From NCBI GenBank assembly GCA_031262165.1, contig JAISIF010000125.1, forward strand, positions 1 through 39,918: 39,918 nucleotides of DNA, read 5' to 3'. Shown piece by piece: positions 1 to 39,918 of this stretch; position 1 is the stretch's first letter, and every line of letters begins with the position of its first letter. The position numbers were made by a program, and so were the translations under genes. The notes under the pieces are model-generated. The model was given only the letters and a program-made list of their open reading frames with translations, did not search any database and was not told where the DNA came from. This stretch comes from Myxococcales bacterium (GTDB taxonomy: Bacteria; Myxococcota; Myxococcia; Myxococcales; UBA5297).

Positions 1-300
1 CCGCCGCCGTTCGTCCCATGCTGTCTCAAGCTGCGCCGTGGCTGTCGAGCTCGTGCCGATGCCGCGCGCTTGCGTCCGCCGCCGCCGGTGGTATGCGCCC
101 GCGCTCGGTTCTGGCCTGAATCCAGGCCGCCCCGCCCACTTCTGGCCAAAATCTGGCCCAGCCTTGGGCGGTTTCCCACGTCCTTTTTTGGCCTATCGGG
201 CAGGGCGGCACGGTCGGACTGAAAGGGCAGCGAGCCGGAATGGTGCAACGGTTATTGCAACCACGTCTTTCGGCTCCACGAAAAGCCGAGTGATTCCGGT
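1..300. other. Left-edge stretch without a recognisable gene
   Basis: I see no supportable gene here. Short open frames exist on both strands but none has a recognisable motif or a ribosome binding site. The sequence contains a perfect six-pair hairpin at 113-128 (GGCCTG, loop AATC, CAGGCC) and a second TGGCC-rich stretch just after it. It may be the decayed flank of the mobile-element relic that follows, or the end of a gene cut by the window edge. Confidence 0.4.
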
Positions 301-372
301 AGGTTGCTAGCTCAGTTCGTTAGAGTCCGCCCCATGAAGCCGGTTGTCGGAGTCCACGGAAATCCGCAACGC
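301..372 (+). other. tRNA-like relic (possible integration-site tRNA remnant)
   Basis: The stretch lines up with tRNA geometry. There is a five-pair acceptor-like stem (GTTGC at 303-307 with GCAAC at 366-370), the linker TA, a D-arm of canonical look (GCTCAGTTCGTTAGAG), an anticodon-arm-like CCGCC/GCCGG with four of five pairs, a five-base variable region, and a T-arm-like GGAGT/AATCC with four of five pairs around a seven-base loop. It lacks U33 and the TTC of the T-loop, and the first two acceptor pairs fail, so it is not a working tRNA. An integrase remnant starts about 145 bases downstream, and P4-type integrases commonly sit beside the tRNA they target. A chance resemblance cannot be excluded. 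Confidence 0.35.
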
Positions 373-406
373 CCCGAAATCACTGAGGTTTTCAGAGATT
401 TCGGGG
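372..406. repeat. Strong imperfect palindrome in the integrase-relic repeat, copy A
   Basis: The arms CCCCGAAATC and GATTTCGGGG pair perfectly. They enclose a further CTGA/TCAG stem separated by one A-A mismatch, with a GGTTT loop. No T-run follows, so it is not a typical terminator. The same left arm recurs at 19085-19094, where the right arm is broken by a short insertion. It lies between the tRNA-like relic and the integrase fragment, so it may be part of an old attachment region. Confidence 0.7.
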
Positions 407-515
407 CCAAAGCGGGCCGCTGAAGTCCACGGACAGCCGAAAAAATCGTTGCAACGGTCATTGAGTCCCTTTGATGACGACTTCAAAGGGTTCCGATGGC
501 CCCAAGACAGCGCCA

Positions 516-755
516 ACGTCTTCAGACGTTGAAATTCGAAGCCTCAAAGCTCAAGCCCGCCCCTACAACGCGACAGATGGGGACGGGCTTTTGTGTGTGT
601 GTTTCTCAACAGCTCGAAGAGCTGGCGCTTCGCCTTCTGGCATCTGGGCAAGCGCAAGACGCTCGTCCTTGGGCAGTATCCAGAGATCTCCCTGAAGCGG
701 GCGCGGGAGCTCTTGGCAGAGGCGCGGACGCATGTCGCAGAAGGTATTGTTTGTT
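516..755 (+). pseudogene. 5' fragment of a P4-type tyrosine recombinase (DUF4102 arm-binding domain), copy A
   Basis: Translation from 516 gives the start of a phage P4-like integrase, with the motifs SDVEIRSLKAQARPY and TDGDGL. The frame then shifts near 600. From 617 it continues KSWRFAFWHLGKRKTL and GQYPEISLKRARELLAEA, ending at a stop around 755. This is the order of the family's N-terminal DUF4102 domain (about the first 80 residues). The core DNA-binding and catalytic tyrosine domains are absent. The fragment is broken by at least one frameshift and truncated, so it is dead. A second, independently decayed copy lies at 19169-19365. Confidence 0.8.
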
Positions 756-1082
756 ATTTTGTTTCGTAGGGGCATCATTCATGGCACCCATTTTTTGTTT
801 GTAATGAATTGTCTTGTTCTTTCTTGGCTGCGTTGTGATGTCATTTCGGGCGGCCACAGGGGACGAAACACATCGATCCAGAACGAAATCAGGAGAAACC
901 GAATTGGATTTGGTGGTGATGAATTGCGCGCGCTGTGTTCGCTGCGCCATTGGATGGATCGGGAATTTTTTGGAATTCACAGTCTTTTCAAAAGACGCCT
1001 TGAAATCATCGGACCACTGTGCCTTTGCGCGCCGTTCATCAGAATCAATCGAGAGATTTCATATAGATAGGAGCGACATCGA
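756..1082. other. Intergenic stretch upstream of the DUF1232 gene
   Basis: No gene is supportable here. GTAGGGGCATC near 769 resembles one arm of the palindromic repeat family seen elsewhere in the window. A perfect inverted repeat GTCTTTT-C-AAAAGAC lies at 982-996, about 87 bases before the next start codon; its place would suit an operator, but nothing else supports that. Confidence 0.4.
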
Positions 1083-1358
1083 ATGACCAACCTCACACCA
1101 GCGCCGCTCAGCCCTCAGAATGAAGACAAAACCGGCGAAGCCCAGTCCCAGGCGCCTCGAAAACCTCATTGGCCTGTTGCCTGGACCCTCTTCGCGATTC
1201 TCTCCATCGTCTATCTATGGTTCCCATTCGATTTCATCCCAGATGTCGTCCCGGTCTTCGGACAATTGGATGACGCGGCCATCGTCGGGGTCGCCTGGGT
1301 TCCTTTTTTGATTTCAATCGTCAAGTTTCTCAAGGCGCTCAAGAAGGCAAGATTTTGA
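1083..1358 (+). CDS. DUF1232 (YkvA-type) small membrane protein
   Basis: This 91-residue protein carries the DUF1232 signature: a hydrophobic segment followed by the D-FIPD-VPVFGQLDDAA pattern at about residues 55-73, the usual family arrangement, then a second hydrophobic stretch and a basic end. It is probably an inner-membrane protein; the biochemical role of the family is not settled. The ATG at 1083 has AGGAG about ten bases upstream. The first 35 residues are polar and Pro/Gln-rich. GC is lower than in the kinase and truA genes nearby, as for the adjacent ldhA-like gene, which reads toward it with a gap of about 60 bases. Confidence 0.82.
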   Translation: MTNLTPAPLSPQNEDKTGEAQSQAPRKPHWPVAWTLFAILSIVYLWFPFDFIPDVVPVFGQLDDAAIVGVAWVPFLISIVKFLKALKKARF

Positions 1359-1417
1359 TTTTGAGAAGAGCCCTGAATCGACTCGTCCTATTTGCTGAAG
1401 AAACTCGAGGACACGCC

Positions 1418-2461
1418 CTAGAAACATTTGCCTGTCTTTAGTTTGTGGCACTCGTTCGTTCCACAGCGATAGCAGACCTCGTTCGGCATATTTTTGCCTT
1501 CCAAAAACAATCGGATGTTTTCCAATGTCGTCTCGGCAATGGCTGTGAGCGCCTCCTGTGTGAGAAAAGCCTGGTGGCTCGTCACGATGACATTGGGAAA
1601 GCTGAGTAGTCGCGCCAAAACGTCATCCTGAATGGCGTCGAGCGACCAATCCTCGAAGAAATAATTCTCTTCTTCCTCATAGACATCCAATCCCGCGCCG
1701 CCGATGCGCTTCTCTTTCAGCGCGTCAATCAAAGCGGGCGTATCGATGAGCGCGCCGCGTCCCGTATTGATGAGAACGGCGTCGGGTTTCATCAGCGCCA
1801 GCTTGCTTGCGTCAATCAAATGATATGTCTCGGGCGTGAGCGGTGAATGGAGGCTGATGGCGTCGCTCTGGGCACACAACTCGTCGAGTGTGACGTATCG
1901 AGCACCGATTTCATTGGCCCAGGCATCGTCCTGGAATTTGTCATAGGCGATGATCTTCATTCCAAAGCCGGAAAAGATATTGGCGGCAATTTTTCCGATC
2001 TTTCCAGTGCCGACGATTCCCATGGCCTTGCCGTGCAGGTCGCGCCCGCTCAGGCCATTGAGCAGAAAGTTTCCATCGCGCGTCCGATTGTAAGCCCGAT
2101 GAATGTGTCGCGTGAGCGAGAGCAGGAGCGCGGCGGCATGTTCCGCGATGGAGTAAGGCGAATAGGCGGGGACGCGTGCGATATGGATTTTTCCAAAAAC
2201 GGCTTTGAGATCGACATTGTTGTAGCCCGCGCTGCGCAGGGCGATCAGGCGAATGCCCTGATCATAAAGCGCGGAGATGACCTCGGCGTCGATCCTGTCA
2301 TTCACGAAGGCGCAGACGACTTCCGCGCCGTAGGCCAATGGCACCGTCGTCACATTCAAATGCCCTTCGAAATATCGGATGTCATAGCCAAATGATTTGT
2401 TGGCGAGATCGAAATACTGACAATCGTAAGGTTTGGTGTCGAAGAAGGCGATTGTGGGCAT
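1418..2461 (-). CDS. ldhA: D-lactate dehydrogenase (2-hydroxyacid dehydrogenase family) with Cys-rich C-terminal tail
   Basis: The enzyme should reduce pyruvate to D-lactate with NADH in the cytoplasm. It has the family's nucleotide-binding GIVGTGKIGKIAA motif, the RSAGYNNVDL substrate-domain motif, the catalytic Arg in NTGRGALIDT, and the acid/base His in TSHQAFLT. The protein is 347 residues, slightly longer than E. coli LdhA. The extra length is a C-terminal tail with four Cys in the spacing C-x2-C-x4-C-x7-C, which I do not know from characterised LdhA enzymes. I chose the ATG at 2461 because homology starts there (MPTIAFFDTK); an in-frame TTG 13 codons upstream is less likely. GC is lower than that of neighbours. 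The closest alternative is another D-2-hydroxyacid dehydrogenase. Confidence 0.88.
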   Translation of the reverse strand: MPTIAFFDTKPYDCQYFDLANKSFGYDIRYFEGHLNVTTVPLAYGAEVVCAFVNDRIDAEVISALYDQGIRLIALRSAGYNNVDLKAVFGKIHIARVPAYSPYSIAEHAAALLLSLTRHIHRAYNRTRDGNFLLNGLSGRDLHGKAMGIVGTGKIGKIAANIFSGFGMKIIAYDKFQDDAWANEIGARYVTLDELCAQSDAISLHSPLTPETYHLIDASKLALMKPDAVLINTGRGALIDTPALIDALKEKRIGGAGLDVYEEEENYFFEDWSLDAIQDDVLARLLSFPNVIVTSHQAFLTQEALTAIAETTLENIRLFLEGKNMPNEVCYRCGTNECHKLKTGKCF

Positions 2462-2542
2462 TGGGCGGAGCCTTTCTTTACAGTAATGATCCCCCGGCAA
2501 AGTCGGAGGGGGCCATTAAAATAACGTCGTTGGAGTGCGCGA

Positions 2543-2598
2543 TCATATCGCCCCTACTATTTTATTGATGCATTCGGATCGAATCGTCGGGGCGACTC
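2543..2598. repeat. Palindromic GTAGGGGC-family repeat with conserved linker
   Basis: The stretch holds a GCCCCTAC arm, then TTTTATTGA-N-GC, then ATCGAATCG next to a GGGG arm. The same arms and linker recur at 30320-30365 with only scattered differences, so both are copies of one repeat. It lies upstream of ldhA and touches the 3' end of the HAD gene. Confidence 0.7.
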
Positions 2599-3484
2599 AA
2601 GCTGGCAGCGCCGTCGTCAGCGCGCCGCTGTTCTCCGACTCGATGATGCCGAGGAGTTGGTCGAAACAGGAGAGCCTGAAGCGCGGCAGCGCGGTCGAAT
2701 CCGGCGCCTGCCGTAGGTGCCGCCGCATGGCTTTGGGGGCGGACAGGATGTCGAGCCGCTCCTGATATTCGGCGGAGATATAAGTCCCGTATTCGGCCCA
2801 GCAGCCGATCGCGCCTGTCTGGCGGGCGAGCCGCATGTCCTTGCTCAGGCTGTCGCCGACCAGGGCGACCTCGTGCGGCGGCACGCCGAGGCGCTCGCAG
2901 ATGGCGAGGAAGCCCCTCGAGTTCGGCTTTTCGTCCTCGCGCCGGAGCTCCACCACCTCGCAGCGGATCGGGCAACCGCCCGCCTCTTCCCGCTTGCGGA
3001 TCTCGGGAGCGATGCCGGTCTCGGGAAAGGGGAAGGCGGGCAGCGCGTAGAGGGCGGTCAGAGACTCGTCGAGCCCCATCATATAGGCGCGGCGCTCGGC
3101 CGGGTTGCGCGGCGCGTCGGTCAGCGCCACCACGGGGATGCCCCACACCTCGAGCTGCCGCAGGGTCTCGATCACGCCGCGATAGGGCCTGAGGTAGCGC
3201 TTGCGGGCCGCGGCAAACGCCTCGCTCGCTGGCTCGATGACGAGCTTGCTGAAGGACGGGAAGTCGCCGCGGTAGGGGTCGAACAGCCGCGATTCCTGGA
3301 TGGCGAACGGGTAGTCGTTCGACTCGTAGCGGTCATAGACCTCCTTCAGCGCCTGGATGACCTGGATGCGCGGGAGGCTCAGGACGCGGCAGAGGGTCTC
3401 GAGCATGCGCTCGGTCGAGGGGACGATGTAATCGACCCACGAGTAGAGCGTGTTGTCCATGTCGGTGACGACGGCGCGGATCAT
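2597..3484 (-). CDS. HAD-superfamily hydrolase
   Basis: This 295-residue cytoplasmic protein has the haloacid-dehalogenase motifs in order: DMDNT with the nucleophile and acid/base Asp at residues 8 and 10, a motif II region (ALTDAPRN), a Lys motif (EKPNSRGF) and the metal-binding GDSLSKD. A cap between motifs I and II fits subclass I. Most such enzymes are phosphatases on small phosphorylated molecules; the substrate cannot be told. The ATG at 3484 starts directly before the first motif and has AAGGAG about 11 bases upstream. The gene follows the ADP-ribosylglycohydrolase on the same strand by about 100 bases, so the two are probably co-transcribed. Confidence 0.85.
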   Translation of the reverse strand: MIRAVVTDMDNTLYSWVDYIVPSTERMLETLCRVLSLPRIQVIQALKEVYDRYESNDYPFAIQESRLFDPYRGDFPSFSKLVIEPASEAFAAARKRYLRPYRGVIETLRQLEVWGIPVVALTDAPRNPAERRAYMMGLDESLTALYALPAFPFPETGIAPEIRKREEAGGCPIRCEVVELRREDEKPNSRGFLAICERLGVPPHEVALVGDSLSKDMRLARQTGAIGCWAEYGTYISAEYQERLDILSAPKAMRRHLRQAPDSTALPRFRLSCFDQLLGIIESENSGALTTALPA

Positions 3485-3585
3485 GGCTGTGGGGGCTCCT
3501 TGGGGAAGTTCGTCCGATGGCTGCTCGAGCTCACGACGCATCATCGCTGCGTCTCACGCGCGCTCCAGCTCGAACGCGGCCAGCC

Positions 3586-4629
3586 TCACCGTCGGCCTCC
3601 AGCGTGTCGGCTCGACGCCGTGGCGATGATGACCTCTTTGGGCAGCGAGCGCTGCTTGAGCGCGAAGAGCGCGTCGGCGAGCGCGACGATGCGCTGGCGA
3701 TCGAACACGCCCTTGAGCAGCCGTGGCGGGAGCGCGCCGCACCCGTGCTGGGCGCCCAGGATCGCGCCGGCCATGCAGGCGACAGAGTCGGTGTCCCCGC
3801 CCGCCCGCAGCACGACGTCCATGCACGCCCGAAAATCCCCCCGAGCCCTGAGGCAGGCATAGAGGGCCATCAGGACCGAGGGATAGACGAAGTTGCTGAT
3901 GCCGAGGCAGCTCTTGGGCAGCAGCGGCGAGAGGCCCGCGTTCGAGATCACGCGTGCGGCGTCGCTCGGCTCGTAGGCGAGCAGCTGCGGCAGGCGTTCG
4001 ATGTGGCTTGCCAGCTCTGGATCGCGCGCGCGGACCACGGCGGCCACGCGCAGGCAAAAGGTGTCGGGCGGCATCGGGTCGCTCAGCGAGTGGGCGATGG
4101 CGGCGGCCATAGCCATGCTGCCAGCGATCGATCGAGCGTCCTTGTGTGTCACGACGGCCTGGTTCTCGGCGTCGCGGGGGAGCTTGGCGATGTTGTCGAA
4201 GTGGAACAGGCCCAGCGGCGCGGCGCGCACGGCCGCGCTGTTCGTCGCGTAACCGCTCTCCATGCCGGAGCTCATCCACGGGACACCCTTCAGGAGTCGG
4301 CCGACCGCCTCGTTGCAGACAGGATCCGCGAGGATGATCTGCCCCTCGGCCCAGAGCTTGGCGAGGCACGCCGCCACGGTCCGACCATCGACCTTGGCCG
4401 CGATCAGGATCGACTCGACCACGGCCAACATCATCTGCGTGTCATCGCTGAAGCGACCTTTGGAGAGTCCACAGCGCGAGCGCAGGGCAAAGTCGTCGGC
4501 GATGTGCGGGAGGCGGGCGAGCGTTGCAGGCGCGGCTCCTTCGTAGGGAAATCCGAGCGCGTCGCCGATGGCGCCGCCCAGGAGCGTCGCGCGGAAGCGG
4601 TCGCATAGCGCTGCGTGTGACAGGGACAT
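3586..4629 (-). CDS. ADP-ribosylglycohydrolase family protein
   Basis: This family (DraG/ARH) removes ADP-ribose from proteins or splits related ADP-ribose compounds, using two Mg ions. The 347-residue product shows GGAIGDALGFPYEG near residue 20, the metal-binding SDDTQM at 61-66, and near the C-terminus RAGGDTDS followed by AGAILGAQHG, the second metal site. All key acidic residues look intact and the length is normal for the family. The ATG at 4629 is chosen because similarity begins about ten residues later; its ribosome binding site is weak. The HAD hydrolase follows downstream. Together they could process an ADP-ribose-type substrate, but that is inference. The WD40 kinase is transcribed divergently from the other side. 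Confidence 0.87.
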   Translation of the reverse strand: MSLSHAALCDRFRATLLGGAIGDALGFPYEGAAPATLARLPHIADDFALRSRCGLSKGRFSDDTQMMLAVVESILIAAKVDGRTVAACLAKLWAEGQIILADPVCNEAVGRLLKGVPWMSSGMESGYATNSAAVRAAPLGLFHFDNIAKLPRDAENQAVVTHKDARSIAGSMAMAAAIAHSLSDPMPPDTFCLRVAAVVRARDPELASHIERLPQLLAYEPSDAARVISNAGLSPLLPKSCLGISNFVYPSVLMALYACLRARGDFRACMDVVLRAGGDTDSVACMAGAILGAQHGCGALPPRLLKGVFDRQRIVALADALFALKQRSLPKEVIIATASSRHAGGRR

Positions 4630-4998
4630 AAGGGCGCGGGAACCTAGTGAAGTGACCTTCACGATGCAATGGAGGGAACCGAGGCCGGACGGAATTCCTA
4701 ACCCTTTGAAATCATTGGACTTTTTTCTTGTTTGAGCCTGCCTGCCTGCCCGCTTGGGGCTGATGTTTCCCGGGTTTTCGGGCTGAGAGAGGGCGTGTCG
4801 CGCCCTGGCCCGAGGCAATCGAGGCCGCGAGATTCACACTCAAAAAAAGCCACGCATCGCCCTCTGGCCCGGAGCGCTGACGGGAGGGGGCGCGTCGAGC
4901 ATTTCGAGAACTCGACCGCTCTGTTCACTCGGTGACAACGACTTGTTTCCACTCGGAGATCTTGTAAGGGGGCGCGCCCTTTTGCAGGAGAGCCATCC
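4630..4998. other. Divergent intergenic region between ADP-ribosylglycohydrolase and WD40 kinase genes
   Basis: This 369-base gap must carry the promoters of both divergent genes, but I cannot place -35/-10 boxes with confidence. A perfect GTGAAG-TGAC-CTTCAC hairpin lies just upstream of the leftward start. A short AAGGG/CCCTT hairpin followed by four T lies at 4966-4983, immediately before the kinase AGGAG. In that place it could attenuate transcription or hide the ribosome binding site; it is only five pairs long. Confidence 0.4.
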
Positions 4999-7900
4999 GT
5001 GGGATCCGAACGACAAGGCTCCATCGACGCCGCCCTCTGTATCGAGAACGCCCTCGATCTCGACGCCATCTCGGTGGAGCAAGCCGAGCTCGCGCGGGGT
5101 GCCGTCGAGCGGGGAGAGTTGACGGATGCCATCGATTGGATGTCCGCCCGTGGGTTCCTGACAGAGCCCGCCGCCGCGCGCCTGCGCGAGCTCTCCTTGG
5201 GGCCATTGCCGATCGAAGTGGTCGCGCTGCCCTTGCCCGTCCCGGCGCCTGTCCCCGTCGCCGCGCGCCCTGACGAGCAGGAGAGGCGCGGCCAGAAGGA
5301 CGTCCCCGTCGCCGACGAGCAGCCAGTGGTCACGCTGGACAGTGAGACGTTCAACGATCGGCCGCCGCAGCCGCTGAGCTTCGAGCCACCCGATCCAGTG
5401 GGCATGGAGGTGGCGAGATTCCCACTCGACGAGTCCTCGACCCGCTCGGGCCGCCTGTCGAGCTTCTCGAAGTCGCCGCGCCTGAGCGGGCTCACGCCCG
5501 GCGGCCAGCCCACGCCGAGCGCGCACGCCAAGACTGGAACCAGCACGTCCAGCCACGCCCCTGGAGTCCAGCCCACCGATCCCAAGGTGGTCGAGCCTGG
5601 CGCCGAGGGCCTCGCCTACGAGCAGCCCGGTCGCTACGCCTTTCGCTATCTGCACGCGAGCGGCGGTCAGGCGCGCATCCTCGTCGTCCACGACGAGCAG
5701 ATCGGGCGTGACGTCGCGCTCAAGGAGCTCTCGCTCGACGATCTGCGCGCGAACGAGCCCTCGGCGGCGGCGATGAGCAAGGGTTCGCTCACGAGCGCCG
5801 AGATGCAGCGGCTGTTGCGCGAGGCGCGCGTGACGGGCCAGCTCGAACACCCGAACATCGTCCCGCTCTACGACCTGGGGCGGCGCAGCGACGGCGCGCT
5901 CTACTACACGATGCGCTTCGTGCGTGGCGTCACGCTCGCGCAGCGCCTCAAGGCCTGCAAGACGCTCGGCGAGCGCCTGCGCCTGCTCAAACCCTTCCTC
6001 GATCTGTGCAATGCCATCGCTTACGCGCACAGCCGAGGCGTCATCCACCGCGACCTCAAGCCGTCGAACGCGATGGTGGGCGAGTTCGGCGAGACGGTCC
6101 TCCTCGACTGGGGCATCGCCAAGGTGCGCCACCGCGAGGAGATCCGCGGCGTGGACATGCTGAACGAGGCCAAGCTGCTCCAGGAGCCGACGCTGGCCAA
6201 CACGGTGGTCGGCGAGGCGATCGGCACGCCGGGCTACATGAGCCCAGAACAGGCCAAGGGGCTCGTGGCCGAGATCGACGAGCGCTCCGACGTGTTCGGC
6301 CTGGGCGCCATCCTCTACCAAATCCTGACCGGCACGCCGCCCTACAAGGGGGGCGGTGAGGAGGCGCTGCTCGAGCGGGCCAAGCGCGGCCGCGTGACGA
6401 GCGTGCTCAAACTCTCGCCGAATGCGCCCAAGCCGCTGGCCGCCATCGCACAGAAGGCACTCCAGGCCGACAAGGCGGCGCGCTACCAGAGCGCCAAGGA
6501 GCTGGCCGAGGAGATCGACGCCTACATGACCGGCGGCCGCGTCACGGCCTACGCCTACTCGTCGCGCGAGCTGCTCATCCGCTTTGCCCAGCAGCACAAG
6601 GCGCTGCTCGTGAGCGCCACGCTCCTGTTCATCGTCATCTGCGCCGCGCTCGTCACGGTCTCCCTCTCGCTGCAGCGACAGCAACAGGCCAACGCGGCGC
6701 TCGCCCAGGCGCGCGCGCAGGAGCATCTCGAACGCCTCGGCGCCAACTTGAACCTCGCCGACATGCACGCGCGCGACGCGGAGCGCTTCATCTCTCAGCA
6801 CCACTTCGCGTCGGCCACGCACAGCGCGCTGCTCTCCCTCGAGCACAACCCCGCGCACCCCAAGAGCGCTTGCTTTTCCGAGGACCCGAACCGTTGGACC
6901 GAGCGCGCCCGTTTCCTGCGCGTCCTGGCGGCGTCGGCTCTCTACCAGTCGAGGCTGCGCAACTTCGTCACCTCGCAGTGGGTCTTCGTGGGCAACGACG
7001 CGCTTACCGCGCCGGTCTTCTCGCCAGACGAGAAGCGGTTGGCTGCGGGGAGCTACGACGCGCGCCTGCGCATCTGGGACTTGGAGAGCGGCTCGCTCGT
7101 CTCCGAGCTGACAGGCCATCAGTCGCGGATCACCAGCGTGGCCTGGTCGCGCGACGGCCTGTCCCTGGCCTCGGCAGCGCAAGAACCCGAGATCCTCGTG
7201 TGGGACGCCCGCACGGGCGAACGGCGCTGGAAGCTCGAAGGCCACCACCGCTCGGTCCGCGCCGTCGCGTTTTCGCCGGACAGCCACTGGCTCGCCTCGG
7301 CAGGAAGGGATGGCACGGTCCGCCTCTGGGATATGGCGAGCGGCCAGCAGCTGCGGCGCTTCGACCTGGAGGATGGCAAGGTCGAGGTGAACGCCGTCGC
7401 CTTCGGGGCGGACGCCACCTACCTCGTCGCTGGCTGCTCCGACGGGACGCTGCGCCGCCTGCCGCTCGTGCCGCCGGACGAGAGCGCGCGCGTGGAGGCG
7501 GGCGAGGCGCCCCAGACGCTCCTGCGCCGCGTGGGCGAGATCTGGACGATCGCCGTCTCGGACGACCCGCTCCATCCACACCTGTTGGCCGCGGGCCGCA
7601 CGGCGCGAAACATCGTCGAGATCGACGAGGGCGGCAGGCCCACGCTCAACCTCGAAGGCCACCGCAACGGCATCTCGTCGCTCGGCTACTCGCCCGAGGG
7701 CAACTTCATTGGATCGGCGAGTTACGACGGCACGGTGCGCCTGTGGAGTCGGCTCTCGGGCGGCCCGATCCTGACGCTGGAGGGCCACGAGAATTTCGTC
7801 TCGGGCCTGGCCTTCTCGCGGCGCTGGCTGGCCAGCACGAGCTTCGACAAGACGCTGCGGCTGTGGCGTCAGCGCGACATGCTGCTGCCCCAGCTCGTGG

Positions 7901-8844
7901 GCCACACCGAGTCGATCTACGGCGTCGCCTTCTCGCCGGACGGAACGCGGCTCGCCTCCAGCGGCTGGGACAGGTCCGTCCGCGTCTGGGACGCGGCGAG
8001 CGGTCGCCTCGCGCATACGCTCTGGGGCCACGCCTCGATCGTGACGGACATCGCGTTTTCGACCGACGGCACCCGCCTTCTCTCTGCCTCGCGCGATGGC
8101 ACGGCGCGCCTGTGGAACGTCGAGCGCGGCACACACGAGCTGACCCTGACCAACCCCGACGGCGGCGAGATCGAGAGCGCTGACTTCACGCCAGACGGCA
8201 GGTTCGTCGCGACTGGCTCGGGTCGAAGCGGCGACATCTTCTTATGGGACGCCATCACGGGCGCGCTCCTGAGCACCTTCAAGGGCCACCGAGGTGTCGT
8301 CTCCGGCCTCGCGTTTTCGCGCGACGGCAAGCGCCTGGCCTCGTCGAGCCGCGACAAGTCGGCGCTCGTCTTCGACGCCCGGACCGGGGAGATCCTCGCG
8401 CGCCTCGAAGGCGGCCACGGCGATTGGATCACCGACGTCGAGTGGGGCCTGGACGACGAGACGCTCCTGACGGCGGGCAAGGACGGCCTCGTCATCCACT
8501 GGAATGTGGAGAGCGCCTCGGAGATCGCGCGCTTCGTCGGTCACGCGCAGTGGGTCAACACGGTGCGCCTCGCCCAACACGGCCACCTGTTGGCTACGGC
8601 GAGCGACGACAAGACCGTGCGCGTCTGGAACGCCGAGACGGGGGAGCTGCTGCTCATCATCAACACCTCGCTGGAGGCCTCGGGCATCGCCTTCTCGCTG
8701 GACGGGAAGACCCTGGCCGTCGGCGACGGGACGCTGCTCAACCTCTACCCGATGGACTTCTCGATGCTCGACGTCGATCCCGAGGCGGCGCTCGCCAAGC
8801 TGAGCCATACGGCCGACGTCTTTGGCGATGCCTTCGCGGACTGA
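4999..8844 (+). CDS. Membrane Ser/Thr protein kinase fused to 14 WD40 repeats
   Basis: The 1281-residue protein has, in order: a small helical N-terminal region (about 5-65); a Pro/Ser-rich linker; a Hanks-type kinase domain (about 211-515) with ATP-binding Lys at VALKEL (242), catalytic HRDLKPSN (Asp 352), DWG in place of DFG (370) and GTPGYMSPEQ; one transmembrane helix (about 536-557); a short Gln/Ala-rich coiled segment; and WD40 repeats from about 635 to the end. I count 14 blades, enough for two seven-bladed propellers, which would lie outside the cytoplasm if the kinase is inside. The propellers probably bind a partner or signal. The GTG at 4999 has AGGAG eight bases upstream. The last repeats are less regular than the rest. 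truA starts ten bases later, so the two are probably co-transcribed. Confidence 0.95.
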   Translation: MGSERQGSIDAALCIENALDLDAISVEQAELARGAVERGELTDAIDWMSARGFLTEPAAARLRELSLGPLPIEVVALPLPVPAPVPVAARPDEQERRGQKDVPVADEQPVVTLDSETFNDRPPQPLSFEPPDPVGMEVARFPLDESSTRSGRLSSFSKSPRLSGLTPGGQPTPSAHAKTGTSTSSHAPGVQPTDPKVVEPGAEGLAYEQPGRYAFRYLHASGGQARILVVHDEQIGRDVALKELSLDDLRANEPSAAAMSKGSLTSAEMQRLLREARVTGQLEHPNIVPLYDLGRRSDGALYYTMRFVRGVTLAQRLKACKTLGERLRLLKPFLDLCNAIAYAHSRGVIHRDLKPSNAMVGEFGETVLLDWGIAKVRHREEIRGVDMLNEAKLLQEPTLANTVVGEAIGTPGYMSPEQAKGLVAEIDERSDVFGLGAILYQILTGTPPYKGGGEEALLERAKRGRVTSVLKLSPNAPKPLAAIAQKALQADKAARYQSAKELAEEIDAYMTGGRVTAYAYSSRELLIRFAQQHKALLVSATLLFIVICAALVTVSLSLQRQQQANAALAQARAQEHLERLGANLNLADMHARDAERFISQHHFASATHSALLSLEHNPAHPKSACFSEDPNRWTERARFLRVLAASALYQSRLRNFVTSQWVFVGNDALTAPVFSPDEKRLAAGSYDARLRIWDLESGSLVSELTGHQSRITSVAWSRDGLSLASAAQEPEILVWDARTGERRWKLEGHHRSVRAVAFSPDSHWLASAGRDGTVRLWDMASGQQLRRFDLEDGKVEVNAVAFGADATYLVAGCSDGTLRRLPLVPPDESARVEAGEAPQTLLRRVGEIWTIAVSDDPLHPHLLAAGRTARNIVEIDEGGRPTLNLEGHRNGISSLGYSPEGNFIGSASYDGTVRLWSRLSGGPILTLEGHENFVSGLAFSRRWLASTSFDKTLRLWRQRDMLLPQLVGHTESIYGVAFSPDGTRLASSGWDRSVRVWDAASGRLAHTLWGHASIVTDIAFSTDGTRLLSASRDGTARLWNVERGTHELTLTNPDGGEIESADFTPDGRFVATGSGRSGDIFLWDAITGALLSTFKGHRGVVSGLAFSRDGKRLASSSRDKSALVFDARTGEILARLEGGHGDWITDVEWGLDDETLLTAGKDGLVIHWNVESASEIARFVGHAQWVNTVRLAQHGHLLATASDDKTVRVWNAETGELLLIINTSLEASGIAFSLDGKTLAVGDGTLLNLYPMDFSMLDVDPEAALAKLSHTADVFGDAFAD

Positions 8845-8854
8845 CTTGGGGGGC

Positions 8855-9655
8855 ATGGACGTGAGTGACGTGTCCAAGATCAAGCTCACGCTCGAATACG
8901 ACGGAACGGCTTATGTCGGGTGGCAGTGGCAGCCCAATGGCCCGTCGATCCAGGCCGAGGTCGAAACGGCGCTCGCCAAGATCCTCAAGGCGCCGGTGCG
9001 CGTGAGCGCGTCGGGCCGCACGGACGCGGGCGTCCACGCGCTGGGACAGACGGCGACGTTCACGCCGCCGCGCGCGTTGCCGATGAGCGCCTATGTCGCT
9101 GGCCTCTCCTCGCTGTTGCCGCGCGACATCGCCGTGCTCGACGCCCGCGAGGTTCCCGACACGTTCGACGCGCGCCGCTCCGCGCGCGGCAAGCACTACC
9201 GCTACCTGATCCTGAACCGGCCCACGCGCGCGCCCCTCCGCCGTCTCCAGCGCTGGGAGATCTTCCGCCCCCTCGACGTGGAGGCCATGCGGCGCGCCGC
9301 CACCTGCCTGATCGGGGAACACGACTTCAGCGCGTTCCGGGCAAGCAACTGCGAGGCGAAGAACCCCATCAAACGCCTGACGCGCGCCGACATCTGCCGC
9401 GTGGGCGACGACGAGATCGCGCTCGACTTCATTGCCGACGGCTTCCTCAAGCAGATGGTGCGCAACCTCGTCGGCACGCTCGTCGAGGTGGGGTTGGGGC
9501 GCCGACCGCCCGAGTCCGTAGAACAGACCCTGCGCTCGCTCGATCGCCAGAGGGCCGGGCCGACCGCGCCCCCGCAGGGGCTCTTCCTCGTCGAGGTGTT
9601 TTACGGGGAGGAGGCTGTCTGGCCGTTTCGTTCTGGCCCGAAGTGTTTTGTGTAG
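8855..9655 (+). CDS. truA: tRNA pseudouridine(38-40) synthase
   Basis: TruA converts uridines 38, 39 and 40 of the tRNA anticodon arm to pseudouridine. The 266-residue protein has the family's LTLEYDGTAYVGWQWQP opening, the catalytic Asp in SGRTDAGVHA (residue 57), and the late GFLKQMVRNLVGTL block. Length is normal. I place the start at the ATG at 8855, ten bases after the kinase stop and with a G-rich sequence just before it; an in-frame TTG at 8822 inside the kinase gene is less likely. Translation is probably coupled to the kinase, an unusual partner for a tRNA-modification enzyme. Confidence 0.97.
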   Translation: MDVSDVSKIKLTLEYDGTAYVGWQWQPNGPSIQAEVETALAKILKAPVRVSASGRTDAGVHALGQTATFTPPRALPMSAYVAGLSSLLPRDIAVLDAREVPDTFDARRSARGKHYRYLILNRPTRAPLRRLQRWEIFRPLDVEAMRRAATCLIGEHDFSAFRASNCEAKNPIKRLTRADICRVGDDEIALDFIADGFLKQMVRNLVGTLVEVGLGRRPPESVEQTLRSLDRQRAGPTAPPQGLFLVEVFYGEEAVWPFRSGPKCFV

Positions 9656-9888
9656 GGGCGTTCGATACGCTCCCTTTCCCCGTCGCTTCGCTTCGCATCG
9701 GCTCGCTCCCGCAAGCGAGAGAGATTTTTGGATCTGTCTCGCTCGAGAAAGCACCCTCGGATCATCCGCGATCCATTCCCGCTCCCATCGAACGGGAGAG
9801 GGGCGACGCGAAGCCGCGGGGAGATGGCTTCGATAGACAAAAATTCCCTCCCGACCAGGCCTCCCTTCCTCCTTTTCCGAGCGCGCCC

Positions 9889-11469
9889 ATGACCAACGAC
9901 GTCGACCACGCCTGTCCCAGCCCATCGCACCTCGCCGAAGAGCCCCTGCTCTTCGAGAAGCCGCGCCACGACACGTCGGGCGCGTCGCTGCCCTTGCCTG
10001 GTGTGCCCGAATTCGATCCCACCGACGAGCTCGACGCGCGCCTGCTGCGCCGGGATGTCGAGGCGTTTCCGACGCTGAGCGAGCCCGAGGTCGTTCGCCA
10101 CTTCACGCGCCTGTCGCAGCAGAATTTTGGCGTGGACACCGGCCTCTACCCGCTGGGCTCGTGCACCATGAAATACAACCCGAAGCTCGGCGAGGCCGCC
10201 GCGCGCCTGCGAGGCTTCACGGACCTGCACCCGCTGCTGCCAGACGCGAAGTGCCAGGGCGCGCTCGCCTTGATGTGGCGCCTCGAACGGGCGCTGGCAT
10301 GTCTGCTCGGCTTCGAGGCGGTCTCGCTCGCGCCCGCCGCTGGCGCGCAGGGTGAGCTGACGGGGATGCTCGTCGTGCGCGCCGCGCACCAGGCTCGTGG
10401 CGAGCGCCGCCGCCTCATCCTCATCCCGGACAGCGCCCATGGCACCAACCCAGCCTCCTGCACGCTGGCGGGCTACCAGATCGTCCAGCTCAAGAGCGGC
10501 CCAGATGGCCTGCTCGCGCCCGCCACGGTCGCCGCTGCCCTGGACGCGCACGGCACCGACGTGGCCGCGCTCATGATGACGAACCCCAACACGCTCGGCC
10601 TGTTCGAGACGGGCATCCGCGAGATCGCCGACCTGCTCCATGCCAAGGGCGCGCTACTCTACGGTGATGGCGCGAATCTGAACGCGCTCCTCGGCCGCGT
10701 GCGGCCCGCTGACCTGGGCATCGACGTGATGCACGTGAACCTGCACAAGACGTTTGCCGCCCCGCACGGCGGCGGTGGCCCGGGCGCTGGCCCGATCGCG
10801 GTCACGACCGCGCTCGCCGATTTCCTGCCCAGCCCGCGCGTGGTGCGTGAGCGACGGACAGAAGCGGGTTCGGGTTGGACGCGCGACGACGCGCTGCCCG
10901 AGACATGGGAAGATCGCTCCGACGGCGGCACCGAGGTGCGCTACCGGCTCGACGCCGACGCGCCCCAGAGTATTGGCCGCGTCCGCTCGTTCTTCGGCAA
11001 CTTTGGCGTGTGCGTGCGCGCCTACGCCTACATCGCCGAGCTGGGCGCGCGTGGCCTGCGCGAGGTCTCTGGCCGCGCCGTGCTCAACGCCAACTATGTG
11101 CGCGCGCAGCTATGCGACGACTTCGAGCTGCCCTGCGCGGCCCAGCCGCTCCACGAGGTCGTCTTCACCGACGAGAGGCAAAAGCCCTTGGGCGTGACGA
11201 CGATGGACATCGCCAAGGCGCTCATCGACCGCGGCTTCCACCCGCCGACCATCTACTTCCCGCTCGTCGTGCAGGGCGCGCTCATGATCGAGCCGACCGA
11301 GACCGAGTCGAAGGAGACGCTCGACGCGTTCGTTGCGGCCATGAAGGACATCGCCCGCGCCGCGCGCGAAGCGCCCGAATCACTGCGCGCCGCGCCGATC
11401 TTGGCGTTCCGCGAGCGCCTCGACGAGACGCAGGCCGCGCGCAAGCCCGTCTTGAGGTGGCGGCGGTGA
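9889..11469 (+). CDS. gcvPB: Glycine dehydrogenase (decarboxylating) subunit 2
   Basis: This is the PLP-carrying half of the P-protein of the glycine cleavage system, for organisms in which P is split into two chains. It works with GcvPA, GcvH and GcvT, none of which lies in this window. The 526-residue product has YPLGSCTMKYNPK near residue 90, the NPASC and MTNPNTLG blocks, and the PLP Lys (287) in NLHKTFAAPHGGGGPG. The reading frame stays open far upstream across truA, but similarity and a normal length support the ATG at 9889. The 233 bases before it hold G/C-rich inverted sequences (CGAACGGGAGAGGGG-type) like those seen after the gene. No good ribosome binding site is seen at this ATG. 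Confidence 0.95.
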   Translation: MTNDVDHACPSPSHLAEEPLLFEKPRHDTSGASLPLPGVPEFDPTDELDARLLRRDVEAFPTLSEPEVVRHFTRLSQQNFGVDTGLYPLGSCTMKYNPKLGEAAARLRGFTDLHPLLPDAKCQGALALMWRLERALACLLGFEAVSLAPAAGAQGELTGMLVVRAAHQARGERRRLILIPDSAHGTNPASCTLAGYQIVQLKSGPDGLLAPATVAAALDAHGTDVAALMMTNPNTLGLFETGIREIADLLHAKGALLYGDGANLNALLGRVRPADLGIDVMHVNLHKTFAAPHGGGGPGAGPIAVTTALADFLPSPRVVRERRTEAGSGWTRDDALPETWEDRSDGGTEVRYRLDADAPQSIGRVRSFFGNFGVCVRAYAYIAELGARGLREVSGRAVLNANYVRAQLCDDFELPCAAQPLHEVVFTDERQKPLGVTTMDIAKALIDRGFHPPTIYFPLVVQGALMIEPTETESKETLDAFVAAMKDIARAAREAPESLRAAPILAFRERLDETQAARKPVLRWRR

Positions 11470-11513
11470 AGGGTGGGTGATGCGCGCCCTCTCCCCAACG
11501 CTCTCCCGCAGGC

Positions 11514-11628
11514 GGGAGAGGGCGTTCGCGAAGGGCTCACAGATCTCTCCTCTGTCACTCGTGGGAGAGGGCGTTCGCGAAGGGCTCTCAGATCTCTCCT
11601 CTGTCACTCGTGGGAGAGGGCCTCACGG
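11514..11628. repeat. 49-bp tandem repeat, two copies plus a partial third
   Basis: Units start at 11514, 11563 and 11612 with GGGAGAGGGCGTTCGCGAAG (the third diverges after GGGAGAGGGC). The first two copies differ at only one or two positions. The left flank (CCCTCTCCC...GGCGGGAGAGGG, from 11486) makes an inverted repeat with it. The array fills the gap between convergent gcvPB and the histidine kinase gene, where its hairpins could stop transcription from both sides. I see no gene in it. Confidence 0.85.
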
Positions 11629-11672
11629 AGCGAGGGGAGAGGGAGAAGTCGATCGCCCAGAGGGAGAGATGC

Positions 11673-13055
11673 TCACCCCGCCTCTTCTATCGCCTCCAGA
11701 TCGCTCTCGGGATCGTCAGCCTCGTCCCTCGTCGCCTTGGGCGCGGCGTTCGCCGCCCTGGGCCAGTCGAGCGTGAAGCGCGCGCCCCCGAGCGGCGCAT
11801 CGGCGATCTCGATGGTGGCGCCGTGCAAGCGGACGATGCGCTGGACGATGGCGAGCCCCAGGCCCAACCCGCCCGATGACTTGGATCGGCTGGCCTCCAT
11901 GCGCGTGAACGGCTCGAAGATGTGCGCGCGTGCCTCGCGAGGGATGCCTGGTCCATCGTCATCGACGTGAATGCGCACGTGCGCCTCTGTGGCCTCGCAG
12001 CTCACCTTGACGTGCGCTTTGGCGTGGCGCAGCGCGTTGGCGAGCAGGTTGCGGATCACGCGGGCGAGCAGGCGCGGTTCTGCCTGCACCGACAGATCGC
12101 CCATGCCGGTGAGCTCGACCGCGCACCCGCCCACGAGGTGAACCAGGGCGCTGCGCTCGGTTTCGAAGAGCGCGGCGAGGGGCACTGCCGACCGCCTCAC
12201 CTCGCTGACGCCGTATTCGATGCGGTTGAAGGCCACGAGCTCTTCGACGAAGGCGTCCAGCTCGTCGAGATCCGCGTCGAGCGCCTGGAGGCGATCTTCC
12301 TTCTGCTCGTCGCTCGTCGCCATGGCCAGCATCTCCAGGCCGAAGCGCATCCGCGAGGCAGGTGTCCTCAGCTCGTGCGCGATCATCTGGAGGAGATACT
12401 GGTGCTTCTGGAAGAGCTCCTGGTTGTGCTCGGCCATCCGGTTGAAGCAATCGACGAGCGGCGCGATGTCCTTGTTGATGCACCAGTGGCTGTCGATGCG
12501 CGCCGACAGATCGCCGTTCATGATCTTGATCGCCGCCTTCTCCATCGAGTTCATCAGGCGCATCACGGGCAGGGAGATGAACAGGCCAGTGCCGCCCACC
12601 ACGAGCAGCAGGATGATGAGGAACGCGGTGAATTGGATCGGGGTCAGCGGTTTCTTGGATTTGGTCGGCCCGATGGCGAGCACGCGCGTCTCTCCCTCGA
12701 TGGGGAAGTAGTAGGTGCGGATGAAGCCTTGATCGAGGCGAAATGCGGATTTTCCCTCGTGCAGCAGATGGCGGTGCGCCTCGAACAGGCTCGGATCGTC
12801 GAGGGAGATGAGGCGTGTCGGCTGCCCGAAGGATTGCTCGATGCGCTGGGCGAGCTCTTCGGCGGAGAGGTGGTGGGCCTTGGGGTGAGAGAGCGCTTGT
12901 TCGAGCAGCTTGAACAGGAGCTCCTCGGACGGCGGTTGCCACGGCTCCACCATCGAGATGTTGGCGCGCCAATAGATGAAGCCCGTCCACGTCATCGAGG
13001 CGGCGGTGAAGGCGAGCAGGACGCCGACTGTGAAGCGCAGGGCGATTCGATTCAT
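11673..13055 (-). CDS. Two-transmembrane sensor histidine kinase
   Basis: The 460-residue protein has a transmembrane helix (about 6-28), a periplasmic sensor region (about 30-137) of no recognised family, a second helix (about 140-162), a HAMP linker, and a HisKA domain with the phospho-acceptor His 227 in IAHELRTPASRM. The ATPase domain follows, with RNLLANALRHAKAHV (N box), DDDGPGIP (G1), FEPFTRM (F box) and GGLGLGLAIV (G2). Overall layout is like RstB/CpxA-type kinases. It should phosphorylate a cytoplasmic response regulator, but none lies beside it, so it is an orphan kinase. The ATG at 13055 directly precedes the first membrane helix and has GAGG eight bases upstream. The C-terminal tail is acidic and Ala-rich. 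Confidence 0.93.
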   Translation of the reverse strand: MNRIALRFTVGVLLAFTAASMTWTGFIYWRANISMVEPWQPPSEELLFKLLEQALSHPKAHHLSAEELAQRIEQSFGQPTRLISLDDPSLFEAHRHLLHEGKSAFRLDQGFIRTYYFPIEGETRVLAIGPTKSKKPLTPIQFTAFLIILLLVVGGTGLFISLPVMRLMNSMEKAAIKIMNGDLSARIDSHWCINKDIAPLVDCFNRMAEHNQELFQKHQYLLQMIAHELRTPASRMRFGLEMLAMATSDEQKEDRLQALDADLDELDAFVEELVAFNRIEYGVSEVRRSAVPLAALFETERSALVHLVGGCAVELTGMGDLSVQAEPRLLARVIRNLLANALRHAKAHVKVSCEATEAHVRIHVDDDGPGIPREARAHIFEPFTRMEASRSKSSGGLGLGLAIVQRIVRLHGATIEIADAPLGGARFTLDWPRAANAAPKATRDEADDPESDLEAIEEAG

Positions 13056-13207
13056 GGGAGGGGACCTCGTCGGCGCGGTCGTGCCGGGAAATGAAAGCCG
13101 CGCCCCATAACCGATCGCGGCGCGATTCGATTGAAACGAACCGTCTCGGAGCTCGACCCAACGCCGTCGGCTGACGGAACCCGCATCCTGTTCACAGCTC
13201 GCCATCC

Positions 13208-13300
13208 ATCTCTTGAAGCAGACGTCGGACGTAGGACTTAACCCTCGATGAGGACCGAGCATCGCGAAGGCCGGGGACTGTCAGACGAGGCGCGAGGTGG
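13208..13300 (-). repeat. Unidentified repeated fragment, copy 1 (related to 19385-19460)
   Basis: Read on the minus strand, this segment shares a run of about 40 bases (CCTTCGCG, CGGTCCTCATCGAGGG and flanks) with 19385-19430 on the plus strand. In one frame both translate to PRPSRC[S/T]VLIEG. Three of the four codon differences are synonymous, which suggests a decayed coding origin. I do not recognise the protein. The frame ends at a stop right after this motif in copy 1. Confidence 0.55.
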
Positions 13301-13332
13301 GAGCTTCCAGACGGAAGTGACCACTCCTTGGG

Positions 13333-13473
13333 CTGGGTTGGAGTGAAGCGAAAATCCAGCAGGGAGCCCTTCACGGCACCTCAGCGCGACGACTCGTCCC
13401 ACGAGGCATTTCGAGAATGCCGAGATGATGTTTCGGAGCCCTCTCGTGCTGGGTTTCCGCTTCGCTCCAACCC
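13333..13473. repeat. Inverted-repeat element between histidine kinase and ldcA
   Basis: The arm at 13333-13361 (CTGGGTTGGAGTGAAGCGAA...) is the near-perfect reverse complement of 13448-13473 (TGCTGGGTTTCCGCTTCGCT...). The arms enclose about 86 bases, and CCTACGAGCTACGAG follows the right arm. TGGGTTTCGCTTCGCTCAACCC-type sequences are a widespread intergenic repeat class in bacteria. The rest of the 13056-13599 gap has no gene I can support. Confidence 0.7.
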
Positions 13474-13599
13474 CTGCCTACGAGCTACGAGCGCCCTCTT
13501 CATTCGTAAAAGATGGGATGCGAACAAGAGACGGGTTCACAAACGAAGTCTGAAACTCTTCGTTTGTCTTTGTGCCTCATCCCCCGCATCTGAAGCCCC

Positions 13600-14496
13600 A
13601 TGTCTTCTCTCTTTTGCCCTGCCCCAGCCCTCGCACCCGGTGACGTCGTCTCGGTCATCGCCCCGTCGAGCCCCTTCGATCGCGCTGCCTTCGATCGAGG
13701 CCTCCAGCGCCTGAGCGAGCGCTATCGGCCGCGCCTCGCACCAGACCTCTTCGCGTGCGAGCGCTACCTCGCTGGTTCTGACGCGCGCCGCCTCCAAGCG
13801 CTGAACGAAGCCCTGGCCGATGCCGAGAGCCGGGCGATCTTCTGCGCGCGCGGCGGCTATGGCGCGATGCGGCTCTTGCCTGGGCTGAAGCTCCCCGAGA
13901 CGCCCAAGGTGCTCGTCGGGTTCTCGGACATCACCGCGCTCCACGCCGCGCTCCAGGTGAATGGCTGGCGCAGCCTGCACGGCCCCGTGCTGACGCAGCT
14001 CGGTCGGCTCGATGAGGCGATGGCGCGGGCGCTCTTCGACTGCCTGGAGTCGGGCACCCACCTGCCGCGCTTCGTCGGTGAGGCCGTGGTCCCAGGCGTC
14101 GTGGAGGGGCCTGTGCTGGGCGGCAACCTCTCCGTGCTGACGCGCCTCATCGGCACGCCTTTCCTGCCAGCGCTCGACGGCGCGATCCTCTTTCTGGAGG
14201 ACGTGGGCGAGCGGCCTTACCGGCTCGATCGAATGCTCCAACACCTTGCGCTCGCGGGCGGCCTGGCGCGCGTCGCGGGTGTGGCGCTCGGCGATTTCAC
14301 CGACTGCGACGACGAGCACCTCCAGCTGCGCGGCGCGGCGTTCGTCCGCGAAGAGCTGGCGCGCCAAGGCGTGCCCTGCGTGGCTGGCCTGCGCGTTGGC
14401 CATGGCCTCGACAACTGGCCGCTGCCGCTCGGCGCGCGCGCGCGGCTCGACGGCGCGGCTGGAACGCTGTGCTTCGTGGAAGGCGTGGTCGAGTGA
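13600..14496 (+). CDS. ldcA: Muramoyltetrapeptide carboxypeptidase (LD-carboxypeptidase, peptidase S66)
   Basis: LdcA removes the terminal D-Ala from tetrapeptide muropeptides in the cytoplasm during cell-wall recycling. The 298-residue product has the family opening (GDVVSVIAPSSPFD), CARGGYGAMRLLP, and a Ser-Glu-His triad that I place at Ser109 (GFSDITALHA), Glu200 (FLEDVGERPYRLDRML) and His268 (VGHGLDNWPLPLG). These spacings resemble those of Pseudomonas LdcA. No signal peptide is seen, as expected for a recycling enzyme. The ATG at 13600 begins about 12 residues before the conserved part; its ribosome binding site is weak. argS follows on the same strand after 127 bases. Confidence 0.94.
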   Translation: MSSLFCPAPALAPGDVVSVIAPSSPFDRAAFDRGLQRLSERYRPRLAPDLFACERYLAGSDARRLQALNEALADAESRAIFCARGGYGAMRLLPGLKLPETPKVLVGFSDITALHAALQVNGWRSLHGPVLTQLGRLDEAMARALFDCLESGTHLPRFVGEAVVPGVVEGPVLGGNLSVLTRLIGTPFLPALDGAILFLEDVGERPYRLDRMLQHLALAGGLARVAGVALGDFTDCDDEHLQLRGAAFVREELARQGVPCVAGLRVGHGLDNWPLPLGARARLDGAAGTLCFVEGVVE

Positions 14497-14623
14497 TCCC
14501 CAGCGTCTGGGGATTCGCTCCTTGCCTTTGGGGATCTTTGAGGGCATCGGGCGCCACTTTTCCAAGGTCGGCCGAACCGGCGCCGATCCGCTCCACTCTC
14601 AAACTCGAAGAAGGACGCCATCC

Positions 14624-16414
14624 GTGAAGGACATCGCCGAACGCATCGTCATCGCCACCTACCAAAACGCCGTTGACCAGGGCCTATTGCCCGCCTTCGA
14701 AGGCCCCATCGTCGTCGAGGCGCCCAAGCAAGCCTCGCATGGCGACTGGTCCTCCAACCTCGCGATGCTGCTCGCCAAAAAGGCCGGAAAGCCGCCGCGC
14801 CAGATCGCCCAGCTGTTGCTCGACAACCTCGTGGATGCCGACGGCGTGATCGAGAAGGCCGAGATCGCAGGTCCTGGCTTTTTGAACTTCTTTCTCAAGC
14901 CGCGCGTGTGGCTCGAAGGTCTTGGCCATGTGCTGGATGAGGGCGAGCGCTTCGGGCAGTCGACGATCGGCCAAGGCCGCAAAGTGATGGTCGAATACGT
15001 GTCGGCCAACCCCACGGGCCCGATGCACGTGGGCCACGGTCGGGGCGCCGTGGTGGGTGACGCCATCGCCGCGCTGCTCACCGCCTCCGGCCACGAGGTG
15101 ACGCGCGAGTATTACATCAACGATGCGGGCGGTCAGGTGAAGGCACTGGGCAAGGCGCTCTACGTGCGCGTGCGCGAGCAGCTCGGCCACCCGCTGCCCT
15201 CGCTCGACGATCCCGACGCGCTGCCCTACCCCGGCACCTACCTGATCGACGTGGCCAAAGCCTTCGTTGTCGAGTGTGGCCAGGCGGGCAAGGCAATGGC
15301 AGAGGCGCCGCTCACGCCCGAGGCACAGACCGCGTTCACCGACTTCGCGATGGCCAAGCTGCTCGAGGTCATCAAGGGCGATCTGGCTGCGCTCAACATC
15401 CACTTCGACTCGTGGTTCAGCGAGCGCACGCTGCACGCGAACCACGCGATCGAGGGCGCGATCGCGAAGCTCACCGAGATGGGCCACATGTTCAAAGGCG
15501 TGCTGCCGCCACCCAAGGACCAGGCCCACGCCGAGGACTATGAACCGCGCGAGCAGCTCCTCTTCCAGGCCACGAAGTTCGGCGACGATCAGGACCGCCC
15601 GCTCCAGAAATCGGACGGCAGCTACACCTACTTCGCGGCCGACATCGCCTACCACAAGGACAAGCTCGACCGTGGATTCAAAGAGCTCATCGATGTCTGG
15701 GGCGCCGACCACGGCGGCTATGTGAAGCGCGTGCAGGCAGCGGTCGCGGCGCTCACCGGCGTCTCAGGCGCGCTCGACGTGGTGCTCGTCCAGATGGTCA
15801 ACCTCATCAAGGACGGCAAGCCCTACAAGATGAGCAAGCGCGCGGGCACGTTCGTCACGCTGCGCGACGTGGTCGAGGAGGCGGGCGCGGACGCAACGCG
15901 CGTCATGTTCCTGATGAAGCGCGCCGACGCTCAGCTCGAGTTCGACCTCGATCTCGTCAAGCGCCAGACCATGGAGAACCCAGTTTTCTACGTCCAATAC
16001 GGCCACGCGCGCTGCGCCAACATCTTCAAGAAGGCGGCAGAGGCTGGGATTGACCTGCCCGCTTCGATCGATCTCGACCTGCTCGAACGCTCGCTGGTCC
16101 ACCCCGACGAGCTTTCACTCGTGAAGAACCTGCTCTTCTTCCCGAAGCTCGTGGAAGAGGCTGCCAGAGCGCGTGAGCCGCACCGCGTGCTCTTCTATGT
16201 TCGTGAGCTCTCGGCCCAGTTCCAGGCGTTCTACACGCGGGGAAAGAAGGAGCCTGCTCTGCGCGTTATTCGCGCCGATGCCGTGGAGCTGACGCAGGCC
16301 AGGCTCGTGCTCGTGGCTGCGCTCAAGACCGTATTCGCCAACGCGCTGCACCTGTTGGGCGTGAGTGCGCCCGACTGGATGGAGGCGCCGCCCAGCACAG
16401 AGACCGAGGAGTGA
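14624..16414 (+). CDS. argS: Arginyl-tRNA synthetase
   Basis: ArgRS charges tRNA-Arg using ATP and is essential. The 596-residue protein has an N-terminal additional domain (Add1) with the ASHGDWSSNLAMLLAKK block, the class I signature HVGHGRGAVVGD after SANPTGPM, the YYINDAGGQV block, WGADHGGYVKR, a KMSKR sequence in place of KMSKS, and the C-terminal all-helical anticodon-binding domain. Similarity starts at KDIAERIVIAT, so I choose the GTG at 14624, which has AAGGA eight bases upstream; the frame is open further upstream inside ldcA. The SPOR gene starts three bases after the stop, so the two are co-transcribed. Confidence 0.98.
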   Translation: MKDIAERIVIATYQNAVDQGLLPAFEGPIVVEAPKQASHGDWSSNLAMLLAKKAGKPPRQIAQLLLDNLVDADGVIEKAEIAGPGFLNFFLKPRVWLEGLGHVLDEGERFGQSTIGQGRKVMVEYVSANPTGPMHVGHGRGAVVGDAIAALLTASGHEVTREYYINDAGGQVKALGKALYVRVREQLGHPLPSLDDPDALPYPGTYLIDVAKAFVVECGQAGKAMAEAPLTPEAQTAFTDFAMAKLLEVIKGDLAALNIHFDSWFSERTLHANHAIEGAIAKLTEMGHMFKGVLPPPKDQAHAEDYEPREQLLFQATKFGDDQDRPLQKSDGSYTYFAADIAYHKDKLDRGFKELIDVWGADHGGYVKRVQAAVAALTGVSGALDVVLVQMVNLIKDGKPYKMSKRAGTFVTLRDVVEEAGADATRVMFLMKRADAQLEFDLDLVKRQTMENPVFYVQYGHARCANIFKKAAEAGIDLPASIDLDLLERSLVHPDELSLVKNLLFFPKLVEEAARAREPHRVLFYVRELSAQFQAFYTRGKKEPALRVIRADAVELTQARLVLVAALKTVFANALHLLGVSAPDWMEAPPSTETEE

Positions 16415-16417
16415 GCC

Positions 16418-17152
16418 ATGAGACAGATGGACAGACGCGGTAGAGAGGGCGCCGAGCGCTCTGTCGGCAGAGGCCAAAACGTCGCTGTCGCAGTGGGTGC
16501 GCTGGTGCTGCTGTGCGCCGCGTTCGTGCTCGGCATGAAGGTCGGCAAGCAGATCGCTTCAGAGGAGGCGAAGACGGCTGCCGTCCCCCAGACCACCGAT
16601 CGACTCGCTGCCATCGACGCGCGCACGGCTCAGGCGCAGAAACAGGCCCAGCCCCCACCACCCATTGCCGCGTCCACGGAGATGCTGACCTTTGCGCAGG
16701 AGCTGACCAGGCCCTCGACACCACCTCCCGCGCCCCTTCCTCCGAGCGAGCCCGCGAAAGAGCCCGTCAAGCAGGTCAAAGAAGAGGTCAAAGAGGCCAA
16801 GTCCGCGTCCACGCCAGTGCCACCAGCGGTCGTCGAGCCCGCGCCTGTGGCGGCCAAGCCCACCAATGCGTTGTTGGCCGCTTTCGAGAAGGTCGGCGGA
16901 GCTTCTTCGGAGCAGCGCTCTGGGTTCGCGCTCCAGGTGGCCTCGCTGCCGAGTGAGGCGGCGGCGCAGGGCGAGATCCGGCGCTTGGCCGCAAAGGGGC
17001 TGTCGGCGTGGTTCAGCACGGCCGACGTCAAGGGCCAGACCTATTACCGGGTGAAGGTCGGCCCTTACGCGACCAAGGCCGAAGCCCAGGAGGCGCAAGC
17101 AGAGATCGCGCGGCAGACCGGCGCGCAGCCCATCGTCACCAACGCGAATTGA
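16418..17152 (+). CDS. SPOR-domain membrane protein
   Basis: This 244-residue protein has a short basic cytoplasmic end, one transmembrane helix (about 22-44), a long Pro/Ala/Lys-rich periplasmic linker (about 50-160), and a C-terminal SPOR domain (about 167-240) with FALQVASLPSEAAAQGEIRR and YRVKVGPYATKAEAQ. SPOR domains bind septal peptidoglycan stripped of stem peptides and bring proteins to division sites. The architecture is that of FtsN/DedD-like proteins, but a specific name is not justified. The ATG lies three bases after argS; the argS-SPOR pairing is, as far as I recall, common in proteobacteria. Confidence 0.9.
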   Translation: MRQMDRRGREGAERSVGRGQNVAVAVGALVLLCAAFVLGMKVGKQIASEEAKTAAVPQTTDRLAAIDARTAQAQKQAQPPPPIAASTEMLTFAQELTRPSTPPPAPLPPSEPAKEPVKQVKEEVKEAKSASTPVPPAVVEPAPVAAKPTNALLAAFEKVGGASSEQRSGFALQVASLPSEAAAQGEIRRLAAKGLSAWFSTADVKGQTYYRVKVGPYATKAEAQEAQAEIARQTGAQPIVTNAN

Positions 17153-17169
17153 ATCTGAAAACATCAGTG

Positions 17170-17222
17170 TCGGACGGCTGCCGTCTGAATCGAATGATAG
17201 GGGCACGGCGTGCCGTTGCTTG
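17170..17222. repeat. Hairpin pair with a decayed GTAGGGGC-family copy
   Basis: Just after the SPOR gene there is a GGACGG-CTG-CCGTCT hairpin, then GAATCGAATGATAGGGGCACGGCGTGCCGT split over 17187-17216. The second part matches the arm and the CACGG/CCGTG stem of the repeats at 30300 and 37045, with decayed ends. Lacking a T-run, it is not a clear terminator. Confidence 0.55.
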
Positions 17223-17315
17223 GCGCGAATGAGATCGGTCGTAGCGTCCGATTGAACGTCAAAATTGAGGGGTAGGTCCTTAGACATCGGGCACCCACCA
17301 AAGGAGCTCCACAGA

Positions 17316-18113
17316 ATGCGCAGAATCCTGCTCACCAACGACGATGGCTTTGCCGCCCCTGGCCTGAGGGCATTCGCGGACGCGCTCACCTGCCTCCCCG
17401 ACGTCGAGGTGACGGTGGTGGCGCCCTCGCTGGAGCAGTCGGCCAAGTCGCACGCGATCACGCTGCACACGCCCATGCGCATCCACGAGCACGCGCCGCG
17501 CTGGTTCCACGTCGATGGGACGCCGAGTGACTGCGCGTTCATCGGCATCAACCACATCCTGCGCGACGCGCCGCCCGACCTCGTCTGCTCGGGCATCAAC
17601 CACGGGCCGAACGTGGGCAGCGACGTGCTCTATTCGGGGACCGTGGCCGCCGCGATGGAGGCCGCGCTCATCGGCACGCGCGGCGTGGCGTTCTCGCTCG
17701 TGCGCGGCAAGGACTTCGAGACGGCCGCGCGGCGCGGCGCACGCATCGTCCGGGCGCTGCTCGATCGCCCACTGAGCCCAGGCGTCGTGCTCAACGTCAA
17801 CCTCCCGGAGACGGCGGGAAGCACGGGCGACGCGATCGCGATCACGCGCCTGGGCCGCCGCAGCTACGGCTCGGCCGTCGTCGAGCGCTTGGATCCGAGG
17901 GGCAAGCCCTACGTCTGGATCGGCGGCTTCGAGGCCAACTACGAACGCGCCGGGGGCACCGACTGCGAGGCCGTCTTCATCGAGGGTAAGACCTCGATCA
18001 CGCCGCTCACGCTCGACTGCACGGCAAACGACGCCTTGCCGCTCCTGAACGACTGGATCGATTCCAGCGAGCTCAGTGACTCGAGCGATCTGTCCGAAGC
18101 GCGAGGCGCGTGA
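17316..18113 (+). CDS. surE: 5'/3'-nucleotidase (survival protein SurE)
   Basis: SurE is a metal-dependent phosphatase that removes phosphate from nucleoside monophosphates and short polyphosphates. The 265-residue product begins MRRILLTNDDGFAAPG with the metal-binding Asp pair, and has APSLEQSAKSHAITL, the GTPSDCA block and SGINHGPNVGSDVLYSGT, all diagnostic. The ATG at 17316 has AAGGAG nine bases upstream and starts at the usual place; an upstream in-frame start 17 codons earlier lies before that site. The downstream lipoprotein gene starts on the stop codon (TGATG), so translation is coupled. surE next to an nlpD-like gene echoes the surE-pcm-nlpD order of gammaproteobacteria. Confidence 0.97.
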   Translation: MRRILLTNDDGFAAPGLRAFADALTCLPDVEVTVVAPSLEQSAKSHAITLHTPMRIHEHAPRWFHVDGTPSDCAFIGINHILRDAPPDLVCSGINHGPNVGSDVLYSGTVAAAMEAALIGTRGVAFSLVRGKDFETAARRGARIVRALLDRPLSPGVVLNVNLPETAGSTGDAIAITRLGRRSYGSAVVERLDPRGKPYVWIGGFEANYERAGGTDCEAVFIEGKTSITPLTLDCTANDALPLLNDWIDSSELSDSSDLSEARGA

Positions 18114-19000
18114 TGGCAAGGGCCCACCTAGCTTTGGCGTGCGCCGCGCTCCTGTCCCTGGCCGCCGCGGCCTGTGTCTCTGGGCCGCCACCGCGACCGA
18201 CCTCGCCCTCCCGGCCCGCGACGGGCGTCGAGCACACGGTCCAAAAGGGCGAGACGCTCTGGAAGATCAGCCGCGCCTACGGTGTGTCCATCGAGACGAT
18301 CGCACTCGCCAACGAGCTCGGCAGCAGCAGTCGCATCGACGTGGGCCAAAAGCTCTTCATCCCGGGCGCGACACAGGCGCTCGCGCTCTCCGCCGCCACG
18401 CCCACACCACCACCGCCATCGACTCCATCGAGATCGACTCCACCGAGATCGGCGCCAGCGTCATCGGCAGCGACGACATCGACGAAACCGCCGTCGGCCA
18501 TGCCCGCGCTCAAGTCCAAGGCCGATGAGGCAGAGCGCCACGAGGAGCTGCCCACGGCCAGGAGCACGTCGGGCGATGCGCCCATCACGTCGAGCCAATA
18601 CGTGCCGCCGCCCAAGTCGCCGGAGCGCCCGCTCGCCTGGCCTGTCCGTGGCGTCATCTACGCCCAGTTCGGCAAGCGCGCCGAGAGTGTCCATGACGGG
18701 ATCGATCTGGCTGCGCCCGAGGGAACGCCGATCAGGGCAGCGGCCGATGGCTCCGTGCTCTTCAGCGCGGTGCAGCAGGGCTATGGCAACCTGATCATCG
18801 TCGAGCACGAAGGCGGGCTCCTCACGCTCTACGCGCACAATCGGAAGAACCTGGTGCGGGAGGGCGAGCGGGTCCGCCTCGGCCAGGTCATCGCGCACAT
18901 GGGCACCGGCACGGCCACGAGCGGCCCTTATCTCCACTTCGAGGTTCGCATCGCCGGGATGCCCAAGAACCCGCTCGACTACCTACCGCCGCCGCGGTGA
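18113..19000 (+). CDS. nlpD: NlpD-like lipoprotein: LysM domain plus M23 (LytM) domain
   Basis: This 295-residue protein has a signal sequence with a likely lipid-bearing Cys (AAAACVSG, near residue 22), a Pro-rich spacer, a LysM peptidoglycan-binding domain (about 38-85; HTVQKGETLWKISRAYGVS), a long Ser/Thr/Pro linker, and a C-terminal LytM/M23 domain (about 175-295). In the M23 domain, HDGIDLA keeps the first zinc His and Asp and LYAHN keeps another His, but the HxH motif reads YLHFE, so its first His is lost. E. coli NlpD has Arg there and activates amidase AmiC rather than cutting wall itself. By analogy this is probably an amidase activator in the outer membrane. The lipobox lacks the usual Leu at -3. 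Calling it nlpD rests on domains, the residue loss and the surE neighbour. Confidence 0.85.
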   Translation: MARAHLALACAALLSLAAAACVSGPPPRPTSPSRPATGVEHTVQKGETLWKISRAYGVSIETIALANELGSSSRIDVGQKLFIPGATQALALSAATPTPPPPSTPSRSTPPRSAPASSAATTSTKPPSAMPALKSKADEAERHEELPTARSTSGDAPITSSQYVPPPKSPERPLAWPVRGVIYAQFGKRAESVHDGIDLAAPEGTPIRAAADGSVLFSAVQQGYGNLIIVEHEGGLLTLYAHNRKNLVREGERVRLGQVIAHMGTGTATSGPYLHFEVRIAGMPKNPLDYLPPPR

Positions 19001-19038
19001 GGGAAGGCGCGTCCTCGCATCGTGCCCGCTCCCTTCTC

Positions 19039-19168
19039 GTCCGCCCCATGATGTCAGTCGTAGAAGTCGGAGGGAGTCTGCAACGCCCCGAAATCACTGG
19101 GTTTTCAGAGATTTCTGCTTCGCGGGGTCAGAGAGGGCGCCACCGAAGGCCACAGACAGCGCCAGCGT
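19039..19168 (+). repeat. Second copy of the att-like leader of the integrase relic, copy B
   Basis: GTCCGCCCCATGA at 19039-19051 is identical to 325-337, inside the tRNA-like relic. GCAACGCCCCGAAATCACTG and the following GGTTTTCAGAGATTTC also match copy A (365-402), with a two-base difference. The right arm of the palindrome is broken here by an insertion. The 5' half of the tRNA-like relic (up to about 324) is absent, so homology starts inside the anticodon arm. Confidence 0.75.
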
Positions 19169-19365
19169 CTGACAGACGTTGAAACCCGAAGGCACGAAGC
19201 TCGAGCCCGCCCCCGACAACGCGACAGATAGATGGGGACAGGCTTTTCTTGTGTGTGCGCCCTTCCGGTTTGAAGGGCTGGCGCTTCGCTTTCTGTCATC
19301 TGGGCAAGCGCCAGACGCTCATCTTTGGGCAGCCCCCAGAGATCTCACTGAAGCGAGGCGCGGAC
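19169..19365 (+). pseudogene. 5' fragment of a P4-type tyrosine recombinase, copy B
   Basis: From 19169 the sequence reads LTDVETRRHEARARP, then a frame change, then DRLFLCVRPSGLKGWRFAF and CHLGKRQTLIFGQPPEISLK. This is the same DUF4102 domain as in copy A at 516-755, with different disabling changes: an in-frame stop in the first frame, a frameshift, and loss of the RARELLAEA segment. It ends at about the same residue as copy A. The two copies have decayed separately. Confidence 0.8.
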
Positions 19366-19384
19366 GCGCGCCCCGCCTCTTCGA

Positions 19385-19460
19385 GCTTTCCCCGTCCTTC
19401 GCGTTGCACGGTCCTCATCGAGGGATGGGGCCTTAAACGCCGCTGCTCATGCTGCATGGA
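19385..19460 (+). repeat. Unidentified repeated fragment, copy 2 (related to 13208-13300)
   Basis: This fragment shares about 40 bases with the minus strand of 13208-13300 and the translated motif PRPSRC[S/T]VLIEG. Here the frame stays open past the motif (WGLKRRCSCCMEQQ), unlike copy 1. It lies directly after the integrase relic and before the ssnA 3' end. I do not recognise it. Confidence 0.5.
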
Positions 19461-19550
19461 GCAACAAAAAGGAAATGACCGCGGCCCGCCCCCGCCGCCC
19501 CTTGGAGGGCCGCACGTTGGAAGTCGGCACCGCGGCCATTGTCTCGCCAC

Positions 19551-20891
19551 TCACAGCGCGGCGAAGCGCTCCCAGGTCTTGGGGGAGAGCTCGGCGGCCT
19601 TGGCGCAGATCTTCTCGGCGTCCATCGTCAAGAGCTCCTTGTTCTTCATGAGGACCTTGCCCGCGGCGATGGTCGTGTCGATGGGCGCAGCTGTCACACC
19701 GAACAGGATGTGGCCGAGCACGTTGTTCGAGTCGATCGGCGTGAACGGGATGTGGTCGGAGATGATGACGTCTGCCGCGGCGCCGACTTCCAGAGCGCCG
19801 ATCGTCTGGCCAAAGGCGTCACTCGCGATGGCCGCGTTCGTCTGGGTCAGCATGGTGCCGATCTCCATGAAGCCGACGCGCGGATCCTGGTGCGTGTGGT
19901 GGCGCAGCCATAGGCCACAGCGGGCCTCCTCGCGCATGTCGCTCGTCATGCCGTCGGTGCCCAGCCCCACGCGGATCCCCTTCTGAATCATGTCGATGAT
20001 GCGCGCAGCGCCGACCGCGTTGTTCATGTTCGACTGCGGGTTGTGGACGACCGTCGTGTTCGTCTCGCGCAAAAGATCGATCTCATGATCGTCGATGTGG
20101 ATGCAGTGGATGGCCATCGTCTTCTTGCCGAGTGCGCCAGCCGCGTTCAGTCGCTCGACGACGCGCTTGCCGTATTTGGCGAGGCTGTCGTCCTGATCGG
20201 CCTGACCCTCGGCAACGTGGACGTGGAAGCCCGAGTCGTAGTCGCGAACGAGCGCGACGCACTTATCCAGCGTGGGCTGACTGATGGTCATCGCGGCATG
20301 CAGACCTACGAGGCCGTGCAGGCGCCCGCTCTTGTCTGCCTTGGCGCGATCGAGGAACGCGCGGCTCTCGGCAATGCCGTCGTCCGTGCCCTGCTGACCA
20401 TTTCGGTCCGTCACCTCGTAGCAGAGCGAGGCGCGCACACCGCTCTCCAAAACCACGTCGGCGATCGCGTCGAGGCCTCCACGGATCGCGTTCGGGGCCG
20501 CGTGGTGGTCGAAGATGGTCGTGGTGCCCGAACGGATGGCGCGCAGGATCGGGATCTGCGCGGAGACGACCGTGTCCTCGAGCGTGAGCGCCCGGTCGAG
20601 CTTCCACCAGAGGTTTTCGAGCACCTCGACGAAGTTCGCGCCCGGCTTGCTGGCGAGGCCACAGCACAGCGTGCTGTAGAGGTGGTGGTGCGCGCAGATG
20701 AAGCCCGGCATCACGATGCGGCCCTTGGCGTCGATGACCTCGACGCCTTTGTGCGCAGCGCCAAGCTCGGCACTCGTGCCAATGGCAGCGATCTTGTCGC
20801 CTTCGATGAGGAGTGCGCCATCATGGATGACCTGATTCTGTGCGCCGAGGGTGAGGACAGTGCCGTGGGTGATGAGGATCTGGGCGTTCAT
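19551..20891 (-). CDS. ssnA: SsnA-type amidohydrolase (selenium-metabolism-linked putative aminohydrolase)
   Basis: The 446-residue protein belongs to the metal-dependent amidohydrolase superfamily, near chlorohydrolases and guanine deaminases. Metal and active-site motifs are present: HHHLYS after MPGFIC, FHVHVAEGQ, AIHCIHID, and LGTDG near the C-terminus. ENLWWKLDRAL, DHHAAPNAI and HNPQSNMNNAVG match my memory of E. coli SsnA closely (NLWWRLDRAL, SNMNNHVG), which is why I prefer SsnA over a generic deaminase. In other bacteria ssnA occurs with selenium-dependent molybdenum hydroxylases; none of those genes is here. The ATG at 20891 has AAGGAG six bases upstream. Substrate and reaction are not established for the family. 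Confidence 0.8.
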   Translation of the reverse strand: MNAQILITHGTVLTLGAQNQVIHDGALLIEGDKIAAIGTSAELGAAHKGVEVIDAKGRIVMPGFICAHHHLYSTLCCGLASKPGANFVEVLENLWWKLDRALTLEDTVVSAQIPILRAIRSGTTTIFDHHAAPNAIRGGLDAIADVVLESGVRASLCYEVTDRNGQQGTDDGIAESRAFLDRAKADKSGRLHGLVGLHAAMTISQPTLDKCVALVRDYDSGFHVHVAEGQADQDDSLAKYGKRVVERLNAAGALGKKTMAIHCIHIDDHEIDLLRETNTTVVHNPQSNMNNAVGAARIIDMIQKGIRVGLGTDGMTSDMREEARCGLWLRHHTHQDPRVGFMEIGTMLTQTNAAIASDAFGQTIGALEVGAAADVIISDHIPFTPIDSNNVLGHILFGVTAAPIDTTIAAGKVLMKNKELLTMDAEKICAKAAELSPKTWERFAAL

Positions 20892-21277
20892 GAGGAGCTC
20901 CTTGGCGTCGAAAGCGTCGTTCGAGAGAGGGGGAAGGGAAGGGGGGACTGCCGAAAAAAGCGCGCCCTTTTTGTCGAGCGCACGAGGAGCGTCAAGCGAC
21001 GCTTCGCACTGGGGAGCGAGGGAGCAGTGGTGGGCTCTGGTTTTGGAGATTGGTCACCCAAGGATAGATAGAATTCTTCTTCTCATGAAACCAATCGCCA
21101 GAGAGAATTGCCTCGATACTGAGGCCAAGGGATGACGAAACCATTTCGACTTTCTTCGAAATGACCTTCGTTCTCCGTTTAAGAATTTATCCCTCAATTA
21201 TCCCATCGCCCCCACCTGTCCGTGAAATGCCAGTCTTCGTTGCTTCGCTCTTCACTTCCGTCTGGCATTCCCCGTCT
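20892..21277. other. Intergenic region upstream of ssnA
   Basis: I can support no gene here. It should hold the ssnA promoter. Toward the right end a GAAATGCCAG / CTGGCATTCC inverted pair (about 21224-21271) encloses TTCGTTGCTTCGCTCTTCACTT-like sequence split over some 30 bases; this looks like another repeat of the GCTTCGC type. Confidence 0.4.
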
Positions 21278-21453
21278 GGGCAATCGAATTCTGTTTTTCG
21301 ACCAAGAATCGAGGCGTGTCTTCGTAGGGGCGTTGCGTGCAACGCCCTGCGGTCGTCATTCGACACAAACACGACGGGCTACAGATCCCGATTCGAGATC
21401 AAAAAAATAGAATTCGACCGCCCTCGTCCTTCCCACAGGGCAATCGAGTTCTA
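21278..21453. repeat. Composite hairpin repeat, copy 1 (GGGCAATCGA-bounded)
   Basis: The unit is bounded by GGGCAATCGAATTCT (21278) and GGGCAATCGAGTTCTA (21438). Inside are TTTTTCGACCAAGAATCGAGG, a GTAGGGGCGTTGCGTGCAACGCCC hairpin split at 21323-21346, and GTCATTCGACACAAAC and CCCGATTCGAGATCAAA. Its reverse complement recurs at 39624-39791 with high identity. Relative to that copy, this one lacks a second hairpin of about 20 bases, with both flanks intact. A more diverged relative is at 36943-37075. Confidence 0.85.
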
Positions 21454-21477
21454 ACCAACCAGGCCTTCAAGGGCAGC

Positions 21478-21787
21478 ATTTGGGGGTTGGCGCCGTTAGA
21501 ATGAAATCATTCCACAATATATGACGTCTAATTCATTATGACGAGCAAATGCTCGACGATATGTTTTGAGACGCCGGAAAAATATTTCAACCGAATTGCG
21601 CAGTTTATGGATCTCCGAATTGTATTCTTGAGGCTCACGAACAGTTTTTTTTTAGGTGGAGCGTTTGGAATCAATCCCGCCTTTTCGACCTGTTTTCGGA
21701 TTTCTGTGTCAGAATAGGCTTTATTCATTCCCTTTTCATCGTTCTGGAGAAGCCAGGCGTCTCAATCATTTCATGCCACCCCCAAAT
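21478..21787 (-). mobile_element. Short IS5-type insertion-sequence remnant with terminal inverted repeats
   Basis: The ends ATTTGGGGGTTGGC (21478-21491) and GCCACCCCCAAAT (21775-21787) are inverted copies with one extra base. They enclose about 310 bases that include the 3' end of a DDE transposase gene on the minus strand. This fits an insertion sequence that lost most of its interior, or a non-autonomous derivative. I could not identify a clear target duplication outside the ends. The region is visibly AT-richer than most of the window. Confidence 0.6.
21496..21728 (-). pseudogene. C-terminal fragment of an IS5-family DDE transposase, frameshifted
   Basis: Read leftward from 21728, the frame gives NKAYSDTEIRKQVEKAG and IPNAPPKKK. 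It then loses phase in a run of nine A (21647-21655 as T on the plus strand). The next frame gives VREPQEYNSEIHKLRNSVE and FFRRLKTYRRAFARHNELD, ending at a stop at 21496-21498. KLRN-VE-FF-RLK--RR is the typical C-terminal block of IS5-family transposases, with the last catalytic Glu. The N-terminal part with both catalytic Asp is missing, so the gene is dead. Confidence 0.78.
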
Positions 21788-21794
21788 TGTAATG

Positions 21795-21827
21795 GCGGGC
21801 AGGCTTCCGTTCCTGCCCGTCGTGTTT
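21795..21827. repeat. GGGCAGG/CCTGCCC hairpin
   Basis: A seven-pair perfect stem (GGGCAGG, CCTGCCC) with an eight-base loop is followed by GTCGTGTTTTT. With its T-run it could end rightward transcription, but no gene ends here, so it is more likely another intergenic hairpin repeat. The rest of 21828-22067, upstream of glgE, holds nothing I recognise. Confidence 0.5.
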
Positions 21828-22067
21828 TTGCCATTCGTCGTTCGATATTCTCTAAGGCGGCCACAGGAATTGATAGGCCCAGGCTGAATCGTGGAGGATC
21901 GAAACTCATATGGCTGAGCATATTTTCAGTGCTCAAAAAAGCAGTAAATTTGATGCTTCCACCTCTTTCGAGCGCTGGACATCGCCCTCTGGATAAAGTG
22001 GAAGAAGCGCTCTTTTTCGGTTCAGCGAACCCAACCTCAAGACCAACTCAAAGCAACGAGGTCAGAC

Positions 22068-24251
<2,184 letters not shown>

Positions 24252-24297
24252 TCATTGAAATACAGATGATGATTGCTTCGAGAATTCGACTCGAATC

Positions 24298-24327
24298 GTA
24301 GGGGCGAGCGGCAAACTCGCCCCTAAT
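24298..24327. repeat. GTAGGGGC-family hairpin after glgE
   Basis: GTAGGGGCGAG and CTCGCCCCTA pair around a short CGGCAAA loop. It lies 47 bases after the glgE stop and is preceded by GACTCGAATC, the same flank as other copies. The inner stem (CGAG/CTCG) differs from other copies but remains paired. Confidence 0.75.
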
Positions 24328-24370
24328 TCATTAAGAGGACCTATCTTCAAATACTTTTTTGAAAACACGC

Positions 24371-24456
24371 CGTCATCGCGAGGATTGAAAGCGGTGAAGC
24401 AATCCATCGACGCTCGACCTCGACAGACAAAATGGATTGCTTTGCTCGTAATGATG
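24371..24456. repeat. GTCATTGCGAGC / GAAGCAATCC inverted repeat, copy 1
   Basis: CGTCATCGCGAGGATTGAAAG followed by GGTGAAGCAATCCAT (24371-24406) is inverted at 24432-24456 (ATGGATTGCTTTGCTCGTAATGATGG-type, written here in part). The same pattern is at 34642-34739. Such CGTCATTGCGAGCGAAGCAATCC repeats occur between genes in many unrelated bacteria. Confidence 0.65.
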
Positions 24457-24576
24457 GATGGATCGTTGCGAATCTCGAAAAACATCGTTCCCGAGAGAAA
24501 TTACCAGCAGTCGATTCTCCCAAACATTTATGAGATTCATGGTGAATTCGACAGAAGGCTTTGTTCTTCGAAGCAC

Positions 24577-24615
24577 AAAAAAATCCCGCGCCCAAATCAA
24601 AGGGACACGGGATTT
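24577..24615 (-). terminator. Rho-independent terminator of the ferredoxin gene
   Basis: On the minus strand AAAATCCCG-GTCCC-type arms pair with GGG-CGCGGGATTTT around TTTGATTT, and a run of seven T follows. It begins 38 bases after the ferredoxin stop. This is one of the two clear intrinsic terminators in the window. Confidence 0.85.
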
Positions 24616-24652
24616 TCATTTCAATCAGCCGTCAGATGTCTCTGATGCCCGA

Positions 24653-24844
24653 TTAGGCCTTGGAGATGGCATCGACAGGGCAGGTGGCCATGCAGAGCGC
24701 ATTGCCGCCGTTGGCTTTGCAGTCGTCGCACTTCTCGGCAGAGACGTCATAGCTGGCGTCGCCCTGAGAGATGGCTGCATTGGGGCACTCGGCGGCGCAG
24801 GCACCGCAGCTGATACAGTCGTCGGGGTTGATTTGGCTGGGCAT
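24653..24844 (-). CDS. 2[4Fe-4S] ferredoxin
   Basis: This 63-residue electron carrier has a first cluster motif CISCGACAAECP (C-x2-C-x2-C-x3-CP) and a second CDDC-(8)-CMATCP (C-x2-C-x8-C-x3-CP). The eight-residue insert between Cys 2 and 3 of the second motif is typical of the Allochromatium-type (Alvin) ferredoxins, whose clusters have unusually low and unequal potentials. The ATG at 24844 has AAGGA about eight bases upstream. The gene is preceded by trmL on the same strand, 134 bases away, and has its own terminator. No redox partner is encoded nearby. Confidence 0.93.
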   Translation of the reverse strand: MPSQINPDDCISCGACAAECPNAAISQGDASYDVSAEKCDDCKANGGNALCMATCPVDAISKA

Positions 24845-24978
24845 GATCAATCGTCCTTGTGTCTTCGGATGGCGTCCGAAACCGGCAATGCGGCCGGAGG
24901 TGAATGAAATTCCCGAAGGTCGATGCGGCCTTCGGGCGGCGCGCCCCATAGCAGATTGCTCTTCGCGTGGCGCTTTTT

Positions 24979-25476
24979 TTACGGCCGCGCGCAGAGTCGG
25001 ATCTGGCGAAGCGCCTCATAGGCGGCGATGCCGACGGCGGTCGAGAGGTTCAAGCAGCGGCGATCGGGCAACATTGGGATGGTGACGCCGCGCTCGGCAA
25101 AGCGCTCCAGCAAGGCCTTGGGCAGGCCGCGTGGCTCTGAACCAAAGATCAGGTGATCGCCTGGCCGAAAGTCGGCTTCCCAGAGCGAGGTCGCGGCGTG
25201 CGACGAGAAGAGGTGGCGCCGCACGGTCGCGTGTTCGGCCAGGTAGTCGTCGAGCGTGGGAAAGAACGCCTGGAAGACCTTGTCCCAGTAGTCGAGCCCT
25301 GCCCGGCGCAGATCCTTCTGAGCGATGGAGAAGCCGAGCGGCCCGACGAGGCAGAGGCGGGCGCCCGTCACCGCGCACAGACGGGCGACGTTCCCCGTGT
25401 TGGGCGGGATCTGCGGCTCGACGAGGACGAGGGTGAGCGGTGGGGCGGATGGCGTCAGCGTCACTGGTGTCGGCAT
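24979..25476 (-). CDS. trmL: tRNA (cytidine/uridine(34)-2'-O)-methyltransferase
   Basis: TrmL methylates the ribose of the wobble base in tRNA-Leu isoacceptors using SAM. The 165-residue product is a minimal SPOUT methyltransferase. It has LVLVEPQIPPNTGNVARLC, then GPLGFSI, the knot motif FGSEPRGLP (GxExxGLP), and IPMLPDRRCLNLSTAVGIAA, where the family usually has RSLNLS-AVA. Length is normal (E. coli 157). I chose the ATG at 25476, about 14 residues before the conserved start; the ribosome binding site is poor. An in-frame start further upstream lies inside repeat sequence. Confidence 0.93.
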   Translation of the reverse strand: MPTPVTLTPSAPPLTLVLVEPQIPPNTGNVARLCAVTGARLCLVGPLGFSIAQKDLRRAGLDYWDKVFQAFFPTLDDYLAEHATVRRHLFSSHAATSLWEADFRPGDHLIFGSEPRGLPKALLERFAERGVTIPMLPDRRCLNLSTAVGIAAYEALRQIRLCARP

Positions 25477-25526
25477 GGGGAGGGGGACCTGGTGCAGAGA
25501 GTGGGGGGGGCTTTTTGATTCGAAGC

Positions 25527-25570
25527 CTCCCTTTTGAAGAGGGAGGTGGCGCCGAGCGCCGGAGGGAGTG
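25527..25570. repeat. CCTCCCTTTTGAAGAGGGAGG hairpin repeat with GGCGCCGAGCGCC
   Basis: A CCTCCC/GGGAGG stem is followed by GGTGGCGCCGAGCGCCGGAGG. This matches a common intergenic repeat style (stem, then GGTGGCG...CGCCGGAGGGAG). It lies in the 284-base divergent gap between trmL and the DUF192 gene. I could place no promoter in that gap. Confidence 0.55.
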
Positions 25571-25760
25571 TTCACGTCGAGTCAATCGAGAACCAAGAGT
25601 CGACACATTGGGGAGAGGCAGATGATCCTGGATACGAAGGCTGAATCCCCGGCCTCTTCTCTCTTGAATTGCCGAGTTTCGAACGCCCAAACGCGAGCGG
25701 TCACAAACAGCAAAAACCTTTTTGCTCAAGCCTAGATGTCATGGCAAAGGTCCCGGCCCC

Positions 25761-26177
25761 ATGTTCCTCAAGGTCCGCAATCAGACGCGCTCCACCGTGT
25801 TGGGAGACAAGATCCAGGTCGCCGAGACGATGTGGGCGCGCACGAAGGGCCTGTTGGGGCGTGCCTCTCTCGGCGAGGGCGAAGGATTGCTCATCGCGCC
25901 CTGTAACGCGATCCACATGTTCTTCATGCGCTTCGCGATTGATGTCGCCTTCCTCGACGACGCCGACCACGTGGTGCGGGCCGTCCACGCGATACGCCCC
26001 TGGCGCGCGACCCGGTTTTACCCCAAGGCCACGGCAGCGCTCGAGCTGCCCGCTGGTACGCTCGCCCGCTGCCTCACCCAGGAGGGCGACGCGCTCCTGT
26101 TGGAGGTCTTCGACGGCGCTACTGCTCCTGCTGGTATGGAGGAAGGTCAAGGTGCTGGCAGCGCGCCACCTCCCTGA
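25761..26177 (+). CDS. DUF192 protein
   Basis: This 138-residue protein has the DUF192 core: a degraded TRKGLLGR-like block (ARTKGLLGRASL), then NAIHMFFMRFAIDVAFLD (the conserved IHTFFM-IDV pattern) and a basic VHAIRPWRATRFYPKA segment, then ALELPAGT. Many DUF192 proteins are exported; this one has no signal peptide, so it is probably cytoplasmic. The function of the family is unknown. The ATG at 25761 has AAAGG about 11 bases upstream and matches the family start. The last 20 residues are Gly/Ala/Pro-rich and not conserved. Confidence 0.88.
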   Translation: MFLKVRNQTRSTVLGDKIQVAETMWARTKGLLGRASLGEGEGLLIAPCNAIHMFFMRFAIDVAFLDDADHVVRAVHAIRPWRATRFYPKATAALELPAGTLARCLTQEGDALLLEVFDGATAPAGMEEGQGAGSAPPP

Positions 26178-26487
26178 ACCAAGCCGGTGTCGCCCGCGCC
26201 AGGAGTCTGCAACAGAGCGAGCGCCTCGCCTTGGACGGCGCGGGAACGTCAGCGTGAATCTCTGTGAAAATCAGGCCGATGCGCGCCGAGCGCGCTTCCT
26301 TCTCTCCACCACCACCTGGCGTTGGCGCGTGCCCGTGCCAGAAAAACCCGCCTGAGATTGATTCGAGTCGGCGCATCACATCCTCCCCTCCCTCCCTCCT
26401 TCCAACCTCGGCTGTCTTTTTCTTCCTCTTCACATGCTCTGAACCGCTCTCTGAACACGTTTCCGATCTGACCCAGGATGCCCAGCC
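26178..26487. other. Intergenic region upstream of the Glt-like operon
   Basis: No gene is supportable in these 310 bases. The part before 26488 is pyrimidine-rich and should hold the operon promoter, but I cannot name boxes. Confidence 0.4.
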
Positions 26488-27363
26488 ATGCGTTCTCCAA
26501 ACTGTCTCGTGGCGCTGTTCGTCGCACTGCTCCTTTCCCTGCCCCCGCTGGGCGCGTCTGCCCAGACCGCCTTCGAAGGGCTCGATCTCTCCGAGGATTC
26601 GCCCTCGACGAATGAAGGCGGCGGCTTGGGACTCGACCTCGACGACGAGCCGCCTCCCAGCGAGCCCCCTTCGTCATCCGCTTCCTCCTCTTCGTTCGCG
26701 GCAACCCCGCCACCATCGCCCCCACCCGCCGAAGTGCAGGCCATCGACGGTCGCCTGCGCGAGATCGAGCTGACCTCCGACGACCGGGTCAAGAGCGTCC
26801 AGCCGCGCAGCTTCATCAAGCAGGGCCGCTTCGAGCTGATGCCCAGCGTATTCGTCACGCTCAACGACGCCTACTTCCCCAAATACGGGCCAGGACTCCG
26901 GCTCGCCTACCATCCCCACGAGAGCCTCGGCGTGGCCCTGCGCGCCAACCAATACAACGTCATCCCAAACGACAACGTGCGGCTCGCCAAGCGCCAGCTC
27001 CGCTCACAGCTGCCCGACGTGCAGCCCGAGCTCTCGTTCGCCCTCGACGTGCTGTGGTCCGCCTTCTACGGCAAGGCCAAGCTCTTCAACGCCATCCGCC
27101 ATTTCGACCTCTACGTCGTCGGTGGCCTCGGCGCGGTGCTCAGCGAGACGCGCGAGCAGGATGGACCGCTGCTCTCGGTCAACATCGGCCTGGGCAGCCG
27201 CTTCTCCCTCAACGACTTCCTGGCGCTCGATCTCTCGTTCATCGAGACGGTCTATACGGACCGACCGCACAACAACGGCAACAAGGGCGTCGTCCAGCAC
27301 ATCCTCTCCATCAACTTCGGGTTGAGCGTCTTCATCCCGTTCTCGTTCGAGTACAAGGAGTAG
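26488..27363 (+). CDS. Outer-membrane beta-barrel protein, Glt-type (first of pair)
   Basis: The 291-residue protein has a clear signal peptide (about 1-26, ending GASAQ), then a low-complexity acidic/Ser/Pro region (27-90) with FEGLDLSED and LGLDLDDE, then a domain (about 100-291) of alternating hydrophobic strands ending in an aromatic-rich strand (FIPFSFEYKE), as in outer-membrane barrels. The family resembles the myxobacterial outer-membrane barrel proteins such as GltA/GltB of the gliding machinery. It is followed after six bases by a second barrel gene and then a TPR gene, the same trio as gltA/gltB/gltC. The FxGLDLSxD motif also recurs in the TPR protein. The assignment to Glt is by architecture and order, not alignment. 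Confidence 0.78.
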   Translation: MRSPNCLVALFVALLLSLPPLGASAQTAFEGLDLSEDSPSTNEGGGLGLDLDDEPPPSEPPSSSASSSSFAATPPPSPPPAEVQAIDGRLREIELTSDDRVKSVQPRSFIKQGRFELMPSVFVTLNDAYFPKYGPGLRLAYHPHESLGVALRANQYNVIPNDNVRLAKRQLRSQLPDVQPELSFALDVLWSAFYGKAKLFNAIRHFDLYVVGGLGAVLSETREQDGPLLSVNIGLGSRFSLNDFLALDLSFIETVYTDRPHNNGNKGVVQHILSINFGLSVFIPFSFEYKE

Positions 27364-27369
27364 CCCGCC

Positions 27370-28161
27370 ATGCGCCCCCGCCTCTCTGGCCTCTTTGGGA
27401 TGAACCCGCATCCGCTCGCCCTTGCCCTCACCGCCGTCGCGCTCGCCGCGCCGCTCACCCTTGGAAGCCTCCCGGCGCTCGCCCAGATCTCCGAAGCGGG
27501 TGAAGACGTCGAGCGCATCCAGACCGTGAAGCTGGAGGACAAGATCCCGCCCGTCTCGGGCCGCATCTTCTTCAAACAGCGGCGCTTCGAGCTGTCGCCC
27601 ACGGTCGATTTCAGCTTCGGCGACGCCTTCTTCCAGAAGATCGGTGTCGGCCTCAAAGGCGACTACCACTTCCTGGAGACGCTCTCGGTGACGGCCCACT
27701 TCCTCTACAACTTCAACCTGACGAGCAGCTCCGTCTCAGTCTGCGACGTGGACGGCGCGTGCGGCTCGCCCGAGGTCGATTCGCTGACGAACGTCCCAGG
27801 CAAGCTCGGCCTCATGGCTGGCCTGGGCGTGGCCTGGACACCGCTCTACGGCAAGCTGAGCCTGATGGCCGAGAAGGTCCTGCACTTCGACTTCGGCCTC
27901 ACCCTCGGCGGCGGCGTCATCCAATACATGGCGCCAGAGAACTCCGAATTCGAGGGCGTCAACAAGTTCGCGCCGACCGGCCACGTGGGCCTGCTCTTCC
28001 GGCTGGTGTTCACCGACAGCATCGCCATGCGCTTCGAGCTGAAGGACTACATCTACAGCGGCGCCACGGTGCAGTTGGGCAATTCGACCAGCAAGATCGA
28101 AAACCAGATCATGTTCGAGATTGGCCTGTCGTTCTTCCTGGGCGCAGGCAGCGAGGATTGA
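27370..28161 (+). CDS. Outer-membrane beta-barrel protein, Glt-type (second of pair)
   Basis: This 263-residue protein has a signal peptide ending PALAQ (about residue 39 from the first ATG). A second ATG at 27400 would give a more usual signal length. A predicted barrel follows, with GRIFFKQRRFELSPTVDFSF, parallel to the RSFIKQGRFELMPSVFVTL region of the previous gene, and a final strand IMFEIGLSFFL. The two barrel proteins are therefore paralogues. The insert SVSVCDVDGACGSPEVDS has two Cys that could form a loop disulphide. It lacks the acidic N-terminal tail of its neighbour. The TPR gene follows after ten bases; all three should be one transcript. Confidence 0.78.
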   Translation: MRPRLSGLFGMNPHPLALALTAVALAAPLTLGSLPALAQISEAGEDVERIQTVKLEDKIPPVSGRIFFKQRRFELSPTVDFSFGDAFFQKIGVGLKGDYHFLETLSVTAHFLYNFNLTSSSVSVCDVDGACGSPEVDSLTNVPGKLGLMAGLGVAWTPLYGKLSLMAEKVLHFDFGLTLGGGVIQYMAPENSEFEGVNKFAPTGHVGLLFRLVFTDSIAMRFELKDYIYSGATVQLGNSTSKIENQIMFEIGLSFFLGAGSED

Positions 28162-28171
28162 GGTGAGCGCG

Positions 28172-30262
28172 ATGTCGATGTCTCCACGAATTTCCACAGA
28201 GCGTGTGTCCCCCCGGCCGTCGGCCTCGTCCCGGTCCTCCTGGCGAAGCCTCCTCGCCGCGCTCGTCGTCCCTGGCCTGTTGTGCGCCTTTGCCGTCTCG
28301 GCTGTGGCCGCGCCCGCCTCGTCGAGCGCCCTCTCGCCGTCGATCGTGCGCGACGCGGTGACCGCGCAGTTCGACTTCAGCGGCATGGACCTGAGCGACG
28401 ACGACAAGCCCAAAAAGAAAAAGAAGAAGGCGAGCTCTCAGGCCAAGAAGAAGTCAGCCGCGTCCACGAAGAAGGCCGCCACCTCGAGATCGAAGAAGAA
28501 GGCCAAGCCCGCGGCCACCGACACCGCGGACGACTTTTCCGGGCTCGACCTGTCGGACAAGAAAGCGGTGGCGACGCCAAGCACGCCGTCGAGCACGCCT
28601 GCTGCCTCGGGAGGCTCGTCTAGTGGGATGAGCTTTGGCTTGGACCTGAACGATCCCTCCTCGACGGTCACGGACTCGACGCCTGCCGCGGCACCGCCGC
28701 CGACCACTGCGCCCGTGATGAGCTTCGACGCGGTGGACGTGGCCGGCAAGAGCGCCGAGCGCCAGCGCCTCGACGCGGCCATCAAGCTCTTCAACGACAA
28801 GCGCTACGAGACGTCCGCCCTGGCCCTGCACGAGCTCCTCAAGGACCCGAACATGGCCGAGCTCCACGACGAGGCTCGCTACACGCTCGCCAAGACGTTT
28901 TACCGAATGGGCCTCTACCACTCGGCGCTGAACAACTTCCGGCAGCTGCTCGACAAGGGCGAGGGCAACAACAAGTTCTTCAAGACGAGCCTCGAGTGGC
29001 TCTTCTACATCGCCCGCAAGACGGTGAACGAGCAGGTGGTCCTCGACGAGATCGCCAAGCACGCCAACGCCGACTTCCCCGAGCGCTTCCGCTCCGAGTT
29101 CCGCTACCTGCTCGCGCGCTACCACTTCAACCGCGGCAAGGCGTTCACGCAGCTCGGGCAGGCCGACGACGCCAAGTCGAGCTTCGACGAGGCACGGAAG
29201 CTCATCCTGATGATCCCGGTCAACGACCCGTTCTTCACGAAGACGAAATACCTCGAAGGCGTCATCTTCTTCGCACAGGGCGACTTCGAGAAGTCGCTCG
29301 AGTCGTTCAAGGAAGTGGTCCGGCTGAACAACCCGCGCACCAACCCGCAGGCAGACATGAAGCTGCGTGAAATGTCCTTCATGCAGCTCGCCCGCACCCA
29401 CTATGGCCACCGCCAGAATCGTTACGCCGTCTTCTATTACGACAAGGTCGAGCGCGGCTCTGACGAGTGGCTGGAGGCGCTGTTCGAGGCGAGCTGGGCG
29501 CACTACCGCATCGGCGAATACGAGCGAGCGCTCGGCAACCTGATCACGCTCGCCTCTCCCTTCTTCAAGGATGAGTATTTCCCCGAGGCCCTCATCCTGA
29601 AGGCGGTCATCTATTACGAGAATTGCCGCTACCGCGAGGCGCGGGCCATCCTCGAAGAGTTCGAGAAGACCTACATGCCGGTTCACGACGAGCTCGAGCG
29701 CATCACGAACGCGAACACCGACGCGGCTGGCTACTGGGAGATCTTCACCGAGGTCCAGAAGCGCAACCGCGCGAGCGCTGGCGGCACGAGCTGGATCCTC
29801 GAGCGCATCCTGAGTCTGGCCCTGACCGACCGCGATCTGAAGGTCTCGAACGACATCATCCAAGAGGTCGAGGCCGAGATCGACGGCATTCGCAAGCGCA
29901 GCGACCTCTTCAAGTTTTCGGAGCTGGCCAAGGCGACAGGCGAAGACCTGAAGACCGAGCGCCGCGCGCTCATGGAAAAGGCGGGCATCATGGCCAAGGC
30001 CAAGCTCGAGTTCGAGCTCGGTCAACTCAAGGGCCTGCTCGGCCAGGCCCTGCGCATCAAGTTCGAGACGAGCACCCAGGAGAAGAAGTTCCTCGAAGAG
30101 GCGATCGCCTCCCAGGGCAAGACCGAAGTGGTCCAGAAATACGGGCACTCGGTCGCCGTCGCCGATCAGCAGGTCTATTGGCCATATCAAGGCGAATACT
30201 GGCGCGATGAATTGGGAACGTATGAATACACGCTGACAAAGGGATGCCGACCGACGAAGTGA
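28172..30262 (+). CDS. Periplasmic TPR-repeat protein, GltC-like
   Basis: The 696-residue protein has a signal-type hydrophobic segment after a long polar N-end (about 24-48), then FDFSGMDLSDDD, a Lys-rich stretch (about 70-110), DDFSGLDLSDKK and MSFGLDLNDPSS. These are three copies of the motif also found in the first barrel protein. From about 205 to 520 come TPR-like helical pairs (for example ALALHELLKDPNMAELHDEA, YLEGVIFFAQGDFEKSLESF, WAHYRIGEYERALGNLITL). A helical C-terminal part ends with YWPYQGEYWRDELG. Two barrels plus a long TPR protein match the GltA/B/C arrangement of Myxococcus. I take the ATG at 28172, with GAGG about seven bases upstream; GTG 28163 and ATG 28178 are alternatives. 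Confidence 0.8.
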   Translation: MSMSPRISTERVSPRPSASSRSSWRSLLAALVVPGLLCAFAVSAVAAPASSSALSPSIVRDAVTAQFDFSGMDLSDDDKPKKKKKKASSQAKKKSAASTKKAATSRSKKKAKPAATDTADDFSGLDLSDKKAVATPSTPSSTPAASGGSSSGMSFGLDLNDPSSTVTDSTPAAAPPPTTAPVMSFDAVDVAGKSAERQRLDAAIKLFNDKRYETSALALHELLKDPNMAELHDEARYTLAKTFYRMGLYHSALNNFRQLLDKGEGNNKFFKTSLEWLFYIARKTVNEQVVLDEIAKHANADFPERFRSEFRYLLARYHFNRGKAFTQLGQADDAKSSFDEARKLILMIPVNDPFFTKTKYLEGVIFFAQGDFEKSLESFKEVVRLNNPRTNPQADMKLREMSFMQLARTHYGHRQNRYAVFYYDKVERGSDEWLEALFEASWAHYRIGEYERALGNLITLASPFFKDEYFPEALILKAVIYYENCRYREARAILEEFEKTYMPVHDELERITNANTDAAGYWEIFTEVQKRNRASAGGTSWILERILSLALTDRDLKVSNDIIQEVEAEIDGIRKRSDLFKFSELAKATGEDLKTERRALMEKAGIMAKAKLEFELGQLKGLLGQALRIKFETSTQEKKFLEEAIASQGKTEVVQKYGHSVAVADQQVYWPYQGEYWRDELGTYEYTLTKGCRPTK

Positions 30263-30296
30263 TGTGAATTCCTCATCCCCGCGAAAGCTGAACATT

Positions 30297-30385
30297 GACG
30301 TAGGGGCACGGCATGCTGTGCCCCTACAGTTTTATTGAGGCGTCTGAATCGATTCGTAGGGGAGGCCCCCTGTGGCCGCCCTTAT
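30297..30385. repeat. Double-hairpin GTAGGGGC-family repeat upstream of rtcB
   Basis: The first hairpin, GTAGGGGCACGGCATGCTGTGCCCCTAC (in part 30299-30326), is followed by TTTTATTGAGGCGTCTGAATC, then by a second palindrome starting TCGTAGGGGAGGCC and ending GGCCGCCC. The linker is nearly the same as at 2556-2586. The repeat ends 30 bases before the rtcB start. Confidence 0.85.
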
Positions 30386-30413
30386 TTTTATAGCCATCAA
30401 AGGATATTCCCTC

Positions 30414-31676
30414 ATGCTCGAAATCACCGGAAAACATAACATCGCCAAGGTTTTCACCGATTCATTGGAGGAGCTCTCGAAAAGACAGATCGAGACGCTC
30501 TGCAATCAATCCTTCGTGGCAGGCAGCACCATTCGTCTCATGCCCGACGTCCATGCGGGCGCTGGCTGCACCATTGGGACGACCATGACCATTCGGGACA
30601 AGATCGTTCCCAATCTGGTCGGGGTCGATATTGGCTGCGGCATGGAGACGACGGTCCTCGGAGCGGATACGCGCGCTTCGAGGAAGTTCGATCCCGCGCG
30701 GCTCGACGAGATCATCCATGCGCAGATTCCCAGTGGCATGGAGGTCCGGGACACCGCGCATGAATTCATCGACCAAACTGCGCTCGATAGAATTCGCTGC
30801 CCAGCCATTCATCTCGCGCGGGCAAGGTTGAGCATTGGCACCCTCGGCGGTGGCAATCATTTCATCGAGGCGAATAGGGATGACGAAGGCAATCTGTATA
30901 TCGTCATCCATTCAGGAAGCCGTCACCTGGGCGTCGAGATCGCTGAATACTATCAGGAACAGGCATGGCGTCAGCTCAATGGAAGCCGCAAGCCAGACAT
31001 TGAAAAACAAATCAAACGATTGAAATCCGAAGGCCGCGAAAAAGAGATCGAGCGCGTCATCCAAGAGATGAAATCGCAGACGATCACGGATGTCCCCAGA
31101 GAATTGGCGTATGTCAGCGGCGAGCTATTCGACGATTACATCCATGACATGAAGATTACCCAACATTTCGCCTCGATGAATCGAAAGGCAATGATGTCCG
31201 TGATTTTAGAAGGCTTGAAAATACACGAGGACGATATTGGCGATCGCTTCTCGACCATTCACAATTACATCGACACCGAATCGATGATTTTGCGAAAAGG
31301 CGCCGTGTCCGCGCGGGCTGGCGAGAAACTGCTCATCCCCATCAATATGCGCGATGGCAGTCTCGTCTGTGAGGGATTGGGTAATCCAGATTGGAATCAT
31401 TCTGCACCACATGGCGCTGGCAGAATCATGAGTAGAAGCAGAGCCTTTTCGATTCTGAGAATGGAAGAGTATGAAAAATCAATGAAGGGCATCTATTCGA
31501 CATCGGTGAACAAAGGCACGCTCGACGAAAGCCCAATGGCATATAAGAGTATGGATGACATCGTGCGGAATATAGGGCCCACGGCGAAGATATTGAGAAT
31601 CATCAAGCCGATATACAATTACAAGGCGTCGGAGGAGAAGAAGGATAGGAAGAAGCAGAAGGCGCGTCATACCTGA
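30414..31676 (+). CDS. rtcB: RtcB-family RNA ligase
   Basis: RtcB joins RNA 3'-phosphate or 2',3'-cyclic phosphate ends to 5'-OH ends with GTP and Mn; it serves RNA repair or tRNA healing. The 420-residue product has IRLMPDVHAGAGCTIGTTM, NLVGVDIGCGMET with the metal-binding Cys, GTLGGGNHFIE, HSGSRHLG, and the guanylylated His in SAPHGAGRIMSRSRAF. All catalytic residues look intact. The ATG at 30414 has AAAGGA nine bases upstream; an upstream in-frame GTG lies inside the repeat and is rejected. GC is visibly lower than in the operon upstream, and similar repeats lie on both sides, which suggests transfer. No PrfH, RtcA or archease gene is adjacent. Confidence 0.93.
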   Translation: MLEITGKHNIAKVFTDSLEELSKRQIETLCNQSFVAGSTIRLMPDVHAGAGCTIGTTMTIRDKIVPNLVGVDIGCGMETTVLGADTRASRKFDPARLDEIIHAQIPSGMEVRDTAHEFIDQTALDRIRCPAIHLARARLSIGTLGGGNHFIEANRDDEGNLYIVIHSGSRHLGVEIAEYYQEQAWRQLNGSRKPDIEKQIKRLKSEGREKEIERVIQEMKSQTITDVPRELAYVSGELFDDYIHDMKITQHFASMNRKAMMSVILEGLKIHEDDIGDRFSTIHNYIDTESMILRKGAVSARAGEKLLIPINMRDGSLVCEGLGNPDWNHSAPHGAGRIMSRSRAFSILRMEEYEKSMKGIYSTSVNKGTLDESPMAYKSMDDIVRNIGPTAKILRIIKPIYNYKASEEKKDRKKQKARHT

Positions 31677-31685
31677 GAATCAAAT

Positions 31686-31797
31686 GAATCGTAGGGGCGA
31701 TTGGTAATCGCCCGTCGCCAGATGTCAGGCATCAGAATTATTTGATGCAATCTTCGGGGATGAATTGTGCCCAGGCGATTGGTAATCGCCCCTACGA
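31686..31797. repeat. Inverted pair of GTAGGGGC-family hairpins between convergent genes
   Basis: GTAGGGGCGATTGGTAATCG (from 31691) and its inverted partner (31774-31795, ending GCCCCTAC) are each a GGCGATT-GGT-AATCGCC hairpin. Together they bracket about 60 bases. They fill the gap between rtcB and the oppositely oriented FAD/receiver gene, so they could end transcription from both sides. Confidence 0.8.
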
Positions 31798-31804
31798 CAC
31801 CTAT

Positions 31805-33532
31805 TCAATCTTCCGCTCCGGCCCCGATGCCCTCTTCCATCTCCTCCGCCGCCTCAACCTCCTCGCCCCTCTCCTCAGCGCTCGGGAGTTTCCGCCTCAT
31901 CACCTCCAACACCGATCCCAGCAGGCGTTCGAGGCGGGTGAGGTCGATCGGCTTGGGCAGGAAGGCGTCGGCGCCAGCGCTCAGCGCCGCGGCGACATCG
32001 CTCTGACGCCCCAGGTTGCTGATCGCGATGAGCGCGCAGTCGCGCGTGGTGGGGTGCTCTCTCAGGAGGCGGCACAAGCTCAGGCCGTCCATCCACTGGA
32101 GCACGATGTCGAACACGATGGCGGCCGGTGGTTCGCGCGCGGCGGTCTCCACGAGGCTCAGCTCGCTGTCGAAGGTGCGGACGTCGTGTCCGCGACTCGT
32201 GAGAAAGAGTGAGACGATCGAGCGCACTTCCTCGTCGTCGTCGAGCAGATAGACGCGCGGTCGCGGCAGAGGCGCGGGCAGGGCGAGGACTCGACGCGCA
32301 CTCGCACTCGCTCTCGGTCGGAACAGGCGCGCGAACGCCTCGCGCCAGGCTGCCCAGCGCAGTGCGCGGTAGGCCTTGTCCGTAGAGAGCTCGCTAAAGC
32401 CAAGGAGCGAGCCTCCTTCCTTGGTCCCGCGCGTGCCCGCTGTCGCAACGACGCTGCGCAGGCACTCGGGCGCACTCGGTCCAGCACGGCGCGCGTGCTT
32501 CAGAAAGTGGGGCTGCCGTTCCGCGTGCTGGACGAGGTCGGTCTGGAGCAGTTCGAGGCGCTCCCCGAACAGCATGCTCTCACCCATCGTGAAAAGGAGC
32601 CGCGCCGAGCGCGTGGCCGAGCACAGCGCTGGGTAGAGCCCTGGATCGAGCAGGTGCCCATGGACCGCGCTCCCGATCGTGAGCTGGCCGGGTCGGAAGA
32701 GCGTGTCGGTCGTGCCCGCACCCAATTTCACGGACAGTGGACCTGGCGCCTCGAAGCGCAGCCGACCGGGCAGCACGCCATCGCGCACGAGCCGGGCGAT
32801 GGCCTCGACCACGGCGCCCTGCTCCAGCGCCTCACTTCTGCCAATGGCGAGCACCGAGGCGCGGCCATAGCCGACCGGCGTGAACACGAGCGCCTCGATG
32901 GAGGGAAGGGGGGCGACGACGAGGCGGATCAGCTCGTCGCCATGTGGCCAGCTCACGCGCACGTGCCAGGCCTGGCGGATGGGCGGCGCGCTGTAGCGCC
33001 CAAAGAGCCACGCTTCGGCAAGCGTGCTGTCTGAACCGAACGCGCCCACGACGCACTGAAACGTCTCGGTGCGGCCCTGGGAACGAAGGCGTTGCTCGCC
33101 CAGGGGCATGCCCTCGATGGCCTCGACCTCGACCGGCTGGACGCTCGCGCCGCGCGCCACGGCAGCGTCGAGGAGCAGGCGCTTGACGAGGTTGCGGCCA
33201 GACGTTCCGGGAGTGTCGATCGACCAGAGGCCACCGCTCGGCGGTGCGAGCAGGGCCGAGTGCCCAGCGCCGTGGACGATGAGCCCGCGAATGGGAAACG
33301 GGGCGTGTTCGGAGGTGACGATGGCGCCGAGCGAGGCGAGTCGGCAGCGGGTCTTCAGATCGAGCAGGACAGGGAGGTGGCTCTTCTCCGAGCCGCCCGC
33401 GTCGTAGAGCACGACCTCGGCTTGGCGACCGTGGGCACGCATGGCCGTGAGTAGAGCCGAGGCAAAGGCAGCCCCAGATGGACCTGCGCCAACGACCGCG
33501 ATGCGTGCGCCGTCCGTCAGCCCCACTCCCAT
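31805..33532 (-). CDS. Fusion of an FAD/NAD(P)-type Rossmann oxidoreductase domain and a response-regulator receiver domain
   Basis: The 575-residue protein begins with a dinucleotide-binding fold (IAVVGAGPSGAAFASALL at 11-28, then VVLYD ending the second strand). Weak counterparts of the flavin monooxygenase/halogenase motifs follow: VVGAFGSDS where ADGxxS is usual, and TIGSAVHGHLLDPGLYPAL where VGDAAG--P--G-G is usual. The GD Asp is replaced by Ser. From about 428 to 545 it carries a receiver (REC) domain with the acidic pair in YLLDDDEEV, phospho-acceptor Asp475 in IVFDIVLQWMDG, Ser in IAISNLG and Lys527 in LPKPIDL, all intact. A phosphorylation-controlled flavoprotein or a non-catalytic cofactor sensor are both possible. 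The ATG at 33532 is where the fold begins. A long Glu-rich tail follows the REC domain. Confidence 0.82.
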   Translation of the reverse strand: MGVGLTDGARIAVVGAGPSGAAFASALLTAMRAHGRQAEVVLYDAGGSEKSHLPVLLDLKTRCRLASLGAIVTSEHAPFPIRGLIVHGAGHSALLAPPSGGLWSIDTPGTSGRNLVKRLLLDAAVARGASVQPVEVEAIEGMPLGEQRLRSQGRTETFQCVVGAFGSDSTLAEAWLFGRYSAPPIRQAWHVRVSWPHGDELIRLVVAPLPSIEALVFTPVGYGRASVLAIGRSEALEQGAVVEAIARLVRDGVLPGRLRFEAPGPLSVKLGAGTTDTLFRPGQLTIGSAVHGHLLDPGLYPALCSATRSARLLFTMGESMLFGERLELLQTDLVQHAERQPHFLKHARRAGPSAPECLRSVVATAGTRGTKEGGSLLGFSELSTDKAYRALRWAAWREAFARLFRPRASASARRVLALPAPLPRPRVYLLDDDEEVRSIVSLFLTSRGHDVRTFDSELSLVETAAREPPAAIVFDIVLQWMDGLSLCRLLREHPTTRDCALIAISNLGRQSDVAAALSAGADAFLPKPIDLTRLERLLGSVLEVMRRKLPSAEERGEEVEAAEEMEEGIGAGAED

Positions 33533-33673
33533 GGCCCGCCGCCTCCCCTCGTCTCTCACCCCATCGCCCGCACCGCCGCGATCTGCCGCTCTGCTTCGTG
33601 GAACGCGGATCGTGGTCGCGAAGATGGGCATCGCTCTGGAGTGGCTGCGCAGGCTTTTTGGGGGAGGGGAGGA

Positions 33674-33691
33674 AGGGGCGGCGTCGCCCCT
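33674..33691. repeat. GGGGCG-GCGT-CGCCCC hairpin
   Basis: A perfect six-pair G/C stem with a four-base loop lies in the divergent gap (33533-33796) upstream of the FAD/receiver gene. It resembles a bare GGGGC-type repeat core without the GTA end. Confidence 0.55.
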
Positions 33692-33796
33692 CCCGGTTCG
33701 GGGAGCCGGTGCCTAGTTTGGTGGCGTTTCCCCCTCCCCCCTCCCCATGCCCCCACGAGCTCCATGAACTCCACTAGGTCACGAGGTCCCGCGACG

Positions 33797-34639
33797 ATGA
33801 CAATGACGACGATGCCGATGAACGCCCTGGCATTCGATCTGGATGCCCGACTTCGGCTGCTCCCCTTGCTCTGCCGGGCCGCGCTGCCGACACAACCCTC
33901 GAAGGCGCTCTGCGCGCGGGCCGTCGCGCTCCATGGTCTCGCCGCCAGCGAGTGTAGGGAGCGCCTCGCCGGACTGCCCGACTTCGATCTGCCGCGGTTC
34001 GACGCGCTGCCTGCCATCGCATCGGCGCTCGAAGCGTGCGAGGCCGATCTCGACGCGCGGCATCTCGCCCTTGGCCCTGTCGTCACGCGGCTATGTGATG
34101 AGGCCGTGGCGCTGCGCCGCCAGTTCGTGCGGGAAGCCCGCTACTTCCTGCGCCGCAACCCTGGCCTGCTTCGTCAGCTCGGTGACCTGACACACGAGCG
34201 CAGCATCGAGGCGCTCACCCTCGACCTCGGCCACATCGCTCAGATGGCCACGCTTCATGAATCCGCACTGCGCCGCTCCACGATGCTCCCGACCAACCTC
34301 GCGGCCACGGCCCAGCGCTTGGCCTGCGCGCTCTGCCTTCACCTGTGCGAGGACAACAGGGCACCTGCGGTGATTCAGGAGCGGCGCAACGCGCTCTTCT
34401 GGCTGCTCTCCGACGCGTTCGATGAGTTGGAGGCGGCCCTGGCCTATCTCGATCCAGAGGAGGTCATCGAAAGCGCGCGAGGAGAAGCCGATGAATGCCC
34501 CGCCAACCCCAACCTCTTGTTCGAACACCGCGCCGCGTCCATGCCCTCACTCGAGTGGGCCATGTCACAGGCAGGCGTGAGCGATCGCGGCTGCATGAGA
34601 TGGGGCATCGCTCAAAATCTCTCCGATCAATCCAGGTAG
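33797..34639 (+). CDS. Uncharacterised helical cytoplasmic protein
   Basis: I do not recognise this 280-residue protein. It has no signal peptide or membrane segment and reads as mostly helical, rich in Leu, Ala and Arg, with several Cys (LACALCLHLCED in the middle). ERRNALFWLLSDAFDELEAA looks like an amphipathic helix pair. Codon use is strongly high-GC like the kinase and argS genes, which supports a real, long-resident gene. The ATG at 33797 has GAGG about ten bases upstream; nearby in-frame ATGs (33803, 33812, 33818) are alternatives. It is divergent from the FAD/receiver fusion, with 264 bases between, so the two may share control. Confidence 0.7.
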   Translation: MTMTTMPMNALAFDLDARLRLLPLLCRAALPTQPSKALCARAVALHGLAASECRERLAGLPDFDLPRFDALPAIASALEACEADLDARHLALGPVVTRLCDEAVALRRQFVREARYFLRRNPGLLRQLGDLTHERSIEALTLDLGHIAQMATLHESALRRSTMLPTNLAATAQRLACALCLHLCEDNRAPAVIQERRNALFWLLSDAFDELEAALAYLDPEEVIESARGEADECPANPNLLFEHRAASMPSLEWAMSQAGVSDRGCMRWGIAQNLSDQSR

Positions 34640-34641
34640 CC

Positions 34642-34739
34642 TCATTGCGAGCGAAGCGAAGCAACTCATGTTTGTCGGTCGTCGTCGCAAAGACGAATGC
34701 CAATGGATTGCTCCGTCAATTCGTTCCTCGCAATGACGG
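34642..34739. repeat. CATTGCGAGCGAAGCGAAGC inverted repeat, copy 2
   Basis: CTCATTGCGAGCGAAGCGAA (34641-34660) is partly inverted at 34703-34739 (AATGGATTGCTCC...CTCGCAATGACGG). The overall layout equals the element at 24371-24456. It directly follows the stop of the helical protein gene. Confidence 0.65.
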
Positions 34740-34763
34740 CATGAAACACGATGTCATCACTCG

Positions 34764-34796
34764 AAATAAAAAGGGGCACGAATCAATCGCGCCCCT
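34764..34796 (-). terminator. Rho-independent terminator of the Cys-rich lipoprotein gene
   Basis: On the minus strand AGGGGCGCG pairs with CGTGCCCCT around ATTGATT, and TTTTATTT follows. It lies about 30 bases after the lipoprotein stop. Confidence 0.85.
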
Positions 34797-34826
34797 GAGT
34801 CTACATCTACGACAAACAATCATTCG

Positions 34827-35636
34827 CTATTTGATGGGCCGTCCAAACTTATCCTTCTTGGCTTGGCCCATCTCGCTGAGCTCGCCCTTGCTGCGCTGGA
34901 AACAGGCGCCTTGATAGGCGGCGAGATGGTTTCTGCACGTATTGCGAATGAGCTCCTGCGCCTGTGCGGGGATCTGTTTCCCGGCGATGCCATTGTTGAC
35001 GAGACAGGGGTCGAAGTTGGGATCGGCGCCTTCGCTTGCCGCGTATTCGCGGGAAGCGGCGAGCGAGCAGGTGGCAACTTCCAAGAGTCGGTATGTGCAG
35101 ATGGGCTCTTCTAATTTTTCGACGCCAGCGCCTGACTGCGGGGCGCGCTCGTATTTCTTCTGAAGCCCTTGAACGCAGGCCTCTTTGGTGTCGAAGGAGA
35201 GACTCGCCGATTCCGTGAGCTTCGGACAGGAAGCGTAGGGGGAGATGCGTTGCCCGTATTGCGCTCTGAGGACATTCCGGTCGAGGCAGGCCGCTGTTGC
35301 CTGGGCCTGTGGGTCCGCGTCACTCGCCTCCTGCGCGAGGGCATTCATCTGCGTCAGCCTGCATTCGGTAAAGATCTTGACGCCTTTGAGGCATTCATCT
35401 CGTCGGACAGGATCCTTTTTATATTCCTTGGAGCACGTCTCGATTTTTTTGAGATCGGCTGCCAATAGTTTTTCGATTTTATTGTTCGAATCCGAAAAGG
35501 CTTCTTCACAGAGCGCCAGAATGTGTCCATCGACCGTCTTTTGATAGGGATCTTTTGAACAAGCCGAAAGGATGAGGCCTGTCGAAAGGGCGAGCGCACA
35601 CAGAGACCACGAACAGCGCATTTGCCTGAAATTCAT
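34827..35636 (-). CDS. Cys-rich lipoprotein of unknown function
   Basis: This 269-residue protein has a basic start, a hydrophobic core and a good lipobox (LILSAC, Cys near 26), so it should be lipid-anchored in the envelope. The mature part holds about a dozen further Cys spread through the chain in contexts such as LCEEAF, TCSKEY, ECLKG, ECRL, ACLD, SCPK, ICTY and TCRNH. That suggests several disulphides or a helical repeat with paired Cys. I recognise no family. The start has a near-perfect AGGAGGT seven bases upstream, the best ribosome binding site in the window, so it may be well translated. GC is lower than in recA next door, 55 bases upstream on the same strand. It has its own terminator. 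Confidence 0.85.
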   Translation of the reverse strand: MNFRQMRCSWSLCALALSTGLILSACSKDPYQKTVDGHILALCEEAFSDSNNKIEKLLAADLKKIETCSKEYKKDPVRRDECLKGVKIFTECRLTQMNALAQEASDADPQAQATAACLDRNVLRAQYGQRISPYASCPKLTESASLSFDTKEACVQGLQKKYERAPQSGAGVEKLEEPICTYRLLEVATCSLAASREYAASEGADPNFDPCLVNNGIAGKQIPAQAQELIRNTCRNHLAAYQGACFQRSKGELSEMGQAKKDKFGRPIK

Positions 35637-35691
35637 GGAATGACCTCCTGAAGCACAGGGATGAATTGAACCCATCATTAAAATCTAAAAT

Positions 35692-36789
35692 CTATTTGTC
35701 GGCGGCCTTTTTGCGGCCCTTCTTTTCCTCTTCCACGACGGGTGGCGTCGGTGCGGCAGCGGCTTCCGTGGCGGTCGAGGGCGGTGGTGGCTGGATCCCG
35801 AACTTCTCCAAGAGGAGCCGCTCGATCTCGGCGCGGACTGCGGGCTTGTCCTTCAGCGAATCGCGCACCTGGTCGCGGCCTTGGCCCAGGCGAGAGCCCT
35901 GGAATGAATACCAGGAGCCGCTCTTTTCGACGATGTCGTGCTCGGCGGCCATGTCGAGCAGATCGCCCTCGCGGGAGATGCCAATGCCGTAGAGCACGTC
36001 GAACTCGGCCTCACGGAAGGGCGGGGCGACCTTGTTCTTGACGACCTTCACGCGCGTGCGGCTGCCGACGACTTCCTCGCCGCTCTTGATCGTCCCGATG
36101 CGGCGGATGTCGAGGCGCTGCGAGGCGTAGAATTTGAGCGCGTTGCCGCCGGTGGTCGTCTCGGGGTTGCCGAACATGACGCCGATCTTCATGCGAATCT
36201 GGTTGATGAAGATGAGGCAGGTCTGGCTCTTCGAGATGGTGCCGGTGAGCTTGCGCAGCGCCTGGCTCATGAGGCGCGCCTGGACGCCCATGTGTGAGTC
36301 GCCCATCTCGCCTTCGAGCTCGGCCTTGGGCACGAGCGCGGCAACAGAGTCGATGACGAGCACGTCGATGGAGCCCGAGCGCACGAGCATCTCGGCGATG
36401 TCGAGCGCCTGTTCGCCCGTGTCGGGCTGGCTGATGAGCAGGTCGTCGGTGCGCACGCCGAGCTTGCGCGCGTATTGGACGTCGAGGGCGTGCTCGGCGT
36501 CGATGAACGCGGCGATGCCACCGCGCTTCTGGGCTTCGGCCACGATGTGCAGGCAGAGCGTCGTCTTGCCCGACGACTCTGGGCCGAAGATCTCGACGAT
36601 GCGGCCGCGCGGGACCCCGCCCACGCCGAGCGCGATGTCGAGGGAGAGCGCGCCCGTGGAGATGGCCTGGACGTTCTGGTGGAGCGGCTCGTCATTGCCC
36701 AGGCGCATGATGCTGCCTTTGCCGAACTGCTTTTCGATTTGGCCGACGGCCAGGGAGAGGGCTTTCTGCTTGTCGAGATCGAGGGGCAC
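35692..36789 (-). CDS. recA: Recombinase A
   Basis: RecA forms filaments on single-stranded DNA for homologous recombination and triggers the SOS response. The 365-residue protein has [14 protein letters not shown], Walker [10 protein letters not shown], Walker [11 protein letters not shown], the L1/L2 loop regions ([33 protein letters not shown]), and a Lys/Glu-rich C-terminal tail with a Pro/Ala stretch. All core residues look intact. The GTG at 36789 has AGGAG about seven bases upstream and begins at the usual residue; the frame is open further upstream but that part has no RecA similarity. I find no convincing SOS box upstream. Confidence 0.99.
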
Positions 36790-36942
36790 CGCGGTTCTCC
36801 TGTCTTGGCTTTTGGGGAGTAGGGGAGTGGTCGAAGGAGGAGTTCTGAATGGGAGAGGGTGAGGGGAGGCGGCGCGCCTCTTTGGGCAAACGCGTTCAAA
36901 AGTCAGCAGTTTTTTCGGCGGGCAGGGACTGACCATTTGTCG

Positions 36943-37075
36943 CAGGGCAATCGAGTTCTGGCGATTTCGACCAAGACCGATGCGTGTTTGTCGTGGGGGA
37001 ACGGCGTGCCGTTCCCGTCGTGTTGATGCCGCGGAGCGCTCGCAGGGCACGGCACGCCGTGCCCCTACAAGTCAT
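36943..37075. repeat. Composite hairpin repeat, diverged copy upstream of the copper ATPase
   Basis: It starts GGGCAATCGAGTTCTG and TTTCGACCAAGA, as in copy 1 at 21278. It then has a GGGGGAACGGCGTGCCGTTCC hairpin at about 36995 and, after a spacer, GGGCACGGCACGCCGTGCCC followed by CTAC (37044-37067). Stems differ from the other copies but stay paired. Confidence 0.75.
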
Positions 37076-37173
37076 GTTGCGGAAGTCGAGCTCTCCATGG
37101 CCACCCAGCGTCAGCCCTCCCCCTACTTCTCCAGCTTGATCTGCCGACGGAACTCGGCCTTTGAGCGCGCCCC

Positions 37174-39468
37174 ATGAGAGTCCAACGACGATTCAGGGTT
37201 CAGGGCATGTCGTGCTCGGCCTGCGGGGTGCGCATCGAAAAGCTCCTCTCCCGAATGCCCGGCGTCATGGCCGCACCGGTCAACTTCGCGCTCGGGACGA
37301 TCGACCTGACGTTCGATGATGCGCAGACGAGCCTCGACGCGATTCGGCAGAAGCTCACCAAGGCGGGCTTTGAGCTCGCCGAAGAGCGACCGCGCGCCGA
37401 TGCCACGTCCCAGGCGGCGTTCGCGGAGGCGCGCACGCTTCGATGGCGTTTGGCGTGGTCCATCGCGCTGACCCTTCTCCTGCTCTGCGTCGCGATGGGG
37501 CCCATGCTGGGCCTGCCGCTGCCCGACCTGCTCTCGCCGCACGTCCACCCGCTGCGCAACGCGCTCCTCCAGCTCGCGCTCGCGCTGGGCGTGATGCTCG
37601 CGCACGCTCGGACCTACCGCGATGGGCTTCGCAACCTCGCGGTCCTGCACCCGGACATGTCTTCGCTCATCGCGCTCGGGACGCTCGCCGCGTTTGGCTA
37701 CAGCGCTTACGGCCTCGTTCGAATCGCGTTGGGCGACACGAGTTTTGCGATGCAGCTCTACTTCGAGTCGGCGGCGGTCATCCTGACGCTCATCACGCTC
37801 GGCAAAACACTGGAAGCGCGCAGCCGCGGCAAGACGTCGCGGGCACTCGAACAGCTCGCCTCGCTCTTGCCTGCCGAGGCAATGGTGGAGCGCGACGGCG
37901 CGAGCGTGAGCATCCCCATCGATGCCGTGGCCGTGGGCGACACGGTGCTCGTCAAACCTGGCGAGCGCATCCCGGTCGATGGCGAGGTGCTCTCGGGGCA
38001 AAGCGCCATCGATGAGTCGGCCATGACGGGCGAGAGCATCCCGGTCGAGAAGTCGATCGGCGACATGCTCCTGGGCGGCACGCTGAACGCGACGGGATTC
38101 CTGCGATACCGTGCCCTGCGCGTAGGCGGCGACACGGCGCTCTCGGGCATCATCCGCACGGTCGAGGACGCGCAGGCCACCAAGGCCCCGGCACAGCGGC
38201 TGGCCGATCGCATCGCCGCCTGGTTCGTGCCAGCGGTCATGACACTCGCGATCCTGTCTGCGGTGTTCTGGCTCGTCCTGGGGCGCGACATCACTTTCGC
38301 GCTGACCACGCTCATCTCGGTCCTGGTCATCGCCTGCCCATGCGCGCTGGGCCTGGCCACGCCCACGGCCATCCTCGTTGGCACTGGTCGCGGCGCCCAG
38401 AGCGGCATCCTCATCAAGAGCGGCGAGGCGCTCGAAAATGCCGCGCACCTCGACACGATCGTCTTCGACAAGACCGGGACGCTGACCGAGGGGATCCCGC
38501 GAGTGACGGACATCCACGCCGACGGGATCTCCGAGCAAGCGCTGCTCGCGCTCGCCGCTGGCGCTGAGCTCGGCTCCTCCCATCCCATGAGCCGCGCCAT
38601 CATCGAGTCGGCGCGAGCGCAGGGGATCGAACCCATCGCGTTCGAGCGCTTCGAGACCATCCCGGGCCAGGGCATCGCGGCCCACCGATCGGAGGGTGAC
38701 ATCGCGCTCGGCAACGAGAAGCGGATGCTGGCGATCGGCGTGGACGAGGCGAGTTTGAGTCAGTGGAAGCAGCTCGCCGAGCCCTTGGCCGACGCTGGCA
38801 AGACCCCGCTCTTCGTGGCGTTGGATGGTCGATTGCGCGGGCTCATCGCCATCGCCGATCAGCTCGCACCAGGCAGCCGCGAGACCATCCAGGCGCTCCA
38901 CCACATGGAGATCACGGCACGGATGCTCACGGGCGACAACGCGCGGACCGCGCGGGCAATCGCGACCGAGCTCGACATCGATCAGGTGCTCTCCGAGGTT
39001 CTGCCCGCTGAAAAGGCGAGCGCTGTCCAGGCGCTCCAGGCCGAGGGACACCGCGTGGCCATGGTGGGCGATGGCATCAACGACGCGCCCGCGCTGGCCG
39101 CCTCCAACGTGGGCATTGCCCTGTCCAGCGGGATGGAGATCGCGATCGAGTCAGCACAGATCGTCCTGATCCACCGCGATGTGCGCGGCGTGCCAGCGGC
39201 CATCGAGTTGAGCCGCGCGACGCTGCGCACCATCCGCCAGAACCTCTTCTTCGCGTTCATCTACAACGTGCTCGCCATCCCCGTAGCCATGGGCGCGCTG
39301 ACCTTCTTCGATGGCCCGCTGCTCGACCCGATGATCGCGGCTGGCTGCATGTCGCTCAGTTCGATCTCGGTCGTGTTCAACGCCCTGAGATTGGGGCGGT
39401 TTCGGGTGGGCAGCGCGCAGGAGCGGACGCAATCCCCCTCTCCGGCGTCGCGCGTCTCCTCTCTCTGA
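37174..39468 (+). CDS. copA: Copper-type P1B ATPase (heavy-metal-transporting)
   Basis: This 764-residue inner-membrane pump has an N-terminal HMA metal-binding domain ([12 protein letters not shown], residues about 11-22), eight expected membrane helices, the metal-site motif [11 protein letters not shown] in helix 6, phosphorylation site DKTGTLTEG, the SHPMSRA His of the N domain, TGDNARTA, and [12 protein letters not shown]. In the last helices YNVLAIPVA and [15 protein letters not shown] are the marks of subgroup P1B-1, which exports Cu(I). There is one HMA domain, against two in E. coli CopA. No copper chaperone or regulator is adjacent. The ATG at 37174 is seven residues before the HMA fold; no strong ribosome binding site is seen. 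Confidence 0.93.
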
Positions 39469-39484
39469 GAGGTGGACCGATGCC

Positions 39485-39570
39485 CTTTGGGTAGAGGCAC
39501 GGCGTGCCGTGCCGTCATGTCGGTGGCGAATGACGAGCGCAGGGCGTTGCGTGCAACCTCCCAACGATAG
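39485..39570. repeat. Decayed hairpin repeats after copA
   Basis: GGTAGAGGCACGGCGTGCCG (39490-39509) is a relative of the GTAGGGGCACGG hairpin. GAATGACGAGCGCAGGGCG and TTGCGTGCAACC follow (39527-39559), echoing the flank of the composite repeat, with decayed ends. Confidence 0.65.
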
Positions 39571-39623
39571 ACGCGTCCTTCATGAGCGACATCGTCAGAC
39601 CTCGCAGGCCCCGCATCCGCTTC

Positions 39624-39816
39624 AGGGCCGTCGAGTTCTATTTGTTTGATCTCGAATCGGGATGTGTAGGGGCGTTTCGTGCAACGCCCGGCGGGTTTGT
39701 GTCGAATGACGACCGCAGGGCGTTGCACGCAACGCCCCTACGAAGACACGCCTCGATCTTGCGTCGAAAAACAGAACTCGATTGCCCTGGCCAGACCTCG
39801 CAGGGCAATCGAGTTC
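39624..39816. repeat. Composite hairpin repeat, copy 2 (inverted relative to 21278-21453)
   Basis: Read on the minus strand from 39791, this matches 21278-21424 almost base for base: GGCAATCGAGTTCTGTTTTT, GATCGAGGCGTGTCTTCG, the GTAGGGGCGTTGCGTGCAAC hairpin, TGCGGTCGTCATTCGACAC, and TCCCGATTCGAGATCAAA. It has an extra hairpin (about 39668-39691, GGGGCGTTTCGTGCAACGCC) absent from the 21 kb copy. A further GGGCAATCGAGTTCTAAA lies at 39803-39820. Confidence 0.85.
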
Positions 39817-39827
39817 TAAATTTTCGC

Positions 39828-39918
39828 TCTGGCGAGGTGAAGCGCTTCGTGAACGATGGGCTTTTTGCCGCGGTCGATGGCTCGATGCTCGGCAGGAGGA
39901 CGTTCAGACAGATGCCAC
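39828..39918 (-). CDS. Possible C-terminal end of a gene running off the right edge
   Basis: On the minus strand a frame is open from the window edge to a TAG at about 39828, reading HRAIDRGKKPIVHEALHLAR before the stop. It looks protein-like and would place a gene convergent to copA, but 30 codons are too few to be sure. A rightward frame from GTG at 39838 (VKRFVNDGLFAAVDGSML) is also open to the edge. Only one can be right. I cannot name either. Confidence 0.25.

What the first reader, a model, noticed from the sequence alone, without database searches (positions are those of the whole stretch)
31805..33532. FAD-type Rossmann domain fused to an intact response-regulator receiver domain
One open frame joins a dinucleotide-binding oxidoreductase-like domain (GAGPSG at about 16-21) to a receiver domain whose phosphorylation residues (acidic pair, Asp475, Ser, Lys527) all look intact. 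Receiver domains normally precede DNA-binding or enzymatic output domains of a few known types; a flavoprotein-like partner placed N-terminal to the receiver is unusual. The FAD motifs are degraded (GSAVHG for GDAAG, AFGSDS for ADGxxS), so it may sense or bind a cofactor, or bind another ligand, rather than catalyse. Two-component phosphorylation controlling a redox or lipid-modifying flavoprotein would be a new form of output.
Basis: partly seen in the sequence, partly recalled or inferred. Interest (0 to 1): 0.75.

Follow-up and report, generated by a model that had tools for sequence, protein, structure and literature searches.

The report
Flavoprotein-like response regulator, DmxB partner family
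This gene joins a worn-down flavin-enzyme fold to an intact phosphorylation switch; its relatives across the myxobacteria sit in an operon with the c-di-GMP-making enzyme DmxB, which this bacterium's own family has lost, so it is a real, conserved regulator of unknown job and not a sequencing accident.

Summary
Confirmed, with a new context. Window 31805-33532, minus strand, encodes a 575-aa protein: a flavin monooxygenase/halogenase-type fold (about residues 10-318), a variable linker, and a C-terminal receiver domain with every phosphotransfer residue intact. Colinear full-length homologues occur once per genome across Myxococcales, so the fusion is not a frameshift artefact. The FAD motifs are degraded across the family (GD-motif acid kept in 4 of 26), yet the domain stays under purifying selection (dN/dS about 0.26).

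In 29 of 29 informative loci outside the window's own family, the gene lies directly downstream of a REC-GGDEF or HK-REC-GGDEF gene; in Myxococcaceae that gene is the DmxB orthologue. The protein therefore matches Myxococcus xanthus MXAN_3734, published as a 577-aa receiver protein with no other known domain, co-transcribed with dmxB and dispensable for development. In the window's family dmxB is missing and the gene stands alone.

Best reading: a phosphorylation-switched, probably non-catalytic flavoprotein-like effector from a c-di-GMP module. FAD binding, kinase and output are unshown.

The parts
31805..33532 (-). Whole gene, 575 aa, MXAN_3734-type response regulator
   Evidence: Open frame; colinear homologues
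32579..33505 (-). Flavin monooxygenase/halogenase-type fold, about residues 10-318
   Evidence: Profile-profile match probability 97.6, E 3.4e-12, control 0.3; PDB profile hit CmlS E 1.7e-6
33473..33490 (-). GAGPSG dinucleotide-binding loop, residues 15-20
   Evidence: G15 and G17 invariant, G20 nearly so in 26 members
32657..32674 (-). Degraded GD motif (GSAVHG), residues 287-292
   Evidence: Acid at the second position kept in only 4 of 26 members
32261..32578 (-). Variable linker, residues 319-424
   Evidence: 48% identity between same-genus copies, against 72% in the fold and 64% in the receiver
31913..32260 (-). Receiver domain, about residues 425-540
   Evidence: PF00072, 65.2 bits; modelled at pLDDT about 80
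32108..32110 (-). Phospho-acceptor Asp475
   Evidence: Invariant in 26 members
31952..31954 (-). Lys527 of the receiver active site
   Evidence: Invariant in 26 members

Best explanation
The gene is the window organism's copy of the MXAN_3734 family: a response regulator whose N-terminal half descends from a group-A flavin monooxygenase/halogenase and whose C-terminal half is a working-looking receiver. Ancestrally it is the second gene of a c-di-GMP module, behind a DmxB-type diguanylate cyclase. Most likely a histidine kinase (fused to the cyclase in some families) phosphorylates D475, and the change in the receiver alters what the flavoprotein-like domain binds: a partner protein such as the cyclase or an exopolysaccharide-pathway component, or a flavin-like or other small ligand. 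It would thus be a phospho-switched binding effector and not a redox enzyme. In the window's family the cyclase partner was lost and the regulator was kept. Shown: architecture, fold ancestry, motif erosion, conserved phosphosite, operon context, absence of the partner in this family, purifying selection. Inferred: phosphorylation itself, ligand or partner, and output.
For: Fold: hhalign 97.6% / E 3.4e-12 with control 0.3%, CmlS E 1.7e-6. Receiver residues intact in all 26 apart from a Ser/Thr swap in L020. GD acid lost in 22 of 26. DmxB-type gene directly upstream in 29 of 29 informative loci outside the family; L027 carries the published D60, R210ESD and G219GDEF of DmxB. dmxB-MXAN_3734 operon and 577-aa receiver protein. 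HK fused to REC-GGDEF upstream in f9 and G005. dN/dS about 0.26 in the fold.
Against: No partner, kinase or ligand was shown. The M. xanthus deletion had no developmental phenotype, and DmxB works without phosphorylation. The window lineage has no adjacent cyclase, so any output there must be independent of it. A few members keep near-canonical GD motifs, so FAD binding is not excluded.
Confidence: 0.5

Rival explanations
1. One reading: it still binds FAD and is a redox or modifying enzyme whose activity is switched by phosphorylation.
For: Flavoprotein fold over its whole length and a kept GxGxxG loop; f9 members keep GEAAG-like motifs and an f2 member an Asp; the window copy keeps an acid after the second strand.
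Against: GD acid absent in the window copy and in 22 of 26; DG motif lacks its Asp; no substrate or pathway genes conserved nearby.
Confidence: 0.2
2. Phosphate sink or competitor: the receiver drains phosphate from the kinase that also feeds the cyclase's receiver, and the N-terminal half only positions it.
For: Two receivers in neighbouring genes, with a kinase fused to one of them in f9 and G005.
Against: The N-terminal fold is as constrained as the receiver, and the gene survives without the cyclase in the window's family.
Confidence: 0.15
3. A relic in this lineage: the partner cyclase is gone and the gene is drifting.
For: Partner gene lost in the family; G001 and G003 of the same family show no copy; no mutant phenotype known in M. 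xanthus.
Against: Full-length open frame in G000 and G002, all phosphotransfer residues kept, dN/dS about 0.3.
Confidence: 0.1

Closest known systems
MXAN_3734 of Myxococcus xanthus, downstream of dmxB (PMC4877007, PMC8844925)
   Same: Length (577 against 575 aa), C-terminal receiver, no standard N-terminal domain call; relatives of the window gene sit in exactly that position behind DmxB orthologues.
   Different: The window copy has no dmxB beside it; the MXAN_3734 sequence itself was not held, so the match is by synteny, length and DmxB landmarks.
Group-A flavin monooxygenases and flavin-dependent halogenases (PF01494, PF04820; CmlS)
   Same: Fold along residues 10-318 by profile comparison; GxGxxG loop.
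   Different: GD and DG motifs degraded; a receiver is appended; no known substrate or reaction.
PhyR of alphaproteobacteria (own knowledge; mentioned in PMC5964349)
   Same: Response regulator with the receiver at the C-terminus and a binding-type output at the N-terminus.
   Different: PhyR's output is sigma-like and acts by partner switching; here it is flavoprotein-like with no known partner.

Membership tests
Response regulator receiver (PF00072) | Score above the curated cut-off | tested here: met
   65.2 bits against 30.2
Response regulator receiver (PF00072) | Acidic pair, phospho-acceptor Asp, Ser/Thr and Lys present | tested here: met
   D431-433, D475, S505, K527; D475 and K527 invariant in 26
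Response regulator receiver (PF00072) | Phosphorylated by a histidine kinase | not testable with these tools
   Needs a phosphotransfer assay
Group-A flavin monooxygenase / halogenase superfamily | Homology over the fold | tested here: met
   hhalign 97.6%, E 3.4e-12, control 0.3%
Group-A flavin monooxygenase / halogenase superfamily | GxGxxG loop | tested here: met
   GAGPSG at 15-20
Group-A flavin monooxygenase / halogenase superfamily | GD motif with its Asp | tested here: not met
   GSAVHG in the window; acid in 4 of 26 members
Group-A flavin monooxygenase / halogenase superfamily | FAD bound and used | not testable with these tools
   Structure models too poor to judge the pocket
MXAN_3734 family (dmxB operon) | About 577 aa with a C-terminal receiver | tested here: met
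   575 aa, receiver 427-535
MXAN_3734 family (dmxB operon) | Directly downstream of dmxB | tested here: not met
   Met in 29 of 29 informative relatives outside the family, absent in the window, G002 and G004
MXAN_3734 family (dmxB operon) | Direct sequence match to MXAN_3734 itself | not tested
   No named M. xanthus sequence was held; inferred from synteny, length and DmxB landmarks

The most novel reading that the evidence does not exclude
A response-regulator class in which phosphorylation of a C-terminal receiver controls a pseudo-flavoenzyme that senses a small ligand or redox cofactor and feeds it into c-di-GMP and developmental signalling in myxobacteria, and which in one reduced-genome lineage now works without its cyclase.
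Probability: 0.25. Interest if true: 0.75.

Novelty: new variant of a known kind. Interest (0 to 1): 0.5.

Why it matters
DmxB makes the c-di-GMP rise that M. xanthus needs for fruiting bodies (PMC4877007), and its operon partner has been a receiver protein with no known output. The partner's N-terminal half now has an identity, an eroded flavin-enzyme fold, and the pair is shown to be conserved and nearly always linked. That gives direct tests: does it bind flavin, which kinase feeds it, does it touch DmxB. The lineage without dmxB is a natural experiment on what the regulator does by itself.

Tried and rejected
Frameshift fusion of two genes: rejected by colinear homologues. Ordinary NAD-Rossmann protein of the short-chain type: rejected by the control (0.3% probability). 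Structure prediction with the four clearly permitted rows: the N-terminal half of the full-length model is unusable (mean pLDDT 45, receiver about 80), and an N-terminal-only model of a Pyxidicoccus homologue is also poor (43.9). Its Foldseek hits are nearly all flavin monooxygenases and halogenases, but with TM-scores of only about 0.2-0.3, so they count as weak support. Loci from the genome search were not handed to the structure predictor because its stated rule does not name them. The N-terminal domain without a receiver was sought in the phylum sample: no free-standing one found at E up to 1e-9. Remnants of dmxB beside the window gene, G002 or G004: none convincing. Literature searches for other flavoprotein-receiver fusions gave nothing relevant in the open library; subscription papers were not searched.

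Full report
What is there. The finding lies on the minus strand: ATG at 33532, stop at 31805-31807, 575 residues. The receiver (427-535) is unambiguous (Pfam 65.2 bits). The N-terminal part falls below Pfam cut-offs in this protein, but homologues pass them (L020, NAD_binding_9, E 2.7e-8; L053, E 1.2e-5). A profile of 26 N-terminal domains matches a profile of group-A flavin monooxygenases and halogenases along 283 columns (probability 97.6, E 3.4e-12), with a short-chain dehydrogenase control at 0.3. The best solved relative by sequence profile is the halogenase CmlS (E 1.7e-6).

Not an artefact. Full-length homologues occur in many genomes of the order and one in the same genus at about 63-65% identity. 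With a profile of the N-terminal domain alone, 79 of 195 genomes sampled from the phylum match, one gene each (a few are split over contig ends), all in the same order, in families f1, f2, f3, f6 and f9, and no free-standing copy without the receiver was seen. The order is taken to be Myxococcales: named homologues are in Corallococcus sicarius and Pyxidicoccus caerfyrddinensis. The gene tree follows the families, which fits vertical descent; long branches make the deeper joins uncertain.

State of the two halves. Across 26 members the receiver keeps the acidic residues, D475 and K527, and nearly always S505 (a Thr in L020). In the N-terminal half the GxGxxG loop is kept in most, but the GD motif has lost its acid in 22 of 26; the exceptions are one f2 member (Asp) and three f9 members (GEAAG or GEIAG). 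The acid after the second strand is kept in about 10. Between the window gene and its same-genus homologue dN/dS is about 0.26 in the fold, 0.34 in the linker and 0.31 in the receiver (dS about 0.8-1.5, so rough). The fold is maintained while its cofactor motifs are not.

Context. In 29 of 29 informative loci outside the window's own family (at least 27 genomes) the gene directly upstream on the same strand is a DmxB-type cyclase: REC-GGDEF, or HK-REC-GGDEF, in those read in full. The gap is mostly 7-61 bp, with outliers of 90 and 274 bp; the start codons are my choice. One more member (G015) runs to a contig end and is uninformative. The upstream protein in L027 has Asp60, RESD at 210 and GGDEF at 219, the landmarks published for DmxB, the diguanylate cyclase needed for M. 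xanthus development (PMC4877007). [quoted passage not shown] DmxB itself works without phosphorylation (PMC8844925; PMC4877007). The MXAN_3734 sequence was not held here, so the equation rests on synteny, length and those landmarks.

The window's family is the exception. In G000, G002 and G004 no DmxB-type gene is beside the regulator, and the best matches of these three genomes to a DmxB query are about 33% identical, against 48-52% for likely orthologues in other families. In G004 the TPR gene that precedes dmxB elsewhere still precedes the regulator, with about 700 bp lacking a coding signature between them, which fits deletion of dmxB. Two other genomes of the family lack the regulator. 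Conversely G014, which I take from genome size to be an Anaeromyxobacter, has the TPR gene and a DmxB-like gene (48%) without the regulator. So the cyclase and the regulator are strongly but not absolutely linked.

How it probably works. A kinase phosphorylates D475; the receiver then changes what the flavoprotein-like domain binds. In f9 and in G005 the kinase is fused to the neighbouring cyclase, which suggests a shared phosphate source (the G005 kinase domain was read from the sequence, not scanned). I give 0.5 to a phospho-switched binding effector, 0.2 to an active flavoenzyme, 0.15 to a phosphate sink and 0.1 to a relic. Phosphorylation, cofactor binding and output were not shown.

Verdict. 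The kind is known (response regulator), with an output domain not described in the papers found for this family: a new variant. The structure models of the N-terminal half are too poor to judge the FAD pocket.

Noticed in passing
window 30372-31676 (+): An RtcB RNA ligase gene (PF01139) lies between a TPR-protein gene and the finding, convergent with it; in G002 of the same genus the same TPR gene adjoins the regulator directly without RtcB.
   Followed up: partly
L023 6292-6991: In G004 about 700 bp with no coding signature separate the TPR gene from the regulator, the place where dmxB sits elsewhere.
   Followed up: partly
L083 3340-6224: G014 keeps the TPR gene and a DmxB-like REC-GGDEF gene side by side without the flavoprotein-receiver gene.
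   Followed up: partly
L024-L029, L031, L023: A small TPR-repeat gene lies upstream of dmxB in most loci and may be a third member of the module.
   Followed up: partly
L045: A GTDB record titled 'Comamonas sp. KCTC 72670' carries this myxobacterial locus on a contig of the same length as that of G056 (family f3), so the organism name on the record looks wrong.
   Followed up: no
window 33641-34639 (+): A 332-aa open frame divergent from the finding has no Pfam match and no homologue in the fetched loci.
   Followed up: partly
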